From assembly GCA_019115485.1 (NCBI GenBank), contig DXDM01000059.1, positions 62,001 through 126,000 of the forward strand: a stretch of DNA of 64,000 bases, read 5' to 3'. Under the pieces are notes generated by a model. The model did no database searches. It worked only from the letters and a program-made list of their open reading frames with translations, and was not told where the DNA came from. A program made the translations under genes and the position numbers. The stretch comes from Candidatus Barnesiella excrementavium. GTDB taxonomy: Bacteria; Bacteroidota; Bacteroidia; Bacteroidales; Barnesiellaceae. Shown here piece after piece: positions 1 through 64,000 of the stretch. Numbering within the stretch: position 1 is the first letter of the stretch; each line of letters opens with the position of its first letter.

Positions 1-138
1 GTTGTTGCCGAGTTTGTTCCGGAGCAGCCACTCAGTGCAATGGTACATGTGAGGCACTCTGATATTTTTAAAGCCTGCGGTTTTTCGCCCGTGAAGAATT
101 GGAAACTGTATGTCAAAATGGAGTACGAGGGGTTATGA
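1..138 (+). CDS. 3' end of an unidentified gene upstream of the ibrAB-like pair
   Basis: The first reading frame is open from the window edge to a TGA at 136-138, giving the last 45 residues of a protein that begins outside the window. The stop overlaps the next gene's ATG in an ATGA arrangement (135-138), so the two are probably translationally coupled. The tail is basic and aromatic, ending in KNWKLYVKMEYEGL. I do not recognise the family. The tight coupling suggests it belongs to the same functional unit as the PAPS-reductase-like and ParB-like genes that follow. Confidence 0.6.
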   Translation, partial: VVAEFVPEQPLSAMVHVRHSDIFKACGFSPVKNWKLYVKMEYEGL

Positions 139-1421
139 ACAGTTTCAGAAACAGCGTGTATGATGTAGCCATGGAGCGACTCGACCGCATATTTACCGAC
201 TTTGACAACGTTTATGTCTCCTTTTCGGGCGGAAAGGATAGCGGGGTGCTGTTGAATCTCTGCATCGATTATCTCCGTCGCAAGCAGCCGGGTCGCCGAC
301 TGGGGGTGTTTCACATCGACTACGAGGTGCAATACCAGGAGACCGTCCGTTATGTCGACAGGGTATTGGCCTCCAACACCGATATATTGGACGTTTATCG
401 GGTGTGCGTGCCCTGCAAGGTGTTGACCTGCACCTCTATGTTTCAGAGCTACTGGCGCCCGTGGGAGGAGTCGAAGCGGGAACTTTGGGTGCGGGAGATG
501 CCCGAAGGGGCCTACACGAGTGAGGATTTCGATTTCTTCACCGATGAGTTGTGGGACTATGAGTTCCAAATCAAATTTGCCGAGTGGCTGCACAAGCGGA
601 AGTCGGCCCAGCGCACCTGTTGCCTGATAGGTATCCGTACTCAGGAGAGTCTGAACCGTTGGCGTACGGTGCACAGCGACCGCAACTATAAAAAGTACAA
701 GGGGCTGAAATGGATTCGCGAGATGAAATATGGCATCTGCAATGCCTACCCCATACACGACTGGCTCACGACCGACATTTGGGTGGCCAACGGCCGCTTC
801 CGTTGGGACTACAACCGTCTCTACGACCTGTACTATCGGGCGGGTGTCCCGCTCGACAAGCAGCGGGTGGCCAGTCCCTTTATCTCGCCGGCCATTTCGA
901 GTTTGCGCCTCTACCGGGCCATCGACCCCGACATGTGGGGCAAGATGATAAGTCGGGTCAACGGGGTGAATTTTGCCGGTCTCTATGGAAACTCTTCGAT
1001 GATGGGGTGGCAATCGATCAAGTTGCCGCCCGGCATGACATGGGAACGGTATCTTCATTTCCTGTTGCAGACCCTGCCCGAGGAGACGCGGTGCAATTAC
1101 CAGCGCAAACTGGCGGTGAGTATCAACTTCTGGCGCGAGAAGGGGGGCTGTCTGGCCGATGAGACTATCGAAAAACTCGAAGCCATGGGCATTCCCATCG
1201 TCGTGGGCGACCACTCCAACTACAAGACCGACAAACGACCTGTAAAGATGGAGTATCTCGACGACATCGACCTGCCCGAATTCAAGGAGTTGCCCACCTT
1301 CAAGCGCATGTGCATCTGCATTCTTAAAAACGACCACACCTGCAAGTATATGGGTTTCTCGCTCAACAAGGTGGAGAAGGAGTTGAAAAATCGAGTTATG
1401 GAAAAGTATAAAACATTGTAG
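135..1421 (+). CDS. IbrA-like PAPS-reductase-family protein (DUF3440 type)
   Basis: This 428-residue protein belongs to the phosphoadenosine-phosphosulfate reductase-like branch of the PP-loop ATP pyrophosphatases. The PP-loop SGGKDSG lies at residues 31-37 directly after a hydrophobic strand. Its length and its ParB-like partner match IbrA of Escherichia coli, which with IbrB activates expression of surface immunoglobulin-binding proteins; the chemistry of the family is not established. A longer open frame from a TTG at 99 exists, but the ATG at 135 has a GAGGGG Shine-Dalgarno just upstream and overlaps the previous stop, so I start there. The next gene begins 5 bases after the stop, indicating an operon. 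A role in regulation or nucleic-acid modification is inferred from the family, not seen. Confidence 0.8.
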   Translation: MNSFRNSVYDVAMERLDRIFTDFDNVYVSFSGGKDSGVLLNLCIDYLRRKQPGRRLGVFHIDYEVQYQETVRYVDRVLASNTDILDVYRVCVPCKVLTCTSMFQSYWRPWEESKRELWVREMPEGAYTSEDFDFFTDELWDYEFQIKFAEWLHKRKSAQRTCCLIGIRTQESLNRWRTVHSDRNYKKYKGLKWIREMKYGICNAYPIHDWLTTDIWVANGRFRWDYNRLYDLYYRAGVPLDKQRVASPFISPAISSLRLYRAIDPDMWGKMISRVNGVNFAGLYGNSSMMGWQSIKLPPGMTWERYLHFLLQTLPEETRCNYQRKLAVSINFWREKGGCLADETIEKLEAMGIPIVVGDHSNYKTDKRPVKMEYLDDIDLPEFKELPTFKRMCICILKNDHTCKYMGFSLNKVEKELKNRVMEKYKTL

Positions 1422-1426
1422 AAGAG

Positions 1427-1939
1427 ATGGAAGCGTATAAAAGTCCGGTTTATCAGGTCATCGCCGTCCCTGTGGAGAAGGTGGTGGCCAATACCTATAA
1501 TCCCAATGTGGTGGCTCCGCCCGAAATGAAATTGCTCGAACTCTCGATTTGGGAGGACGGCTATACGATGCCTTGTGTGTGCTACTACCGGCCCGAGACC
1601 GACCAGTACGAGCTGGTCGACGGCTTTCACCGCTACAAGGTGATGCTCACCTCACCCCGCATCTATGAGCGGGAGAAGGGGCTGTTGCCGGTAGTGGTCA
1701 TCGACAAGGATATCTCGAACCGCATGGCTTCGACCATTCGACACAATCGGGCCCGGGGCATGCATAACGTCGAGTTGATGTGCGAAATCGTTTCGGAGTT
1801 GACCAAGGCCGGAATGTCCGACAGCTGGATTATGAAGAATATCGGCATGGACAAGGACGAGTTGTTGCGCTACAAACAGATTTCGGGGTTGGCCGAACTC
1901 TTTGCCGACAAGGAGTTCAGTCTCACGAAGGAGATATAG
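1427..1939 (+). CDS. IbrB-like ParB/sulfiredoxin-fold protein
   Basis: This 170-residue protein has the ParB N-terminal-like fold: an NTYNPN turn at residues 22-27, a regulatory strand, then VDGFHRY at 64-70 in the place of the phosphate-binding GERR-type box, and HNRARG near residue 105. It ends soon after a helix-turn-helix-like stretch (SDSWIMKNIGMDKDELLRY), like IbrB of E. coli and unlike chromosome-partition ParB, which is longer and carries a dimerisation domain. It follows the PAPS-reductase-like gene by 5 bases and ends just before a strong hairpin. The pair probably acts together; whether it regulates transcription or processes nucleic acid is not shown by the sequence. Confidence 0.75.
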   Translation: MEAYKSPVYQVIAVPVEKVVANTYNPNVVAPPEMKLLELSIWEDGYTMPCVCYYRPETDQYELVDGFHRYKVMLTSPRIYEREKGLLPVVVIDKDISNRMASTIRHNRARGMHNVELMCEIVSELTKAGMSDSWIMKNIGMDKDELLRYKQISGLAELFADKEFSLTKEI

Positions 1940-1972
1940 CGGGCGGCCTGGCTGTCGGGCGGTTTGGTGAAA

Positions 1973-2015
1973 ACGACAAGGGCTGTATCCCACAACGGGG
2001 TACAGCCCTTGTCGT
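1973..2015. terminator. Bidirectional terminator-like hairpin
   Basis: A perfect 15-bp inverted repeat (1973-1987 and 2001-2015) with a 13-base loop lies between two convergent genes, the ibrB-like gene and the metallo-beta-lactamase-fold lipoprotein gene. No long T-run follows on either side. Confidence 0.7.
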
Positions 2016-2056
2016 ATGTGGTCCGGCGACACTCGTCCGAGTGCGGGGATGTGGGG

Positions 2057-2911
2057 TTATTTCGCATGACCTGCCGGCTGGTGCATACCGGCCAGGAACA
2101 GGTGGTTCTGACGGGCGTAGTCGATGAAATAACGCCGTTTCTGGATAGCCGCTTGCGGGTCCATGTCGTAGGCGGCGCAAATCTCGGGGTGAGCCAGTTG
2201 CAGGGCGGCACCATGCACCAGGTCGCCGGCGATGATAAATTTACCTGCCTGGTAGGCTGTATGTCCCGGGGTGTGTCCCGCGCAGTCGAGGGCAACAACC
2301 CCGCAGGGCAGCGTGTCGCCATAGGCCACGAGGTGCAGGCGATCCTTGTAGGCCTCCATCGTAGCCACAACCTGAGTCTTCTTTTCGTCGGGCATCTGTA
2401 TCCAGGCATCATACTCCTGCTGGGTGGCATAGACTTCGGCCCGAGGGAATACCACCGAGTCGCCCTTCATCATGCCGCCGATGTGGTCGCCATGGAAGTG
2501 GGTCAGGTAGAGGTAGTCGATGTCGGCCGGAGTGACTCCGACGGCCGACAGATTGGTGAGCAGCCGGCTGTCGGGGGCGCCCATGCCCGTGTCGAACAAG
2601 ATGCGTTTGCCGTCGATTTCAAGCAGGAAGGTGCTGATCGATGCGGGAACGCCCTGGCTGATTCCCAGGCTGTCGATGAGCTCCTGCGGCAGTTCGCCGA
2701 AGAGGCTCAACTGCATCAGCCGTTCCTGGGCATTGTCTCTGATTTGGGTCAGTTTCATACCGTCGCACACGGTAGTGATACTGTCGGTGCAGGCAAAGAG
2801 GGCCTGCTCTTCGTCGGTGGCAGAAGCTTGTTTCTGCGACTGGCTGCACCCGCCTGCGCACATCGCGGCCAGCAGCACGCCCGACCATAAGAAGATACCT
2901 TTTCTAATCAT
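2057..2911 (-). CDS. MBL-fold metallo-hydrolase, predicted lipoprotein
   Basis: The product is 284 residues. The N-terminus is a lipoprotein signal with an AGGC lipobox at Cys22, so it is predicted to be lipid-anchored. The metallo-beta-lactamase fold is shown by HFHGDHIGG at about 137-145, the DTGMGAPDS strand before it, a GHTPGHT motif and AGDLVHG further on, and a late GMHQPAGH segment. These supply the two-metal His/Asp ligands of the family. The substrate cannot be told; relatives include lactonases and esterases. It is a single-gene unit, convergent with the ibrB-like gene and upstream of galE on the same strand with 157 bases between. Confidence 0.85.
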   Translation of the reverse strand: MIRKGIFLWSGVLLAAMCAGGCSQSQKQASATDEEQALFACTDSITTVCDGMKLTQIRDNAQERLMQLSLFGELPQELIDSLGISQGVPASISTFLLEIDGKRILFDTGMGAPDSRLLTNLSAVGVTPADIDYLYLTHFHGDHIGGMMKGDSVVFPRAEVYATQQEYDAWIQMPDEKKTQVVATMEAYKDRLHLVAYGDTLPCGVVALDCAGHTPGHTAYQAGKFIIAGDLVHGAALQLAHPEICAAYDMDPQAAIQKRRYFIDYARQNHLFLAGMHQPAGHAK

Positions 2912-3013
2912 ACGATGGGTTGTTTAATAGTTCTTTTCGATGGAGCAAAATAAGACATTTCATGCGCTTTGTCAAGAGGGGGAGGTTCCCTTTTTGTCGA
3001 GGTACAAAGCAAG

Positions 3014-3043
3014 AAGCGAGACTCGCCTGGGCCAGTCTCGCTT
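3014..3043 (-). terminator. Terminator-like hairpin downstream of galE
   Basis: A perfect 10-bp stem (3014-3023 with 3034-3043) and a 10-base loop lie 25 bases past the galE stop. On the minus strand it is followed by a weakly T-rich stretch. Confidence 0.55.
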
Positions 3044-3068
3044 CCTGTATGAGATAGAAGAGTATCGA

Positions 3069-4103
3069 TTACATGATGCCTCTTTCACGCAGTTTCAACT
3101 GCCATTTCCAGGCCGAAGCCAGCGTGTCTTCGATACCTGTTTCGGCTGTCCAGCCCAGCACCTTGTTGGCTTTTGCGGGGTTGGCCCACACCTGTTCGAT
3201 GTCGCCTTCGCGACGGCCCACGATTTTGTGGGGAACCTTCACTCCCGTAGCCTTTTCAAAGGCGTGGATCAGTTCGAGTACCGATACGCCGCGGCCTGTG
3301 CCCAGGTTGAAGATTTCGATAGCCTCGGGCGATTTCTTTTCGAGCATGCGGTTCATGGCAATCACGTGAGCCTTGGCCAGGTCGACCACGTTGATGTAGT
3401 CGCGAATGCACGACCCGTCGGGCGTGTTATAGTCGTCGCCGAATACGCTCAGCTCCTTGCGGATACCGATAGCCGCCTGGGTGAGGTAGGGAATGAGGTT
3501 TTGGGGAACACCGTTGGGCAACTCGCCGATTTCGGCACTGGGGTGAGCTCCGATGGGGTTGAAGTAGCGGAGGATAATCGATTTGAACGGAGCGTTGGCG
3601 TGGAGCGTGTCTTTGATAATCTCCTCGCTGATCTGTTTCGTGTTGCCGTAGGGCGACAGGGCCGGTTTGATGGGTGCCGTTTCGTCGACCGGCAGCACGT
3701 CGGGTTGGCCGTAGACCGTGCACGACGACGAGAAGACGATGCCCTCTACGCCAAACTCGGGCATGAGCGTGAGCAGATTGATGAGCGACAGCAGGTTGTT
3801 GCGGTAGTAGAGCAACGGTTTCTGTACCGATTCGCCCACCGCCTTGCTGGCAGCGAAGTGGATAATGCCCTTGATGCCCGGGTTATCCTGGAAGAGTTTG
3901 CGCAGCGCTTCGATGTCGGTACAGTCGGCCTGTACGAATGTGGGACGCACGCCCGTAATGTGCTCGATGCCATCGAGTACCTCGATGTTCGAGTTGGACA
4001 AATTATCGATAATAACAACTTCGTAGCCTGCGTTTTGCAGCTCTACGGTCGAGTGGGAGCCGATGTAACCCGTTCCCCCGGTAACCAAAATCTTTCCTTT
4101 CAT
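3069..4103 (-). CDS. galE: UDP-glucose 4-epimerase
   Basis: GalE interconverts UDP-glucose and UDP-galactose in the Leloir pathway and supplies UDP-galactose for surface glycans. The 344-residue length is typical. The Rossmann NAD-binding motif GGTGYIGSH is at residues 9-17, the catalytic Ser is in SSSCTVYG (about 125-132), and the catalytic Tyr152 and Lys156 are in SPYGNTK. The sugar-nucleotide region with GTGRGVSVLEL is also present. It appears to be monocistronic. A TATCTTTG -7 box on the minus strand (4145 to 4138) lies about 35 bases upstream of the start, but no clear -33 box goes with it. Confidence 0.97.
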   Translation of the reverse strand: MKGKILVTGGTGYIGSHSTVELQNAGYEVVIIDNLSNSNIEVLDGIEHITGVRPTFVQADCTDIEALRKLFQDNPGIKGIIHFAASKAVGESVQKPLLYYRNNLLSLINLLTLMPEFGVEGIVFSSSCTVYGQPDVLPVDETAPIKPALSPYGNTKQISEEIIKDTLHANAPFKSIILRYFNPIGAHPSAEIGELPNGVPQNLIPYLTQAAIGIRKELSVFGDDYNTPDGSCIRDYINVVDLAKAHVIAMNRMLEKKSPEAIEIFNLGTGRGVSVLELIHAFEKATGVKVPHKIVGRREGDIEQVWANPAKANKVLGWTAETGIEDTLASAWKWQLKLRERGIM

Positions 4104-4444
4104 GACGATAGGTGTGTTTTTTATTTGTTCTGAGCTACAAAGATATAAAAAGACGAATGGAAAGGGGTATGTTCCCTTGAATTTTTTTGTTGTTCACTCT
4201 TGTTTTAAGACATAAGGAAGAGTGCCGGAGAGAGGTGGTGCTGTTTAATCCGTTATTAGATATAGTGCCTTCCCTCATTCGTCAAAGGAAAACAGCGAGA
4301 ATTTGTTCGGAATAATTGAGTAAGCTATTGTGCATTAGAAAATAATATGCTAACTTTGCCCCGCTTTTTGAAAATTCCGTGTGATGGGAAATTAAGGAGC
4401 AAGAGAAAACCACTTAATTTTGAGTAACACAAAACCACAAAACA
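4104..4444. other. Intergenic region between divergent galE and rplY
   Basis: These 341 bases hold the galE -7 box near 4138-4145 (minus) and the rplY promoter at 4328-4358 (plus). The middle part, about 4160-4320, shows no gene and no hairpin that I can support. Confidence 0.6.
4328..4358 (+). promoter_or_regulatory. rplY operon promoter (Bacteroidales type)
   Basis: A TTG at 4328-4330, a 20-base spacer and TAACTTTG at 4351-4358 match the -33/-7 consensus of the major Bacteroidales sigma factor. The untranslated leader to the rplY start would be about 80 bases. Confidence 0.75.
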
Positions 4445-5095
4445 ATGAAAACATTCCAACTGAATGGTACGGCCCGTACCGATCTGGGCAAGAAAGCTGT
4501 TAAAGAGTTGCGTAAACAAAACCTGATTCCCGCCGTGCTCAATGGTGGCGAACTGGTTGACCTGCCTTATACCGGTACGCTGAAACCCTGCGAGAAACTG
4601 GTAGAACTTACCGGCGGTAAAAAAGGTATCATTGTTACCGACTTTACAGTAACCAAAGACTCTGTTCGCAAACTGGTTTACACTCCCGATATCTTTGCCG
4701 TAGAGCTGAACATCGACGGTGAGAAGAAGATGGCCGTTTTGAAAGACCTCCAATTCCACCCCGTAACCGACAATATCCTGCACATGGATTTCCTCGAAGT
4801 AACCGACAAGAAACCGGTTGTGATGGAAGTTCCCGTTCAACTCGAAGGTCACTCCGAAGGTGTGCGTGCCGGTGGTAAACTGAGCCTCTCGATGAGAAAA
4901 CTCAAAGTAAAAGCCATCTACACCAATATCCCCGAGCGTCTGGTAATCAACATCGACAACCTGGGATTGGGCAAGACGCTGCAAGTAGGCGACCTCCACT
5001 TCGAGGGTCTCGAACTGATGAACGCCAAGAACGCCGTGGTTTGCGCCGTCAATTTGACTCGTGCCGCCCGTGGTGCTCAGGCTAAACAAGACTAA
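4445..5095 (+). CDS. rplY: 50S ribosomal protein L25/general stress protein Ctc
   Basis: The 216-residue length marks the long TL5/Ctc form: an N-terminal 5S-rRNA-binding L25 domain (about residues 1-95) plus a C-terminal beta domain, against 94 residues for E. coli L25. The start MKTFQLNGTARTDLGKKAVK is typical, with the RNA-binding loop near the N-terminus. It is the first gene of a compact operon with pth and an S4-domain gene, an arrangement that groups ribosome assembly and translation-rescue functions. The start is unambiguous; an AACAAA-rich leader precedes the ATG and there is no strong Shine-Dalgarno, which is common in this phylum. Confidence 0.96.
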   Translation: MKTFQLNGTARTDLGKKAVKELRKQNLIPAVLNGGELVDLPYTGTLKPCEKLVELTGGKKGIIVTDFTVTKDSVRKLVYTPDIFAVELNIDGEKKMAVLKDLQFHPVTDNILHMDFLEVTDKKPVVMEVPVQLEGHSEGVRAGGKLSLSMRKLKVKAIYTNIPERLVINIDNLGLGKTLQVGDLHFEGLELMNAKNAVVCAVNLTRAARGAQAKQD

Positions 5096-5117
5096 TCACC
5101 CCCCCATCTGTGTATAG

Positions 5118-5681
5118 ATGAAATATCTGATTGTAGGGCTGGGTAATATCGGTTACGAATACGAGAACACCCGGCATAACATAGGATTCAGAGTATTGGA
5201 CGCCTTGGCTAAGGCGTCCAATCTCGTTTTTACCGACGGCCGTTACGGCGCCACCTGCGAGTTGCGCATCAAGGGACGTACCCTCGTGCTGCTTAAACCC
5301 TCGACCTATATGAACCTGAGCGGCAATGCCGTGCGCTACTGGCTGCAAAAGGAGAATATCCCCATCGAAAACCTGCTTGTCGTGGTCGACGACTTGGCAC
5401 TCCCCTTCGGTACCCTGCGGCTGAAACCCAAGGGCAGCGATGCCGGGCACAACGGGTTGAAGCACATCTGCGCTACGCTGGGTACTCAGGAGTATGCCCG
5501 GTTGCGCTTCGGAATAGGCAACGAATTCCCGCGCGGTGGTCAGGTCGATTTCGTGCTGGGAGCCTTTCCCCCTGAGCAAGAGGCCGAACTGCCCGAGAAA
5601 CTGGAACGGGCCGGCGAGATTATCAAGAGTTTCTGTCTGGCCGGTGTGCAGCAGACCATGAACCAGTACAACAACAAATAG
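5118..5681 (+). CDS. pth: Peptidyl-tRNA hydrolase
   Basis: Pth releases the peptide from peptidyl-tRNAs that drop off the ribosome, freeing the tRNA. The 187-residue protein has the family landmarks: [20 protein letters not shown] with the catalytic His at about residue 21 and the conserved Asn, a [11 protein letters not shown] segment, and [11 protein letters not shown] with the catalytic Asp. It lies 22 bases after rplY and 5 bases before the S4-domain gene, so the three are very likely co-transcribed. Confidence 0.97.
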
Positions 5682-5686
5682 GAGCT

Positions 5687-6136
5687 ATGGCAAAAGAGGA
5701 GGTAAGAATCGACAAGTTCATGTGGGCTACCCGCATCTTCAAGACCCGCACCATTGCCACCGAAGCCTGCAAGAAGGGTCGGGTGATGGTCGACGGCGTG
5801 GGGGTGAAACCTTCGCGCACGGTCAAGGTGGGCGATACGATACAGGTGCGCAAGCCGCCCGTGACCTACTCGTTCAAGATACTGGCCTTGGCCGAGAACC
5901 GCATGGGAGCCAAGCTGGTGCCCGGCTATCTCGAAAACATCACGCCGCCTGAACAGTACGAACTGCTCGACATGGTGCGCATCAGCGGCTTTGTCAACCG
6001 GCAGAAGGGGCTGGGACGCCCCACGAAGCGCGACGGCCGGCAGATGGCCCAGTTCCTCGAATCGCAGTATGCCGACGATGGGTTCGATTTTGATTTCGAT
6101 TTCGATGACGACATCGACGACGATGACGTTGAATGA
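5687..6136 (+). CDS. S4-domain RNA-binding protein, Hsp15-like
   Basis: The 149-residue protein carries one S4 domain at about residues 5-65 (VRIDKFMWATRIFKTRTIA onward, with GRVMVDGVGVKPSRTVKVGD), the same layout as Hsp15 (HslR), which binds 50S subunits carrying stalled nascent chains. This function fits the neighbouring pth. The last 25 residues are an acidic run of Asp and Phe (DDGFDFDFDFDDDIDDDDVE), which is unusual for an RNA-binding protein and may modulate binding. The start 5 bases after the pth stop is well supported. Confidence 0.88.
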   Translation: MAKEEVRIDKFMWATRIFKTRTIATEACKKGRVMVDGVGVKPSRTVKVGDTIQVRKPPVTYSFKILALAENRMGAKLVPGYLENITPPEQYELLDMVRISGFVNRQKGLGRPTKRDGRQMAQFLESQYADDGFDFDFDFDDDIDDDDVE

Positions 6137-6205
6137 TTTTATTAAATATCTTTAAATTCTGCCCGAAAGGGAGACTCCCTTTACCCGAATCCGTCCAATC
6201 GGGCT

Positions 6206-6213
6206 TACCTTTG
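6206..6213 (+). promoter_or_regulatory. -7 box upstream of the metal-efflux cluster
   Basis: TACCTTTG matches the TAnnTTTG consensus 20 bases before the small histidine-rich gene. A TTTA at 6180-6183 is the only -33 candidate, so the call rests mainly on the -7 box. Confidence 0.5.
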
Positions 6214-6233
6214 CCGTTGTAAAACCAATCGGT

Positions 6234-6638
6234 ATGTGGGCAAAAAGGCTGAAAATAATCTTCTTGTTGCTGGCGGGTTGCTTGGGAATCCTCTCGACGG
6301 TACTCCCTCACCATCACCACGCCAACGGCATGATATGCCTCGAACTTACGTTGCCCGGTTGCGACGACTCCCATTCTAAAACGACCGATGAAGACCCGCG
6401 CGATTGCACCGGGTGCAGTTGGTTTGCTTACAAGATTCCGGTCGATTTGACTTCGCTTCATCAGCATCTCACCTTGAAATTTGCCCCGGTCAAAATCTTG
6501 TTGGGCACGTGGGCCGTGCTGACTGATTGGGTGGCCGATACCCCCGACGAGGCTCCCGCATGGAGCGTTTATGTCGAGCGGCTTCATACGGCCGTTTTTC
6601 TCAAAACCCTCGGACTGAGGGCCCCTCCCGTTGCATAG
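6234..6638 (+). CDS. Small histidine-rich exported protein beside the RND operon (DUF6769-like)
   Basis: This 134-residue protein starts with a hydrophobic signal or anchor (about residues 8-25) followed at once by LPHHHHANG, a four-histidine cluster, and later three cysteines in ICLELTLPGCDD and DCTGCSW. The composition suggests periplasmic metal binding. I recognise it tentatively as the DUF6769 family, which is found in Bacteroidetes beside heavy-metal efflux genes, as here (the adaptor gene begins 118 bases downstream). A role as metal chaperone or sensor is inference. The gap to the next gene contains a short inverted repeat (GTGCCG and CGGCAC near 6695-6720). Confidence 0.65.
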   Translation: MWAKRLKIIFLLLAGCLGILSTVLPHHHHANGMICLELTLPGCDDSHSKTTDEDPRDCTGCSWFAYKIPVDLTSLHQHLTLKFAPVKILLGTWAVLTDWVADTPDEAPAWSVYVERLHTAVFLKTLGLRAPPVA

Positions 6639-6756
6639 GTATATAAACCGAACCGATTCCTCCCGGCTGTGAAAAGTCGTGGAGCGATGCGATTGTGCCG
6701 CCTGCGAGAAGAGTCGGCACGGTCGGAATATATTTTCTCACATTAAATATATACCT

Positions 6757-7941
6757 ATGAAACGAACGATTTTATTGACTATTACCATTTTATCCTATAT
6801 TTTGTGGAGCTGCTCCGGTTCGTCGTCGCATGAAGCACATCAGCACAGCGACCACATCGAGGAGCACGACCACGAACACAGTGAAAGCGAAGGGCACGAC
6901 CATGCCGCCGAAGGCCATGGCGACGAAATTATCCTGAAAAAAGCCGAAGCCGAGGCCATCGGTCTCACCACCAAAACCATGAAACCCGAGCGTTTCCACA
7001 GTGTGATTCCCTGCTCGGGGACCCTCTCGGCCGCTCAGGGCGACGAGATGACGGTGGTTGCTCCCGTTGCCGGAGTGGTATCGTTGGCCGGACGGCACAT
7101 TGCCGACGGTAGTCAGGTGGGCAAAGGGAGTGTGCTGCTGCACCTCTCGTCCAAAAGACTGGCGGCCGGCGACCCGGCCAGCAAGGCTTATATCGACTAT
7201 GAGACGGCTCGCAAGGCCTACGAGCGGGCCGGCGAACTGGTGAAAGATCAGATTATCTCGCGGCAGGAGTATGAACAGACCGCCCGCGACTACGAGACCG
7301 CCCGGCTCGCCTACGAGGCGATGGGGGGCAGTCGCTCGGGTAGTGCCGTGCAGGCGCCCATGACCGGCTATTTGAAAAATATTCTGGTGAGCGACGGTGA
7401 TTTTGTGGAGATGGGACAGCCGCTGATGACCCTCTCGCAGAACCGCCGCTTGCAGTTGCGGGCCGAGGTGCCTCAGCGCTATTACAAGGAGTTGCCCACC
7501 ATCGTGACGGCCAACTTTAAAACTACCTACGACGACCGGGTCTACGACCTCACCCAACTCAACGGCAAGTTGCTCAGCTACGGTCGCGGTACCTTGGCGG
7601 GTGGAGCTTATGTGCCCGTGGTCTTCGAACTCGACAACCGGGGCGAGGTGGTTCCCGGGGCCTGTGTCGAGGTCTATCTGCGTTCGTCGGCCGTCGACAA
7701 TGCTCTGGTTGTACCCGTCTCGGCCCTCACCGAGGAGCAGGGACTCTACTTTGTCTACCTGCGTCTCGACGAGGAGGGGTATAAGAAGCAAGAGGTGTCG
7801 ATAGGCGACACCGATGGGGCCAATGTGCGCATTCTTTCGGGCCTGCACGAGGGCGACCGCGTGGTGACCCGCGGGGTCTATCAGGTGAAACTGGCCGCCA
7901 ACAGCGGCGTCATTCCCGAAGGCCATTCCCACAACCACTAA
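6757..7941 (+). CDS. Efflux RND transporter periplasmic adaptor (CusB/CzcB-like)
   Basis: This is the membrane-fusion subunit that links an inner-membrane RND pump to an outer-membrane channel. An open frame extends upstream to 6679, but the ATG at 6757 gives a proper lipoprotein signal with LWSC at Cys19, so I start there (394 residues). Residues 20-55 are very rich in His, Glu and Asp, and the C-terminus ends in GHSHNH; both are typical of heavy-metal adaptors and suggest metal binding in the periplasm. The lipoyl/barrel-sandwich halves, the alpha-hairpin (about 130-185) and the beta-barrel region follow. It is 12 bases ahead of the pump gene. Zn/Co/Cd versus Cu/Ag cannot be settled. Confidence 0.9.
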   Translation: MKRTILLTITILSYILWSCSGSSSHEAHQHSDHIEEHDHEHSESEGHDHAAEGHGDEIILKKAEAEAIGLTTKTMKPERFHSVIPCSGTLSAAQGDEMTVVAPVAGVVSLAGRHIADGSQVGKGSVLLHLSSKRLAAGDPASKAYIDYETARKAYERAGELVKDQIISRQEYEQTARDYETARLAYEAMGGSRSGSAVQAPMTGYLKNILVSDGDFVEMGQPLMTLSQNRRLQLRAEVPQRYYKELPTIVTANFKTTYDDRVYDLTQLNGKLLSYGRGTLAGGAYVPVVFELDNRGEVVPGACVEVYLRSSAVDNALVVPVSALTEEQGLYFVYLRLDEEGYKKQEVSIGDTDGANVRILSGLHEGDRVVTRGVYQVKLAANSGVIPEGHSHNH

Positions 7942-7953
7942 TATCCCGCAGCC

Positions 7954-10900
7954 ATGTTGAATAAGATTATCCGATATTCGTTGAACAATCGGCTGCTCGT
8001 GTTGGTAGCTTCGATTTTGTTGATGTTTGCGGGGATCTACACCTCGCTCAAAATGGACGTCGATGTCTTCCCCGACCTGAATGCACCTACGGTAGTGGTC
8101 ATGACCGAGGCGCCGGGTATGGCTCCCGAAGAGGTGGAGCGCCTGGTTACCTTCCCGGTAGAGACCGCTCTCAACGGGGCCACCGATGTGCGTCGGGTGC
8201 GCTCGTCGTCGACCACCGGCTTCTCGATCGTGTGGGTCGAGTTTGACTGGGGTACCGATATCTATCGGGCCCGTCAGATTACCTCCGAAAAATTGGCCGT
8301 CGTGGGCGAGAGCCTGCCCCAGGGGGTGGGTACCCCCACGCTGGGCCCCCAATCGTCTATCCTGGGCGAGATGATGATTATCGGCCTTACCGCCGATACC
8401 ACCTCGCTGCGCGACCTGCGCACGCTGGCCGACTGGACTATCCGTCCCCGCCTCCTCTCTATCGGCGGGGTGGCTCAGGTGACCGTCATCGGCGGCGAGA
8501 TGAAAGAGTACCAGATTCTGCTCGACCTGCCTCGCATGAAGCAGTATGGTGTCTCGCTCGACGAGGTGCTGGCTGCTGCCCGCGAGATGAACCGCAACGC
8601 CAACGGCGGTATCCTGTATGAATATGGCAACGAGTACATCATACGCGGGGCCGTGGCTACGACCGATATCGATGCCATTGCCAAGGCGGTGGTGAAACGG
8701 GTCGACGGGGTGCCCCTCTTGATGGGCGATATTGCCGAGGTGAAGATTGGAGACAAGGCTCCCAAACTGGGGTGCGCTTCGGTCGAGGCTCACCCGGCCG
8801 TCCTGCTCACCGTGACCAAGCAGCCCAATACCAGTACGCTCGACCTGACCGACCAGCTGTTGAAGTCGGTCGATGAGTTGAAGAAGAACATGCCGGCCGA
8901 TGTAACCGTGTCGACCGACATCTTCCGCCAGTCGCATTTCATCGAGAGCTCCATCGACAACGTGAAGAAATCGCTTTACGAGGGGGCCATCTTCGTGGTT
9001 ATCGTCCTCTTCTTCTTCCTGATGAATGTGCGCACCACGGTAATTTCTCTGGTTGCCTTGCCCTTGTCGTTGCTCTTTTCGATACTGGCCCTCCACTTCA
9101 TGGGCTTTACCATCAACACGATGAGCTTGGGCGGTATGGCCATCGCCATCGGGTCGCTGGTCGACGATGCCATTGTCGACGTCGAGAATGTCTACAAGCA
9201 TTTGCGCGAGAACCGGCAGTTGCCGCCCGGCGAGCGCAAACCGGTTATCGAAGTGGTGTTCGAAGCCTCGCGCGAGGTGCGTATGCCTATCCTCAACTCC
9301 ACGCTCATTATTATCGTCACCTTTATCCCCCTCTTCTTCCTCACCGGTATGGAGGGGCGCATGCTGGTACCGCTGGGTATCGCCTTCATCGTGGCCTTGT
9401 TTGCCTCGACCCTCGTGGCTCTCACCCTTACGCCGGTGTTGTGCAGCTATCTGCTGGGCAAGGGGAGCGACGACCATAAACTGACCCGCGAACCTTTTGT
9501 GGCCCGTACGCTGAAAAAGTATTACGGACGCGCCTTGGAGTGGTCGTTGAACCACCGTCGCGAGGTGTTGGGCGGCACGATTGTGCTGTTTGTAGCGGCG
9601 CTGGTTACCTTCTTCACGTTGGGGCGCAGCTTTCTGCCCTCGTTCAACGAAGGGTCGTTTACGATTAACGTCAGCACGCTGCCCGGTATCTCGCTCGAAG
9701 AGTCGGATAACATCGGCCGCCGGGCCGAACAGCTGTTGCTCGAAGTACCCGAGATAAAGACGGTTGCCCGCAAGACGGGTCGGGCCGAGCTCGACGAGCA
9801 TGCTCTGGGTGTGAATACCTCGGAAATCGAGGCTCCCTTTGAACTGAAAGAGCGCTCGCATGCCGAGGTGGTGGCCGATGTGCGCAAGAAGCTCTCGGTT
9901 CTCCCCGGCGTCAACATCGAGATAGGCCAACCCATCTCGCACCGCATCGACGCCATGCTTTCGGGTACGCAGGCCCGCATCGCCATCAAGCTCTTCGGCG
10001 ACGACCTCAACCGCATGTTCATGCTGGGTAACCAGATTAAGAAAAATATCTCGACCATCGACGGTGTGGTCGACCTCAATGTCGAGCAGCAGATTGAGCG
10101 GCCGCAGCTGAAAATCACGCCGCGTCGCGAGATGCTGGCCCGCTACGGGGTGACGATGGCCGAGTTCTCGCAGTTTATCGACGTGGCTCTGGCCGGCGAG
10201 GTGGTTTCGCAGGTCTACGAGGGTAGCCGTACCTTCGACCTGACGGTCAAGGTGAAGGACGACGAACGGGCTTCGGCGGCCCGCATCGGCGACCTGATGA
10301 TTGACACGCAGGAGGGCAAGGTGCCGTTGAGCACGCTGGCCGAAATCAAGTCGGCCACCGGCCCCAATACCATCAACCGCGAGAATGTCAAGCGCAAGAT
10401 TGTCATCTCGGCCAATGTGAGCGACCGCGACCTGCGCAGCGTGGTCGACGACATTCGGGAACGCATTGACGAGACCGTCACGCTGCCCGAAGGCTACTTC
10501 ATCGAATATGGTGGACAGTTCGAGAGCGAAGCCGCAGCCTCGCGCACCCTCTCGGTCGTGTCGCTCTTCTCGCTGCTGGTGGTCTTCCTGTTGCTGTACA
10601 ACCAGTTCCGCAGTGCCTCGCAGTCGGCCGTTATCCTGTTGAACCTCCCCTTGGCGCTGATTGGCGGAGTCTTTATTCTCCGCTTCACCACGGGCGAGAT
10701 CAGTATCCCCGCCATTATCGGCTTCATCTCGCTCTTCGGTATCGCCACCCGCAACGGTATGTTGCTTGTGTCGCACTACAACACCATGCTGGCCGAGGGA
10801 CACTCCCTGCACGAGACCATATTGCATGGCTCGCTCGACCGGTTGAACCCCATCTTGATGACGGCGCTCACCTCGGCGCTGGCGCTTATCCCGCTGGCTT

Positions 10901-11043
10901 TGGGCGGCGACTTGCCGGGCAACGAGATACAGAGCCCCATGGCCAAGGTGATTCTGGGCGGATTGATTACCTCGACCTTCCTCAACGCCTTTGTGGTGCC
11001 GGTCGTTTACTGGATTATGAACCGTAAAAAAGAAAACCGATGA
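7954..11043 (+). CDS. Heavy-metal RND efflux pump, inner-membrane subunit (CusA/CzcA family)
   Basis: The 1029-residue proton-driven pump has the standard RND layout: TM1, a large periplasmic loop, TM2-6, a second loop and TM7-12. The TM4 signature AIGSLVDDAIVDVEN (about residues 400-414) is the heavy-metal-efflux form and looks closer to the CusA type than to the CzcA DFG type, though it has an extra Asp (VDDA). It sits between the adaptor gene (12-base gap) and the TolC gene, overlapping the latter by 4 bases (ATGA), so all three subunits are translated from one message. Confidence 0.95.
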   Translation: MLNKIIRYSLNNRLLVLVASILLMFAGIYTSLKMDVDVFPDLNAPTVVVMTEAPGMAPEEVERLVTFPVETALNGATDVRRVRSSSTTGFSIVWVEFDWGTDIYRARQITSEKLAVVGESLPQGVGTPTLGPQSSILGEMMIIGLTADTTSLRDLRTLADWTIRPRLLSIGGVAQVTVIGGEMKEYQILLDLPRMKQYGVSLDEVLAAAREMNRNANGGILYEYGNEYIIRGAVATTDIDAIAKAVVKRVDGVPLLMGDIAEVKIGDKAPKLGCASVEAHPAVLLTVTKQPNTSTLDLTDQLLKSVDELKKNMPADVTVSTDIFRQSHFIESSIDNVKKSLYEGAIFVVIVLFFFLMNVRTTVISLVALPLSLLFSILALHFMGFTINTMSLGGMAIAIGSLVDDAIVDVENVYKHLRENRQLPPGERKPVIEVVFEASREVRMPILNSTLIIIVTFIPLFFLTGMEGRMLVPLGIAFIVALFASTLVALTLTPVLCSYLLGKGSDDHKLTREPFVARTLKKYYGRALEWSLNHRREVLGGTIVLFVAALVTFFTLGRSFLPSFNEGSFTINVSTLPGISLEESDNIGRRAEQLLLEVPEIKTVARKTGRAELDEHALGVNTSEIEAPFELKERSHAEVVADVRKKLSVLPGVNIEIGQPISHRIDAMLSGTQARIAIKLFGDDLNRMFMLGNQIKKNISTIDGVVDLNVEQQIERPQLKITPRREMLARYGVTMAEFSQFIDVALAGEVVSQVYEGSRTFDLTVKVKDDERASAARIGDLMIDTQEGKVPLSTLAEIKSATGPNTINRENVKRKIVISANVSDRDLRSVVDDIRERIDETVTLPEGYFIEYGGQFESEAAASRTLSVVSLFSLLVVFLLLYNQFRSASQSAVILLNLPLALIGGVFILRFTTGEISIPAIIGFISLFGIATRNGMLLVSHYNTMLAEGHSLHETILHGSLDRLNPILMTALTSALALIPLALGGDLPGNEIQSPMAKVILGGLITSTFLNAFVVPVVYWIMNRKKENR

Positions 11044-12218
11044 GAAAGATGATTCTTCTGCTCTGCGCACTCTCGCTGTCGGGTGCGGGAGCTCAAAACA
11101 ATATGGCCGACATCCTTTCGTGCATCGAGGCCAACAACCCCCAGCTGAAAGCCGGGGCCCAGATGGTACTGAGCCAGAAGGCCGAGGTGTCGTCGCAAAA
11201 TTCGCTTGCCGACCCTACCTTCGAGTTGGAACACCTGTGGGGTGCCCAGAATGCCGGAGACCGCAAGTACGACATTACCGTGTTGCAGTCCTTCGATTTC
11301 CCTTCGCTCTATGTGCAGCGCAACCGGGTGGGTAACCTCAAACGTTCGCTTTACGACGGGCAGCAGACCTTGTTGCGGCAGCAGGTGCTGTTGCAGGCCA
11401 AGGAGCTGTGCCTGCGCATCGTCTACCTGAACCGCTGTATCGAGCTGAGCGACAAGCGGCTGGCCGCAGCCGACGAACTGGCCCGGCTCTACCGGGGCAA
11501 GCTCGAATCGGGCGATGCCGCCATTCTCGACGTGAACAAAATCGAAATCGAACAGCTCAATGTCACCACCGCCAACACACGGCTGCGAAACGAACTCTCC
11601 ACCTGTCTGGCTCAGTTGCGGGCCTTGAACGGAGGCGAGTCGCTCGACGTGGAGCTCTCGGCCCTGACCTATCCCGAGGCGGTGTTGCCCACCTCGTTCG
11701 ACGAGTTGAAAACCCAGGCCTTGCAGGCCGACCCCGAGTTGCAGTTGTTGCGGCAGGAGAGCCTTATCGCCGACAAGTCGGTGGCTCTCAACCGCTCGGG
11801 CTGGTTGCCCAAGTTTGAGTTGGGTTATCGCCATGCCTACGAGTTGGGCGAGCGGTTCAACGGCTTTGCGGTAGGAGTCTCGATACCCCTGTTTGCCAAC
11901 CGCAAGAAGGTCAAGATGGCCAAGGCACAAGCCCTGGCCGGGACCTTTACCGTGAACAACCGAGAGCAGCAGGCGCTGGCCGAGTTGCAGAGTGCCTATG
12001 ATGAGGCGGTGACTCTGAAACAAAATCACGCCCGCTACGACCTGTTGGCCCGGCAGAACAATCTGGGGTTGTTGCAGAAGGCCCTGGCCGCCGGGAAAAT
12101 CTCGATGGTCGAGTATCTCGTCGATGCCACGCAGCTCTACGAGGCCTTCGACAACCGGCTCTCGCTCGAGTATGAATACCAGTTGCGGTTGGCCCGCCTG
12201 TACAAGTTTGAATTGTAA
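11040..12218 (+). CDS. TolC-family outer-membrane channel of the metal efflux system
   Basis: The 392-residue product has a signal peptide (residues 1-18, ending SGAGAQ) and two copies of the long alpha-helical hairpin plus beta-strand repeat typical of outer membrane efflux proteins: LLRQQVLLQAKELCLRIVYL in the first half and AQALAGTFTVNNREQQALAE in the second. It is somewhat shorter than E. coli TolC or CusC, as is common for CzcC-like channels. The ATG overlaps the pump stop and the gene is closed by a strong terminator 41 bases downstream. Confidence 0.92.
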   Translation: MRKMILLLCALSLSGAGAQNNMADILSCIEANNPQLKAGAQMVLSQKAEVSSQNSLADPTFELEHLWGAQNAGDRKYDITVLQSFDFPSLYVQRNRVGNLKRSLYDGQQTLLRQQVLLQAKELCLRIVYLNRCIELSDKRLAAADELARLYRGKLESGDAAILDVNKIEIEQLNVTTANTRLRNELSTCLAQLRALNGGESLDVELSALTYPEAVLPTSFDELKTQALQADPELQLLRQESLIADKSVALNRSGWLPKFELGYRHAYELGERFNGFAVGVSIPLFANRKKVKMAKAQALAGTFTVNNREQQALAELQSAYDEAVTLKQNHARYDLLARQNNLGLLQKALAAGKISMVEYLVDATQLYEAFDNRLSLEYEYQLRLARLYKFEL

Positions 12219-12259
12219 TAGCGGCAGGCTGTGTGCCGTCGAGACAGTTTGTTATATCT

Positions 12260-12290
12260 CCCCCATGCCACACGGGCATGGGGGATTTTT
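12260..12290 (+). terminator. Rho-independent terminator of the RND operon
   Basis: A 10-bp GC-rich stem (12260-12269 with 12275-12284), a 5-base loop and a run of five T after one A. Confidence 0.9.
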
Positions 12291-12633
12291 GTTTCGTAGG
12301 AGACGAGCGGTACCCCTGCTTTTTCATCATTCTTGAAGGTAAAGCCGGGGAGGAGCCGCGGGAAAATAAAATGCGTGAATGCCGATGAAGTGTATCCTTT
12401 TATAGCTTTAATCTATTGGTAAACAGGGAGATATATGCTTGTTTCTTCCGTTGCCTTTTCGAGAGTGCGGACGATAGACTGGGGGTGTAAATGTTAAATA
12501 ATACTATATATGAAAATATTTTCCGTTGGAAAATTGTTTTTAAGGAAAATAGCGTGCATATTTGCAAAGTAATTTCTAACGGAATATATTTCCGTAGAAG
12601 AATAATTAGAAGCAAAACTTAAAGACAAGCAAG
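12291..12633. other. Non-coding interval before the redox cluster
   Basis: About 340 bases without a supportable gene. The right part is AT-rich and contains the promoter at 12534-12564. The left part, to about 12480, shows nothing I can name. Confidence 0.5.
12534..12564 (+). promoter_or_regulatory. Promoter of the DUF6132/thioredoxin genes
   Basis: TTG at 12534-12536, a spacer of exactly 20 bases and CATATTTG at 12557-12564 (one mismatch to TAnnTTTG). The leader to the first ATG is about 65 bases. Confidence 0.6.
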
Positions 12634-12837
12634 ATGAAAAAGTGGTTGAAACGATATGGGCTCTCGGTGTTGGGCACGGTCTTGGGAGCCGTAGGCGGAT
12701 ACCTGTATTGGCGGTATGTAGGCTGTGCCAGCGGCACTTGTCCCATAACCGCATCGCCCTGGGCCAGTACGGTGTGGGGTGCCGCGATAGGCGGATTGTT
12801 GATGAGTTCATTTAAAAAAGAGAAAAGCTATGAATAA
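12634..12837 (+). CDS. Small membrane protein, DUF6132 family
   Basis: A 67-residue protein with two hydrophobic segments (about residues 9-29 and 43-58) rich in Gly and Ala, and two cysteines, Cys31 and Cys36, between them in GCASGTCP. I recognise it as a DUF6132-type protein of Bacteroidetes. The cysteine pair faces one side of the membrane and could be a redox target for the thioredoxin encoded next, whose ATG overlaps this gene by 8 bases; that link is inference. No biochemical function is known to me. Confidence 0.7.
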   Translation: MKKWLKRYGLSVLGTVLGAVGGYLYWRYVGCASGTCPITASPWASTVWGAAIGGLLMSSFKKEKSYE

Positions 12838-13306
12838 ACGACTGATGATTTGGGCGGTGAGTCTGGTTTCGCTCCTGTTTGCCGCCTGCGAGACGAAAGC
12901 GAAAACGAACGATAATCAAAATAAAAACGACAATAAGATGAAAACGATTGAATTGACCAAAGCCGATTTCCTGACCAAAGTGATGGATTACGAAGCCAAT
13001 CCCCAAGAGTGGAAATACCTGGGCGACAAGCCCGCCATTATCGATTTCTACGCCTCGTGGTGCGGACCCTGCAAGATGGTGGCCCCCATACTCGAAGAGT
13101 TGGCCGAGGAGTATGACGGACAGATCTATATCTACAAGGTAAACACCGAGAAGGAGCAGGAGTTGGCCGCCATGTTCGGGATACGCAGCATTCCCTCGAT
13201 ACTCTTTATCCCCATGGGCGAGCAGCCGCAGATGGCCATGGGAGCCATGCCCAAGAGTTCGTTCAAGGAGGCTATCGACAAAGTGCTGCTGAAAAAAGAG
13301 AAATAA
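12830..13306 (+). CDS. Periplasmic lipoprotein thioredoxin
   Basis: The 158-residue thioredoxin-fold protein has a lipoprotein signal with FAAC at Cys20, then a polar Asn/Lys linker, then a full thioredoxin domain. The active site is WCGPCK at residues 77-82, preceded by IIDFYAS, and the cis-proline loop is GIRSIPSILF. The canonical CGPC site suggests a reductant or general thioredoxin rather than a DsbA-type oxidase. It overlaps the DUF6132 gene by 8 bases, so the two are translationally coupled, and is followed by a terminator hairpin. Anchoring to a membrane facing the periplasm is predicted from the signal. Confidence 0.9.
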   Translation: MNKRLMIWAVSLVSLLFAACETKAKTNDNQNKNDNKMKTIELTKADFLTKVMDYEANPQEWKYLGDKPAIIDFYASWCGPCKMVAPILEELAEEYDGQIYIYKVNTEKEQELAAMFGIRSIPSILFIPMGEQPQMAMGAMPKSSFKEAIDKVLLKKEK

Positions 13307-13355
13307 GTAGTGCCACTCCTTTGAGCGGGGACTGCAAAGCAGTGGCCCATTTGCG

Positions 13356-13396
13356 TCTCCCACGATCGCTCCCGATCGAGGTCGTGGGAGATTTTC
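13356..13396 (+). terminator. Terminator after the thioredoxin gene
   Basis: A 10-bp stem (13356-13365 with 13382-13391), extended by an inner TCG/CGA pairing, followed by TTTT at 13392. Confidence 0.75.
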
Positions 13397-13447
13397 CCCG
13401 CAATCTGTGTTAAGCCCCCGTTTCGATAAAAAGATTCCCCGGTACAG

Positions 13448-13477
13448 TTGGGCTTTACCGAAAAAAATGTAGATTTG
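13448..13477 (+). promoter_or_regulatory. Promoter of the ferredoxin-marR operon
   Basis: TTG at 13448-13450, a 19-base spacer and a perfect TAGATTTG -7 box at 13470-13477. Confidence 0.7.
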
Positions 13478-13557
13478 TAAGATAAACCCATGCGTAGTCC
13501 GCACCATATCGACAGGGGGTGCGGATACGCGATTTAAGAGAGAGAAAGGATAATAAG

Positions 13558-13743
13558 ATGCCCCTTGTAGTCGATAAGAACCGTTGTCCGCAGAACCACC
13601 GTTGCCCGCTCATTGCCCTCTGCCCCCGGCAGGCCATCAGCCAGGTAGGATTCGGCTTGCCGCAAATCGATGCCGAGAAGTGCATAGGCTGCGGCAAATG
13701 TGTGCGTTCCTGTTTCAAACAAGCGGTATGTGAAGTGGAGTAA
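13558..13743 (+). CDS. Small 4Fe-4S ferredoxin-like protein
   Basis: This 61-residue protein has eight cysteines. Cys42, Cys45, Cys48 and Cys52 form the classic CxxCxxCxxxC [4Fe-4S] motif (CIGCGKCVRSC), while the first half carries a looser set, Cys10, Cys16 and Cys22-Pro, resembling a degenerate first cluster of a two-cluster ferredoxin. An open frame extends upstream to 13519, but the ATG at 13558 has an AGAAAGGA Shine-Dalgarno and gives the expected N-terminus. The MarR gene follows after 5 bases. It probably carries electrons or senses redox state; the partner is unknown. Confidence 0.85.
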   Translation: MPLVVDKNRCPQNHRCPLIALCPRQAISQVGFGLPQIDAEKCIGCGKCVRSCFKQAVCEVE

Positions 13744-13748
13744 GCCCT

Positions 13749-14096
13749 ATGGAATCATTCTGTAAAATACGCGATGTGTACCGGGCCATCACCGATTTTG
13801 AGGCCCGGTTTGAGAAACGTTACGGCCTCGGGCTCAACGAAGGCTCGCTGTTGTGTGCCCTGCACGAGGTGGGACGCCTCTCGTCGGGCGACATAGCCAA
13901 GCAGTTGAACCTCACCCAGTCCAATGCCTCGAAGGTTATTCGGGCCGTCGAGAACAAAGGACTGATACAGCGTACTCTGGGCGATGACGACAAGCGGCAG
14001 ATGTACTTCTCGCTCACGCCCGAGGGAGAGCGTTGCCTCACGCAACTGCACTGTTGCGATATCGAGGTACCTGCCGTGTTGAAGCAGCTGTTGTAG
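13749..14096 (+). CDS. MarR-family transcriptional regulator
   Basis: A 115-residue winged helix-turn-helix protein. The recognition region LSSGDIAKQLNLTQSNASKVIRAVENKGLI (split around residues 45-75) and the wing with LGDDDKRQMYFSLTPEG are textbook MarR features. It is short for the family. It is co-transcribed with the ferredoxin gene 5 bases upstream. Cys5 near the N-terminus and a CC pair near the C-terminus could serve in redox sensing, which would suit its neighbours; this is inference. The likely targets are its own operon and the thioredoxin unit upstream. Confidence 0.88.
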   Translation: MESFCKIRDVYRAITDFEARFEKRYGLGLNEGSLLCALHEVGRLSSGDIAKQLNLTQSNASKVIRAVENKGLIQRTLGDDDKRQMYFSLTPEGERCLTQLHCCDIEVPAVLKQLL

Positions 14097-14141
14097 TTTT
14101 GACAGGACGATAGTTGAATTTAAGTAAAAATAAGTTGTATT

Positions 14142-14176
14142 ACCCCTCCTGAATGTTGCATTTGGGAGGGGTTTCT
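14142..14176 (+). terminator. Terminator after marR
   Basis: An 8-bp stem (14142-14149 with 14165-14172) with a 15-base loop, followed by TTCTT. Confidence 0.75.
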
Positions 14177-14216
14177 TCGTAATTTAACACAATATGTCAT
14201 AAAAGATATAATTTGT

Positions 14217-14247
14217 TTTGAATCCCGGTTAAAAGGGCCTAAATTGC
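14217..14247 (+). promoter_or_regulatory. Promoter of the giant adhesin-like gene
   Basis: TTTG at 14217-14220, a 19-base spacer and TAAATTGC at 14240-14247 (near the TAnnTTTG consensus). The leader to the start codon is about 55 bases. Confidence 0.5.
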
Positions 14248-14304
14248 AAAAATCAAGTTCGTTTATTTATTCTAATCATTTAATGCTGTAAACACAAGTT
14301 AATT

Positions 14305-17300
14305 ATGAAAAAGTGGTTATGTGTGCTCGTCATTCTAACGGGAGGATTATGGACGAGCGTTAGTGCACAGAATTCGTCACGAGTGCTTTTAGAAGAGACA
14401 CACCAAGTAAAGAATGATCCGGAGCTTGTTCGGCAGTTTATGGAGAAATCGAAGAATTTTCAGCAGCGGACTACCTCTTCCGGGAATGAGTTTCAGCAAG
14501 TTCGTTCTTGGGTGCGCAAGAAAAATTTTATTGCAGCCGCTCCTTCGCTTTCCAACCTGAAATTGAACGGTGCGGTGGTGTACGATGAGAACAGAGATGT
14601 CAATACCTTTGGCATCTACTCTTTTTCGGCTCAGGCTCCCGTCATTCGCAAGGAGGTGACGCTTATTCCCCGGCTTTCGGCTGGTGGTGGAGCTATTTAC
14701 TCCGACGGGAAACTGTATGTGTATGATTACTCTGTCGATTATGGATTCGTGTCGTCGAGCAGTTATACCGTATACGATGCGGCTACGGGGGAGGAACTTA
14801 CCTCTAAGAGCATGGGGCATGACCTGGGACCGGTCTATCGCAATGCGGCGGTCAGTTGTGCCAAGGATCCGGTCTCGGGAACGGTCTATTGTTGTTCCTA
14901 CGGGTATAACGACCAGACCAGAGAGTTGTGTTACGTACTCTCTACCTGGAACCTCGAAGGTATGGCCAAAGATAGTATCGCCCTGTTGTCCAAGCCCATG
15001 CAGGTGATGGCTTGTGCCTCCGACGGGAAACTGTATGGCATTTCGGCCAGCACCGCGACCGAAGGGAACAACGGTGGCGTTTTGTACGAGATAGATAAAA
15101 CCACAGGGGCGCTGCGCGAAATAGGGGATACCCAGGTATCGCCCAAGTATACCCAGTCGGCCGTAATCAATCCGGCCGACGATACGTTCTATTGGTTTGC
15201 CAACGAAGAAGACGAGGCAGCCAATCTGTATACGGTCGATTTGGCTACCGGAACTGCTACGTTGATTGGGGCGTTGCCCTATGGCGATCAAGTTGTGGGA
15301 GCCTATATTCCCGACCCCGAGGCTGCCGATGGGGCTCCATCGAGGGCCGAAAATCTGTCGGCCACGTTTGAGCATGGAGCGTTGTCGGGTACGGTTTCGT
15401 TTGATATACCGGGCGAGACTTACAGTGGAGCTCCGCTGACGGGCGAAATTTCCTATAAGATTTCGGGAAATGGCAGCGTATTGGCCACCGGGGAGGCCGC
15501 GGCCGGCACAAAAGTAGATTGCCCGGTTACGGTCCCGGCTTCGGCATTGTATAAGTTGGAGGTGGTTCTGACCAACTCGGTCGGAGACAGTCCGGTGAGT
15601 GATTTGACCCTCTACATCGGGAAAGACGCTCCCTTGGCTGTCAATAACCTCACTGTTGTTCGAACCGGTGACGTGAATACGGTTTCCTGGAATACCCCTG
15701 CCGGCACCAAGAACGGCGGCTACATGGACAAGGCCGACTTGCGTTACAAGATTGTGCGCATGCCCGATAATGTTCAGGTGGCCGAGAGCCATGCCGATAC
15801 GGTATTCTCCGAGACCTTCACGACCGAGGAGCTGGCCCTCTATTCTTATGTGGTAACTCCCTATAACGACGGTATCGAAGGTGAATCGGCTACCTCCAAC
15901 TCGGTGAGTGTAGGCGATGCGCTGACACCGCCGTATGAGCAGGACTTTACCGATAAGAATGCGTTGGGACTGTTTACGGTAGTCGACGTCAATGGTGACG
16001 GTAAGACATGGAGTTATTCCAGCGGTACGGTCCGGTATTCCTGTCACATGAAAAATCAGGCCGATGACTGGCTGATTACGCCTCCGTTGAAATTGCAGCA
16101 GGGATATGAGTATGAATTTTCATTCGATACCTATGTGTTGAGTTCCCGCTCCGAAGAGAAGATGGAGGTAAAGATGGGAACGGCCGCAACGGTCGAGGCC
16201 ATGAATACGGTGGTGATGGAGGAACGCACCTATACCAACACGCGCACATCGCCCAAGACCGAGACTTTCTCGATCAAGCCCGAGGCCGACGGAGTGTATT
16301 ATATAGGTTTCCATGCGGTAAGCGATGCCAATAAGGGAAATCTTACACTCGATAATATTCGTTTGGGAGCACCTGTGTCGGCCAATGCCCCGGGTGCGGT
16401 CGAGAATCTGGCTCTCACGCCGGGAGCTCAGGGAGCCCTGTCGGTAACAATCGAGTTCACGGCACCGACCCGGAATCTGGAAGGGGGCGAACTGACCGAG
16501 TTGACTGCTATCGATGTGAGCCGGGGAGAGACCCTGGTCAAGACCTTTGAGAATCCCGAGATGGGAGCCACCCTGCAACTGGTCGACAACGATGCCGTCG
16601 AGGGTGAGAATGTCTATCAAGTCGTGGCCCGCAATTCGTTTGGTGAGGGCGAAGCCCTGCTCGACACGGTGTGGGTCGGCATCGACGAGCCGCTGGCTCC
16701 GCAGTCGGTGACCTTCGTTGACAACGGCGACGGTACGGGTTTGCTCTCTTGGAGCGAAGTATCCGAGACGGGTAAGAATGGCGGATATGTAAATCCTCGG
16801 GAGGTCGTTTATACCCTCTATGATGCCGACCGGAAAGTCGTGGCCGAAGGGGTAGAGGGTCTTCAATACGAACTCAATGACTTGAACAACGAGATGCCTC
16901 AGGTACTGACCTATTTCTCGGTAGTTGCTCAAAACGGGAAGGGCGTTTCGGAGGCTACGCAATCCAATTCGCGTCTGGTAGGTCCCTCATATCCGTTGCC
17001 CTACACCGAGTCGTTTGCCGGTGCCGAGGTTACTCATGGCCCCTGGACTACCGAGTTGTTGTCGGGGAAGAGCTACGATTCGGGTTGGGATCCCCGTCCC
17101 GATCAATCGCAGGACAACGACGGGGGAAGTGCCGATTTCCAAGCCTATGCCGTAGGAGCCTCGACCCGTATTTACAGTCCGAAAATCGATATCTCCACGG
17201 TCGATAATCCTCGACTCAATGCCTGGATTTTGATGCCTACGGGTGGCGTGCGGGTTCGCTTCCAGGTTTCGGTCGATTATGCCGATTGGACCGATGTGGA

Positions 17301-18852
17301 GATTATTGAAACGGCCGACGAATGGACCCGAATCAATGTAGACCTTGTTCCGTATAAATCGAAGAATCTGCGACTGGCTTTGGTCGGGGAGTGTGTCGAA
17401 GATTTCAATTTCGCTTATGTCGATAATATTGAAATTTGCAACTATCTGACCGATAATCTTCAAGCTGTTGCCATTACCGGCCCGGCGAAAGTCGATTTTA
17501 AGAAAGAGGCTCAATATGTGGTTACCGTGTTGAACGAAGGTGTGAACGAAGCCTCCCGCTTTACGGTCGATTTGGTCGATAGTGAGGAGAATGTATTGGC
17601 CTCGAAGTCGGTAGAATCGCTGGCTTCGCAGGGTACCGTGAATGTGGAAATTCCGTATACGCCCTCCATCGAGATGGCCGGTACCGACCTGGTTGTGTAT
17701 GGAGTGGTCAAGTATGACCTCGACCAGAATCTCGACGATAACCGCACGGCCACGGCGGTGACAACCCGGGTAAACGGTTCGTCCTACCCCGTCGCTACCG
17801 GCTTGACGGGACGTCGTGAAGGATCGGTTGTTAGACTTTCCTGGACAGTACCCTCGCTCGATCAACCGGTGGCCGAGACCGTGACCGATGGTTTTGAAGA
17901 TTACGATTCCTTTACGGTCAATGGATTCGGCGCCTGGACCGTGGCCGATGTTGACGGAGGCAATACCTATGTGTTTGGCGAGTCGCAGGCATGGCCCAAT
18001 GCGGGAGCTCCGCAGGCATTCATGATTTTCGATGTGACGGCCGAGCCGATTGCCGGGCTGGGTGTAGACGAGCGCTTTATGATGGACGCAACCCATGGTT
18101 CCAAACTGGCCGTATGCTGGTCGTCCGATCCCGCGACTACACAACTCGGGCACAACGACGACTGGCTTATCTCGCCTCGTCTGGCTGACGAAGGACAGAC
18201 TCTCTCGTTCCAGACAAAGGCTTATGATGCCCAGTATGTAGAAAGCATGGAGGTCTACTATTCAACTACGGGTAATGCGGTTGAGGACTTTACAAACAAT
18301 CTGGATAAGGTCGCTTCGGTTCCGGCCGACGAGTGGACGACCTATACCTATGAATTGCCTGCCGAAGCAACCTATTTTGCCATACGTTGTGTTTCGGAGA
18401 ATGCCTTCCTGTTGGGTATCGACAATGTGACCTACAAGCCGCAACCTGTTCTTCCCGAAGGACTGACCGTCGAGAGCTACAACGTGTATCGCAACGGCGA
18501 GTTGCTGGGGAATACCGCTTCGACCGAGTATAGCGATGAGACGCCGGGCGATGAGGACAATGTATATGCCGTGTCGGTTGTCTATAATTTGGGCGAGTCG
18601 ATTTTGTCGGCACCCTGTACGGTAGGGACCTCGGGCATGGAGTCGAACCTGTTGCAGGGCTGCAAGGTATATGTCGAAAACGGAGCTGTCGTGATTTGTG
18701 GCGCTGCCGGTAATCGGGCTTCTATCTCCGATTTGTCGGGAGTAGTACTGTACAACAACGAGATTTGTTCCGATGTGACGACTGTTCCTTTGAACCGGGG
18801 TATATATATTGTTCGTCTTTTGAACAAGAGTATAAAGGTGATTGTCGATTGA
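14305..18852 (+). CDS. Giant secreted protein with beta-propeller-like, Fn3 and choice-of-anchor J domains and a T9SS-like tail
   Basis: The 1515-residue protein has a Sec signal (residues 1-22, ending SVSAQ). Residues about 90-345 look like a beta-propeller (repeated aromatic strands, DGKLYV and DGKLYGI). Then come several fibronectin-III-like modules, each about 90 residues, and three choice-of-anchor J/cleaved-adhesin-like modules, recognisable by PPYEQDFTD, LPYTESFAG and DGFEDYDSF starts and DDWLI(T/S)P motifs. The last 75 residues resemble a type IX secretion sorting domain: KVYVENGAVVICG, ISDLSGVVLYN and LNRGIYIVRLLNKSIKVIVD. It is predicted to be exported to the cell surface, perhaps as an adhesin. 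It stands alone between two terminators. Its ligand is unknown. Confidence 0.8.
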   Translation: MKKWLCVLVILTGGLWTSVSAQNSSRVLLEETHQVKNDPELVRQFMEKSKNFQQRTTSSGNEFQQVRSWVRKKNFIAAAPSLSNLKLNGAVVYDENRDVNTFGIYSFSAQAPVIRKEVTLIPRLSAGGGAIYSDGKLYVYDYSVDYGFVSSSSYTVYDAATGEELTSKSMGHDLGPVYRNAAVSCAKDPVSGTVYCCSYGYNDQTRELCYVLSTWNLEGMAKDSIALLSKPMQVMACASDGKLYGISASTATEGNNGGVLYEIDKTTGALREIGDTQVSPKYTQSAVINPADDTFYWFANEEDEAANLYTVDLATGTATLIGALPYGDQVVGAYIPDPEAADGAPSRAENLSATFEHGALSGTVSFDIPGETYSGAPLTGEISYKISGNGSVLATGEAAAGTKVDCPVTVPASALYKLEVVLTNSVGDSPVSDLTLYIGKDAPLAVNNLTVVRTGDVNTVSWNTPAGTKNGGYMDKADLRYKIVRMPDNVQVAESHADTVFSETFTTEELALYSYVVTPYNDGIEGESATSNSVSVGDALTPPYEQDFTDKNALGLFTVVDVNGDGKTWSYSSGTVRYSCHMKNQADDWLITPPLKLQQGYEYEFSFDTYVLSSRSEEKMEVKMGTAATVEAMNTVVMEERTYTNTRTSPKTETFSIKPEADGVYYIGFHAVSDANKGNLTLDNIRLGAPVSANAPGAVENLALTPGAQGALSVTIEFTAPTRNLEGGELTELTAIDVSRGETLVKTFENPEMGATLQLVDNDAVEGENVYQVVARNSFGEGEALLDTVWVGIDEPLAPQSVTFVDNGDGTGLLSWSEVSETGKNGGYVNPREVVYTLYDADRKVVAEGVEGLQYELNDLNNEMPQVLTYFSVVAQNGKGVSEATQSNSRLVGPSYPLPYTESFAGAEVTHGPWTTELLSGKSYDSGWDPRPDQSQDNDGGSADFQAYAVGASTRIYSPKIDISTVDNPRLNAWILMPTGGVRVRFQVSVDYADWTDVEIIETADEWTRINVDLVPYKSKNLRLALVGECVEDFNFAYVDNIEICNYLTDNLQAVAITGPAKVDFKKEAQYVVTVLNEGVNEASRFTVDLVDSEENVLASKSVESLASQGTVNVEIPYTPSIEMAGTDLVVYGVVKYDLDQNLDDNRTATAVTTRVNGSSYPVATGLTGRREGSVVRLSWTVPSLDQPVAETVTDGFEDYDSFTVNGFGAWTVADVDGGNTYVFGESQAWPNAGAPQAFMIFDVTAEPIAGLGVDERFMMDATHGSKLAVCWSSDPATTQLGHNDDWLISPRLADEGQTLSFQTKAYDAQYVESMEVYYSTTGNAVEDFTNNLDKVASVPADEWTTYTYELPAEATYFAIRCVSENAFLLGIDNVTYKPQPVLPEGLTVESYNVYRNGELLGNTASTEYSDETPGDEDNVYAVSVVYNLGESILSAPCTVGTSGMESNLLQGCKVYVENGAVVICGAAGNRASISDLSGVVLYNNEICSDVTTVPLNRGIYIVRLLNKSIKVIVD

Positions 18853-18888
18853 CAGGCTTTTTCGTCTGCAACTGACTTTCGGAAAATC

Positions 18889-18932
18889 ATGGGGAATCGG
18901 CCCGGTTAAGGGCCCGATTCCCCATTTGTTTT
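18889..18932 (+). terminator. Terminator after the giant adhesin-like gene
   Basis: A perfect 12-bp stem (18889-18900 with 18914-18925), extendable by three G-C pairs in the loop, followed by TTGTTTT. Confidence 0.85.
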
Positions 18933-18965
18933 AAATATTTCCCCGTTCTTTTATGGGAATCAACT

Positions 18966-19001
18966 CTGTTGCTGTCATTTAATCTGTTACTGTTATTTAA
19001 A
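18966..19001 (+). repeat. 18-bp direct repeat upstream of the TonB/phosphatase promoter
   Basis: Two adjacent 18-base copies (18966-18983 and 18984-19001) agree at 15 of 18 positions. Each is made of two CTGTTR-like hexamers followed by TTTAAW. CTGTCAT and CTGTTAC within them resemble single Pho-box half-sites of enterobacteria. They lie just upstream of the site at 19006-19027 and could extend it. Confidence 0.6.
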
Positions 19002-19005
19002 ATGC

Positions 19006-19041
19006 TTGTAACAAGAATGTTATAGAGTCCCGATACCTTTG
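19006..19041 (+). promoter_or_regulatory. Pho-box-like direct repeat and promoter of the TonB/phosphatase operon
   Basis: Two 11-base units start with TTGTAACA (19006-19016) and ATGTTATA (19017-19027); six bases later comes a perfect -7 box TACCTTTG (19034-19041). No TTTG -33 box is present at the normal distance; the repeat covers that region, as expected for an activator-dependent promoter. The same units, at the same distance from the -7 box, precede the phosphate transporter gene (41298-41263, minus). Confidence 0.65.
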
Positions 19042-19070
19042 ACTCGTCAATTAATTATATCTCAGACTCT

Positions 19071-21884
19071 ATGAAAAAAACATTACTGCTTATTTTCATT
19101 TTAAGCCAGATGGTTGCCGCGCAGGCAGCCGGATTGATTTCGGGAACAGTGAAAGAGGGGACCGAACAACACACGCTGCCGGGTGCCGTGTTGCGGCTGG
19201 ACAAGTTTAACCGCTATACGGTCTCGGACAAGAACGGTTATTTCGAGTTTTTGAATGTGCCCGACGGGGACTATCGGGTCGAGGTTACCTACTTGGGATA
19301 CGTGACAGCCTATCAAGATGTGACCGTCAACGAGGGGGCCAACTCGGTCATGAACTTTCTTCTGCAAGAGGACTCCAAGGTGCTTAACGAGGTGGTGGTC
19401 ATGGGCGACCAGGCCCGTGGTCAGGCCCGGGCATTCAACCAGCAGAAGACCAATCGTAATGTGACCAATGTGATTTCGGCCGACCAGGTGGGGCGTTTTC
19501 CCGACTCCAACATCGGCGACGCTTTGAAACGGGTTCCTGGTATCACCATGCAGAACGACCAGGGCGAGGCGCGCAACATCATTGTGCGGGGCTTGGCCTC
19601 GGAGTTGAACTCGGTGACCTTGAACGGCAACCGCATTCCCTCGGCCGAGGGCGATAACCGCAAGGTGCAGATGGACCTGATTCCCTCCGACATGATTCAG
19701 ACCATACGGGTGAACAAGACCTTGACTCCCGATATGGACGGCGACGCCATAGGCGGTTCGGTCGACCTGGTGACGCGTGCCGCATCGGGCGGGCAGCGCA
19801 TCTCGCTCACGGCGTTGGGCGGGTTCAACCCCATACGCAACGGTGCCACGGGTTCGGGGTCGTTTGTCTACTCCAACCGTTTCGCCGGCGACCGGGTGGG
19901 GGTCGTGCTCAGTGCTTCGTACATGAACAAGACCTACGGCTCGGACAACATCGAGGGGGTATGGGGCAAAGACGATGCCGACAACATCTTCCTCGAAGAG
20001 ATGGATATTCGCAAATACGACGTGCAGCGTATCCGTCGCAGCATATCGCTCAATACCGACTGGAAAATCGATGCCAACAATACGATTGCGGCCGACCTGA
20101 TGTACAACTGGCGTGACGACCGGGAGAACCGCTTCCGCACTCAGTTCAAGGATGTCGAGCCGGTTTACGACGAAACGACCGGAGCGATTGCCGGGTATAC
20201 GGGTACCATATCACGTGAGACCAAGGGGGGTATAGACAACTGCCGCAACAAGAACGCCCGCCTCGAAGACCAGCGGGTGCAGTCCTATGCCCTCACGGGT
20301 ACGCACCTGCTGTCGCCCAAGTTCGACCTGGACTGGAATCTCAGCTATGCCAAGGCACAGGAAGATCGTCCTCACGAACGTTATATCGAGTATGTGCAGG
20401 AAGGGGTTTCGATGACCCAGGACCTCACCGACCCGCGCAAGCCTTTCATCTCGGCACCGGGGCAGAGCGAGAGCGCTTTCCTCTTCGACAAGCTCACCGA
20501 GCAGCACGACTATACCGACGAGGACGAGTATTCGGCCAAAATCAATGCTCGGGTACCGCTCTCGGCCATCGCTTCGCAGAAGGGGCGTCTGCACTTCGGG
20601 TTGAAGGCCCGCATCAAGAGCAAGGAGCGCAACAACAATTTCTATGAATATACTCCCGTCGACGAGCTGCCCTCGCTGGCCGAGATGGACAAGGCTACTT
20701 ACACCCAACCGCTCACTCAGGGTGACCGCTATATACCGGGTTCGTTCGTGTCGAAACAGTGGCTGGGCAGTGCCGACCTCGACAACCCGGCACTCTTTGA
20801 GAAAGAGGCCGACCCTTCGGAATATCTGGTCAACAATTACAAAGCCAAGGAGCAGATTTATGCCGGTTACCTGCGTTGGGACCAGGATATTACCCCCGAC
20901 CTCACCTTTATCGTGGGTGCCCGTATCGAACACACCCGGGTCGACTACGAGGGTAACTATGTACTCGACGAGGATTATGACAATGCCGACCTGCGCCAGG
21001 TCAAGAACAGCTATACCAATGTATTGCCCAATGTGACTATTTGCTACACTCCGTTGAAAAATATGGTGCTCAGAGGGGTATTCTCGACGGCGCTGGCCCG
21101 TCCCAATTACTACGCGTTGATTCCTTTTGCCGATGTGAAATCGGAGGACCGCGAAATCTCGGCCGGAAATTCCGATTTGAAAGCTACCTACTCCTACAAT
21201 GCCGACCTCATTGGCGAATATTACTTCCAGTCGGTGGGTATCGTTTCGGCTGGGCTTTTCTACAAGAATCTCGACAACTTCATCTATAACTACCTCGATG
21301 CCAACTATACGACCGACAAGTTTGCCGCCGATTTCCCCGGCTTGCCCAATCCCATTCCCGCCGGTGAGCAGTGGCAGTTCCTGCGTCCGCTGAATGGCGA
21401 CAAGGTGCATCTGTTCGGGGTCGAGCTCGCCTTCCAGCGCAAACTCGATTTCCTGCCCACGAGTTTTCTGCGCAATTTCAGCGTGATGCTCAACTATACC
21501 TACACCCACTCGATTACCCAGGGTATCTACAACGAGGACGGCGAGGAGCGCACCGATGTCAGCTTCCCCGGCACCGCCCCGCACATGTTCAACGCCTCGC
21601 TGGCTTGGGAGAACAATCGTTTCTCGGCACGTGTTTCTTTAAACTACACGGGTGGATATCTCGACGAGGTGGCCAGTGATGCTTTTGAAGATCGTTATTA
21701 CGACGGCCAGCTCTTCCTCGACGCCAACGCCTCGTACCGCATCGTCGACGGGTTGCGCATCTTTGCCGAGGCCAACAACCTCACCAACCAGCCGCTGCGC
21801 TACTATCAGGGTTCCAAGCAGTACATGGCGCAGCTCGAATATTACAAGTCGACCTTCGACTTGGGTATCAAATGGGAGTTCTAA
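19071..21884 (+). CDS. TonB-dependent outer-membrane receptor
   Basis: The 937-residue protein has a signal peptide (1-20), a carboxypeptidase-regulatory-like beta-sandwich domain (about 22-105), a plug domain (about 110-235, with the QVGRFPDSNIGDALKRVPGI region) and a 22-strand barrel ending in the aromatic DLGIKWEF. TonB-dependent receptors import ligands too large or too rare for porins using energy from the inner membrane. The operon partner is a phosphatase-like lipoprotein 36 bases downstream and the promoter has a Pho-box-like repeat, so a phosphorylated organic compound is the likely ligand; this is inference. There is no SusD-like gene nearby, unlike glycan systems. Confidence 0.92.
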   Translation: MKKTLLLIFILSQMVAAQAAGLISGTVKEGTEQHTLPGAVLRLDKFNRYTVSDKNGYFEFLNVPDGDYRVEVTYLGYVTAYQDVTVNEGANSVMNFLLQEDSKVLNEVVVMGDQARGQARAFNQQKTNRNVTNVISADQVGRFPDSNIGDALKRVPGITMQNDQGEARNIIVRGLASELNSVTLNGNRIPSAEGDNRKVQMDLIPSDMIQTIRVNKTLTPDMDGDAIGGSVDLVTRAASGGQRISLTALGGFNPIRNGATGSGSFVYSNRFAGDRVGVVLSASYMNKTYGSDNIEGVWGKDDADNIFLEEMDIRKYDVQRIRRSISLNTDWKIDANNTIAADLMYNWRDDRENRFRTQFKDVEPVYDETTGAIAGYTGTISRETKGGIDNCRNKNARLEDQRVQSYALTGTHLLSPKFDLDWNLSYAKAQEDRPHERYIEYVQEGVSMTQDLTDPRKPFISAPGQSESAFLFDKLTEQHDYTDEDEYSAKINARVPLSAIASQKGRLHFGLKARIKSKERNNNFYEYTPVDELPSLAEMDKATYTQPLTQGDRYIPGSFVSKQWLGSADLDNPALFEKEADPSEYLVNNYKAKEQIYAGYLRWDQDITPDLTFIVGARIEHTRVDYEGNYVLDEDYDNADLRQVKNSYTNVLPNVTICYTPLKNMVLRGVFSTALARPNYYALIPFADVKSEDREISAGNSDLKATYSYNADLIGEYYFQSVGIVSAGLFYKNLDNFIYNYLDANYTTDKFAADFPGLPNPIPAGEQWQFLRPLNGDKVHLFGVELAFQRKLDFLPTSFLRNFSVMLNYTYTHSITQGIYNEDGEERTDVSFPGTAPHMFNASLAWENNRFSARVSLNYTGGYLDEVASDAFEDRYYDGQLFLDANASYRIVDGLRIFAEANNLTNQPLRYYQGSKQYMAQLEYYKSTFDLGIKWEF

Positions 21885-21920
21885 GAAATAAAAGCGTAAC
21901 AAAAACAAAAAAACAGTGAT

Positions 21921-22910
21921 ATGAAAAAATCCGTTAGATTCTTTTTGAAAAATATCCGCTTCTTTTCGGCCTTGCTGCTGGTAGGGATTATCTTGTGCGG
22001 TTGGTCGTGCCGCCAGACCAACGACTCGCAAAACCGTACCCTCCCCGAGTCGATCGACGACAACTTCAACTTTATCGTAGTCAACGACATGGGCCGGAAT
22101 GGTTATTACGACCAGAAGCCCATTGCCGAGCAGATGGGCGAAACGGCCGGAGAAATCGGTATCGAGTTTGTGGCCGCCGCTGGCGACATACACCACTTCG
22201 AGGGGGTAGCCAGTGTGAACGACCCGTTGTGGAATACCAACTACGAGTATATCTATTCGCACCCCGAACTGATGCTCGACTGGTATCCCGTGCTGGGTAA
22301 CCACGAGTACCGGGGCAATACCCAGGCCGTGCTCGACTATTCGGGCGTGAGCCGTCGCTGGTGCATGCCCGCCCGGTATTACGACAAGAGCTTCGAGGTG
22401 GGCGACAGCTCGTCGCTCAAAGTCGTGTTCATCGACACGGCTCCGCTTATCGACAAGTACCACAAGGAGTCCGAAGAGTCGTATCGCGATGTGGCCGCAC
22501 AGGATATGGAGGCCCAGTTGCATTGGATCGACTCGGTGTTGAATGCCTCGCACGAGACCTGGAAAATCGTGATAGGCCATCACCCCGTCTATGCCCAGAC
22601 TCCCAAAGATGAAATCGAACGCGAGAACTTGCAGCAACGGCTCGATCCGCTGTTGCGGAAATATGGTGTTGATATGTACATAGCCGGTCACATTCACAAC
22701 TTCCAGCACATCAGGGTACCGGGAAGCGATGTTGACTACGTGGTCAACTCGTCGGCCTCGTTGAGCCGTAAGGTCAGCGAAATCGAGGGGACGCAGTATT
22801 GCAGTCCCGAGCCGGGATTTTCGGTGGTATCGGTATCCGACAAGGATTTGAATCTTTATATGCTCGATAAGACCGGTCACGTGCTTCATACTGTCACGCG
22901 CACCAGATAA
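21921..22910 (+). CDS. Metallophosphoesterase lipoprotein resembling tartrate-resistant acid phosphatase
   Basis: The 329-residue protein has a lipoprotein signal with GWSC at Cys30. The metallophosphoesterase motifs appear in order: VVNDMGRNG, AAGDIHHFEGV, LGNHEYRGN, VIGHHPVYA and AGHIHNFQHI. The overall spacing, and stretches such as WYPVLGNHEYRGN and SRRWCMPARYY, match tartrate-resistant acid phosphatase (type 5). In that enzyme the second motif is GDNFY, whose Tyr binds iron; here it is GDIHH, so the tyrosine is replaced by His and the protein is not expected to be purple. It probably releases phosphate from compounds handled by the TonB receptor encoded just upstream. Confidence 0.9.
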   Translation: MKKSVRFFLKNIRFFSALLLVGIILCGWSCRQTNDSQNRTLPESIDDNFNFIVVNDMGRNGYYDQKPIAEQMGETAGEIGIEFVAAAGDIHHFEGVASVNDPLWNTNYEYIYSHPELMLDWYPVLGNHEYRGNTQAVLDYSGVSRRWCMPARYYDKSFEVGDSSSLKVVFIDTAPLIDKYHKESEESYRDVAAQDMEAQLHWIDSVLNASHETWKIVIGHHPVYAQTPKDEIERENLQQRLDPLLRKYGVDMYIAGHIHNFQHIRVPGSDVDYVVNSSASLSRKVSEIEGTQYCSPEPGFSVVSVSDKDLNLYMLDKTGHVLHTVTRTR

Positions 22911-22933
22911 ACGACTCCTTTTTCTCTTTCTTT

Positions 22934-22988
22934 CGAGGGCTTTTTCCTTTGGGTTTCGACCGGGCGAGGAATGAGGCCCTCGTTTTTT
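22934..22988 (+). terminator. Possible terminator after the phosphatase gene
   Basis: A 7-bp stem (22934-22940 with 22976-22982) encloses a long 35-base loop and is followed by six T. The long loop makes it weaker than the others in this window. Confidence 0.45.
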
Positions 22989-23006
22989 ATTCGGAGGCCT
23001 TCGGTT

Positions 23007-23564
23007 TTAGACCGCAGGTTCTGCGGTGTCGGGTTGGCGGAAGATGGAGAAATTCACGCTCCCGTAGCTGCGGTGCTGGTCGAAGAGCGGGTGCGACGAG
23101 AAGTCGTTGTTCTTGGAGTGTTCGAGTACGAAGATACCTCCCGGTTTCAGCAGGTTCCGCGACAGCACCTCGTGCGGCAGCGTCGCCAGCTTGGGCAGGT
23201 CGTAGGGAGGGTCGGCAAAGATGAGGTCGAACTGTTGCCGGCAGCTTTGCAGGAATTTGAACACATCGCCCTTGATGGGGGTGAGGTTGTGGTCGCCCAA
23301 CTGCTGTTGCACCTTGCGGATAAAGTTGTACTGTGTGGGGTAAATCTCGACACACACCACCCGGGCACACTCGCGGGAGAGCAGTTCGAAGCTGATGGCT
23401 CCCGTACCGGCAAAGAGGTCGAGCGCCTCGATGCCCTCGAAGTCGATGAGGTTTTCCAGCACGTTGAAGAGATTCTCCCGGGCAAAGTCGGTCGTGGGCC
23501 GGGCCTTGATATGGGTGGGGACATCGAACCGCCGACGCCCGTATTTACCGCTGATGATTCGCAT
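23007..23564 (-). CDS. rsmD: 16S rRNA (guanine(966)-N2)-methyltransferase RsmD
   Basis: RsmD methylates G966 of 16S rRNA in the small subunit. The 185-residue protein starts MRIISGKYGRRRFDVP, which is the conserved family N-terminus; the open frame continues upstream to 23609 but that part is not conserved. KARPTTDFARENLFNVL, the SAM-binding LDLFAGTGAISFE and the catalytic DLIFADPPYD are all present. A TATCTTTG -7 box on the minus strand lies at 23605-23598. In other gut Bacteroidales I would expect the DUF3822 gene next to rsmD; here cls and a helicase gene lie between them. Confidence 0.95.
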   Translation of the reverse strand: MRIISGKYGRRRFDVPTHIKARPTTDFARENLFNVLENLIDFEGIEALDLFAGTGAISFELLSRECARVVCVEIYPTQYNFIRKVQQQLGDHNLTPIKGDVFKFLQSCRQQFDLIFADPPYDLPKLATLPHEVLSRNLLKPGGIFVLEHSKNNDFSSHPLFDQHRSYGSVNFSIFRQPDTAEPAV

Positions 23565-23661
23565 AAGTGTCTGCTCGTTTAGGTGATTATTCCGGGGCAA
23601 AGATAGCAAAAGAGGAGTAGATTTGTTTTTTTGGGATTATTTTTATAATTTAGCTTTTGCA

Positions 23662-25104
23662 ATGCCTCTACTCGCTCTCATGCCTTTGACCGATTGGGTC
23701 TATATCGCTGTCTATACGATATATGCCGTTACCATACTGGGCGCTATTGTGATTGTCATCACCGAGAATCGCAACCCGGTAAAGAGTTTGGCGTGGGTAA
23801 TCGTATTGCTCTTTCTCCCCGTTGTAGGGTTGGTATTCTATATCTTCTTCGGACAGAATTTCAAGGCCAAGCACATGGTGTCGCGGCGCATCAAACGCAA
23901 GTTGCGCAAGCGCGACTATCACTCGATTGTCAATATCGATGCCTTGTCGCTAAGCGAAGAGAGCAAGCAGGAAATCAAGTTGTGCCACAGCTTGTGCAGT
24001 ATGCCCTACTACTCGGGCAACCGGGTAAAGATTTTCACCACCGGCCGGGAGAAGTTCGACCAATATCTGCAAGATTTGGAGAATGCCCGCGAATACATTC
24101 ACATACAATACTACATCTTTGAAGACGATCACTTGGGTGCCCGGGTGAAGGAGGTGCTGTTGCGATGCGCGGCCCGGGGGGTACAGATACGGGTACTCTA
24201 TGACGACGTGGGGTGCTGGTCGGTCAAGAAACGGTTCTTTAAGGAGATGCAGGAGGCCGGAATCACCGTGCGCCCCTTCCTCGAAATCTCCTTCCCGCAA
24301 TTGGCCAGCCGCATCAACTACCGCAACCACCGCAAGATAACGGTTATCGACGGACGCATCGGATACATCGGCGGCATGAACATAGCCGACCGCTACGTCG
24401 AGGGGCTCAAATGGGGCACCTGGCGCGACACCCACCTGCGCATCGAAGGACCTGCGGTACAGGGGCTTCAACTGCTCTTTGCCGTCGATTGGAGTTTCGA
24501 GTGCAAGGAGGTCCTGTCCGACCCGCAATTCTTCCCGCACCTGGAAAACCGGGGGAACAGCGGCATACAGCTTGCCCCCGGCGGACCCATAGGCGAGTGG
24601 TCGAATATCGCCATGCTCTTCCTGAAAGCCATCACCAATGCCAAGAAGGCGGTCTATATACAGACCCCCTATTTCCTGCCTACCGACAGCCTGGCCAAGG
24701 CGTTACAAACGGCGGCTCTCGCCAAAGTCGACGTGCGGGTGATGATTCCCGAGCGGTCCGACTCGCAGATTCTGCGCTACGCTTCATTCTCCTACATTGC
24801 CGAGATGCTGAAAGCCGGGGTGAAGGTCTACTTCTACCAGCCGGGGCTGCTCCACGCCAAGACCATCATCATCGACGACGAGCTGAGTTCGGTAGGCTCG
24901 ACCAACTTCGACTTCCGCAGCTTCGAGCACAACTTCGAGGCCAACGCCTTTATCTACGACCGCGAGGTGAACAGCGAGATGAAGCGCATCTTCATCGAGG
25001 ACCAGCAGCACTGCCGCCGCATCATTCTGCACTACTGGCGGCACCGTCCGTTGCTGCAACGGTTCATCGAGTCGCTCATGCGGTTGATGAGCCCCATATT
25101 ATAA
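23662..25104 (+). CDS. cls: Cardiolipin synthase
   Basis: Cls joins two phosphatidylglycerol molecules into cardiolipin at the inner membrane. The protein has two N-terminal membrane spans (about residues 10-30 and 38-60, with TENRNPVKSLAWV between them) and two phospholipase-D HKD motifs: HRKITVID followed by GRIGYIGGMN, and HAKTIIID followed by SVGSTNFDFRS. I place the start at the ATG at 23662 (480 residues), which has an AT-rich upstream region; the ATG at 23680 is the alternative, and the frame is open back to a TTG at 23623. Its 3' end overlaps the convergent helicase gene by 6 bases. Confidence 0.93.
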   Translation: MPLLALMPLTDWVYIAVYTIYAVTILGAIVIVITENRNPVKSLAWVIVLLFLPVVGLVFYIFFGQNFKAKHMVSRRIKRKLRKRDYHSIVNIDALSLSEESKQEIKLCHSLCSMPYYSGNRVKIFTTGREKFDQYLQDLENAREYIHIQYYIFEDDHLGARVKEVLLRCAARGVQIRVLYDDVGCWSVKKRFFKEMQEAGITVRPFLEISFPQLASRINYRNHRKITVIDGRIGYIGGMNIADRYVEGLKWGTWRDTHLRIEGPAVQGLQLLFAVDWSFECKEVLSDPQFFPHLENRGNSGIQLAPGGPIGEWSNIAMLFLKAITNAKKAVYIQTPYFLPTDSLAKALQTAALAKVDVRVMIPERSDSQILRYASFSYIAEMLKAGVKVYFYQPGLLHAKTIIIDDELSSVGSTNFDFRSFEHNFEANAFIYDREVNSEMKRIFIEDQQHCRRIILHYWRHRPLLQRFIESLMRLMSPIL

Positions 25105-26520
25105 AGGTTGTTCCAGAAATTCGTCGCTCACGTTGACCAGCCATATCTTTTCGGTGGCTCGGGTGAACGCGGTATAGAGCCATCGGTAAAAGTCGAGCGA
25201 GAGAGCCCCCTGTTGAATGTAACCCATGTCGATATAGACGTGCTTCCACTGGCCGCCCTGCGCCTTGTGGCAGGTGACCCCGTAGGCATATTTCACTTGC
25301 AGGGCGTTGAACCACGGGTCGCTCTTCAACCGCTTGAACTTCTCGCGCCGCGTGGTGATGTCGTAGTAGTCGGCCATGACCTGTGCCAGGAGCGATTCCT
25401 GCTGCTCCCGGGTAAGTGCCGGGGAGTCGCTCGACAGCGTGTCGAGCAGAATCTTGGCCTCCATCTCCACCTCCAAATCGGGAAAATGGAGCAACACGTC
25501 GGCAAAGCGGAAGCCATACATCTCGGTGCGTTTCATCACCCGCACCACCCGGGCCACGTCGCCGTTGGCAATGAAATCGATTTCCTTGTACTCCTTGCTC
25601 CAAAAGTAGTTGTTCTTGGCCACCAGCAGCAGGTCGCCCGCGGTGAGCTCCTCCTCACGATAGAGAATCTGGTTGCGAATGCCCTGGTTGAAGATATTAG
25701 CCCGCTTGTTGGAGCGGGTAATCACGATGGTCTCGTCGAGTCCCACCCGGTCGTAGGAATCGGAGATGCGCTCGACCAGATACTCTCCGCTGAGGGCTTC
25801 GACATCGGGATAGCCCTGCACCCGCAGACGAGGCATTGGCAGGGGTACCTGCTCCATCTCTTCGCGCAAGCGGGTGGCGTTGGTGAGGATTCCCGACTCG
25901 GCGGCCTGCCGGGCCACCTCGCGCAGTTCATACTCCTGCACGGCAAGGCCATACCCCTGCAACACCCCGGCATCGAGTGCCGGGCTGCGTTCCTGCCCTA
26001 CCGGCGGCAGCTGGGCCGTATCGCCCAGCAGGATAAGCCGGCAATGCTCGCCCGAGTAGACATACTCCACCAGGTCGTCGAGCAACCGGCCGGTGCCGTA
26101 GACGGCACCGTCGCCCGAGGCGTTGGCAATCATCGAGGCCTCATCGACGATAAAGAGGGTGTGCCTGGCCAGATTCTCGCCCACGAGGAAGCCCTCCATG
26201 TCGGGCGAATAGCTCTTCTGCCGATAGATGCGGCGGTGTATCGTATAGGCGGGGTGCCCGGCATAGCGGGCAAAGACTTTGGCGGCCCGACCCGTGGGTG
26301 CCAGCAGCACCACTTTGCTCTGCAACTGGGTGAGTGCCTTGACCAGGGCTCCCACCAGCGAGGTTTTTCCCGTACCGGCATAGCCCCGCAACAGGAAGAG
26401 GGTGTCGTCGCGCTCGTCGAGCACGAAGGCGGCCAACCGTTCGAGCAACTCGCTCTGTTGACGGTTGGGCTCATAGGGCAAACAGCTCTCTATCTGTTGG
26501 ACAAGCAGGTCGGTAATCAT
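25099..26520 (-). CDS. RecD/Dda-like ATP-dependent DNA helicase
   Basis: The 473-residue superfamily 1B helicase has Walker A GYAGTGKTS at residues 46-54, Walker B LFIVDEASMI near 117-126, motif III LLGDTAQLPPV, and C-terminal motifs GVTCHKAQGGQW and RWLYTAFTRATEKI. The layout (AAA_30 plus UvrD-like C-terminal domain) is that of the small single-gene RecD-like helicases of Bacteroidetes, which lack RecB and RecC partners. A 5'-3' unwinding role in repair or replication is expected from the family. It is divergent from the DUF3822 gene; a TATTTTTG -7 box (minus, 26551-26544) lies 24 bases upstream of the start. Confidence 0.9.
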   Translation of the reverse strand: MITDLLVQQIESCLPYEPNRQQSELLERLAAFVLDERDDTLFLLRGYAGTGKTSLVGALVKALTQLQSKVVLLAPTGRAAKVFARYAGHPAYTIHRRIYRQKSYSPDMEGFLVGENLARHTLFIVDEASMIANASGDGAVYGTGRLLDDLVEYVYSGEHCRLILLGDTAQLPPVGQERSPALDAGVLQGYGLAVQEYELREVARQAAESGILTNATRLREEMEQVPLPMPRLRVQGYPDVEALSGEYLVERISDSYDRVGLDETIVITRSNKRANIFNQGIRNQILYREEELTAGDLLLVAKNNYFWSKEYKEIDFIANGDVARVVRVMKRTEMYGFRFADVLLHFPDLEVEMEAKILLDTLSSDSPALTREQQESLLAQVMADYYDITTRREKFKRLKSDPWFNALQVKYAYGVTCHKAQGGQWKHVYIDMGYIQQGALSLDFYRWLYTAFTRATEKIWLVNVSDEFLEQPL

Positions 26521-26681
26521 GGGCGAAACGATAAAGTGTATGACAAAAATAGTGTTTCCCGTTTTCTTTTCTTACATTTGTACAATTTAAATTGCGAAAA
26601 TCCTCCTCCCGACAGGTCGGCAGGTGCTGTTGCACGCCCATCGGGAGACGAGGGCATGACCCAAAAAACGAAACAAAAACC

Positions 26682-27491
26682 ATGGAACCGATACCGGCAT
26701 TGAACCAGTTGATGAAAGAGAGTCACAAATACATCTTGACGATGTATGCCGACGGTTCGTATCTGCACATCTTGTTGCAGCACACCGAGCAGCGGGGTAC
26801 GATTGTCGCCGACCGGCTGCCCATACAGCCCACGCAGGCGTCGCTCGAAGAGGCGGTCTTCTCCCAGCCCATTTTGACCCGGGCCTTCGAGAAGGTATTC
26901 TTCATCACCGACTCTACCCGCTATACCTTTATCCCCAATGCCTTCGCCTCGGCCGAGGACAATCCGCGCTACTTCAACTTCTGTTTCCCCGACAGCGACG
27001 GCACGGCGGTTTCGGCCGAGTTGCCTCACACGGGAGCTCAGATACTTTTCGACGTAGATACCGAGCGGCTCTCGTTCGTTCGCCGCACCTTCGACCGTCC
27101 CGTCGTACTGCACCGGCTGGCTCCGATGTGCGAATATTTTTACCGGAAGAGCCGGTTGGGCTACAACGCCAAACTCTACGTGCATTGGGGAGGCGAATCG
27201 ATTGAGCTCTTCGCTTTCAACCAACAGGGTTTTCTGTTGGCCAACAGTTTCGCCATTCATCACGTGAACGACGGGATATACTACATTTTGAATGTGTGGA
27301 AACAACTGGGACTGAACTCTACCGACGACGAACTGTCGCTCTCGGGCGACCACCAGGAACTGCGCCAACACATCATTCCGCTGCTGCGCAAGCACCTGGC
27401 CTTCATTACGCTTACCAAATTTCCCTCCACGCCGCCTGCCGGCGACGAGCGACTGCCCTTGCCCCTGCGGCTCATCACGGCCTACTTGTAA
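26682..27491 (+). CDS. DUF3822 family protein
   Basis: The 269-residue protein belongs to a Bacteroidetes-specific family of unknown function. The strand-rich first half and the NAKLYVHWGGESIELFAFNQQGFLLANSF segment suggest a duplicated actin/hexokinase-like fold; I recall a structural-genomics member described that way, but cannot check it. The frame is open from 26592, but the ATG at 26682 gives the normal family start (MEPIPALNQ). A TACATTTG -7 box at 26573-26580 probably drives it. In relatives the gene lies next to rsmD, which hints at ribosome or RNA biology. Confidence 0.8.
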   Translation: MEPIPALNQLMKESHKYILTMYADGSYLHILLQHTEQRGTIVADRLPIQPTQASLEEAVFSQPILTRAFEKVFFITDSTRYTFIPNAFASAEDNPRYFNFCFPDSDGTAVSAELPHTGAQILFDVDTERLSFVRRTFDRPVVLHRLAPMCEYFYRKSRLGYNAKLYVHWGGESIELFAFNQQGFLLANSFAIHHVNDGIYYILNVWKQLGLNSTDDELSLSGDHQELRQHIIPLLRKHLAFITLTKFPSTPPAGDERLPLPLRLITAYL

Positions 27492-27554
27492 TAATCGGAA
27501 TCCGGAAGTTGACAGACAGCGGAAAAGGAGAAGGGGAAAAACGTAAAACGGAAT

Positions 27555-28628
27555 CTATCTCCCTACTTCGGCCTTGCGGTATTGCGAGGGGGTGCAGCCG
27601 TATCGTTTCTGGAATGACCGTCGGAATGTCGAGACCGAATTAAACCCGCTGTTCATGGCAACCTCCTCGATACAACCGTCGAAAGCGGGGTCTTCGAGAA
27701 TCCCTTTGGCCTTTTCAAGCCGGAACCGGTTGACATAGTCATAGAAGGTGACTCCCAACTCATTGTTCAAACAGCTGGAGAGGTAGCTGCGATTGGTTCC
27801 CATCTCGACGGCCAGGTCGGGCAACGAGAGTTTGGGATTGAGGAAGAGTTCCCGGTCCCGGATATACTCTTCGAGTTTCTGACTCATCGGAGAGGCTTCG
27901 TTGCGCAAAGGCTCCATTTCCCGGGTGTCGTGTATCTCCTCGGTATCACTTTCCGACACATCGGGAATCCACTCCTGCCGCAGGCTGAAATAGAGAACTA
28001 CCGCCCACAAAAGGGTTGAGGAGACATAATAGACAAGGTCGCCCAAATGGCTGATGTTGGTACAGGTATAGAGCCAAAGAAAGAGACAAAGGGCCAAGAT
28101 AATCATGCTGTTCAAGAGCCATCGTACATTCACTCGCTCGGTATAGGAATAGTTCTCCCTCATATACCGGTTATATCGCCTTACCTTCGACACGATAAAC
28201 AGCACTACAACCAGACAGAACAGGGCCGTGTAGACAATGCTCACCATATAGAAAACTGACTTCCCCGTGAGAGCATAGACCAGCGTGAACAGTCCCAGCG
28301 GGGCCTCGAACTGTACTACCCGCTTCAAACTGAAAAAACCGGGATAGAGTATCTCCAACAGGAAGAGGGCACAGAAGGGGACTGCCCACATGTCGAACGA
28401 CAGCAACAGGGTGGAATAATAGGTTGACTCGCTGATGGAATCGAAATATAAAAAGAGGTCCTTGATATCTTGCACGGCCCACAAGCAGAAGAGATAGCCC
28501 AATACCTGCAACGGGCGATTGGAGTTGCGGAAGAATACCAGATTGATACCGAAATAGATGAAGAACGCCGAGGATATACCGTGCGCAAAATTGGATAGAC
28601 TCTCGATAAACAACGTGTTCAGAATCAT
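27555..28628 (-). CDS. Membrane-bound AraC-family regulator
   Basis: The 357-residue protein combines about seven N-terminal transmembrane segments (residues 10 to about 225) with a C-terminal AraC DNA-binding domain (about 255-355), recognisable by LSLPDLAVEMGTNRSYLSSC and the second helix-turn-helix GFNSVSTFRRSFQKRYGCTP. A short acidic linker joins them. The ATG at 28628 is preferred over an upstream one because AGGGGA lies directly before it. This membrane-sensor design is common in Bacteroidetes. It is divergent from the surface O-acetylation operon and may control it; that is inference. Confidence 0.88.
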   Translation of the reverse strand: MILNTLFIESLSNFAHGISSAFFIYFGINLVFFRNSNRPLQVLGYLFCLWAVQDIKDLFLYFDSISESTYYSTLLLSFDMWAVPFCALFLLEILYPGFFSLKRVVQFEAPLGLFTLVYALTGKSVFYMVSIVYTALFCLVVVLFIVSKVRRYNRYMRENYSYTERVNVRWLLNSMIILALCLFLWLYTCTNISHLGDLVYYVSSTLLWAVVLYFSLRQEWIPDVSESDTEEIHDTREMEPLRNEASPMSQKLEEYIRDRELFLNPKLSLPDLAVEMGTNRSYLSSCLNNELGVTFYDYVNRFRLEKAKGILEDPAFDGCIEEVAMNSGFNSVSTFRRSFQKRYGCTPSQYRKAEVGR

Positions 28629-28676
28629 TCCCCTGTTCTTGTTTATAAAAAACTGTTTTTTTATTTTATCCGTATG

Positions 28677-28707
28677 CAAATATAGGGATAAAAAATATCC
28701 CTTCAAA
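28677..28707 (-). promoter_or_regulatory. Promoter of the membrane-bound AraC gene
   Basis: On the minus strand, TTTG (28707-28704), a 19-base spacer and a perfect TATATTTG -7 box (28684-28677). Confidence 0.7.
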
Positions 28708-28862
28708 TTTTCTGCCGGAGAATTGTGTGTCGGCTGCTCTGTAAAAGATAGGTCTGGTAAAACAGGTTCAAGTAAACGGGATATGCTTTACTATCACTTT
28801 CGCTATCTTTGAATAAGATTAGGGTGCGGCTCGGTATAGCCAAATTGAAAACTTTGTTTTCG

Positions 28863-28894
28863 TTTGTCTCTGCACTCGCCTTTCGCTATCTTTG
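28863..28894 (+). promoter_or_regulatory. First repeat-borne promoter
   Basis: TTTG at 28863-28866, a 20-base spacer and TATCTTTG at 28887-28894, a full match to the Bacteroidales consensus. Confidence 0.75.
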
Positions 28895-28945
28895 GATAAG
28901 ATAGGATGCGGCTCGGCATAGGCCAAATTGAAAACTTTGTTTTCA

Positions 28946-28977
28946 TTTGTCTCTGCACTCGCCTTTCGCTATCTTTG
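28946..28977 (+). promoter_or_regulatory. Second repeat-borne promoter, nearest to the O-acetylation operon
   Basis: TTTG at 28946-28949, a 20-base spacer and TATCTTTG at 28970-28977. Transcription from it would begin near 28984, only about a dozen bases before the proposed GTG start. Confidence 0.75.
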
Positions 28978-28996
28978 CAATCTCATTGGAAATAAA

Positions 28997-30487
28997 GTGA
29001 AGAAAAAGAAATCGGGAAGCTCTTCCCCGAAACATAAAAGCGGCCACGTGGTGGCCTTGTTGGTATTGGCTGTGTTTTTTCTGTTCCTCCTCACGCAGTT
29101 GCCGACGGTGGAGTGGGGTGGACTGTCGACCAAGCCGGTCGATTTGTTTTCAGATATCCGCATCGACGAGCAGTCGCTCGACTTGCCGGGCGATGCGGTG
29201 TGGCAGGATACCGAGAGCGATTCGCTCTTCTTTCCCCAAGAGGGGGCTACCGATTCGATGACGGTCTCGACCGACTCGGTGAGGGGCGACAGCCTTACGC
29301 CTCCCCGACCTGCGGTCTTGGCTCCGGCCCGGCTCGATACGGCTTTGGTCGATGGGCCTCCCCGTCGAGATGGCGATGTGGTGTTGTTTGAGGATTTCTC
29401 TCCCGGCGAGAACGGACTTTTTCATCTGCTTGCCGCCATGGAGCAACGCCTCACGCTGGGACGTCCCGCCCGTATCGCTTTTCTGGGCGACTCGTTTATC
29501 GAAGCCGATATTTTCACCCAAGATGTACGCAGCCGGTTGCAGTCGCAGTATGGCGGCTGCGGGGTGGGCTATGTATCGATGCACTCCGATTTCCCCGGCT
29601 TTCGCCGGTCGGTTGTCCAGTCGGGCAGTGGCTGGGAGGTGCACAGTGTGTTGAAACCTCGGGAGGCCGATTGGAGCCTCATGACCCTGCAACAACAATA
29701 TTTCGTGCCGCTCGAAGGGGCTTCGGCCCAGTACCGGGGCACGACACGCATCGAGCGGGCCGACAGCTGGACCCTATCGCGTTTCCTCTTTGTGGCTCGC
29801 AACGACTGTTCGGTCAGCCTCAAAGTGGGCGATGGCGAGTGGCAGACCTTTGCCGTGACCGGCTCGCCCGAAATCCAGTTGCTCGAAGTGGCGGGCAAGA
29901 CCAACCGCTTCCAGGTGAGGACCGGGGCGATAGCCGGCTTCACCGCTATCGGGGTATGGCTCGACGATACGCAGGGCATTGCTATTGACAACATCTCGAC
30001 CCGGGGCTATTCGGGCCTTTCGCTGGTATCGCTGCCGGCTGCCCGCTGTGCTCAGATGCAGGCCATCGTGCCCTACGATGCCATCGTGCTGCAATACGGA
30101 CTTAATGTCATGTCGCCCGAGATTCTCCACTACGAGGCCTATGCCCGCAAGATGGTGGCGGTCGTCAACCACTTGAAGACCTGTTATCCGAATACCGATA
30201 TTATTCTGATGGGGGTGGGCGACCGCAGCCGCAAGATGAACGGCTCGTTTGTCACCATGCCGGCGGTGTTGGCCCTCTCGCATGCTCAGCGGTTGGCCGC
30301 CAAGAATGCGGGCGTGGTCTTTTGGGATACCTTTTCCGCCATGGGCGGAGAGAGCGGTATGGTCGACTATGTGGCTAAGAAACAGGCCAACAAGGACTAT
30401 ACGCACATCAACCACAAGGGGGGGCGGCGGCTGGCCGGCGAATTTGTCAAATCACTGGAATATTGTTTAAACCGTCACGGACAATGA
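28997..30487 (+). CDS. Membrane-anchored SGNH-fold protein of the O-acetylation operon
   Basis: Residues about 18-37 form one transmembrane anchor, followed by a Pro/Ser/Asp-rich linker and an SGNH/GDSL hydrolase domain: FLGDSFIEADIF (block I, catalytic Ser), LQYGLNVMS (block III) and DYTHINHKGGRRLA (block V, Asp-His). The open frame runs back to 28928, but that part lies inside the promoter repeat, upstream of the predicted transcription start. The only reasonable start downstream is GTG at 28997, with GGA six bases before it (496 residues). The stop overlaps the next ATG. With the MBOAT gene it probably transfers or removes acetyl groups on a surface polymer. Confidence 0.8.
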   Translation: MKKKKSGSSSPKHKSGHVVALLVLAVFFLFLLTQLPTVEWGGLSTKPVDLFSDIRIDEQSLDLPGDAVWQDTESDSLFFPQEGATDSMTVSTDSVRGDSLTPPRPAVLAPARLDTALVDGPPRRDGDVVLFEDFSPGENGLFHLLAAMEQRLTLGRPARIAFLGDSFIEADIFTQDVRSRLQSQYGGCGVGYVSMHSDFPGFRRSVVQSGSGWEVHSVLKPREADWSLMTLQQQYFVPLEGASAQYRGTTRIERADSWTLSRFLFVARNDCSVSLKVGDGEWQTFAVTGSPEIQLLEVAGKTNRFQVRTGAIAGFTAIGVWLDDTQGIAIDNISTRGYSGLSLVSLPAARCAQMQAIVPYDAIVLQYGLNVMSPEILHYEAYARKMVAVVNHLKTCYPNTDIILMGVGDRSRKMNGSFVTMPAVLALSHAQRLAAKNAGVVFWDTFSAMGGESGMVDYVAKKQANKDYTHINHKGGRRLAGEFVKSLEYCLNRHGQ

Positions 30488-31749
30488 AATTGCGTGGATT
30501 CATAGTATTGTTTCTCTGTGCCTGTGTGTCGGGGCTCCTTCGTGCGCAGCTGACGGGCGATACCGTGTCGGTGCCTGCCTTCCTGAACAAGGAGAAGAAC
30601 GTGATTGAATTCAACGGGGGCGACTGGTCGCCGCTCTTTGCCGAGATGGATTCGCTGCAAAGTGGTACAGACTCGGTTCCCCGCATCGTCTCGATGGTTC
30701 ATATTGGCGACTCGCACGTGCAGGCGGGCTTCTTCACCGAGGCTGTCAGACTGCCGCTGCAACGGCGCTTCGGTGATGCCGGCCGGGGGCTGGTGGTGCC
30801 GTTGAAACTGGCCAGGACCAACGAACCGCACGACTATTCAGTGGTAGCCGACGGGACCTGGAATTTTGCCCGCTGCGTGGGCCGCAAGTACAGCGCCTAT
30901 ACTCCGGGAATCGGCGGGATAGCCATCGTACCCCGCGGCAACCGTATCGACCTTACCTTTTCGACGCTCAGCAAGACCGACGATTGTGCGGGCTTCCGCA
31001 AGGTGCGGCTTTTTCACGAGCCTACCGATTCGTTCCCGGCCATCATCTCCGAGCCCTATCGGGTCATGGGCGAGGCGCGGGCTCCCTTTCTTACCTGCTA
31101 TTCGTGGAACGACCCTGTGTGCAGCATTCACTTCTCGGGGCAGATTGCTCCCGGCGAGGAGCGGCTCGCCATCTACGGAGCCAGTCTCGAAACGGGCGAG
31201 AGCGGAATCCTCTACCATACCATCGGCAACAACGGCGCCTTTTACAGCACCTATGCAGCCATACCCCGTTTTGCCGAGCAGGTGGCGGCACTGTCGCCCC
31301 GGCTCATCATTGTTTCGCTCGGTACGAACGAATCGTTTTCAACGGCATTGACGCGCGATGAACTCTATAAACAGATTGATGCCGTGGTGACTTCCCTGCG
31401 AGCGAGTTCTCCGCAGGCTGTTGTCTTGCTCACGACCCCGGCCGAGTGTGCCCGTCGCCGCACCCGCTGGGTGAAGAAGCGCCGCCGGGTCTACTATTCG
31501 CCCAACTCACGGGTGGACTTGGTGCGGGAGACCATCAGGGCTTATGCCGCCGACCACCGGTTGGCCTGCTGGGACTGGTACGAGGTAGCCGGGGGCAAGG
31601 GCTCGTCGACGGCGTGGCGCAAGGCAGGGCTCATGGCCTACGACCGCACGCACTGTACCGAGACCGGTTATCGCATACAGGGCGAAATGTTGTATCGCGC
31701 ACTTATGAAAGCTTATCAAGATTATGTGGATCATGGAGTGGCTCTATAA
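30484..31749 (+). CDS. Exported SGNH-fold protein of the O-acetylation operon
   Basis: The 421-residue protein has a signal peptide (residues 1-22, ending GLLRAQ) and an SGNH domain: MVHIGDSHVQAGFF with the catalytic Ser, IVSLGTNESF with the oxyanion Asn, and YDRTHCTETGYRIQG with the Asp-His pair. It is a divergent relative of the first SGNH protein and lacks the membrane anchor, so it is probably periplasmic. It overlaps the upstream stop by 4 bases and the downstream MBOAT gene by 26. Two SGNH proteins beside one MBOAT parallels alginate (AlgI/J/X) and PatA/PatB-type O-acetylation systems. Confidence 0.82.
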   Translation: MKLRGFIVLFLCACVSGLLRAQLTGDTVSVPAFLNKEKNVIEFNGGDWSPLFAEMDSLQSGTDSVPRIVSMVHIGDSHVQAGFFTEAVRLPLQRRFGDAGRGLVVPLKLARTNEPHDYSVVADGTWNFARCVGRKYSAYTPGIGGIAIVPRGNRIDLTFSTLSKTDDCAGFRKVRLFHEPTDSFPAIISEPYRVMGEARAPFLTCYSWNDPVCSIHFSGQIAPGEERLAIYGASLETGESGILYHTIGNNGAFYSTYAAIPRFAEQVAALSPRLIIVSLGTNESFSTALTRDELYKQIDAVVTSLRASSPQAVVLLTTPAECARRRTRWVKKRRRVYYSPNSRVDLVRETIRAYAADHRLACWDWYEVAGGKGSSTAWRKAGLMAYDRTHCTETGYRIQGEMLYRALMKAYQDYVDHGVAL

Positions 31750-33256
31750 TCGGGTGGCCGATGTGGCCGCCTTCTGGCAAAGTATCGATTGGGCAAAGGT
31801 TGTGTCGCTGTTTGTCTATGACGGGCAGAATCCCCTCATGTTCAACACCGGCCTGTTCCTCTTTCTCTTCATCGGATTTATGTGGATATACCGTCTGCTG
31901 GCGCATCGCGAGGCGTTGCGCATCGGGTTTGTCATACTCTTCTCGCTCTATTTCTACTACAAGTCGAGCGGACTCTGTTTCCTGCTGCTGGTGCTGGTAG
32001 CCCTCTCGGACTATTCACTGGGACGGTTGCTGGGCCGCCTTTCACACAACGGGTTGCGGCGGCTTTGTGTGCTGGCGAGTATGGTGGTGAACCTGGGCAT
32101 GCTCTGCTATTTCAAGTACACCAACCTGCTGTTGGGGACGATTGCCGACCTGTCGCACCAGCCCTTCGAACCGCTCGATATCGTGTTGCCCATCGGTATC
32201 TCGTTCTTCACCTTCCGCTCGTTGAGCTACATCATCGATCTCTATCGCCGGCAGATGCTCCCCGTGGGCAGCTTCCGCGATTACCTCTTTTACCTCTCGT
32301 TCTTCCCGCCGTTGGCCGCCGGTCCCGTGGTGCGGGCGCGGGATTTTGTGCCGCAGATACACCGGCCGCTCGACATCACTCCCGCCCTGTTGGGCGAGGG
32401 GCTTTTCCTGATTCTGTGCGGGTTGATCAAGAAGGTGGTTATCTCCGACTACATCAGCGTCAACTTTGTCGACCGCATCTTCGACAACCCCATGCTCTAT
32501 ACCGGGTTTGAAAACCTGATGGGCGTTTACGGCTACACGTTGCAAATCTATTGCGATTTCTCGGGCTACTCCGATATGGCCATCGGTATCGCCCTGCTCA
32601 TGGGCTATCGCTTCAAAATCAATTTCGACTCGCCCTACAAGTCGGGCTCCATCACCGAGTTCTGGCGGCGGTGGCACATCTCGTTGTCGAGCTGGTTGCG
32701 CGACTACCTCTACATTTCGATGGGTGGTAACCGCCGGGGCACCGTGCGTACCTATCTGAACCTCTTCGTCACCATGGTGCTGGGCGGGTTGTGGCACGGC
32801 GCTTCGTGGCTCTTTGTCATCTGGGGAGCCTGGCACGGACTCATGCTCATCATTCACAAGCTTTACCGGCGCATTTTTCCCGTGGCCAAGGACTACAAGG
32901 CCGGTATCTTCCGTCACTTCCTCAACGTGCTGCTCACCTTCCATGTGGTGGCTGCCGGGTGGATATTCTTCCGCGCCCCCTCGCTCGATGTGGCCGGGCA
33001 GATACTGACCCAGATTTTCACCAATTTCCGTCCCGAGGCCATACCCGCCTTCGTTTCGGGATATGCCGTTATCTTTGTCGCCCTTGTGGCCGGTTATCTG
33101 CTCCACTTCGCGCCGCACCGCTGGTCGCAGTGGCTGCAACGCGAGCTCTCGTGGTCGCCGCTGGTTGTCAAGGCCGCTATTGTGGCTTTGGTCCTCTTCT
33201 TTGTGTTGCAGGTCCGTTCGAGCGAACTGGTACCCTTCATCTATTCCCAGTTCTGA
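31724..33256 (+). CDS. MBOAT-family O-acyltransferase (AlgI/DltB/PatA-like)
   Basis: The 510-residue protein has about ten or more transmembrane segments and the MBOAT signature: SITEFWRRWHISLSSWLRDY, then GGNRRGTVRTY and LGGLWHGASWLFVIWGAWHG with the catalytic His. Proteins of this type carry acyl groups, usually acetyl, across the inner membrane for transfer to alginate, teichoic acid, peptidoglycan or other exopolysaccharide. The two SGNH genes upstream supply the likely periplasmic transferase or esterase partners. The start at 31724 overlaps the previous gene; ATG 31733 is an alternative. The target polymer here is unknown. Confidence 0.92.
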   Translation: MWIMEWLYNRVADVAAFWQSIDWAKVVSLFVYDGQNPLMFNTGLFLFLFIGFMWIYRLLAHREALRIGFVILFSLYFYYKSSGLCFLLLVLVALSDYSLGRLLGRLSHNGLRRLCVLASMVVNLGMLCYFKYTNLLLGTIADLSHQPFEPLDIVLPIGISFFTFRSLSYIIDLYRRQMLPVGSFRDYLFYLSFFPPLAAGPVVRARDFVPQIHRPLDITPALLGEGLFLILCGLIKKVVISDYISVNFVDRIFDNPMLYTGFENLMGVYGYTLQIYCDFSGYSDMAIGIALLMGYRFKINFDSPYKSGSITEFWRRWHISLSSWLRDYLYISMGGNRRGTVRTYLNLFVTMVLGGLWHGASWLFVIWGAWHGLMLIIHKLYRRIFPVAKDYKAGIFRHFLNVLLTFHVVAAGWIFFRAPSLDVAGQILTQIFTNFRPEAIPAFVSGYAVIFVALVAGYLLHFAPHRWSQWLQRELSWSPLVVKAAIVALVLFFVLQVRSSELVPFIYSQF

Positions 33257-33278
33257 TTCCCCGAGGGGGGTGAACTGT

Positions 33279-34346
33279 TCAAAGCAGGTCGTCGAAGGGG
33301 AGGCGCAGTTGAAGCCCGTCGCAGTCCGCTTCGAGCGAATTGCCCACCCCTGCGCCAATCAGACGAATCTTGTGACCGCCGAAATCGCAGGCGTTCAACA
33401 GATCCTGGGCTACCCGGTAGAGTGTCGACAGGGAGTCGACGGGCTTTGACAGTGTTTTGGAGCGGGTAATCTGTTTGAAATTGTCGAATTTGAGTTTCAA
33501 CACCACTGTTTTTCCCTGGAAGCGATGGCGTTGCAGCCGGCCCCACACCTCGTCGCACACTTCGGCCAGGTCGGTCGCCAGGTGGGAACGGTCGTCGGTA
33601 TCCTCGACAAAAGTAGTCTCGGCGCTAATCGACTTGCGTATGCGGTTGGGCACCACCTCGCGGTCGTCGATGCCACGGGCGTAGCCGTAGTAGAGGCTGC
33701 CCGCCTTGCCGAACTGCCGCATGAGCGAGGCCCGGTCCCATTGCCGCAGGTCGGCCCCGGTGAGGATACCCAGGGCGTGCATCTTTTGTGCCGTCACCTC
33801 GCCGATGCCGAAAAAGCGTTCGACGGGGAGCGAGGCGACAAAGGCCTCGATTTGAGCCGGGGCGATGGTGAAAAGTCCGTTGGGTTTGCGATAGTCCGAG
33901 GCAATCTTGGCCAGCATCTTGTTGACCGATACCCCGGCCGAGGCTGTGAGCTGCGTCTCGGCCAAAATGCGGCGTTTGATTTCGCGGGCCACCAGTGTGG
34001 CCGACCGTTCGTGCGACACGTCGAGAAAAGCCTCGTCGAGCGACAGCGGTTCGATGAGGTCGGTATAGTCGGCAAAGATTTGGCGTATCTGCATCGACAC
34101 CGCCTTGTACACCTCGTGCCGCGGTTCCACGAAGATGAGCTGGGGACAGAGCCGTCGCGCCTGGGCCGACGAGAGTGCCGAGTGCACCCCATAGGGTCGC
34201 GCCTCGTAGCTGGCCGTGGCTACCACTCCCCGCGGACCACTGTGCCCCACGGCAATCGGCTTGCCCCGGTAGGCCGGGTTGTCGCGCTGTTCCACCGAAG
34301 CGTAGAAGGCGTCCATGTCGATGTGTATGATTTTGCGTTGCGGCAT
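33279..34346 (-). CDS. dinB: DNA polymerase IV
   Basis: The Y-family translesion polymerase has 355 residues. The start MPQRKIIHIDMDAFYASVEQ is the conserved N-terminus with the catalytic Asp in HIDMDAF; the frame is open up to 34457 but that part is not conserved. PLSLDEAFLDVS holds the other acidic residues, followed by SAGVSVNKMLAKIASDYRKP and helix-hairpin-helix segments, with the little-finger domain at the C-terminus. The last residues do not show an obvious sliding-clamp-binding QLPLF motif, though QLRLPFDDLL is close to it. A TATCTTTG -7 box on the minus strand (34381-34374) lies 28 bases upstream. Confidence 0.95.
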   Translation of the reverse strand: MPQRKIIHIDMDAFYASVEQRDNPAYRGKPIAVGHSGPRGVVATASYEARPYGVHSALSSAQARRLCPQLIFVEPRHEVYKAVSMQIRQIFADYTDLIEPLSLDEAFLDVSHERSATLVAREIKRRILAETQLTASAGVSVNKMLAKIASDYRKPNGLFTIAPAQIEAFVASLPVERFFGIGEVTAQKMHALGILTGADLRQWDRASLMRQFGKAGSLYYGYARGIDDREVVPNRIRKSISAETTFVEDTDDRSHLATDLAEVCDEVWGRLQRHRFQGKTVVLKLKFDNFKQITRSKTLSKPVDSLSTLYRVAQDLLNACDFGGHKIRLIGAGVGNSLEADCDGLQLRLPFDDLL

Positions 34347-34588
34347 AGTCGATAGCTCCCTCGATTGTACGGACAAAGATAGCACAAGTGCCGGTAAAGC
34401 CGCTCGGTTGGCCGGATTTATCGTACGCCTCTTTGCCTGCTGTAAAGATAGTGACAAAAACCGTTCGGTCGTATCGTTCCGGGCATTGCGAGGGGAGGTG
34501 TTTGAAGGGAACTATTGTAGAATAATCTGTATTAAATAAAATTAAAATATGTGATAAAAACAAGAAAATTGGAAATATTCACCCCGTT

Positions 34589-34621
34589 TTTGCCGCTTTT
34601 ACAGGGAAATATCTATATTTG
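34589..34621 (+). promoter_or_regulatory. Promoter of the coiled-coil/zapA genes
   Basis: TTTG at 34589-34592, a 21-base spacer and a perfect TATATTTG -7 box at 34614-34621. Confidence 0.7.
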
Positions 34622-34640
34622 TATAGAATTTGGTGAGATA

Positions 34641-34937
34641 ATGGCCGGGAATCCGAAAGACATAATGGAATCGCTTATCGCTAAGTTCCGTGCTATTAGC
34701 GATTTATGTAAGACTTTCGAGAACGAAAACGGCGCTCTCAAAGGCCGTTTGGCGCAGCGTGAGCAAGAGATGCAGGCGTTGCAGAAGAGGTATGACGAGT
34801 TGGAGAAACGATACAGAAATCTGAAACTCTCGAAATCCATTACCGAACAAGAGGGGTCGAGTGCCGCCGAAACAAAAGCCAGATTTGCCAGATTGGTGCG
34901 GGAAATCGATAAATGCATCTCACTCTTGAATGAATAG
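34641..34937 (+). CDS. Small coiled-coil protein encoded beside zapA
   Basis: The protein has 98 residues. Residues about 10-65 show heptad-like spacing of Leu, Ile and Phe with many charged residues (AISDLCKTFENENGALKGRL, EMQALQKRYDELEKRYRNLK), so a long parallel coiled coil is likely. The frame is open back to 34551, but the ATG at 34641 lies 20 bases after the promoter's -7 box and fits best. The zapA gene begins 5 bases after the stop. I do not recognise a named family, but size, fold and position resemble ZapB, the coiled-coil partner of ZapA in enterobacteria. Confidence 0.75.
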   Translation: MAGNPKDIMESLIAKFRAISDLCKTFENENGALKGRLAQREQEMQALQKRYDELEKRYRNLKLSKSITEQEGSSAAETKARFARLVREIDKCISLLNE

Positions 34938-34942
34938 ATGCT

Positions 34943-35257
34943 ATGAACGATGATAAATTAAAGATAACTCTGAGAATTGCCGACCTGAAACGCCCGTTAG
35001 CTTTGCGGGTTGATTATGGGGCGGACGAAAAATATTGGAGAGACGCCGCCGACTTGTTCAACAAGCGTTGGGCTTTTTACCGGGACAAGTACAAAGATGG
35101 ATTGATGGACTCGGAATCGGTGATGGCGATGGTTGCGGTAGAGATTGCCCGATTGTACTGCGAGATGGTGCAAGACCGCAAAACGCTGTTGGCCGACTTG
35201 AAGAGACTCGAAGTCGAGGCGGAGAAAATACTGGACGAACATACCGTGAAAGAATAG
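34943..35257 (+). CDS. zapA: Cell division protein ZapA
   Basis: ZapA binds FtsZ filaments and promotes bundling at the division site. The 104-residue length is typical. The N-terminal globular half (LKITLRIADLKRPLALRVDY) is followed by DEKYWRDAADLFNKRW and a C-terminal coiled coil (VEIARLYCEMVQDRKTLLAD). It is the second gene of a two-gene unit with a coiled-coil protein and ends just before a terminator. Confidence 0.88.
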   Translation: MNDDKLKITLRIADLKRPLALRVDYGADEKYWRDAADLFNKRWAFYRDKYKDGLMDSESVMAMVAVEIARLYCEMVQDRKTLLADLKRLEVEAEKILDEHTVKE

Positions 35258-35284
35258 CGGTATCGAAAAAAAACGATAATTCCT

Positions 35285-35329
35285 GCACTGCGGCAGCCCC
35301 AAGCGTGGGCGGCTGGTAGTGCTTTTTTT
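35285..35329 (+). terminator. Terminator after zapA
   Basis: An imperfect GC-rich hairpin opens with GCACT (35285-35289), closes with AGTGC (35318-35322) and is followed by seven T. In some bacteria 6S RNA lies after zapA, but the 92-base gap to rny is too short for it here. Confidence 0.75.
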
Positions 35330-35349
35330 ATAATTATAATTTAGAAACG

Positions 35350-36891
35350 ATGAATTACATACTATTAATCTCTGCAATCGTTGGCGGCCTGGTCGTAGGC
35401 GGTCTCGTTGTATTCCTGGTGAATCGCTACCTGCTGGCGGCTCGTTCCAAGACCATTCTCGAAGAGGCCGAAAAAGAGGCCGAGGTCATCAAAAAGAACA
35501 AACTGCTCGAAGTGAAGGAGAAGTTTATCCACATGAAGGCCGAGATGGAAAAGCAGGCCAATGCCCGCAACTCCAAGTTGCAATCGGCCGAGGCTAAACT
35601 CAAACAGCGCGAAATGCAACTCTCCCAGCAACAACAGGAACTGCAACGGAAAAAGAGCGAAACCGATGCCGTGCGGGCCAATCTCGACAGCCAGCTCGAA
35701 CTGGTAGAGAAGAAGAAACAGGAGTTGGAAAAACTTCATAAATCGGAAGTCGAGCGGCTGGAACACCTCTCGGGCCTCTCGGCCGAGGAGGCCAAGGAGC
35801 GGCTCGTCGAGTCGCTGAAAGAGGAGGCCAAGACACAAGCCGCCTCGTATATCAACGACATCATGGACGATGCCAAGATGACTGCCAACAAAGAGGCCAA
35901 GCGCATTGTCATACAAAGTATCCAACGGGTGGCTACCGAGACCGCCATCGAAAACTCGGTTACGGTATTCCACATCGAGTCGGACGAAATCAAGGGCCGC
36001 ATCATCGGTCGCGAAGGCCGCAACATTCGGGCCCTCGAAGCCGCTACCGGCGTAGAGATTATCGTCGACGATACCCCCGAAGCCATCGTGCTTTCGGCCT
36101 TCGATCCCGTGCGCCGCGAAATTGCCCGTCTGGCCCTGCACCAGCTGGTAACCGACGGCCGTATCCACCCCGCCCGCATCGAGGAGGTGGTAGCCAAGGT
36201 GCGCAAACAGATCGAGGAGGAGATTGTCGAGACCGGTAAACGTACCGCCATCGACCTGGGTATCCACGGCCTGCACCCCGAGCTCATTCGCCTGGTGGGT
36301 AAGATGAAATACCGTTCGTCCTACGGACAGAACCTGCTGCAACACTCGCGCGAGACGGCCAACCTCTGTGCCGTCATGGCCTCGGAGCTGGGACTGAACC
36401 CCAAGAAGGCCCGTCGTGCCGGTCTGCTGCACGATATAGGCAAGGTACCCGACGAGGAGCCCGAATTGCCGCACGCTCTGCTGGGTATGAAACTGGCCGA
36501 GAAATACAAGGAGAAACCCGATATCTGCAACGCCATCGGCGCTCACCACGACGAGACCGAAATGACCAGCCTGCTGGCCCCTATCGTACAGGTGTGCGAT
36601 GCCATCTCGGGAGCCCGTCCCGGAGCCCGTCGCGAAATCGTCGAGGCCTACATCAAACGGTTGAACGACCTCGAACAGCTGGCGCTCTCCTATCCCGGCG
36701 TATTGAAGACCTATGCCATACAGGCCGGTCGTGAGTTGCGCGTGATTGTGGGTGCCGACAAGATCGACGATGCCGAAACCGAAAATCTGTCGACCGAAAT
36801 CGCCAAGCGCATTCAGGACGAGATGACCTATCCCGGACAGGTGAAGATTACCGTCATTCGCGAAACACGTGCCGTAAGTTTCGCCAAATAA
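35350..36891 (+). CDS. rny: Ribonuclease Y
   Basis: RNase Y is a membrane-anchored endoribonuclease that starts mRNA decay. The 513-residue protein has the full family layout: an N-terminal transmembrane span (about residues 3-25), a long Lys/Glu-rich coiled coil (about 30-180), a KH RNA-binding domain with [19 protein letters not shown], and an HD domain with [18 protein letters not shown] and the metal-binding [10 protein letters not shown]. It lies just upstream of a RicT/PSP1 gene, whose Bacillus homologue works with RNase Y. Confidence 0.97.
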
Positions 36892-37006
36892 CGGGGAGAC
36901 GCCATACCGCTCCACGTTTACCAATCGACGACGAGGCCGTAGGGCGCTACCCGAATGTGATTCGTGTACGGTCTGGGGCCTTTGTCGATATTAATGATCA
37001 ACTCAC

Positions 37007-38338
37007 ATGGACAATACAAAAGATAATCATACGACAAATCCGTCGGAAAAGCCGCAGCTCACATCAGAGACCTGCCGCCGCAGGGGGGCGAAGCTCGAAG
37101 TGTATGACTGGCTGGCCGACATTCCCGAGTCGCACGACGATACCGACCTGGTCGAGGTGCGCTTCAAGAATACCCGAAAGGGCTACTATCGCAACAGCAC
37201 CCATATCCGGCTTGTCCCCGGCGACCTGGTAGCCGTCGAGGCATCGCCGGGTCACGACATCGGCGAGGTGACCCTCACCGGCCGTCTGGTCCTGTTGCAG
37301 ATGAAGAAGAACAATGTGAAAATCGATAACCCCGACTTGAAACGGGTCTACCGCAAGGCTAAGCCCAACGACCTCGAAAAGTTTGAAGAGGCCAAGGCCA
37401 AGGAGCACGACACCATGATTCGTGCCCGCAAGATTGCCGAGGACCTGCACCTCGACATGAAGATTGGCGATGTCGAGTATCAAGGCGACGGAAACAAGGC
37501 CATCTTCTACTATATCGCCGACGAGCGGGTCGATTTCCGCCAGCTCATCAAGGTGCTGGCCGAGGTATTCAGGGTGCGCATCGAGATGAAGCAAATCGGT
37601 GCCCGGCAGGAGGCCGGACGCATCGGCGGGCTGGGACCCTGCGGCCGTCAGCTGTGCTGCTCGGGGTGGATGACCAATTTCGTGTCGGTAGCCACCAGCG
37701 CCGCCCGTTATCAGGATATCGCCCTCAATCCGCAGAAACTGGCCGGGCAGTGCGCCAAGTTGAAGTGCTGTCTTAACTACGAGGCCGACGCCTACGTCGA
37801 GGCCCAGAAGCGGCTCCCCTCGCGCGAAATTCCGCTCGAGACGAAGCTCAATACCTATTACCATTTCAAAACCGATATTTTCAAGCGTGAGATGTCCTAC
37901 TCGACCGACAAGTCGATTGCCGCCAACGTGGTGACCGTGAGTGCCGATCGGGTGTTTGAAGTCATTGCGCTGAACAAGAAAGGGATAAAACCCGAAACCC
38001 TCGAATCGGAGGCCGGAGCCCGCGCTCCCGAGCGCCGCGAGTTTGAAGACGTGGTAGGGCAGGACAGCCTTACCCGCTTCGACAAGGCCAAGAAGAACAA
38101 GAAGAAGGGCAACGGCGGGGGTAACAACAACCGTCGTCAGCAGTCGGGTGGCGAGCCTCGCAACAAGTCGGGCAACAACAACGGAAACCGGGGGCAGAAC
38201 AACAAGCCGCCCCGCAACGGTAAGAAAGGGGGAGGCGACAACAAGGAGGCCAACGCCCAGCAGTCCCGCAAGGGAGGTGGCGAGAACCAGGCACCCAAGC
38301 CGGCTCCGAAACCGAAGGTTCCCGAAAAGAAAGAGTGA
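37007..38338 (+). CDS. PSP1-domain protein, RicT (YaaT) homologue
   Basis: The 443-residue protein carries the PSP1 domain with conserved cysteines in GPCGRQLCCSGW and CAKLKCCLNYE. In Bacillus subtilis RicT, with RicA and RicF, binds iron-sulfur clusters and directs RNase Y cleavage. Residues after about 345 form a disordered basic tail rich in Asn, Gly, Lys and Arg (NNNRRQQSGG, NNNGNRGQNN), suited to RNA binding and absent from Bacillus RicT. It begins 115 bases after rny and is followed after 3 bases by gldH. No RicA or RicF gene is visible here. Confidence 0.88.
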   Translation: MDNTKDNHTTNPSEKPQLTSETCRRRGAKLEVYDWLADIPESHDDTDLVEVRFKNTRKGYYRNSTHIRLVPGDLVAVEASPGHDIGEVTLTGRLVLLQMKKNNVKIDNPDLKRVYRKAKPNDLEKFEEAKAKEHDTMIRARKIAEDLHLDMKIGDVEYQGDGNKAIFYYIADERVDFRQLIKVLAEVFRVRIEMKQIGARQEAGRIGGLGPCGRQLCCSGWMTNFVSVATSAARYQDIALNPQKLAGQCAKLKCCLNYEADAYVEAQKRLPSREIPLETKLNTYYHFKTDIFKREMSYSTDKSIAANVVTVSADRVFEVIALNKKGIKPETLESEAGARAPERREFEDVVGQDSLTRFDKAKKNKKKGNGGGNNNRRQQSGGEPRNKSGNNNGNRGQNNKPPRNGKKGGGDNKEANAQQSRKGGGENQAPKPAPKPKVPEKKE

Positions 38339-38341
38339 GCA

Positions 38342-38815
38342 ATGAAGAAAACCGGGTTACTCATAGGATTGGCCGTTCTGGGGCTGGGGAGCTTCTGCTC
38401 ATGCCGGCAGGACGACGTCTACAACGAGTTTAACACCTTGCCTCGAAACGGCTGGTTTAAGCGCGACGTGCAACGCTTTACCCCTGAGTCGCCCGACTCT
38501 ACCGGGCGGTATGACCTCTACCTCACCCTGCGTCATAACGGCGACTATGCCTACCGCAACCTGTGGCTCTTCGTGTCGTATACCGGGGCCGACGGCGAGC
38601 AGAAGACCGACACGGTCAACTGCGAACTGGCCGATGAGTTCGGCCGTTGGTCGGGCGGCGGCTGGGGCTCCTACTATCAACAGGAACTCCTGCTCGACGA
38701 TCACTTCCGCTTTGTGGGTAAGGAACAGGTGGTCACCATTCAGCAGGCCATGCGCGACGACCGCATTCGTGGCATCTCCGATGTGGGCATTCGCATTGCT
38801 CCTCACAAGCCTTGA
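38342..38815 (+). CDS. gldH: Gliding-motility lipoprotein GldH homologue
   Basis: The 157-residue lipoprotein has a signal ending in FCSC (Cys21). The rest is a beta-rich domain with WFKRDVQRFTPE, YDLYLTLRHNGDYAYRNLWLF and GGWGSYYQQELLLDD, as in GldH of gliding Bacteroidetes. Many non-gliding Bacteroidales also carry gldH next to a PSP1 gene, as here, so motility is not implied; its role in those species is unclear. It is translationally close to the RicT gene (3-base gap) and followed by a strong terminator. Confidence 0.88.
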   Translation: MKKTGLLIGLAVLGLGSFCSCRQDDVYNEFNTLPRNGWFKRDVQRFTPESPDSTGRYDLYLTLRHNGDYAYRNLWLFVSYTGADGEQKTDTVNCELADEFGRWSGGGWGSYYQQELLLDDHFRFVGKEQVVTIQQAMRDDRIRGISDVGIRIAPHKP

Positions 38816-38848
38816 CAAAGATAATTCCCCTTCGGGACAGTATACGGG

Positions 38849-38883
38849 CGAGGCGGCTATATCAACAGCCGCCTCGTTTTTTT
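38849..38883. terminator. Terminator after gldH
   Basis: A 10-bp stem (38849-38858 with 38867-38876), an 8-base loop and seven T. It probably also serves the convergent phosphate transporter gene. Confidence 0.9.
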
Positions 38884-38985
38884 CTGTCATCATCTGTCGT
38901 CGTCAAAAGAATGGTCGCCCCTCGCTCCCGCGAAAGACGACCCAAGATCTCAAAAATTAAAAGATGCAAATTGAGACTTACTATA

Positions 38986-41232
38986 TTATTGATTCTCTTC
39001 CTGGAATTTTTGATTCATCTTCAAGAGGTTGATGGAGTAGGCCACCACATTCTGCGACTCTTGAATGACGGTGAGGTAGACGATTCCTACCTTGATGTAG
39101 GACATCTGTTCCCGCATTTGGCGAATCTCTTCCCGTTTGAGCACACCCAGTTGGTTGATGAGTATGTTACCCTTGTTGTAGAGGGCGGCCACTCCTTTGT
39201 CGTTCTCTTCGACAGCCTGTTTGCACTGTTCCAGGAAGTGGACGATATCCTGGGCAATGGTGCCGAAGCTCTCTTTCTGAGCTTGACCCAGCGGGTTGAA
39301 GTTGTTGTCGGTATGTTCGAGACACGGTTCGCAGGCCCGTTTGATGGCGTGAATGATGTCGTAGGAGAAGTCGTTGCCCTGGAAGTAGTAGAGACCCTTT
39401 TCCAGACCCACCTGGTCGTTCAGGTGCGATACCCCTATGGTGCCCAGTCGTTTCACCTGTTTGAAATAGCGGCGTTCGGTTTCGATGTCGCCCATCGCCT
39501 TGCGCAGGGTGCGGTAGCTCTCGTGGAGGAATCCCGAGGTTACCCGCTCGTAGAGGTCGGCGCTCCAAGCCAGCACCTTGGTAAACTCTTCGCGGCTGAA
39601 TTGGCGCAACAGCACGAGAGCGTTTTCCTGGTCCTTGTTGGCCACCAGTTGTTGAGCCAGTGAGCTCTTTTTCTCTTTTTTCAGTTTCTTGTTATAGCTG
39701 ATTTGGCTGTGGATAAGCATGTAGGCAGCCAGTATGCTCAGCAGAATGATGGCAATGGTACCGCCGAAGTAGACAATCATCGTGACGATGAAGCAGATGA
39801 GGAAGGCAGCACCGGCCGTGATGAACCACCCGCCGATGACCGAAATGACTCCGGTGATGCGGTAGACGGCACTGTCGCGACCCCAGGCCCGGTCGGCGAG
39901 TGAACTACCCATGGCCACCATGAAGGTGACGTAGGTGGTCGAGAGAGGCAGTTTGAGCGAGGTACCCAGAGCGATGAGCAGGCTGGCCAATACCAGGTTG
40001 ACCGAGGCGCGCACCAAGTCGAAGGCAGCACCATGTTCGAGTATCACATCGTCCTTGTCGAACCGGCTGTTGAGCCAGGTGCGGGCTTTGGGCGGTATGT
40101 TGTTGATGATGAGCGACGAGGCGTTGGTGGTCATGCGCACCAGCTTGCGGGCGATAGGCGAGGTTCCGAAGTTCTCCTCACCCGTCTCCTGACGCGACAG
40201 GTCGACCGAGGTCTTGATTACGTTCTGAGCCTTTTTCGAGGTGAACAGGGCAATCACCATGATGATGCCCGACCCGATGAGGAAGACCGACGGTGTCCGG
40301 GCCGATTCGAGCAGCGAGGTGGTGAGGAACTGGTCGGGGGCCAATCCGTTGGCATTGGCCGTATAGTCGGTGTAGGCCGAGAAGCCGGCCAAAGGTACAC
40401 CGATGAAGTTCACCAGGTCGTTACCGGCAAAGGCCAGGGCCAGTGCGAAGGTACCCAGCAGCACCACCACTTTCAGCACATTCACGCGGCACCACATCAG
40501 AATCTGCATCAATAGCGTGGTTACCACGAAACAGCAGCCCATGAGCAATTGTGTATTCTCGTGAATCCAGGCCCGGGCTTCGGGAGTCATCATGGTCGAT
40601 CCTTTCAGGCCGTTGATGAGGATAAAGTAGATGATGGTGGTAGCAGCGAAACCGCCGAACAAGGCTCCGAAATATTTCAGCTGTTTGCGATAGTTGAATT
40701 TGAAAATGAGTCGGGCGATATACTGTACGACTACGCCGAAGAAGAAGGCGATGGCTACCGACACGAAGATGGCGATAATCACCTGCAACGCCTTGTCGGT
40801 GTTGATGAGGTCGCCCATCTGCAAGGCTCCGTTGCTGTTGATGGTCTTGACGATGGCCAGGGCGAAGGTACCGCCCAGCAACTCGAATACCATCGACACC
40901 GTGGTCGAGGTGGGAAGTCCCATCGTGTTGAAGACGTCGAGCAGGACCACATCGGTGAGCATCACCGCCAGCATAATGCACATGATTTCATTCAGGTAGA
41001 AGAACTGGGGCTGGTATATACCGTGCCGCGCAATATCCATCATGCCGTTCGACATGGAGGCCCCTACAAAAATACCTATTGCCGCGATGGCCATGATTAC
41101 TTTGAAGGAGGCTGCTTTGGCACCGATAGCCGAGTTGAGGAAATTGACGGCATCGTTGCTTACTCCCACCGACAGGTCAAAGACGGCAATGAGGAAAATA
41201 AAGATAACGATAATCAGATAGAATGTTTCCAT
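38986..41232 (-). CDS. PiT-family inorganic phosphate transporter with PhoU-like C-terminal domain
   Basis: The 748-residue transporter has the two inverted PiT motifs, VGVSNDAVNFLNSAIGAK (about residues 22-39) and FAGNDLVNFIGVPLAG (about 265-280), within some ten to twelve transmembrane spans. Residues after about 535 form a soluble helical domain (SREEFTKVLAWSADLYERV, YRTLRKAMGDIETERRYFKQ) that resembles PhoU-type regulators, which are usually separate proteins. The true start is METFYLIIV at 41232; the longer frame runs into the promoter. It imports phosphate using a cation gradient. Confidence 0.92.
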   Translation of the reverse strand: METFYLIIVIFIFLIAVFDLSVGVSNDAVNFLNSAIGAKAASFKVIMAIAAIGIFVGASMSNGMMDIARHGIYQPQFFYLNEIMCIMLAVMLTDVVLLDVFNTMGLPTSTTVSMVFELLGGTFALAIVKTINSNGALQMGDLINTDKALQVIIAIFVSVAIAFFFGVVVQYIARLIFKFNYRKQLKYFGALFGGFAATTIIYFILINGLKGSTMMTPEARAWIHENTQLLMGCCFVVTTLLMQILMWCRVNVLKVVVLLGTFALALAFAGNDLVNFIGVPLAGFSAYTDYTANANGLAPDQFLTTSLLESARTPSVFLIGSGIIMVIALFTSKKAQNVIKTSVDLSRQETGEENFGTSPIARKLVRMTTNASSLIINNIPPKARTWLNSRFDKDDVILEHGAAFDLVRASVNLVLASLLIALGTSLKLPLSTTYVTFMVAMGSSLADRAWGRDSAVYRITGVISVIGGWFITAGAAFLICFIVTMIVYFGGTIAIILLSILAAYMLIHSQISYNKKLKKEKKSSLAQQLVANKDQENALVLLRQFSREEFTKVLAWSADLYERVTSGFLHESYRTLRKAMGDIETERRYFKQVKRLGTIGVSHLNDQVGLEKGLYYFQGNDFSYDIIHAIKRACEPCLEHTDNNFNPLGQAQKESFGTIAQDIVHFLEQCKQAVEENDKGVAALYNKGNILINQLGVLKREEIRQMREQMSYIKVGIVYLTVIQESQNVVAYSINLLKMNQKFQEENQ

Positions 41233-41262
41233 AATCTCTAATTTGCATGTTTTTTCACAACG

Positions 41263-41298
41263 CAAAGGAACGACTTTCATGTTACAGAATTGTTACAA
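41263..41298 (-). promoter_or_regulatory. Pho-box-like direct repeat and promoter of the phosphate transporter
   Basis: On the minus strand, TTGTAACAATT (41298-41288) is followed at once by CTGTAACATGA (41287-41277), an 11-base direct repeat, then six bases, then TTCCTTTG (41270-41263), one mismatch from the -7 consensus. Unit length and all spacings equal those at 19006-19041 ahead of the TonB/phosphatase operon. Confidence 0.7.
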
Positions 41299-41422
41299 AC
41301 ATATATTTATCTTATTTCTTTTCGCGGTTAAATCTCCCCGGGTTTCGACCGGGTAGTGGCATGTAGGAATCCGGGGGGGGGAGTTTGGGTTCAGTTACCT
41401 GGTATTACCGTATGAAATACAA

Positions 41423-41454
41423 AAGAGGCAACCCCTGCATCGGGGCTGCCTCTT
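41423..41454 (-). terminator. Terminator after the branching-enzyme gene
   Basis: An 8-bp outer stem (41423-41430 with 41447-41454) with an inner CCCC/GGGG stem; the minus strand continues with TTTTGT. Confidence 0.75.
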
Positions 41455-41480
41455 GGTATGGTTGAGTGAGGGCAGACAGA

Positions 41481-43631
41481 CTATTTGCCGATCTCCTTTT
41501 TGGTTCGGGCTGTACGGGAGGCTGGTTTCGTGGCGGCCTTTTTCCCGGCAGCCGGTTTGCTGCCGGCTCTCTTTCCGGGGGCCTTCTCGGCTTTTTCCGA
41601 CGGCTCCGAGGTGCCAATCTCTTCGGGTTTCTTCCGGCGGAGAATCTGGGCCGAGCGGGCCGGCAGGTAGAGGAGCAGCCACTCTTTCCGGTCTTTTTCG
41701 AAGAGCGGGTCGCGCCGGGTGAAGTGGGGTACACTCTTGTCGACAAGCCCATAGCCGCCAAACTCGGGGTCGTCGCTGCTCATAAGGGTCGAGTATTCGC
41801 CGGCAGGGGCCAGAATGCCGTAGCCGTTGAACGACTTGCAGGGGTGGAAGTTGAAGACGAAGAGCAGGTCGTCGCGCATGAAGGCAAGCACCTGGTCGCC
41901 GTCGTTTTCACAGAGTTTGACGATGGGAGTCTGCTCGAATTTCTTCTTTTGACTTACCAGATGAATCATCGCCTGGTCGAAGGCCCCGAGGTATTGGTAT
42001 TTCAGGTCTTCGCGGTCCACGAGGTCCCACTGACGGCGGGCATACTTGTAGGACCAACCGTTGCCCTGGCGGGGGAAGTCAATCCACTCGGGGTGACCGA
42101 ACTCGTTGCCCATGAAGTTGAGGTAGCCGCCGTTGATGGTCGAGAGGGTGACGAGCCGTATCATCTTGTGCAGAGCCATGCCGCGGTCTACGACAAAGTT
42201 GGTATCGTTTTTGCTCATGTGCCAGTACATCACGTCGTCGATGAGTCGGAAGATGATGGTTTTGTCGCCCACCAGCGCCTGGTCGTGACTCTCGGCATAG
42301 TTGATGGTCTTCTCGTCAGCCCGCCGGTTGGTCAGTTCCCAGAAGATGGCCGTCGGTTTCCAGTCCTCGTCCTTCTTCTCCTTGATGGTCTTGATCCAGA
42401 AGTCGGGGATACCCATGGCCATGCGGTAGTCAAAGCCCATGCCTCCGTCCTTGAACTTGGCGGCCAGCCCCGGCATGCCGCTCATCTCCTCGGCGATGGT
42501 GATGGCGTTGGGGTTGACCTGGTGAATGAGTTCGTTGGCCAGGGTGAGGTAGACGATGGCGTTGTCGTCCTGTCCGCCGTTGTAGTAGTCGTCGTAGGAG
42601 CAGAAGGCCTGTCCCAGTCCGTGGTTGTAGTAGAGCATCGAGGTGACGCCGTCGAACCGGAATCCGTCGAAGTGGAACTCGTCGAGCCAGTATTTGCAGT
42701 TGGAGAGCAGGAAGTGAATCACGGCGTTCTTACCGTAATCGAAACAGAGCGAATCCCAGGCCGGGTGTTCCCGCCGGTTGTCGCCGTAGAAATATTGGTC
42801 GTAGGAGCCGTCGAACCGTCCCAACCCCTCGACCTCGTTTTTGACGGCGTGGGAGTGGACGATGTCCATGATGACGGCGATACCCCGCTGGTGAGCCTCG
42901 TCGATGAGTGCTTTCAGGTCGTCGGGGGTACCGAACCGCGACGAGGGGGCGAAGAAGCTCGACACGTGGTACCCGAAGGAGCCGTAGTAGGGGTGCTCCT
43001 GTATGGCCATGATTTGTATGGCGTTGTAGCCGTCGGCCGCAATGCGGGGCAGAATCTTTTCGCGGAATTCGTTATAGGTGCCCACTTTTTCCTCCTGCTG
43101 GGCCATGCCGATGTGGCATTCGTAGATGAGCAGGGGTGTGGTTTTGGGTTTGAATCGGGTTTTGGTGAAGGTAAAGGGGTGCTTGGGGTCCCAAATCTGA
43201 GCCGAGAAGATGTAGGTCTCAGGGTCTTGTACCACGCGGGTAGCCCAGGCGGGAATACGTTCGCCCTCTCCACCGTTCCAGTGGACCGAGAGTTTGTAGA
43301 GGTCGAGGTGGTGCAGCGTTTTGAGAGGGAGTTTGATTTCCCACACGCCGCCCCCGATGGCCAGCAGTTTGTATTGGGGTAACTCTTTCCATTCCGAGAA
43401 GGTTCCTATCAGGTAGATAGCGGTGGCGTTGGGTGCCCACTCCCGGAATACCCAGTGGCTCTTTTCCTTATGGAGACCGAAGTAGAGGTATCCGTCGGCA
43501 AATTCCGAGAGGTTTCCGCTACCGTTGGTCAGTTCGGCCATCTTTTCCAAGGCACGGTTGTGCCGACCTTCGATAGCTTGTTTGTAAGGAGCCAGCCAAG
43601 GGTCGTTTTTAATTAGTTTCAGCGTTTTCAT
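41481..43631 (-). CDS. glgB: 1,4-alpha-glucan branching enzyme
   Basis: A GH13 enzyme that introduces alpha-1,6 branches into glycogen. The 716-residue protein has an N-terminal carbohydrate-binding (CBM48-like) domain (FREWAPNATAIYLIGTFSEW near 65-84), the catalytic barrel with HFDGFRFDGVTSMLYYNHG (nucleophile Asp), AITIAEEMSGMP (acid/base Glu) and INYAESHDQALVG, then a C-terminal beta domain. The start MKTLKLIKNDPW is conserved; the frame is open to 43667. Unusually, the last 52 residues or so are a basic Lys/Ala/Pro-rich tail (SKPAAGKKAATKPASRTART) like bacterial histone-H1-type proteins. Confidence 0.93.
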   Translation of the reverse strand: MKTLKLIKNDPWLAPYKQAIEGRHNRALEKMAELTNGSGNLSEFADGYLYFGLHKEKSHWVFREWAPNATAIYLIGTFSEWKELPQYKLLAIGGGVWEIKLPLKTLHHLDLYKLSVHWNGGEGERIPAWATRVVQDPETYIFSAQIWDPKHPFTFTKTRFKPKTTPLLIYECHIGMAQQEEKVGTYNEFREKILPRIAADGYNAIQIMAIQEHPYYGSFGYHVSSFFAPSSRFGTPDDLKALIDEAHQRGIAVIMDIVHSHAVKNEVEGLGRFDGSYDQYFYGDNRREHPAWDSLCFDYGKNAVIHFLLSNCKYWLDEFHFDGFRFDGVTSMLYYNHGLGQAFCSYDDYYNGGQDDNAIVYLTLANELIHQVNPNAITIAEEMSGMPGLAAKFKDGGMGFDYRMAMGIPDFWIKTIKEKKDEDWKPTAIFWELTNRRADEKTINYAESHDQALVGDKTIIFRLIDDVMYWHMSKNDTNFVVDRGMALHKMIRLVTLSTINGGYLNFMGNEFGHPEWIDFPRQGNGWSYKYARRQWDLVDREDLKYQYLGAFDQAMIHLVSQKKKFEQTPIVKLCENDGDQVLAFMRDDLLFVFNFHPCKSFNGYGILAPAGEYSTLMSSDDPEFGGYGLVDKSVPHFTRRDPLFEKDRKEWLLLYLPARSAQILRRKKPEEIGTSEPSEKAEKAPGKRAGSKPAAGKKAATKPASRTARTKKEIGK

Positions 43632-44179
43632 AGGGCTGTTTTTAGGGAATGACATGACCGCAGACAAGGAGCCCCCGGGCTCTGTCCTGCCGGTTGAAAC
43701 ATGGGTGGAGCAGCGACGGTGACGGAGCGGTTTCGCTACAACGGCAGGGCCGGTTCCCGACCTGTTCCTACATGCAAAAGTAATAAAAAAACCGATATAT
43801 GAAACTCTGTGAGCCGAAACATTGCGGGGCCGCGTAAAAAAAGTTTGTCGTGTTACCGGAGTGCCTGGCCGGGTGGGGAACCTAGACCTTTTCGGGAGCC
43901 GATTGCTCCGGATTTGCCGATTGGGTAAGTTGTGCTCTTGGTCGTCTTGTTGTCGGTGATTGTCGATTTTTATATTAACTTTTTATATATGTTTTTTGTA
44001 AATCATGAGAATTTGCGATATTTGCGATATTTGCGGGAGGTAAGCCATGTGACCACGGTTGCAGAGACCGGTTGTGTAAACCCGAACAGGCTTTTTTGTG
44101 CGGAGGTGATGTGGTGCCGCCCGGGTGACCGGGTGGGTAGCATAGTTGAATAAATGGCAATGAAGATTAATACAGATAT
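43632..44179. other. Long intergenic region between divergent glgB and the C10 protease gene
   Basis: No gene is supportable in these 548 bases. On the minus strand a TACTTTTG -7 box (43782-43775) could serve glgB. On the plus strand two GATATTTG boxes (44017-44024 and 44026-44033) lie 18 and 27 bases after a TTTG (43995-43998) and could serve the protease gene. An 8-bp hairpin with a GTGA tetraloop (44117-44136) lies in the protease leader. A 14-codon frame at 44109 with GGAGGTG directly before it is too crowded to trust. Confidence 0.5.
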
Positions 44180-46681
44180 ATGGATATGAAAAAATTTTTT
44201 GTACTCTTTACTTTATGCGCACTCCTTTCGACGGGGTTGTATGCCAAGACCCGTTCTTTGCAGGAGGCGCAGCAGATAGCCAACAGTTTTGTCGGCAATA
44301 CCGGGAACCTTAAAAAGGGAACGAGGGTTGCCTCACAACTGGCTTTTACCCGTGAGGGCTCGTCGCAACCGCTTTATTATGTGTTTAATAAGGGGGCTGG
44401 ATTTGTTATTGTATCGGCCGATGACCGGGCTACTGAAATTCTGGGCTACTCCGATGCCGGTTCGTTCGATGCCGACAATCTGCCCGATAATTTCCGCTAC
44501 TGGTTGGGGGTTTGTGCCGATGAGTTGGAGGCACTGGCGGCTACTCCCGAGTCGGCTACGGTTTCTCAATCGGTTGAACTCCCTGCCCGGTCTACCGGAA
44601 AAACGGTGGCTCCGCTGTTGGGCAGCATTCTGTGGGATCAGACCGACCCCTACAACTCCTTGTGCCCCAACATAGGAAATGGCGAAAGGGCTGCTGTGGG
44701 CTGTGTGGCCACGGCCATGGCTCAGATTATGGGCTACCACCAATGGCCCAAGAAAGGTATCCAGACCTTGCCGGGCTATACCACTGCCTCTCGTAGTTAT
44801 AAAATCTCGCGGATACCTCTGAGTGAGATGACCTACGATTGGAGTTTGATTACTCCTGTTTATACGAGCGAGAGTACCGAAGCCGAAAAGGCCGAGGTGG
44901 CCAAACTGATGTATCACTGCGGTGTCTCGGTAAAAATGGATTACGGACCTTCGAGCGGTGCCATATCGCTCAATGTGCCCAATGCCTTGATCAACTATTT
45001 CGGATATAATGCGAGTATGAAGGCGCTGATGCGCGACTATTACACCAAGACCGAATGGGAATCGATTATCCGCAAGGAGTTGGACGAGAGCCGTCCCGTC
45101 TACTACTACGGCTCCGGGTCGGACGGCGGACATGCCTTTGTGTGCGACGGTTACGATGCCAACGGCCTTTTCCACATCAACTGGGGGTGGAGCGGCATGT
45201 CGAACGGTTATTTTGCCCTGTCGGGATTGACTCCTTCGATACAGGGCACCGGTGGAAACAGCACGGGGTTCAACTTTGATCAAGGTGCCATTATCGGCAT
45301 ACAGCGCGAGACAACCGAGGAAGACGATGAATACCAAATCTACATTGATAAAACCTTCTCGATTTTCCAGGCTCCTTCGAATCGAAATACCCCGTTCGAT
45401 ATGCTGGTCGAGGGGTTTTGGAATATGGATTACAGAGGTTTCAATGGCAAAATAGGATCGGGCCTGTACAGCGAATCGGGCGAGTTGGTTGATACACTTG
45501 GTCTGTCTGATATTGAACTGCCGGCAGTGGCCGGGTGGGATCAGATTTATTTCCCGGCTCAGATTCCCGAGACTGTTGTCGACGGTACCTATCGCATCTA
45601 TCTGATATATCAGACCAAGGGTTCGACCGATTATCAAATCATACGTTCGAAAGTGGGTCAACCCAACTACATACAGGTGACCTTGAACGGTAGCCGCATG
45701 ACTTTCTCCAATGCAACCGGCTATGATGTCGATCTGCGATTGGACAATTTGGAGGTAGAGGGTAACCTGTACCAAAATGAAGAGGGCCGATTCAAGTACA
45801 CCGTCACCAACCAGGGAGTTGAGTATGTATCGGCTTTGATGATACGGCTGGTTTCCACGACCAGTTCCCTGGTATATCAGTGGGGAAATTATAATCCGGT
45901 AGTAATAGCTCCGGGGGAGACACAGACGTTTGAAGTGTCGGAGTCGATTACGTTGCCCGCCGGAGAATATGACCTTTATCTCTGTTACGACCCGAACAAC
46001 TCCTACGAAAATATCAGATCCGTCAATGCGATGGGCGAAAGCAAGCGGGTAACGATTCTTGCCGAACCGACTGCGGGAACACCCGACCTGCAACTGGTTT
46101 CGCCCCTTTCGTTTGCCGATAACAATCATGTGAACCGGGCCGATATGAACCTGACGGTGACCATGGTCAATCGGGGTGATTATTTCTACGATGACGTCGT
46201 GGCCTTTATCTTCCCCGAAGAGTCGGGCAGTCAGTCGGTGGCCTCTTTGGGCCTTCAGCCGATTAGTTTGGCGGCAGGAGAAGAGCGCGAGGTGAATTTC
46301 AGCGGTGCCGTCAATCTGCCCTATGGCACCTATTTCATGTCGCTCTATTATTGGAATGACAATGACTGGCAGCTGTTTGGTCCTAAGGAGAACAATAATC
46401 TTGCCTTTACTTTGACGGAATCCACTACGGCATTGGCTTCGGTCGAGGCCGACGCGCTGACGGTCTATCCCAACCCGGTACGCGACGTGCTTTATGTGCA
46501 GGCTCCCGGTGAGTTGACCGATATCAGCATCTATGACTTGTCGGGTCGTCGTCTCCTGCACCTGCAACCCGAGGTTGAGGGTGAGGTTCAACTCCCCGTG
46601 GCCGATTTGCAGTCGGGTTCCTATATGCTGGTGGTTCGCGCCGCACAAGATGTGAAGACTACACAATTTATCAAACAATAA
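44180..46681 (+). CDS. Secreted C10-family cysteine protease (SpeB/prevotellain-like) with T9SS tail
   Basis: The 833-residue prepro-protein has a signal peptide (ending about residue 22, LYAKT), a propeptide (about 25-140), and a C10 catalytic domain with Cys175 in AAVGCVATAMAQIMGYHQWP and His318 in GGHAFVCDGYDANGLFHINW. Beta-sandwich modules follow, and the last 80 residues form a canonical type IX secretion sorting domain (LTVYPNPVRDVLYV, ISIYDLSGRRLL, LQSGSYMLVV). It is predicted to be released or anchored at the surface. ATG 44186 is an equally good start. A lipoprotein gene follows after 10 bases. Confidence 0.92.
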   Translation: MDMKKFFVLFTLCALLSTGLYAKTRSLQEAQQIANSFVGNTGNLKKGTRVASQLAFTREGSSQPLYYVFNKGAGFVIVSADDRATEILGYSDAGSFDADNLPDNFRYWLGVCADELEALAATPESATVSQSVELPARSTGKTVAPLLGSILWDQTDPYNSLCPNIGNGERAAVGCVATAMAQIMGYHQWPKKGIQTLPGYTTASRSYKISRIPLSEMTYDWSLITPVYTSESTEAEKAEVAKLMYHCGVSVKMDYGPSSGAISLNVPNALINYFGYNASMKALMRDYYTKTEWESIIRKELDESRPVYYYGSGSDGGHAFVCDGYDANGLFHINWGWSGMSNGYFALSGLTPSIQGTGGNSTGFNFDQGAIIGIQRETTEEDDEYQIYIDKTFSIFQAPSNRNTPFDMLVEGFWNMDYRGFNGKIGSGLYSESGELVDTLGLSDIELPAVAGWDQIYFPAQIPETVVDGTYRIYLIYQTKGSTDYQIIRSKVGQPNYIQVTLNGSRMTFSNATGYDVDLRLDNLEVEGNLYQNEEGRFKYTVTNQGVEYVSALMIRLVSTTSSLVYQWGNYNPVVIAPGETQTFEVSESITLPAGEYDLYLCYDPNNSYENIRSVNAMGESKRVTILAEPTAGTPDLQLVSPLSFADNNHVNRADMNLTVTMVNRGDYFYDDVVAFIFPEESGSQSVASLGLQPISLAAGEEREVNFSGAVNLPYGTYFMSLYYWNDNDWQLFGPKENNNLAFTLTESTTALASVEADALTVYPNPVRDVLYVQAPGELTDISIYDLSGRRLLHLQPEVEGEVQLPVADLQSGSYMLVVRAAQDVKTTQFIKQ

Positions 46682-46691
46682 AAAGAGAGGT

Positions 46692-47249
46692 ATGAAACCT
46701 GTTGTTTTTCTCTGTTCAGCCATGTTGATACTCAATATAGGGTGCAAAAGTTCCAAACAAGCCACGATTCCCCCGGTGCAGGACTATCCGGTGCAAGAGC
46801 TGAGAGGCTCTACTCCCGCCCGGGCCTTGGCACAGGCTGTCGTGTATAAGACGACCCGCGATTTCAGCGATTACGTGCCGGTTACGATGGATGCCAGGCA
46901 CGAGCACATTGTCTCTTATCCGGCTCCTACCGATGTCTATTACAAGGGAGGCCTGGCCAAGCCTACGGCACTGGCCGACGGGTATTGGCTTGACAACCGT
47001 GGGGTCAACGAGCATGTGGCTTTTTTGGACTATACCTATGAAGAGTACAGCCAATTGGACGAAGTTCCCGGATTGGAGGAGCTTGAAAGTAGAATTTTGG
47101 AACGTTATCCGCTTACCGAGATGTATGTGTGCGGTGAGCGCAGCAAGTACACCCACGAGGTGGAGGAGCTGAACAGCCTTATTCGGGAGGGTTTCAAGGG
47201 GTGCCGTAAAGTATCGCTCCCCAAACCCATGAGCGTGACGCGCAAGTAA
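46692..47249 (+). CDS. Conserved lipoprotein of unknown function downstream of the C10 protease
   Basis: The 185-residue lipoprotein has a signal with NIGC at Cys18. Motifs include VVYKTTRDFSDYVPV, YWLDNRGVNEHVAFLDYTYE and LTEMYVCGERSKY. I recall similar free-standing lipoproteins in Bacteroides and relatives, where they are not always near a protease. Position just after a C10 protease recalls Streptococcus SpeB-Spi and Bacteroides fragilis Bfp-Bfi protease-inhibitor pairs, but the sequence shows no clear inhibitor or propeptide-like feature. Confidence 0.7.
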   Translation: MKPVVFLCSAMLILNIGCKSSKQATIPPVQDYPVQELRGSTPARALAQAVVYKTTRDFSDYVPVTMDARHEHIVSYPAPTDVYYKGGLAKPTALADGYWLDNRGVNEHVAFLDYTYEEYSQLDEVPGLEELESRILERYPLTEMYVCGERSKYTHEVEELNSLIREGFKGCRKVSLPKPMSVTRK

Positions 47250-47345
47250 ATCTCTTCGGGAGATACAGTATAGCAGGAGGGTATGACCGCAATCCCGGTC
47301 GTGCCCTCTTGCGCGTTTTATGTGCAGGCTTGTGCCTCGTGTCGG

Positions 47346-48770
47346 TTAGCGGTGTGTGAGGGGGAGCGGCGCGATGGTGTCGGGGGTATAGCCGCTGCGA
47401 ATGCGCCACTCCTGCGGGTAGAGGTTGTTGGCCCGGTTGCCCAGGTTTTTGACCCAGCCGAGGGGGAACCCGTGGTAGGTGATGAGGAGGTAGCCGCGCG
47501 GCTGGTCGTCGGGCAGTACGATACTCTCGTGGCGCAGATAGGCGAGAGCTGTGGAGAGGTCGGCCTCAAAACGGGGCGCCCGGTCGAGGTCGAGTGCCGT
47601 CGAGAGGGCAAGAGCCGGGTGGGGAATGTAGTCGCGCCCCTTGGCCGTGGCGAGGGTGACGCCGGCGTGCAGCAAGGTGAGGTGCCGGGTGAGCAGCCGA
47701 TAGTCGGCCTGGTATTCGCGGGGAATGGCGATGAAGGAGTTGTCGTGTACCACGAATTCAAACCGGTCGGGTGCAGCCAGACGGTCGCGCCATTCATCGG
47801 GTACGACGGGCGAGGTTACCTTTCCCTTTTTCATCTTGTTGCGTTTTCCCGAGGGCTCGTCGAGCAGTCGTTCCCGTTCGGACTTGTCGGCTTCGCCGGG
47901 TTTTTGCAGTACCGCCAGGAAGAGCCCTTCGCCCCGGGTAAGGTGGGGCATGAAGCGATAGGCCGTCACGCCGGGCACGAGTGCGGGAGCTATTCCCCAG
48001 GCCGGGTCTGTGTCGACAGTGAGTGGGGTGGCTCCCAGCCGGTTCATCAGGTAGAGCACCATCTCTTCGTTCTCTTCGGTATTGTAGGTGCAGGTACTGT
48101 AAATGAGCAGACCTCCCGGGCGCAAAGCCTGCCACACGTCGTCGAGAATCTGGCGCTGGCGGTCGGCACAACGGGTCACACCGGCCGGCGACCACTCGGC
48201 AATGGCGTCGGGGTCTTTGCGGAACATGCCCTCGCCCGAGCAGGGGACGTCGGTGGCAATGACGTCGAAATAGGATTCGAGGCGGGCAAAGTCGGCCGCT
48301 TCGTTGCGGGTGACAATCGAGTAGGGTGAGCCCCATTTCACAATATTTTCGGCCAGGATATAGGCCCGGTTGGGTATCACCTCGTTGCTCACCACCAGAC
48401 TGCCGGCCGGCAGCGAGGCGATGGCATCGGTCGACTTGCCGCCGGGAGCGGCACAGAGGTCGAGGTAGCGCACCGGGGTCTTGATGTATTGGGAGATGAC
48501 CCGGCCGAGAAACATCGAGGCCGCTTCCTGTACGTAGTAGGCCCCGGCGTGGAAGCAGGGGTCGAAGGTGAAGGCGGGGCGTTCGGGCAGGTAATAGCCT
48601 TGTGCCGACCAGGGAACCGCTTCGCCCAGTGCCTCCGTCGGGTGGCTCTTGGCCGGGTTGAGTCGTATGCTTACGGGCGGCTCGGCGGCGAGTGCGGCGG
48701 CAAACGAGTCGTAGTCGGGGCCGAGCAGTCGGCGGGTGCGTTCGATAAACGGGGCGGGCAGTTCTGTCAT
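47346..48770 (-). CDS. RsmF/NOL1-NOP2-Sun-family rRNA m5C methyltransferase
   Basis: The 474-residue SAM-dependent enzyme methylates C5 of cytosine in rRNA. It has a Rossmann domain with DLCAAPGGKSTDA, the motif IV cysteine in TDVPCSGEGMFRKD and the catalytic motif VI cysteine in STCTYNTEENE. The C-terminal part (about 300-474) matches RsmF-type RNA-binding extensions. The frame is open to 48965, but MTELPAPFIERTRRLLG at 48770 is the family start. It diverges from the RsmI-like gene; a TATCTTTG box (minus, 48865-48858) lies 88 bases upstream. Confidence 0.9.
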   Translation of the reverse strand: MTELPAPFIERTRRLLGPDYDSFAAALAAEPPVSIRLNPAKSHPTEALGEAVPWSAQGYYLPERPAFTFDPCFHAGAYYVQEAASMFLGRVISQYIKTPVRYLDLCAAPGGKSTDAIASLPAGSLVVSNEVIPNRAYILAENIVKWGSPYSIVTRNEAADFARLESYFDVIATDVPCSGEGMFRKDPDAIAEWSPAGVTRCADRQRQILDDVWQALRPGGLLIYSTCTYNTEENEEMVLYLMNRLGATPLTVDTDPAWGIAPALVPGVTAYRFMPHLTRGEGLFLAVLQKPGEADKSERERLLDEPSGKRNKMKKGKVTSPVVPDEWRDRLAAPDRFEFVVHDNSFIAIPREYQADYRLLTRHLTLLHAGVTLATAKGRDYIPHPALALSTALDLDRAPRFEADLSTALAYLRHESIVLPDDQPRGYLLITYHGFPLGWVKNLGNRANNLYPQEWRIRSGYTPDTIAPLPLTHR

Positions 48771-48843
48771 ATTCGGGTTCTGTGAAGTCGGGTTATCGGG
48801 GTCTTGAAAGGTGTGCGCAAAAAAGACGAGTTTTGTTCGAGAT

Positions 48844-48875
48844 GTTTGCTGAGATGCACAAAGATAGGTATTTTT
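48844..48875 (+). promoter_or_regulatory. Promoter of the RsmI-like gene
   Basis: TTTG at 48844-48847, a 20-base spacer and TATTTTTG at 48868-48875. The leader is about 30 bases. Confidence 0.7.
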
Positions 48876-48912
48876 GCCAAGAGTTTCGGAATAGTCAAAA
48901 AGAAAAGTCGTT

Positions 48913-49620
48913 ATGCTCAAACCTGCCTTATACCTCATACCCGTACCTCTGGGCGATACGCCCATCGACCAGGTGCTGCCTGCCTACAACCGCGAGGTGA
49001 TTGCCGGGATACGCCATTTCGTGGTCGAGAATGTGCGTTCGGCACGTCGTTTCCTCAAAAAGTCGAATCCCGACATTTGTATCGACGACCTCACCTTTTA
49101 CGAGTTGAACCGGCATACCCCGGCTACAGAGGTGAGCAGCTACCTCAATCCGTTGCGACAGGGTTGTGCCGTGGGGGTAATCTCCGAGGCCGGTTGTCCG
49201 GCCGTGGCCGACCCGGGGGCCGACGTGGCGGCGATTGCCCAGCGCGAGCATCTGCCGGTCGTTCCGCTGGTGGGTCCCTCGTCGATACTGATGTCGCTCA
49301 TGGCCTCGGGGTTCAACGGGCAGAGCTTCGCCTTTCAGGGCTACCTCCCCATCGAGGCGGGCGAACGCACCCGTCGCATCAAGCAACTCGAACAGCGGGT
49401 CTACGCCGAGGACCAGACACAGATATTCATCGAGACTCCCTATCGCAACCACAAGATGATTGAGGATCTCGTGCGTACCTGCCGGCCGAATACCCGACTG
49501 TGTGTGGCGGCCAACATCACCTGCCCCGACGAGCGCATTCGCACCCTTTCGCTGGGCGAGTGGGCCAAAGCCTCCTACAACTACCAGAAGACCCCGGCCA
49601 TCTTCCTGCTCTACAAGTAG
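48913..49620 (+). CDS. RsmI-like SAM-dependent methyltransferase
   Basis: The 235-residue protein belongs to the tetrapyrrole-methylase fold group that includes RsmI, the 16S rRNA 2'-O-methyltransferase at C1402. LYLIPVPLGDTPID, the GVISEAGCPAVADPGADV segment and LVGPSSILMSLMASGFNG are the family's SAM-pocket motifs. It is shorter than standard RsmI (about 285 residues) and its N-terminal motif differs (PVPLGD rather than TPIGNLxD), so it may be the second paralogue that many Bacteroidetes carry; its exact target is uncertain. Confidence 0.85.
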   Translation: MLKPALYLIPVPLGDTPIDQVLPAYNREVIAGIRHFVVENVRSARRFLKKSNPDICIDDLTFYELNRHTPATEVSSYLNPLRQGCAVGVISEAGCPAVADPGADVAAIAQREHLPVVPLVGPSSILMSLMASGFNGQSFAFQGYLPIEAGERTRRIKQLEQRVYAEDQTQIFIETPYRNHKMIEDLVRTCRPNTRLCVAANITCPDERIRTLSLGEWAKASYNYQKTPAIFLLYK

Positions 49621-49753
49621 CCCGTCGGGCGGGCGCTTCGCCTCCGTCCGGGTCGGTCAAAAATTATGAATGGCGGGATATATCTTTGGACCGATAATTT
49701 TCTATTGTGCGGCTAAAAAGCTATCTTTGTACCCCAAGGAGGAAAAGACGTCT

Positions 49754-50575
49754 ATGATCTTGCAATTTCTGAGCTTGGCCAGCGGAAGCAGCGGCAACTG
49801 TTACTATTTGGGGAATGAGGAGTATGGCATACTGATCGACGCCGGGAAGGGCGTGCGCACCATCAAGAAGGTGTTGAGAGAGTACGGTATTCCCTTTGAA
49901 AAGATTATAGCGCTGTGTATCACTCACGACCATGCCGACCATATCAAGGCGGCCGGAACGCTGGGCGAGAAATACGGAATCCCTATCTATACGACCGAGA
50001 CCATTAAGAACGGCATGAACCTTAACTACTGTATGGTCGACAAGATTTACAGTGCTCATCGGCCCATCATCAAGGAGGTGCCTTTCCAGATCAGGGACTT
50101 CACGATTACCGCCTTCGAGGTGCCTCACGACGGACGCGACAATGTGGGCTACTTCATCACCTACGGCAATCTGCATTTTGCCTTTGCCACCGATTTGGGT
50201 ACGATCACACCCACGGCCGACAAGTACCTGCGGCAGGCCAACTACCTGGTTATCGAGTCGAACTACGACGAGGCGATGCTGCTGCACGGGACCTATCCGC
50301 CTCACCTCAAACGACGCATCCTTGCCGACAATGGCCACATGAACAACGCTCACACGGCCGAGTATCTGGCCAAAATCTATACACCGGCCCTGCGCAGTAT
50401 CTTCCTGTGTCACCTCAGCGGTGACAACAACCACCCCGAATTGGCCTACAAGACCATTGAAAACCGGCTCTACGAAGAGGGTATCCGGGTGGGGAAAGAT
50501 GTGGAACTGGTGGCGCTAACCCGCAATCACCCCTCGGCGCTCTATACCTTCGAGGAGCCCGAGTCGCAGGAGTAA
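49754..50575 (+). CDS. MBL-fold metallo-hydrolase, YycJ/WalJ type
   Basis: The 273-residue cytoplasmic metallo-beta-lactamase-fold protein has SLASGSSGNCYYLG at the N-terminus, CITHDHADHIKAAG with metal ligands, a FEVPHDGRDNVGYFI strand, FATDLGTI and LCHLSGDNNHPE. This matches the WalJ/YycJ family of putative exonucleases linked in Firmicutes to cell-wall and DNA-replication control. No WalKR genes lie nearby. The start at 49754 is chosen over the longer frame from 49670, since MILQFLSLASGSSGN is conserved. TATCTTTG -7 boxes stand at 49681 and 49722. Confidence 0.88.
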   Translation: MILQFLSLASGSSGNCYYLGNEEYGILIDAGKGVRTIKKVLREYGIPFEKIIALCITHDHADHIKAAGTLGEKYGIPIYTTETIKNGMNLNYCMVDKIYSAHRPIIKEVPFQIRDFTITAFEVPHDGRDNVGYFITYGNLHFAFATDLGTITPTADKYLRQANYLVIESNYDEAMLLHGTYPPHLKRRILADNGHMNNAHTAEYLAKIYTPALRSIFLCHLSGDNNHPELAYKTIENRLYEEGIRVGKDVELVALTRNHPSALYTFEEPESQE

Positions 50576-50776
50576 CCCGGCTCGGCCGGCAGAGGGGGGC
50601 GTCTTTCGATACCGAGTGCGAGGGTGGGAGAACAGGCGCGCATGCGTGTCCCGATGCGATATCCGACGGGTGGTTGGGCAGGGGCTAAGGGACGGCCTCG
50701 TGATGGATTCCGACCGCATGAAATACGCTGTTTTTTACGAAAATTGATATTTCAAGAAATTTTTTTTGAAGAATCG

Positions 50777-50807
50777 TTGGTGCATTTCCCGAAAAGCATT
50801 ACCTTTG
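50777..50807 (+). promoter_or_regulatory. Promoter of tRNA-Lys
   Basis: TTG at 50777-50779, a 20-base spacer and TACCTTTG at 50800-50807, ending 19 bases before the mature tRNA. Confidence 0.75.
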
Positions 50808-50826
50808 CACCCGTTCCTAAGGGAAT

Positions 50827-50902
50827 GACTCCGTAGCTCAGTTGGTAGAGCAAATGACTCTTAATCATTGGGTCGAGGGTTCGAGCCCCTCCGGGGTCAC
50901 CA
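50827..50902 (+). tRNA. tRNA-Lys (CTT)
   Basis: The cloverleaf folds fully: acceptor GACTCCG with CGGGGTC (one G-T pair), D-arm AGCTCAGTTGGTAGAGC, anticodon loop CTCTTAA giving anticodon CTT, T-arm GAGGGTTCGAGCCCCTC, and an encoded CCA end. Confidence 0.97.
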
Positions 50903-50908
50903 ATCGTG

Positions 50909-50938
50909 GCGCTTGCAGCAGATGCAGGCGCTTTTTTT
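50909..50938 (+). terminator. Terminator after tRNA-Lys
   Basis: A 9-bp stem with one G-T pair (50909-50917 with 50923-50931), a 5-base loop and seven T. Confidence 0.85.
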
Positions 50939-51150
50939 ATGTCTGTTTTTCTTCGCCGTAAGGGCAGGGGACGGGGCGAGGGACGATTTTGGGTTGTAGT
51001 CTTTTCTCGGAGTGTGAAATAGAGAAACGCCTTTCGGCTCGATAAATAAAGAAAGGGTGTTGGTTTTATGACTATCACACACACTCTCTCGTTATCATTT
51101 CTATTTGTATTGTCTTCCGTGAGACTCTGTTCAGAGAGGGGTATAAAAAC
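50939..51150. other. Non-coding spacer between the tRNA transcripts
   Basis: No gene or clear structure is visible between the tRNA-Lys terminator and the tRNA-Val terminator. A short open frame on the plus strand runs into the tRNA gene and is not credible. Confidence 0.6.
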
Positions 51151-51182
51151 AAAAAACACCTGCAAGCCAATGCTTACAAGTG
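51151..51182 (-). terminator. Terminator of the tRNA-Val pair
   Basis: On the minus strand, an 11-bp stem with two G-T pairs (51182-51172 with 51167-51157) and a 4-base loop is followed by six T. Confidence 0.8.
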
Positions 51183-51208
51183 CGGACTTATATGTTGTTT
51201 TTGGTGAG

Positions 51209-51286
51209 TGGTGGGCGTTGACGGATTCGAACCGCCGACCCTCTGCTTGTAAGGCAGATGCTCTAAACCAGCTGAGCTAAACGCCC
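51209..51286 (-). tRNA. tRNA-Val (TAC), distal copy
   Basis: A 78-base tRNA including the encoded CCA. Acceptor GGGCGTT pairs with AACGCCC, the anticodon loop is CTTACAA (anticodon TAC), and the T-arm contains GGTTCGAATCC. It is identical to the copy 60 bases upstream on the same strand. Confidence 0.97.
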
Positions 51287-51346
51287 CTGTCTGTTTGCCG
51301 TCTTTCGACAGCGCAGGGATTTTCCCGAAATTTGTTCGGCCTTGGT

Positions 51347-51424
51347 TGGTGGGCGTTGACGGATTCGAACCGCCGACCCTCTGCTTGTAAGGCAGATGCT
51401 CTAAACCAGCTGAGCTAAACGCCC
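51347..51424 (-). tRNA. tRNA-Val (TAC), promoter-proximal copy
   Basis: Identical to the second tRNA-Val. A TACCTTTG -7 box (minus, 51455-51448) lies 23 bases upstream of the mature 5' end, with TTTG at 51477-51474 (18-base spacer), so the two copies are probably one transcript. Confidence 0.97.
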
Positions 51425-51518
51425 GAATTGCTTTCGGAAAAGCGATGCAAAGGTAACACATTTTTTTTATTTCCAAAACAAAAACGAAAATTATTCGAGA
51501 AAATTACGCGGGAAATCG

Positions 51519-51526
51519 TATTTTTG
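51519..51526 (+). promoter_or_regulatory. -7 box of purB
   Basis: TATTTTTG fits the -7 consensus 27 bases before the purB start. No convincing -33 box accompanies it. Confidence 0.45.
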
Positions 51527-51553
51527 TGCTCTGTTTCATTCAAATCACAGTCT

Positions 51554-52897
51554 ATGGAATTATCATCACTCACGGCTATATCGCCTATCGATGGCCGCTA
51601 CCGCAACAAGGTGGAAGATTTGTCGCTTTATTTTTCGGAGTGGGCTCTTATCCGGTATCGGGTACGGGTCGAGATAGAGTACTTTATCGCCTTGTGCGAA
51701 CTGCCCTTGCCTCAGCTTTCGGGGGTAAACCACGACCTTTTCCCCGAGTTGCGGGCTATCTATCAAAACTTTACCGAGGTCGATGCCGCTCGGGTGAAGT
51801 CGATCGAGTCGGTTACCAACCACGACGTGAAGGCTGTCGAGTATTTCATCAAGGAGAAATTCGACGCGCTGCACCTCGAAGCCTATAAGGAGTTTATCCA
51901 CTTCGGTCTCACGTCGCAGGATATCAACAATACCTCGGTGCCCCTGTTGATCAAAGAGGCGTTGCACGACTGCTACATGCCGGTGCTCAACGAGATGCTG
52001 TCGCTGATTAACCATTATGCCGAGGAGTGGAAAGATATACCCATGCTGGCCAAGACGCACGGCCAACCGGCCTCGCCCACGCGTCTGGGGAAAGAGATAC
52101 GGGTATTCGGCTATCGTCTCGAGAAACAAATCGAGTTGCTCAAAGCCGTGCCGATGAGTGGTAAATTCGGTGGTGCTACGGGTAACTTCAACGCCCATCA
52201 CTTTGCCTACCCTGACATCGACTGGCCCGCCTTCGGGAACCGCTTCCTGAAAGAGCGTCTCGGTATCGAGCGGGAGGCTTGGACAACCCAGATTTCGAAC
52301 TACGACAACCTGGCTGCTCTGTTCGACGCGCTACGCCGCATCAATACGATAGTTATCGACCTCGACCGCGACTTCTGGCAATACATCTCGATGGAGTATT
52401 TCAAGCAGAAAATCAAAGAGGGCGAGGTAGGCTCGTCGGCCATGCCCCACAAGGTGAACCCCATCGACTACGAGAACTCCGAGGGTAACCTGGGTCTTGC
52501 CAATGCTATCTTTGAGCACCTGGCCAAGAAGTTGCCTATCTCGCGTCTGCAACGCGACCTCACCGACTCGACCGTGCTTCGCAACGTGGGTGTGCCTTTG
52601 GCGCATACGCTCATAGCCTTCCACAGCACCATCAAGGGGTTGAACAAACTGTTGCTCAACGAGAAGGCTATCTATCACGATCTCGATCAGATGTGGAATG
52701 TGGTGGCCGAGGGTATCCAGACGATACTGCGTCGCGAGGGCTATCCGCACCCTTATGAGACGTTGAAGGCGCTTACCCGCACCAACTCGGTGGTCAATGC
52801 CGACTCGATTCGCGAGTTTATCGATACGCTCAACGTGTCCGATTCGGTCAAGGAGGAGTTGCGCCGCATCACCCCCCACACCTATACCGGTTTCTAA
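51554..52897 (+). CDS. purB: Adenylosuccinate lyase
   Basis: PurB cleaves SAICAR and adenylosuccinate to release fumarate in purine synthesis. The 447-residue length agrees with the E. coli-type enzyme (456). The start MELSSLTAISPIDGRYRNKV is conserved; the open frame begins farther upstream inside the tRNA-Val promoter. LTSQDINNTSVPLL, KTHGQPASPT and the fumarase/aspartase signature SSAMPHKVNPIDYENSEGN are all present. It is a single gene followed by a strong terminator. Confidence 0.97.
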   Translation: MELSSLTAISPIDGRYRNKVEDLSLYFSEWALIRYRVRVEIEYFIALCELPLPQLSGVNHDLFPELRAIYQNFTEVDAARVKSIESVTNHDVKAVEYFIKEKFDALHLEAYKEFIHFGLTSQDINNTSVPLLIKEALHDCYMPVLNEMLSLINHYAEEWKDIPMLAKTHGQPASPTRLGKEIRVFGYRLEKQIELLKAVPMSGKFGGATGNFNAHHFAYPDIDWPAFGNRFLKERLGIEREAWTTQISNYDNLAALFDALRRINTIVIDLDRDFWQYISMEYFKQKIKEGEVGSSAMPHKVNPIDYENSEGNLGLANAIFEHLAKKLPISRLQRDLTDSTVLRNVGVPLAHTLIAFHSTIKGLNKLLLNEKAIYHDLDQMWNVVAEGIQTILRREGYPHPYETLKALTRTNSVVNADSIREFIDTLNVSDSVKEELRRITPHTYTGF

Positions 52898-52984
52898 GAA
52901 AGCTTGTCGCTCGACCGATAGCCGTTGTCACGAACCTGTGGCCTTGTTGCACTATCGGGAAGTAAGTGGCGCCCTGTGATATAT

Positions 52985-53025
52985 CGATTCCCCAGTCTGT
53001 TTAACGGGCTGGGGAATCGTTTTTT
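52985..53025 (+). terminator. Terminator after purB
   Basis: A perfect 11-bp stem (52985-52995 with 53009-53019), a 13-base loop and six T. Confidence 0.9.
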
Positions 53026-53332
53026 CTCTGGGGGGTATGAGGGGGGCTGGACGGTATTCCGGGAAGTCGGTACAGGTCCAGATGCAAAGATTTCTGAGCC
53101 GGGGAATTACAATTTTTCTGCTCTTGAAACAGCTGTATTTACATGCTTTTCGAACAAAGGAAACAGACTTTTGTTTTTTTTAAGAAGAAAATGATAACTT
53201 ATTTGATAGTGAAAGAGATGAAATGGAAAATCCTTTGTATCTTTGTCGCCGAAAAGGTAAAAAATAATCGATATAGAAATAGATAATTTCAGTTAGGCCG
53301 AGAGGCTTGTGTTTTTTAATTCAAAAATTCCT
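53026..53332. other. AT-rich leader region of the pseudouridine synthase gene
   Basis: The 307 bases hold no gene. TATCTTTG at 53238-53245 is a good -7 box without a clear -33, implying a leader of about 85 bases that contains a short GCCGAGAGGC hairpin and a T-run near 53297-53317. Nothing else is recognisable. Confidence 0.5.
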
Positions 53333-54589
53333 ATGGAAAGCGAAAAAAGAGCTAAGCGCCCTCGTATCGGGGTATCGAACCGTGAAGGTATGACCGAGCG
53401 ATATGAGAAAGTAGAGTACAAACGGGGTGGAGGAGAAGAGGGACGCTCCTCGTATGGTACCAACACCGACCGCCCTCACTACTCCCGTAGCAACTATGGC
53501 GAAGGAGGTAATCGCTCCTATGCCAACGAACGTCCCAACAATTACGGAAGCCGTCAGGGTGGAGGTTACAACCCGAACCGCCAGGGCGGATATGGCAATA
53601 ACCGCCGGAACAACTATAACAACGGTCCGCGGTACAATCAGGATTACAATCGGAACAACGAAGGTGGCGAGGGATACCAACAACGTCCTTACGGCGAAAA
53701 CGAACGTCCCTACTACCCGAAACAGAATCGTCAGGGCGGCTACAACCCGAACCGTCAGGGCGGATATGGCAACAACCGGTACAACCAGAACCGGCCGCAG
53801 CAACGCCGCAACAAGAACTACAACAGCCGTCCGCAACGCATCGAGTATGAGTTGCCCGAGGTTGATCCGAATGAACCGATTCGCTTGAACAAGTACATGG
53901 CCAATGCCGGCATCTGTTCGCGTCGCGAGGCCGACGAGTTTATCCAGGCCGGCGAGGTTCAGGTAAACGGCGTGACGGTGACCGAGTTGGGTACGAAGAT
54001 TACCCGCAACGACACGGTTACCTTCCGCGGCAAGGTGGTGACGCTCGAACGTAAAATCTACGTGCTGCTGAACAAACCGAAAGATTGTGTAACCACGTCG
54101 GACGACCCGCAGGGCCGCCTCACCGTGATGGACATCGTGCGCAACGCCTGCACCGAGCGCATCTATCCCGTAGGTCGTCTCGACCGCAACACCACAGGTG
54201 TGCTGCTGCTCACCAACGACGGCGACCTCGCTTCGAAGCTCACGCACCCCAAGTTCATCAAGAAGAAAATCTATCACGTGTGGCTCGACCGCGACGTGAA
54301 CGAGGAGGATATGCAACGCATTGCCGACGGTATCGAATTGGAGGACGGACCCATACAGCCCGATGCCGTGAGCTATGCCAATGAAACCGACAAGAACCAG
54401 GTGGGCATCGAGATTCACTCGGGTCGTAACCGCATCGTGCGTCGTATCTTCGAGGCCCTGGGTTATCGGGTAGTCAAGCTCGACCGCGTCTACTTTGCCG
54501 GTCTTACCAAGAAGAACCTGCAACGCGGCCGCTGGCGTTACCTCACCCAACAAGAGGTGAACATGCTGCAAATGGGTTCGTTTGAGTAG
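53333..54589 (+). CDS. RluB/RsuA-family pseudouridine synthase with a disordered RGG/YG-rich N-terminus
   Basis: The 418-residue protein ends in a standard RluB-type module: an S4 domain (LNKYMANAGICSRREADEF from about residue 185) and a catalytic domain with GRLDRNTTGVLLLTNDGDLA holding the catalytic Asp, then SGRNRIVRRIFEALGYRVVKLDR. It isomerises uridine in rRNA. Residues about 30-168 are almost only Gly, Asn, Tyr, Arg and Gln, with the unit RQGGYNPNRQGGYGNNR appearing twice (about 74-91 and 133-149). Such tails bind RNA and can drive condensation. Start at 53333 after an AT-rich leader. Confidence 0.92.
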   Translation: MESEKRAKRPRIGVSNREGMTERYEKVEYKRGGGEEGRSSYGTNTDRPHYSRSNYGEGGNRSYANERPNNYGSRQGGGYNPNRQGGYGNNRRNNYNNGPRYNQDYNRNNEGGEGYQQRPYGENERPYYPKQNRQGGYNPNRQGGYGNNRYNQNRPQQRRNKNYNSRPQRIEYELPEVDPNEPIRLNKYMANAGICSRREADEFIQAGEVQVNGVTVTELGTKITRNDTVTFRGKVVTLERKIYVLLNKPKDCVTTSDDPQGRLTVMDIVRNACTERIYPVGRLDRNTTGVLLLTNDGDLASKLTHPKFIKKKIYHVWLDRDVNEEDMQRIADGIELEDGPIQPDAVSYANETDKNQVGIEIHSGRNRIVRRIFEALGYRVVKLDRVYFAGLTKKNLQRGRWRYLTQQEVNMLQMGSFE

Positions 54590-54673
54590 AAAATAAAATA
54601 GTTACATAGCCACACGCCCCGCTCGGGAAATCCGTTCGGGGCGGCGGTGCTTAAACCAATAGATTGAAAGAGT

Positions 54674-56071
54674 ATGGAAACAATGAAAAGGACCAAAGTC
54701 GTCGATGCCTTCGATGCATCTCTTTACGGAACAAGGATAAACGTGAAAGGCTGGGTGCGCACGCGCCGGGGCAATAAGCACATCAACTTCATTGCACTGA
54801 ACGACGGTTCTACGATTAAAAACATACAGGTCGTAGTCGACCTCTCGAAGTTTACCGAGGCCGAGATGAAGCCCATCACGACCGGCGCCTGCATAAGTGT
54901 CGTGGGTACACTGGTCGAGTCGCAGGGCAAGGGACAGCAGGCCGAGATTCAGGCCGAGAGTATCGAACTCTACGGCGGCGCCGACCCCGATGTATATCCC
55001 TTGCAGAAGAAGGGGCATACGCTCGAATTCCTCCGTGAAATCGCCCACCTGCGTCCCCGTACCAATACGTTCGGAGCCGTATTCCGTATCCGTCACCATC
55101 TGGCATATGCCATTCACAAATACTTCAACGACCGCGGTTTCTTCTACCTGAACACGCCGCTCATCACGGCCAGCGACTGCGAGGGTGCCGGTGCCATGTT
55201 CCAGGTCACGACGCTCGACCTTAACAACGTACCCCGTACCGACGACGGCGCCGTTGATTACAGCGCCGACTTCTTCGGCAAACCTACCAGCCTCACCGTG
55301 TCGGGACAGCTCGAAGGTGAGCTTGGAGCCATGTCGTTGGGAGCCATCTACACGTTCGGTCCCACCTTCCGGGCCGAGAACTCCAACACGCCACGTCACC
55401 TGGCCGAGTTCTGGATGGTAGAGCCCGAGGTTGCCTTCAACGAAATCGAAGAGAACATGGATCTGGCCGAGGATTTCCTCAAATACCTCATTCGCTATGC
55501 CCTCGACCACTGCCAGGACGACCTTGAATTCCTCAGTCAGATGTACGATTCCGAACTGATTGAGCGGTTGAAATTTGTGGTTGAGAACGATTTCGTACGT
55601 CTGCCCTACACCGAGGGTGTGAAGATTCTCGAAGAGTCGGGCCACAAGTTTGAATATCCCGTTTACTGGGGGGCCGACTTGCAGAGCGAGCACGAGCGTT
55701 TCCTCGTGGAGGAGCACTTCAAGAAACCGGTTATCCTCACCGACTATCCCAAGGAGATCAAGGCCTTCTACATGAAACTTAACGACGACGGAAAGACGGT
55801 GCGCGCCATGGACGTGCTCTTCCCCCGCATCGGCGAGATTATCGGCGGTTCGCAACGTGAAGAGAGCTACGAGAAACTGCTCTCGCGTATTGAAGAGCTG
55901 CATATCCCCATGAAAGATATGTGGTGGTATCTCGATACCCGTCGCTTCGGAACCGCGCCCCACTCGGGCTTCGGTCTTGGATTCGAACGTCTGGTACTCT
56001 TCGTTACCGGTATGACCAACATTCGCGACGTGATACCCTTCCCCCGTACACCGAAGAACGCCGAGTTCTAA
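54674..56071 (+). CDS. asnS: Asparagine-tRNA ligase
   Basis: AsnRS charges tRNA-Asn. The 465-residue class IIb enzyme has an N-terminal OB-fold anticodon-binding domain (about 15-110, [20 protein letters not shown]), class II motif 1 around [18 protein letters not shown], motif 2 with [20 protein letters not shown] and motif 3 with [18 protein letters not shown] 54683 is a possible alternative start. It lies 84 bases after the pseudouridine synthase; the gap holds a 7-bp GC hairpin (54615-54643) but no T-run, so read-through is likely. Confidence 0.97.
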
Positions 56072-56116
56072 GAGGGGAGAGCGGTCTCATACCGTCAGAG
56101 AGATATAATAAAAGTA

Positions 56117-56154
56117 GCAGCGCCGCTGCGGGAAACGACCCGCAGCGGCGCTGC
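56117..56154. terminator. Bidirectional terminator between asnS and the outer-membrane protein gene
   Basis: A perfect 16-bp GC-rich stem (56117-56132 with 56139-56154) and a 6-base loop between two convergent genes. Confidence 0.9.
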
Positions 56155-56247
56155 CGCTTTAATGATTGAGGGAGGGGAGCTTCTCCGCCATGGGAGGATT
56201 GCATATTTGAAAAATGAAAGCGGAATCGACTCCCCTCGACCCCTATG

Positions 56248-57138
56248 TTAGAAATAGAAGGTCATGTAAAGCGAGCCTCCCAGGCTTTCGGTACCGAAAT
56301 AGATGCCGTTGCTGCCCGGTGCGTACAGGTCGGTACGCGTCTCTACTTTACCGAGTGTGGCGTTGTAACCTTCGCTTTCTACATAAGTCTGTGTACCGAA
56401 GATGTAATAAAGGCTGAGATTGACCTCGGCACCCAGAGCTATTTTGGGAGCTACGAACCATTCGATACCGGCACTACCCGTCAAGCCCAGATAGAAATCG
56501 CTACCGGCACCGTTTTGTTTCAGTGCGCGATACCCGGTGGGGAGAGTAGGCATGTTGGCAAATGAGTGGGACGTAGGCGATTGGTTGATTTCGGTAAGGG
56601 CGTTACCCCAGGAGTAGGTCTCTTTGGAGTTTTGGAAGGCAAAAAGCAGTCCGGCTCCGAATACTCCCTGTATCCGGCGTGCCCCCTTGCGATACTCGGC
56701 TCCCAGCAACATGCTCATGCCGTTGCGGTCATAACGGGCTCCGTCGATCACCTTGGCTTCGCTGAACGGGTTGGTGAGCAGGGCCTTGTCGTCGGGCGAA
56801 TAGGCCTTGTCGTTGGCCGACGAGATCATCAGGCCCACGTTGGCACGCACGGCCCATTCGTCGGTGAGCATGTATTTACCCATAATCGAAACGGTAGGCA
56901 TGAGCCCTTGGTTTCCGAAGTGTCCGCTGGTGAAAGGGGTGCCACCTACGTGGTTCAGACCGTTGGACCCGTCGGTCCCGTTAAAGGCATTGCCTATGTA
57001 TTTCAGGATAGGTACTACGTCGATACCCAAGGCCCAGTCACCCTCCTCGGGCAAGTATTGTTTTTGCTGTTTCTCTTCGGCCCACAGCATGGCTGGGAAC
57101 AAGCAGGCCGATAGTATGATGACTATAAGTTTTTTCAT
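56248..57138 (-). CDS. Outer-membrane beta-barrel protein of unknown function
   Basis: The 296-residue protein has a signal peptide (1-20, ending AMLWA) and alternating polar/aromatic strands of an 8- to 12-strand barrel, such as WALGIDVVPILKYIGNAF, VSIMGKYMLTDEWAVRANVG and IALGAEVNLSLYYIFG. It closes with SLGGSLYMTFYF, a C-terminal Phe as needed for BAM-dependent insertion. It lies 17 bases downstream of a lipoprotein gene and is surely in its operon. It resembles OprF/opacity-type Bacteroidetes porin-like proteins; no ligand can be named. Confidence 0.8.
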   Translation of the reverse strand: MKKLIVIILSACLFPAMLWAEEKQQKQYLPEEGDWALGIDVVPILKYIGNAFNGTDGSNGLNHVGGTPFTSGHFGNQGLMPTVSIMGKYMLTDEWAVRANVGLMISSANDKAYSPDDKALLTNPFSEAKVIDGARYDRNGMSMLLGAEYRKGARRIQGVFGAGLLFAFQNSKETYSWGNALTEINQSPTSHSFANMPTLPTGYRALKQNGAGSDFYLGLTGSAGIEWFVAPKIALGAEVNLSLYYIFGTQTYVESEGYNATLGKVETRTDLYAPGSNGIYFGTESLGGSLYMTFYF

Positions 57139-57155
57139 AAGGACAGGGTATTTAT

Positions 57156-58184
57156 TTATTCAAAAGATTTGGTTCCCCATTCGGTTACATACATCCAAGA
57201 GCTGCTTTCATCATAACCACCAACTTCATTTTCGGTGAAAATCATGGTTGCATATACAGGGCTCTCGATGTTTTCGATAACCGGGAAAGTGTAGTTCTGA
57301 TAGTAACCCGAATAGGCACCTCCTGCATCATAAGTACCCGTCAGATATTCAGGATCACCGGCAATGTCGAAATGTTTGAACCCGTCTTCGTAGAAGCTTA
57401 CCGGAGTAATTTGGAGCGAACGAAGTGTCTCGCCTTTTTCCTTAACGGGAATGTAAACCAGGAATTCGCCGTTAGCGTCGGTTGTGGCTCCGAACATGCG
57501 TACCATATTGGTTTGTCCGCCTTCTTGGCTTTCGGTGTAATTATAGGTTACGGAGAGAAGTACGTTGATACCCGATTTTACGTCCCAATAGCGTTGTGAA
57601 TTGTTGCGGTAGAGTCGGCCGATACCGATTGTACCTTTGATTTGTTCGGTTAAGCCAAACTCTTCTACAAAGTTACGGGGTGTGTAGCTGTACATTTGGT
57701 CCTTTACCAGAATTTCACCCGGTGAAACAGTTTCTTGCATGCTGCTGATGTTGAATACGACCTCTTCGGTTTCCATGACGGGTTGATTGTTTTCCCAGTC
57801 GGTTACGAGAGAACGGGTCCCCATGAAGGAGGCCGGGCTGATGATGATGCTGGTATTCTCTACGGCCGGAATTTCGATGCTGTATTTGCCTTCGCCATCG
57901 GTCGTAGTTTCGTAGATGGTGTATCCTTGGGCCGATCCGTTGGGGGCCAATGAGGCATTGCTTACCTTGATGCTTACCTTCACGCCGGCAGCCGGGCTTA
58001 GCAATTCGGAGAATTGGTTGTTGCTGAAAGCCTGTCCCTGGCTGTAGCTGAGGCTACCTACAATAGTGGCTTTTCCTTGAATGTCCTCGATGGAAAGTTC
58101 AGATTGTTCTTTTGAACAGCCTACCAACGTGGCTACGGCCAATAAGCCGATGGCCCACGATGAAATCTTACATAAGTGTTTCAT
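57156..58184 (-). CDS. Surface lipoprotein with two carboxypeptidase-regulatory-like domains
   Basis: The 342-residue lipoprotein has a signal with LVGC at Cys23. Two beta-sandwich regions each contain a carboxypeptidase-D-regulatory-like motif, TTDGEGKYSIEIPA (about residue 95) and TTDANGEFLVYIPV (about 236). Such domains usually tether or recognise partners at the surface. It is the first gene of a two-gene operon with an outer-membrane barrel, so the pair may form one complex. I do not recognise a named family. The region is less GC-rich than its neighbours. Confidence 0.75.
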   Translation of the reverse strand: MKHLCKISSWAIGLLAVATLVGCSKEQSELSIEDIQGKATIVGSLSYSQGQAFSNNQFSELLSPAAGVKVSIKVSNASLAPNGSAQGYTIYETTTDGEGKYSIEIPAVENTSIIISPASFMGTRSLVTDWENNQPVMETEEVVFNISSMQETVSPGEILVKDQMYSYTPRNFVEEFGLTEQIKGTIGIGRLYRNNSQRYWDVKSGINVLLSVTYNYTESQEGGQTNMVRMFGATTDANGEFLVYIPVKEKGETLRSLQITPVSFYEDGFKHFDIAGDPEYLTGTYDAGGAYSGYYQNYTFPVIENIESPVYATMIFTENEVGGYDESSSWMYVTEWGTKSFE

Positions 58185-58559
58185 GATAAATAAAATGTTA
58201 ATGATTGTTGTGGAATTTTATGTGTTTTTTATTGGCTATCTAATTGTATTTTGGTTTGTTATGCAATTCTACCAATAAGAATTGATGCAGATAAAAGTCC
58301 TCCTTCTTCTAAGGTTTTAATATAAATATATGCAAGTATAAATAAAAAAGTATAATTAACCAAATTGAAAGAAGCTAAAAATTTAATTAAAAACAGATTG
58401 TGATTTATAATCTGTTGTGAATCTTGGCCTTATAGGGCTATTCTTTTTAAGAGGAAAATGTGCACAGCAGAAGGAGGCAATCGATGGAAAGAGATGATAA
58501 ATGGCCTCTCGGCTCATTATGGAGTCGGAAAATAATAAGGATATGTATCTGTGGGGGGA
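58185..58559. other. AT-rich intergenic region with the lipoprotein/OMP promoter
   Basis: A notably AT-rich stretch of 375 bases without a gene. It carries the promoter at 58364-58333 (minus) and gives the lipoprotein transcript a leader of about 140 bases, longer than most here. ACAGATTGTGATTTATAATCTGT near 58392 is an imperfect palindrome that could be an operator. Confidence 0.55.
58333..58364 (-). promoter_or_regulatory. Promoter of the lipoprotein/OMP operon
   Basis: On the minus strand, TTTG (58364-58361), a 20-base spacer and TATACTTG (58340-58333), one mismatch from TAnnTTTG. Confidence 0.65.
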
Positions 58560-59192
58560 TTAAAGGAATTTGTTTCCGTTCCAGTGTAAGGTAATCGATT
58601 GGCGCAGATAGGGCTTTATTTTGTTGAAACTCTCGGGGTCGAGATATTTTCCCCACGATGGACGGACACAGATTGCTCCGTCGGGCTCAAAGGTATATTC
58701 TACGAGGTAGATGCCTGTCGCTTGAAGTATCTCGTTCTTTCGAGTCTGGGTCAGCGAGTCGGGAAAGATGAAAAAGTCGGAGGTTGACAGGGGGCGGATA
58801 TGTTTCGCCGTGGGGAGTTCCTGCCAGGAGCTGTCGAAGAAACGTATGCGGCTGTCGGCAGCCGGGCCGCAGACCGTGTTGACCAGTGCGATGAGGGTGT
58901 CGCCGTGCTGGGTCGGGTAGAGATGCAGGGCCATCTGGCTTTGCTGCGACAGGTCGATGGTGAGGCTGTTGTCTTGCAGGAGGGTCATCGTGGTCGAGCC
59001 TCCCAGCTTGTTATCCACTCGGGACTCCTGTCCGGCATGAAAGAGGTCGATAAGGTCTTTCCGTCGATTTACTTCGATGGAGGGGACGAGCGAGTCGGGC
59101 ATGGAGACAAAGAGTTGTGCGGCAGGTTCAACGGCCTGCGACAGCCCGGCCGAAGTTAGAAAAAATATGGATAACAGGTTCCGCAGTTTCAT
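58560..59192 (-). CDS. DUF3256 family exported protein
   Basis: The 210-residue protein has a signal peptide (1-20, ending GLSQA) and a beta-rich body with AQLFVSMPDSLVPSIEVNRR, LIDLFHAG and GGSTTMTLLQDNSLTIDL, as in the Bacteroidetes DUF3256 family of unknown function. The ATG at 59192 is preferred over 59210 because it gives a proper signal and fits the promoter. It is a single gene with a strong promoter of its own. Confidence 0.8.
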   Translation of the reverse strand: MKLRNLLSIFFLTSAGLSQAVEPAAQLFVSMPDSLVPSIEVNRRKDLIDLFHAGQESRVDNKLGGSTTMTLLQDNSLTIDLSQQSQMALHLYPTQHGDTLIALVNTVCGPAADSRIRFFDSSWQELPTAKHIRPLSTSDFFIFPDSLTQTRKNEILQATGIYLVEYTFEPDGAICVRPSWGKYLDPESFNKIKPYLRQSITLHWNGNKFL

Positions 59193-59207
59193 AACAATCG
59201 TTTGACA

Positions 59208-59239
59208 CAAAAGTAGTCATTTGCTGTGGTAAGCCCAAA
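59208..59239 (-). promoter_or_regulatory. Promoter of the DUF3256 gene
   Basis: On the minus strand, TTTG (59239-59236), a 20-base spacer and a perfect TACTTTTG (59215-59208). The -7 box is so close to the ATG at 59192 that the leader is only about 10 bases. Confidence 0.75.
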
Positions 59240-59356
59240 AAACAGGCTAAAATATTGTCGGCTTACAGACGATTTTATCGCCGCCTTGCCACAATGCCCC
59301 TGCCGAGAGGTATGGGTGCCTCGGGCAAAGGGATAATGGCGGGAGAGAATGATTGC

Positions 59357-60241
59357 CTATTTGTTTTTGTCGAGCCGTATCTTCTCGTGGTAGAAGTAGT
59401 TGACGACAACGGGTTTCCCTGGTTGCGAGCGACCGTAGGGTAGGTCGTTGATGCGATAGGGGTATCCCTGTTGGCTGACGTATTGCGAGATGTCGGCTTC
59501 GAGACCTTTCCAGTAGTCGATGCGCTTGTGGTTGTAAATCTCTTCATAGAGGGGGAGCAGTGCGGGGTATTTTTCGCCGATGTAGCGCATGATGCGACTT
59601 TTGAACTGGCCGCGCAGGTTGAGGTTTTCGAGCCAGATGAGGTCGGCGAACTCTTTCACCTGCTCGATGATGGCCTTCACATCGGTGATGCCGGGGAAGA
59701 TGGGCGAGATGAAGCAGACGGTGCGTATGCCGGCAGCATAGGTCTGTCGCATGGCTTCGATGCGCCGGGCGATGCTGGCAGCGTGGTCCATGTCGGCCCG
59801 GAATGCCTCGTCGAGGGTGTTGATTGACCACGAGACTGTTGCCTTGGGGAACTGTTTGATCAGGTCGAGGTCGCGCAAGACCAGGTCGGACTTGGTGCAG
59901 ATCATGATTTCGGCATCGCAGCCGCGCAGTTCTTCGAGAATGCGGCGGGTACGCTTGAAGGTGGCCTCCTGCGGGTTGTAGCCGTCGGTGACCGACCCGA
60001 TGACGATGCGGCTGCCGTTGTACTTTTGAGGGTTCTTGATGGGTTCCCAGTTTTTGACATCGAGGAAGGTTCCCCAGGGTTCGGGGTGGTTGGTAAATCG
60101 TTTCATGAACGAGGCGTAGCAATACTGGCAGGCGTGGGTGCAGCCTACGTAGGGGTTGACCGAGTAGCCGCCGACCGGCAGGGTCGACCGGGTCATGACG
60201 CTGTGCACGTCGATTTCTTGAATGGAAGGTTCTGTATTCAT
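59357..60241 (-). CDS. Radical SAM mobile pair protein B (SPL-like)
   Basis: The 294-residue radical SAM enzyme has the cluster cysteines Cys34, Cys38 and Cys41 in GCTHACQYCYASFMKRF and resembles spore-photoproduct-lyase-like proteins in the IVIGSVTDGYNPQEA region. I recognise it as the B member of the so-called radical SAM mobile pair, a sporadically distributed two-gene set of unknown substrate. The frame is open to 60373, but MNTEPSIQEIDVHSV at 60241 overlaps the A gene stop by 4 bases and matches the family start. The A gene is directly upstream. Confidence 0.85.
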   Translation of the reverse strand: MNTEPSIQEIDVHSVMTRSTLPVGGYSVNPYVGCTHACQYCYASFMKRFTNHPEPWGTFLDVKNWEPIKNPQKYNGSRIVIGSVTDGYNPQEATFKRTRRILEELRGCDAEIMICTKSDLVLRDLDLIKQFPKATVSWSINTLDEAFRADMDHAASIARRIEAMRQTYAAGIRTVCFISPIFPGITDVKAIIEQVKEFADLIWLENLNLRGQFKSRIMRYIGEKYPALLPLYEEIYNHKRIDYWKGLEADISQYVSQQGYPYRINDLPYGRSQPGKPVVVNYFYHEKIRLDKNK

Positions 60242-60906
60242 ACGGTTGGGAATATAAAGGGTTGGGGTAATTCTTGTATCATCTGTTCTTCGCCCACGAT
60301 TGGGGCGAGTTCTTCTTTCATGAATACGGGTATACCGCGGGTTTGGGCTTGTTGGGCGATGCGGGCTACCCACTGGGGGTGAGCGGTGACTTTACCTCTG
60401 CGTCGACCGGTTTCGGTACCGATGACCACCCAGTCGATACCCTCTAAGTCGAGGGTGCCGAGGTCACCGAACAGGGGTTCGAAGGTGACAAAGTAGTGGC
60501 GGGCGCTGACGTGCCGGCGCAGTTCGACCAACCGTTTTTTCTCGGCTTCGCAGGTGATGGTGACTCCTATCCATACGTTGTTGAGCGAGGTGTCGAAATG
60601 GATTCGCTCGGGTCGTTTCGTAAGGAACAGACAGTTGTGCTGCGGGTTGCTGTCGATGTGGGCGAATATCTCGGCAATCCATTCGGGACGCCAGTCGGAG
60701 AAATCGCTCATGCCGGTGAGCAGGAAATTGTGCGGACGAGGGGTTTCGAGTCGTCGCAACTTGTGAGGCATGTACTCGGGAGTGGAAAAATCGGGGACCA
60801 TGTGGTAGCGGCGGCAGTTGTTGCGGGCATAGCAGTAACTGCACCCGATGGTACACCCGACGACGATATTCAGATTCTGGATAAACGATTTGATACACTG
60901 GCTCAT
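60238..60906 (-). CDS. Radical SAM mobile pair protein A (DUF5131-like)
   Basis: The 222-residue protein has radical SAM cysteines Cys18, Cys22 and Cys25 in VGCTIGCSYCYARNNC, plus LLTGMSDFSDWRPEW, NCLFLTKRPERI and WIGVTITCEAEKKRL, as in the DUF5131/phage-Gp37-like group. With the B gene (4-base overlap) it forms the pair. It is divergent from an AraC-type regulator gene starting 135 bases away, whereas the related loci I recall carry a MarR regulator. The substrate is unknown; generation of a 5'-deoxyadenosyl radical is expected. Confidence 0.85.
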   Translation of the reverse strand: MSQCIKSFIQNLNIVVGCTIGCSYCYARNNCRRYHMVPDFSTPEYMPHKLRRLETPRPHNFLLTGMSDFSDWRPEWIAEIFAHIDSNPQHNCLFLTKRPERIHFDTSLNNVWIGVTITCEAEKKRLVELRRHVSARHYFVTFEPLFGDLGTLDLEGIDWVVIGTETGRRRGKVTAHPQWVARIAQQAQTRGIPVFMKEELAPIVGEEQMIQELPQPFIFPTV

Positions 60907-61014
60907 GACGTGTCGATTTATGAGGAACTGCTGTCGATGACAAAGGTCGGCAAAGGGGAGCGATTGTTTTATGCCTTAACCCGATGAAGATATGCCATTT
61001 TGATAAATAACGAC

Positions 61015-61022
61015 TATCTTTG
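61015..61022 (+). promoter_or_regulatory. -7 box of the AraC gene beside the radical SAM pair
   Basis: TATCTTTG at 61015-61022, 19 bases before the start codon. No good -33 box is visible, so the promoter may need an activator. Confidence 0.5.
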
Positions 61023-61041
61023 TGAAAAAATGGAGGTATGT

Positions 61042-61950
61042 ATGAAATCGATTAATCGGGTGGTGAATCCACAACGGTTGGTTTATATTCCGTTTTGCAA
61101 GACCGAGTGTGGTACCGACTTCTACATCAATACAGGCGATTGCCGCGAGATAGCCGGAGTGTTGACGGAGAATCGACGGTTCGAAACCGATTTTTTCGAG
61201 TTTTTCTTTTTTCGCAAGGGGAACGGCTATTTGTTGTTGGAGACCCGCAAATTGGAGTTGAAAGACAACATGGTGCTGTTGCTCTCGCCTCACCAGCAGC
61301 AGGAGTGGGTGGTCGACGAGGCGGCTTTGGAATACAGCTTTTTGATATTTCGGGAGAATTTCATGCGCACTTTTATCGCCGACAAGTTTTTCATGTACCG
61401 GCTACTCTATTGTTATCAAACCGATACTCCGCCCTGTTTTGTAACCGAGGGTTCCCGGCTCGATCTCTATGGCGGCATCTTGTCGAAAATCAAGAGCGAG
61501 TTGGTGCGGCCGGTGGCCGATAGCTATCACATCATTGTATCGTTGCTCTATTATCTGCTGATGCTTTTGAACCGGGAGTATGCCGGGCGGTATGAACTCC
61601 CGGTCGATTTGCCCAAAAACAGTTATGCGTTTCAGTTCAAGGAGTTGCTCGAGACGCATATATATGAGAAGCAACGGATCGACGAGTATGCCGATTTGTT
61701 GCACATCAGTCGGGTTACGTTGAATCATGCGGTGAAGGCGCAGTTTGGGGTGTCGGCCAATCATTTGTTGAAACAACGGTTGCTGGCGGCCTTGAAGAAT
61801 GAGTTTCTCTTTTCCAACCGTTCCATCACTCAACTGGCCGATTTGTTTCATTTCTCCGATGCCAGTCATTTGATGCGTTTTTTCAAACAGCAGACGGGGA
61901 AGACCTTTACTCAATATTATCGGGATTATCAGGCAGGCGAGTATGAATAA
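61042..61950 (+). CDS. AraC-family transcriptional regulator
   Basis: The 302-residue soluble regulator has a cupin-like N-terminal sensing domain (GNGYLLLETRKLELKDNMVLLLSP) and two C-terminal helix-turn-helix motifs (RIDEYADLLHISRVTLNHAV and SITQLADLFHFSDASHLMRFFKQQTG). The ATG at 61042 has GGAGG five bases before it and is preferred over 61030 and 61000. Orientation is divergent from the radical SAM pair, so it is a candidate controller of that pair. A large bidirectional terminator follows. Confidence 0.9.
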   Translation: MKSINRVVNPQRLVYIPFCKTECGTDFYINTGDCREIAGVLTENRRFETDFFEFFFFRKGNGYLLLETRKLELKDNMVLLLSPHQQQEWVVDEAALEYSFLIFRENFMRTFIADKFFMYRLLYCYQTDTPPCFVTEGSRLDLYGGILSKIKSELVRPVADSYHIIVSLLYYLLMLLNREYAGRYELPVDLPKNSYAFQFKELLETHIYEKQRIDEYADLLHISRVTLNHAVKAQFGVSANHLLKQRLLAALKNEFLFSNRSITQLADLFHFSDASHLMRFFKQQTGKTFTQYYRDYQAGEYE

Positions 61951-62017
61951 CCGCAGGTGTGTGTTGATGATATGAGCCGTTGGAGCGGTAGCCGATGGAG
62001 GTTGTCCTGGAAACGGC

Positions 62018-62051
62018 GAGACCCGCCGGAAATGTTTCCGGCGGGTCTCGT
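62018..62051. terminator. Bidirectional terminator between araC-type gene and pfkA
   Basis: A 16-bp perfect inverted repeat (62018-62033 with 62036-62051); in practice the inner pairs open to a loop of about 8 bases. Confidence 0.85.
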
Positions 62052-62114
62052 ATGAGTGGAATCGAGCGTGTTGTCCCCGATGGGTATCAACGTTTCTCTC
62101 AGTTCTCCCTTTGC

Positions 62115-63095
62115 TTAGATTGAGAGTTTGCGCAGGGTGTTGAGCAACTCGCGGTCGATGGGCTTGTCGTTCTTGATAGCCTTGTTGAAGGGGACGTATT
62201 CGATTTCGTTGTTGCGGATACCGATCATGACGTTGCGTTGGTCTTCGAGCAGGGCGTCGATGGCGGCAGCTCCCATGCGGCTGGCCAGGATACGGTCGTG
62301 GGCCGTGGGTGAACCTCCGCGCTGGATATGGCCCAGAATGGTTACGCGCACGTCGTATTGCGGATACTCTTTCTGTACGCGTTCGGCCAGGTGCATGGCT
62401 CCACCGGTGATGGGGCTTTCGGCCACGAGTACGATACTACTGTTCTTCGATTTGCGGAATCCGTTTTTAATCAGCTCTTCGAGTTGGTCGACCTCGGTCG
62501 AAATCTCGGGAATGATGGCGGCCTCGGCTCCGGTGGCAATGGCTCCGTTGAGGGCGAGGAATCCGGCATCGCGGCCCATGACTTCGATGAAGAAGAGGCG
62601 CTCGTGCGAGGTGGCCGTGTCGCGAATCTTGTCGACGGCCTCCATGATGGTGTTGAGCGCGGTGTCGTAGCCGATGGTGGTATCGGTGCCGTAGAGGTCG
62701 TTGTCGATGGTGCCGGGCAGACCTACGATGGGGTAGTTGTTTTCGGTCGCGAAGATGCGGGCGCCGGTGAGGGTACCGTCTCCACCGATTACGACAAGAG
62801 CGTCGATATTCTCTTTGACCAGCGTGTCGTAGGCAATCTTACGACCTTCGGCAGTTTTGAACTCCTGGCAGCGGGCGGTCTTCAAGATGGTACCGCCTTG
62901 CTGTATGATGTTACTTACGTTTTGTGTTTTGAACGGTGCTATTTCGCCGGTGATAAGCCCCTTGTAACCCCGATAAATTCCTTTTACCTCAAATCCGTTG
63001 TAGATGGCTGCACGGGTTACCGCGCGAATGGCCGCATTCATTCCGGGAGCATCGCCTCCGGAAGTCAAAATACCTATACATTTAATTTGCGACAT
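62115..63095 (-). CDS. pfkA: ATP-dependent 6-phosphofructokinase
   Basis: PfkA phosphorylates fructose 6-phosphate in glycolysis. The 326-residue protein has [27 protein letters not shown], the catalytic [29 protein letters not shown] and [15 protein letters not shown]. Gly in GGDGT and PGTIDND mark the ATP-dependent, not the pyrophosphate-dependent, form. The start is [15 protein letters not shown] at 63095; the longer frame is unlikely. A TATCTTTG box on the minus strand (63125-63118) lies about 22 bases upstream. Confidence 0.97.
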
Positions 63096-63247
63096 ACCTG
63101 TAATGTTTAGTTCTTGGCAAAGATAAAGATAAAAATCGAATAACCGATGCCGAGCGGAAAATGTTAGCCGCAAATCAATGTTTTTGTAACAACGGGTATC
63201 TGTTTACCTCTTGTTTGTCCGTGGGGTGCAGGCGTGTGAGAGGACCG

Positions 63248-64000
63248 TTATTTCCCGACAGAGGAATCGGAATTCTCTTTTTCGAGCAGCTGTTCTACAT
63301 ATTTCTGCACTTCGGTCATGAGCCAGCGGGGGGTCGAGGTAGCTCCGCAGATGCCGATGCTCTCTTTACCTTTGAGCCAGGCCGGGTCGATTTCGGAGAC
63401 GTCGGAGACGAGGTGCGACTGGGGGTTGACTTGCTGGCATTCGCCGAAGAGCACCCGGCCGTTGGAACTCTTCTTGCCGCAGACGAAAAGGACGAGGTCG
63501 TGCCGGCGGGCAAACTCGCGAATGTTGGGAATGCGGTTGGCTACCTGCCGGCAGATGGTGTCGAACGACTCGAAGTGGCCGTCGGGTTTCAGTTGCTTGA
63601 TTTCGTCGACAATGTGGCGGAAGCCTTCGACCGACTTGGTGGTCTGCGAGTAGAGGAGCAGTTTCTTGCGGAGGTCGATTTTGTCGAGGTCGTGACTGTT
63701 CTCGATGACCACGGCTTGCCCGCGGGTCTGACCCACGAGTCCGTTCACTTCGGCATGGCCGGTCTTGCCGTAGATGACAATCTGGGCCTCTTCGGGGGGA
63801 TTGGAGTCGTAGGCGGCTTTGATTTTGCGTTGCAGTTGCAGCACGACGGGGCAGGTGGCGTCGATAATCTCGATGTGGTTCTCGGCGGCGATGCGGTAGG
63901 TTTCGGGGGGCTCGCCGTGGGCCCGCAACAGCACCTTCACGTTGTGCAGCTGTTTAAGTTGCTCGTGGTCGATGGTGATGAGTCCTTTGGCTTTGAGCCG
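63248..64000 (-). CDS. ispH: 4-hydroxy-3-methylbut-2-enyl diphosphate reductase, 5' end outside the window
   Basis: IspH makes IPP and DMAPP in the last step of the MEP isoprenoid pathway, using a [4Fe-4S] cluster. The frame is open to the window edge, so 250 C-terminal residues are seen and roughly the first 40-50, including the first cluster cysteine, are missing. IDATCPVV, GKTGHAEVNG, LLYSQTT and ICGATSTPRWL carry the second and third cluster cysteines and substrate-binding residues. The gene probably precedes pfkA in the same direction (152-base gap). Confidence 0.95.
   Translation of the reverse strand, partial: RLKAKGLITIDHEQLKQLHNVKVLLRAHGEPPETYRIAAENHIEIIDATCPVVLQLQRKIKAAYDSNPPEEAQIVIYGKTGHAEVNGLVGQTRGQAVVIENSHDLDKIDLRKKLLLYSQTTKSVEGFRHIVDEIKQLKPDGHFESFDTICRQVANRIPNIREFARRHDLVLFVCGKKSSNGRVLFGECQQVNPQSHLVSDVSEIDPAWLKGKESIGICGATSTPRWLMTEVQKYVEQLLEKENSDSSVGK

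Follow-up and report, generated by a model that had tools for sequence, protein, structure and literature searches.

A putative Pho box of 11-bp direct repeats, set in phase with the -7 box, at phosphate-linked promoters of Candidatus Barnesiella excrementavium

The 64,000-nucleotide stretch of Candidatus Barnesiella excrementavium DNA analysed here (the window) carries a receptor-phosphatase operon and, on the opposite strand, a phosphate transporter gene, each preceded by a pair of direct repeats (Table 1). The operon appears to consist of two genes, in which a TonB-dependent receptor (530.4 bits against TIGR01782, cut-off 310) is followed by a purple-acid-phosphatase-like lipoprotein, and an RsmD-like methyltransferase (PF03602) comes next on the opposite strand. 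The lipoprotein is a calcineurin-fold protein that matches human purple acid phosphatase 1war (1.1e-31), and its hydrophobic N-terminus ends, as judged by eye, in a lipobox-like Cys. Directly before the operon lies a gene for a 1515-aa protein (14305-18852) with DUF6383 and a CARDB match just under cut-off. The transporter belongs to the PiT family and is 89% identical to its closest named relative, from Barnesiella sp. An22; its start is likely the ATG at 41232, since the longer open reading frame start at 41280 overlaps the promoter site. The window also encodes a C10-family peptidase with a Spi-type inhibitor prodomain and a Por secretion tail (44180-46681).

Table 1. Coordinates of the candidate promoter elements and of the genes that follow them, in window positions
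Feature	Position	Strand	Evidence or remark
Two extra in-phase 11-bp units, CTGTTACTGTT (18984-18994) and ATTTAAAATGC (18995-19005)	18984-19005	+	Register with the -7 box
Candidate Pho-box pair TTGTAACAAGA / ATGTTATAGAG before the TonB receptor operon	19006-19027	+	Matrix score 24.5, second in window
Spacer TCCCGA and -7 box TACCTTTG	19028-19041	+	Box consensus TAnnTTTG from PMC7366714
TonB-dependent receptor, 937 aa, operon gene 1	19071-21884	+	Pfam PF00593, PF07715, PF13715; TIGR01782
Purple-acid-phosphatase-like lipoprotein, 329 aa, operon gene 2	21921-22910	+	PF00149, 1.3e-15
PiT phosphate transporter, 748 aa	38986-41232	-	PF01384, 3.2e-25
Spacer AAGTCG and -7 box TTCCTTTG	41263-41276	-	Read in window
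Candidate Pho-box pair TTGTAACAATT / CTGTAACATGA before PiT	41277-41298	-	Matrix score 37.8, best in window

Pfam detects only PHO4 in the transporter, and AlphaFold2 predicts a C-terminal six-helix PhoU-like domain at residues of about 530-748. The model (58-sequence alignment; mean pLDDT 78.7, pTM 0.60) matches TmPiT (6l85, E 1.2e-8) over its first part, and its approximately 210 C-terminal residues match the PhoU structures 1sum, 3l39, 1t72 and 4q25 (E 0.006-0.2), the best of these with TM-scores by target of 0.68-0.79 and a Foldseek probability of 1.00. In a profile alignment with the PhoU of the genome, this C-terminal domain showed no sign of sequence similarity (probability 0.2), so that the case for a fusion rests on predicted structure, according to which PiT appears to be joined to a PhoU-like domain.

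Inspection of the two promoters bears out the layout put forward in an earlier, sequence-only reading of this DNA. At 19006-19041 (+) and at 41298-41263 (-), two 11-base units are followed by six bases and an eight-base -7 box with identical spacings, reading TTGTAACAAGA ATGTTATAGAG TCCCGA TACCTTTG before the receptor and TTGTAACAATT CTGTAACATGA AAGTCG TTCCTTTG before PiT. The consensus described for the Bacteroidota sigma factor, in the part of PMC7366714 consulted, combines a TAnnTTTG box with a TTTG near -33. Among four promoters the -7 box is exact in that of the receptor and one base off TAnnTTTG in those of PiT (TTCCTTTG), phoB (CAATTTTG) and phoU (TTTCTTTG). That reading had also held both sites to lack a normal TTTG -33 box, which is correct for spacers 15-24, where neither site nor any of the four promoters examined has one, and needs qualifying for PiT, which has a TTTG at spacer 25. 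The two sites were also scored with a unit matrix. It was trained on PiT promoters from elsewhere in the Bacteroidales, the two Barnesiella loci of the set being left out, and the weights of its -7 box were set by hand. Across the window the PiT site ranks first (37.8) and the receptor site second (24.5); the third row (11.5) overlaps the receptor site, and the top unrelated site scores 9.7. The maximum over 20 random Markov-1 windows was 17.3.

The receptor site had been described as a two-unit element. The pair is present as claimed, and two further in-phase units adjoin it upstream (Table 1), each weak when taken singly (CTGTTACTGTT, P 0.0125; ATTTAAAATGC, P 0.0166). Blocks of TGTT and TTAAAA, 11 and 22 bases upstream of the pair, are kept in eight orthologous promoters, and because of this conservation the receptor promoter is probably a four-unit array.

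The 2.68-Mb genome was searched with the pattern TGTNAY-N5-TGTNAY-N11-WNNTTTG, allowing at most one mismatch. Four matches were obtained, with none in reversed controls; three of the four are found before PiT, before the TonB receptor-phosphatase pair and before phoB. Because the pattern was derived from the PiT and receptor sites, only phoB is an independent find. This third match, on contig C39, stops 24 bases short of a response-regulator start codon; the promoter holds two units, and a histidine kinase gene follows the regulator. The regulator passes the NCBIfam PhoB (Bacteroides) model NF053854 (361.9 bits, cut-off 270), the kinase passes the PhoR model NF053855 (788.7 bits, cut-off 500), and the best PDB match of the regulator's DNA-binding domain is E. 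coli PhoB. The fourth match (C41:93227) was set aside as chance; it overlaps the last part of a flippase reading frame, and the matches listed for the relatives include no obvious equivalent.

Scored with the unit matrix, the sites of the genome reach 37.8 (PiT), 24.9 (phoB), 24.5 (receptor) and 19.3 (before phoU). The phoU site comprises four in-phase units, TTGTCAT, TTGTAAA, ATGTAAC and AGGAAAC, followed by six bases and TTTCTTTG, and was seen in one genome. The loci around a 612-aa PhoU-domain gene (L011, L012) gave a matrix maximum of 9.2. At one contig end (G000:C55, L014, about 6690-6740) the letters translate to TGVQTCAPSDL and GRSTRLNSSH, which we take to be typical of sequencing-adapter carry-over, and this end is probably an assembly artefact.

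Conservation was followed through nine genomes of the genus, where a similar pattern with at most one mismatch gave 36 matches versus 11 in controls. Nine of these lie at PiT, six at phoB and five at the receptor, with 16 in other places. All but two of the 20 assignments were verified by tblastn on fetched loci, and the remaining two (phoB in G002, receptor in G004) have coordinates adjoining the genes found. Matches are therefore not scattered at random with respect to phosphate genes, as three of four in the own genome and 20 of 36 across the genus stand at phosphate-linked promoters. The PiT site is present in 9/9 genomes, the phoB site likewise in 9/9 when the promoters are read directly, and the receptor site in all eight genomes with the receptor gene; G002 gave no receptor match at E 1e-100. 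The PhoB-type regulon that the sequence-only reading had proposed thus gains support from a third site before phoB-phoR and from conservation within the genus. A genome-wide matrix scan of the kind proposed along with it fared less well. A 38-column matrix (R1), built from 13 PiT sites only, ranked PiT top in each of the nine genomes and missed almost all other promoters, recovering phoB once (G007, E 0.65) and the receptor never, with 150 candidates per genome scored. Because R1 recovered almost no held-out promoters, the regulon claim rests on the patterns, the orthologous promoters and the phase. Just upstream of the PiT repeats, some 20 bases (near GAAAYAMGATAGATAYAYG) are also kept as a block in the nine promoters, and the sequence farther upstream is not.

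Period and phase were examined over the order with 80 PiT loci, of which 74 were usable after one that was too short and five without an ATG at the match start had been dropped. At least 11 of the 12 bases of TGTAAC-N5-TGTAAC are matched in 33 of the 74 promoters and at least 10 in 50, where 60 permuted units average 0.05 and 1.8, respectively. The pair occurs at period 11 in these 33 promoters and at other periods from 7 to 16 in 0 or 1. Since 24 of the upstream regions, Alistipes and Porphyromonas included, have no core of 10 or more, the feature is common and not universal. An eligible TNNNTTTG box beyond the core is found in 38 of the 50 promoters whose core has 10 or more matches; the other 12 have none under the counting rule. 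A TTTG formed inside the units shares the box phase by construction, and such cases were therefore excluded from the phase count. In 36 of the 38 eligible promoters the -7 box stands in the phase of the window sites, one of eleven, most often at a remove of four or two unit lengths from the pair, with distances from the core of 53 (27 promoters), 31 (5), 42 (2), 64 (1) and 75 (1) bases, and the two out-of-phase boxes are at 23 and 73 bases. An earlier, looser count of 37/39 had taken in one TTTG inside the core (distance 9) and was replaced by this recount; the binomial figure attached to the looser count takes no account of relatedness and should not be read as a probability. A loose order-wide pattern gave a modest excess over 149 genomes (49 matches versus 29 in the control). 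Sixteen reading frames lie downstream of its matches, and four of the ten given to Pfam carry a TonB-receptor plug or CarboxypepD_reg, a suggestive share counted without a control set. At one locus (L111, G068:C5:218917-218951) a matching site stands before a small CarboxypepD_reg protein, about 1.8 kb upstream of a same-strand pstC match.

The pstC promoters link the repeats to PhoB. PstC was over cut-off in six of ten named genomes searched, and in all five Bacteroides/Phocaeicola genomes with pstC an array precedes the gene; 75 bases, equal to six unit lengths plus the spacer, separate its core from the box, and the phase is the same. Some positions in the arrays make poor units: in the two arrays scored unit by unit, the fourth unit is at -2.5 (B. 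oleiciplenus) and -8.0 (P. massiliensis). The sixth genome, that of Segatella copri, has no array before the gene. Among 30 further pstC loci of the order, a pair of at least 11 occurs in five (opposite strand two, reversed sequence one), and most are without a clear site in the scanned stretch, for which a different operon start may be part of the reason. The supporting experiments were done in B. fragilis, a genome outside those scanned. According to the sections of PMC3547664 consulted, recombinant PhoB of this species shifts a 512-bp pstC promoter fragment and leaves a control fragment unshifted. In the phoB mutant the permease BF3715, which from its name we infer to be the PiT ortholog, falls 52.2-fold and pstC falls 428-fold, and the acid phosphatase BF4541 rises 328-fold only with PhoB present (PMC3547664). 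The array listing of the same paper gives no change above 4-fold for pstC or BF3715 in the wild type at low phosphate.

Comparison with known systems places the feature nearest to the Pho box of enterobacteria. The likeness to it suggested in the sequence-only reading holds up, in that E. coli pstS has four 11-mers, the third of them weak, then six bases and TATTTTG, and thus shares the 7-mer direct repeats, the 11-bp period and the spacing to the box. It differs in that the unit here is TTGTAACA and not the conserved CTGTCAT given for E. coli in the available part of PMC4415409, in that the box here is the TAnnTTTG of the Bacteroidota sigma factor, and in that PiT carries a site. The PhoRB system of B. 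fragilis (BF1575-BF1576) is alike in that PhoB binds the pstC promoter and that the PhoB-dependent genes include a permease and an acid phosphatase (PMC3547664, in part), and the pair found here scores above the cut-offs of NF053854 and NF053855, the models for PhoB and PhoR of Bacteroides; pst is present in B. fragilis, in contrast to the nine genomes of this genus, where PstC was not found. The main text of PMC3547664 names the Pho box once and uses no words that start with 'motif', 'consensus' or 'binding site'. Riemerella anatipestifer PhoPR is likewise a Bacteroidota two-component system that is up on phosphate starvation and autoregulated; the most conserved bases of its PhoP motif, TTTAACA, resemble the TTGTAACA unit, and the EMSA targets include one TonB receptor (PMC9603813, in part). 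Unlike here, that motif is reported as ArcA-like, and the available text of PMC9603813 states no -7 box phase. Flavobacterium johnsoniae also induces TonB receptors, lipoproteins and phosphatases on phosphate depletion (PMC8115612, in part); in contrast, that paper gives no promoter site, and words starting with 'motif' or 'promoter' are absent from its main text. Because of the pstS geometry, the TAnnTTTG box and the likeness to Riemerella TTTAACA, we file the feature as a putative Pho box in a form suited to the Bacteroidota sigma factor. No description of this Bacteroidales site was seen among the papers listed, mostly the top 8-20, in full-text searches of a literature poor in subscription papers.

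Both window sites are, with high confidence, PhoB-dependent promoters within the following proposed Pho-box scheme. Phosphorylated PhoB would bind head-to-tail, as one dimer per pair, on 11-bp direct-repeat units of consensus TTGTAACA-N3. Six bases separate the last unit from the -7 box, the TAnnTTTG element of the Bacteroidota housekeeping sigma factor. PhoB would thus stand where the -33 box is missing and, under phosphate scarcity, recruit RNA polymerase by class II activation. Its regulon in this genome would comprise PiT and phoB-phoR, with two units each, and the TonB receptor-acid phosphatase operon, with probably four, and may, on weaker evidence, extend to phoU (four).

A rival account is that the direct repeats are bound by some OmpR-family response regulator other than PhoB. 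Tandem half-sites of about 10-11 bp are the usual targets of this family, and the genome encodes three other Trans_reg_C regulators; the Riemerella PhoP motif from DAP-seq is moreover reported as highly similar to that of E. coli ArcA (PMC9603813, in part). We nevertheless regard a regulator other than PhoB as unlikely, given that the site precedes phoB, PiT and, in Bacteroides, pstC, whose B. fragilis promoter PhoB binds. The matrix gives at most 7.7 at the loci of two of the other regulators (L006, L007), and at the third (L008) its one site of 16.3 lies 3' of that regulator's DNA-binding domain. Almost no credence can be given to the notion that the repeats reflect chance, or the shared ancestry of AT-rich promoters, with no regulator involved. 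It draws on the fact that only two sites were given at the outset, that short repeats arise randomly, that close relatives inherit sequence and that a TTTG within units shares the box phase and can inflate phase counts. However, 36 of 38 boxes keep to one of eleven phases once any TTTG that lies in the core or opens a unit has been left out, pairs occur almost exclusively at period 11, permuted units fail, and the distance varies while the phase is constant, which common descent alone does not predict.

The sites might also bind PhoB and repress, since a box could obstruct RNA polymerase by covering the -33 region, and the wild-type permease of B. fragilis shows no rise above 4-fold in low phosphate (PMC3547664, array listing). 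This is very unlikely in light of the positive effect of phoB on both pstC and the permease in that species (PMC3547664, in part), and of the absence of a -33 TTTG at spacers 15-24 in all four promoters examined. The geometry, moreover, equals that of E. coli pstS, a promoter activated via its Pho box.

PhoB, PhoR and PhoU are all present in the own genome, PhoB is found in 9/9 genomes of the genus, and PhoR was seen in the five loci checked. PstC gave no match at E 0.001 in the nine genomes, and PstB none over cut-off in the own genome. The E. coli loop runs through Pst, PhoU and PhoR; unlike it, PiT with its predicted PhoU-like domain and the separate PhoU might together take over signalling to PhoR without Pst, and with both as PhoB targets a feedback loop would be closed. 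We put this forward tentatively, as a possibility on the doubtful side. Should it hold, a transporter that joins PiT to PhoU and has a Pho box to itself would be well placed to tie phosphate uptake to PhoR.

For Bacteroidales, an order prominent in the human gut, the analysis yields a concrete candidate PhoB site with its spacings resolved. It suggests that the geometry between PhoB and the core promoter at E. coli pstS is kept despite a different sigma factor and different boxes. If this is true, phosphate regulons would become predictable across Bacteroidales, and the replacement of a -33 box by an activator would become testable.
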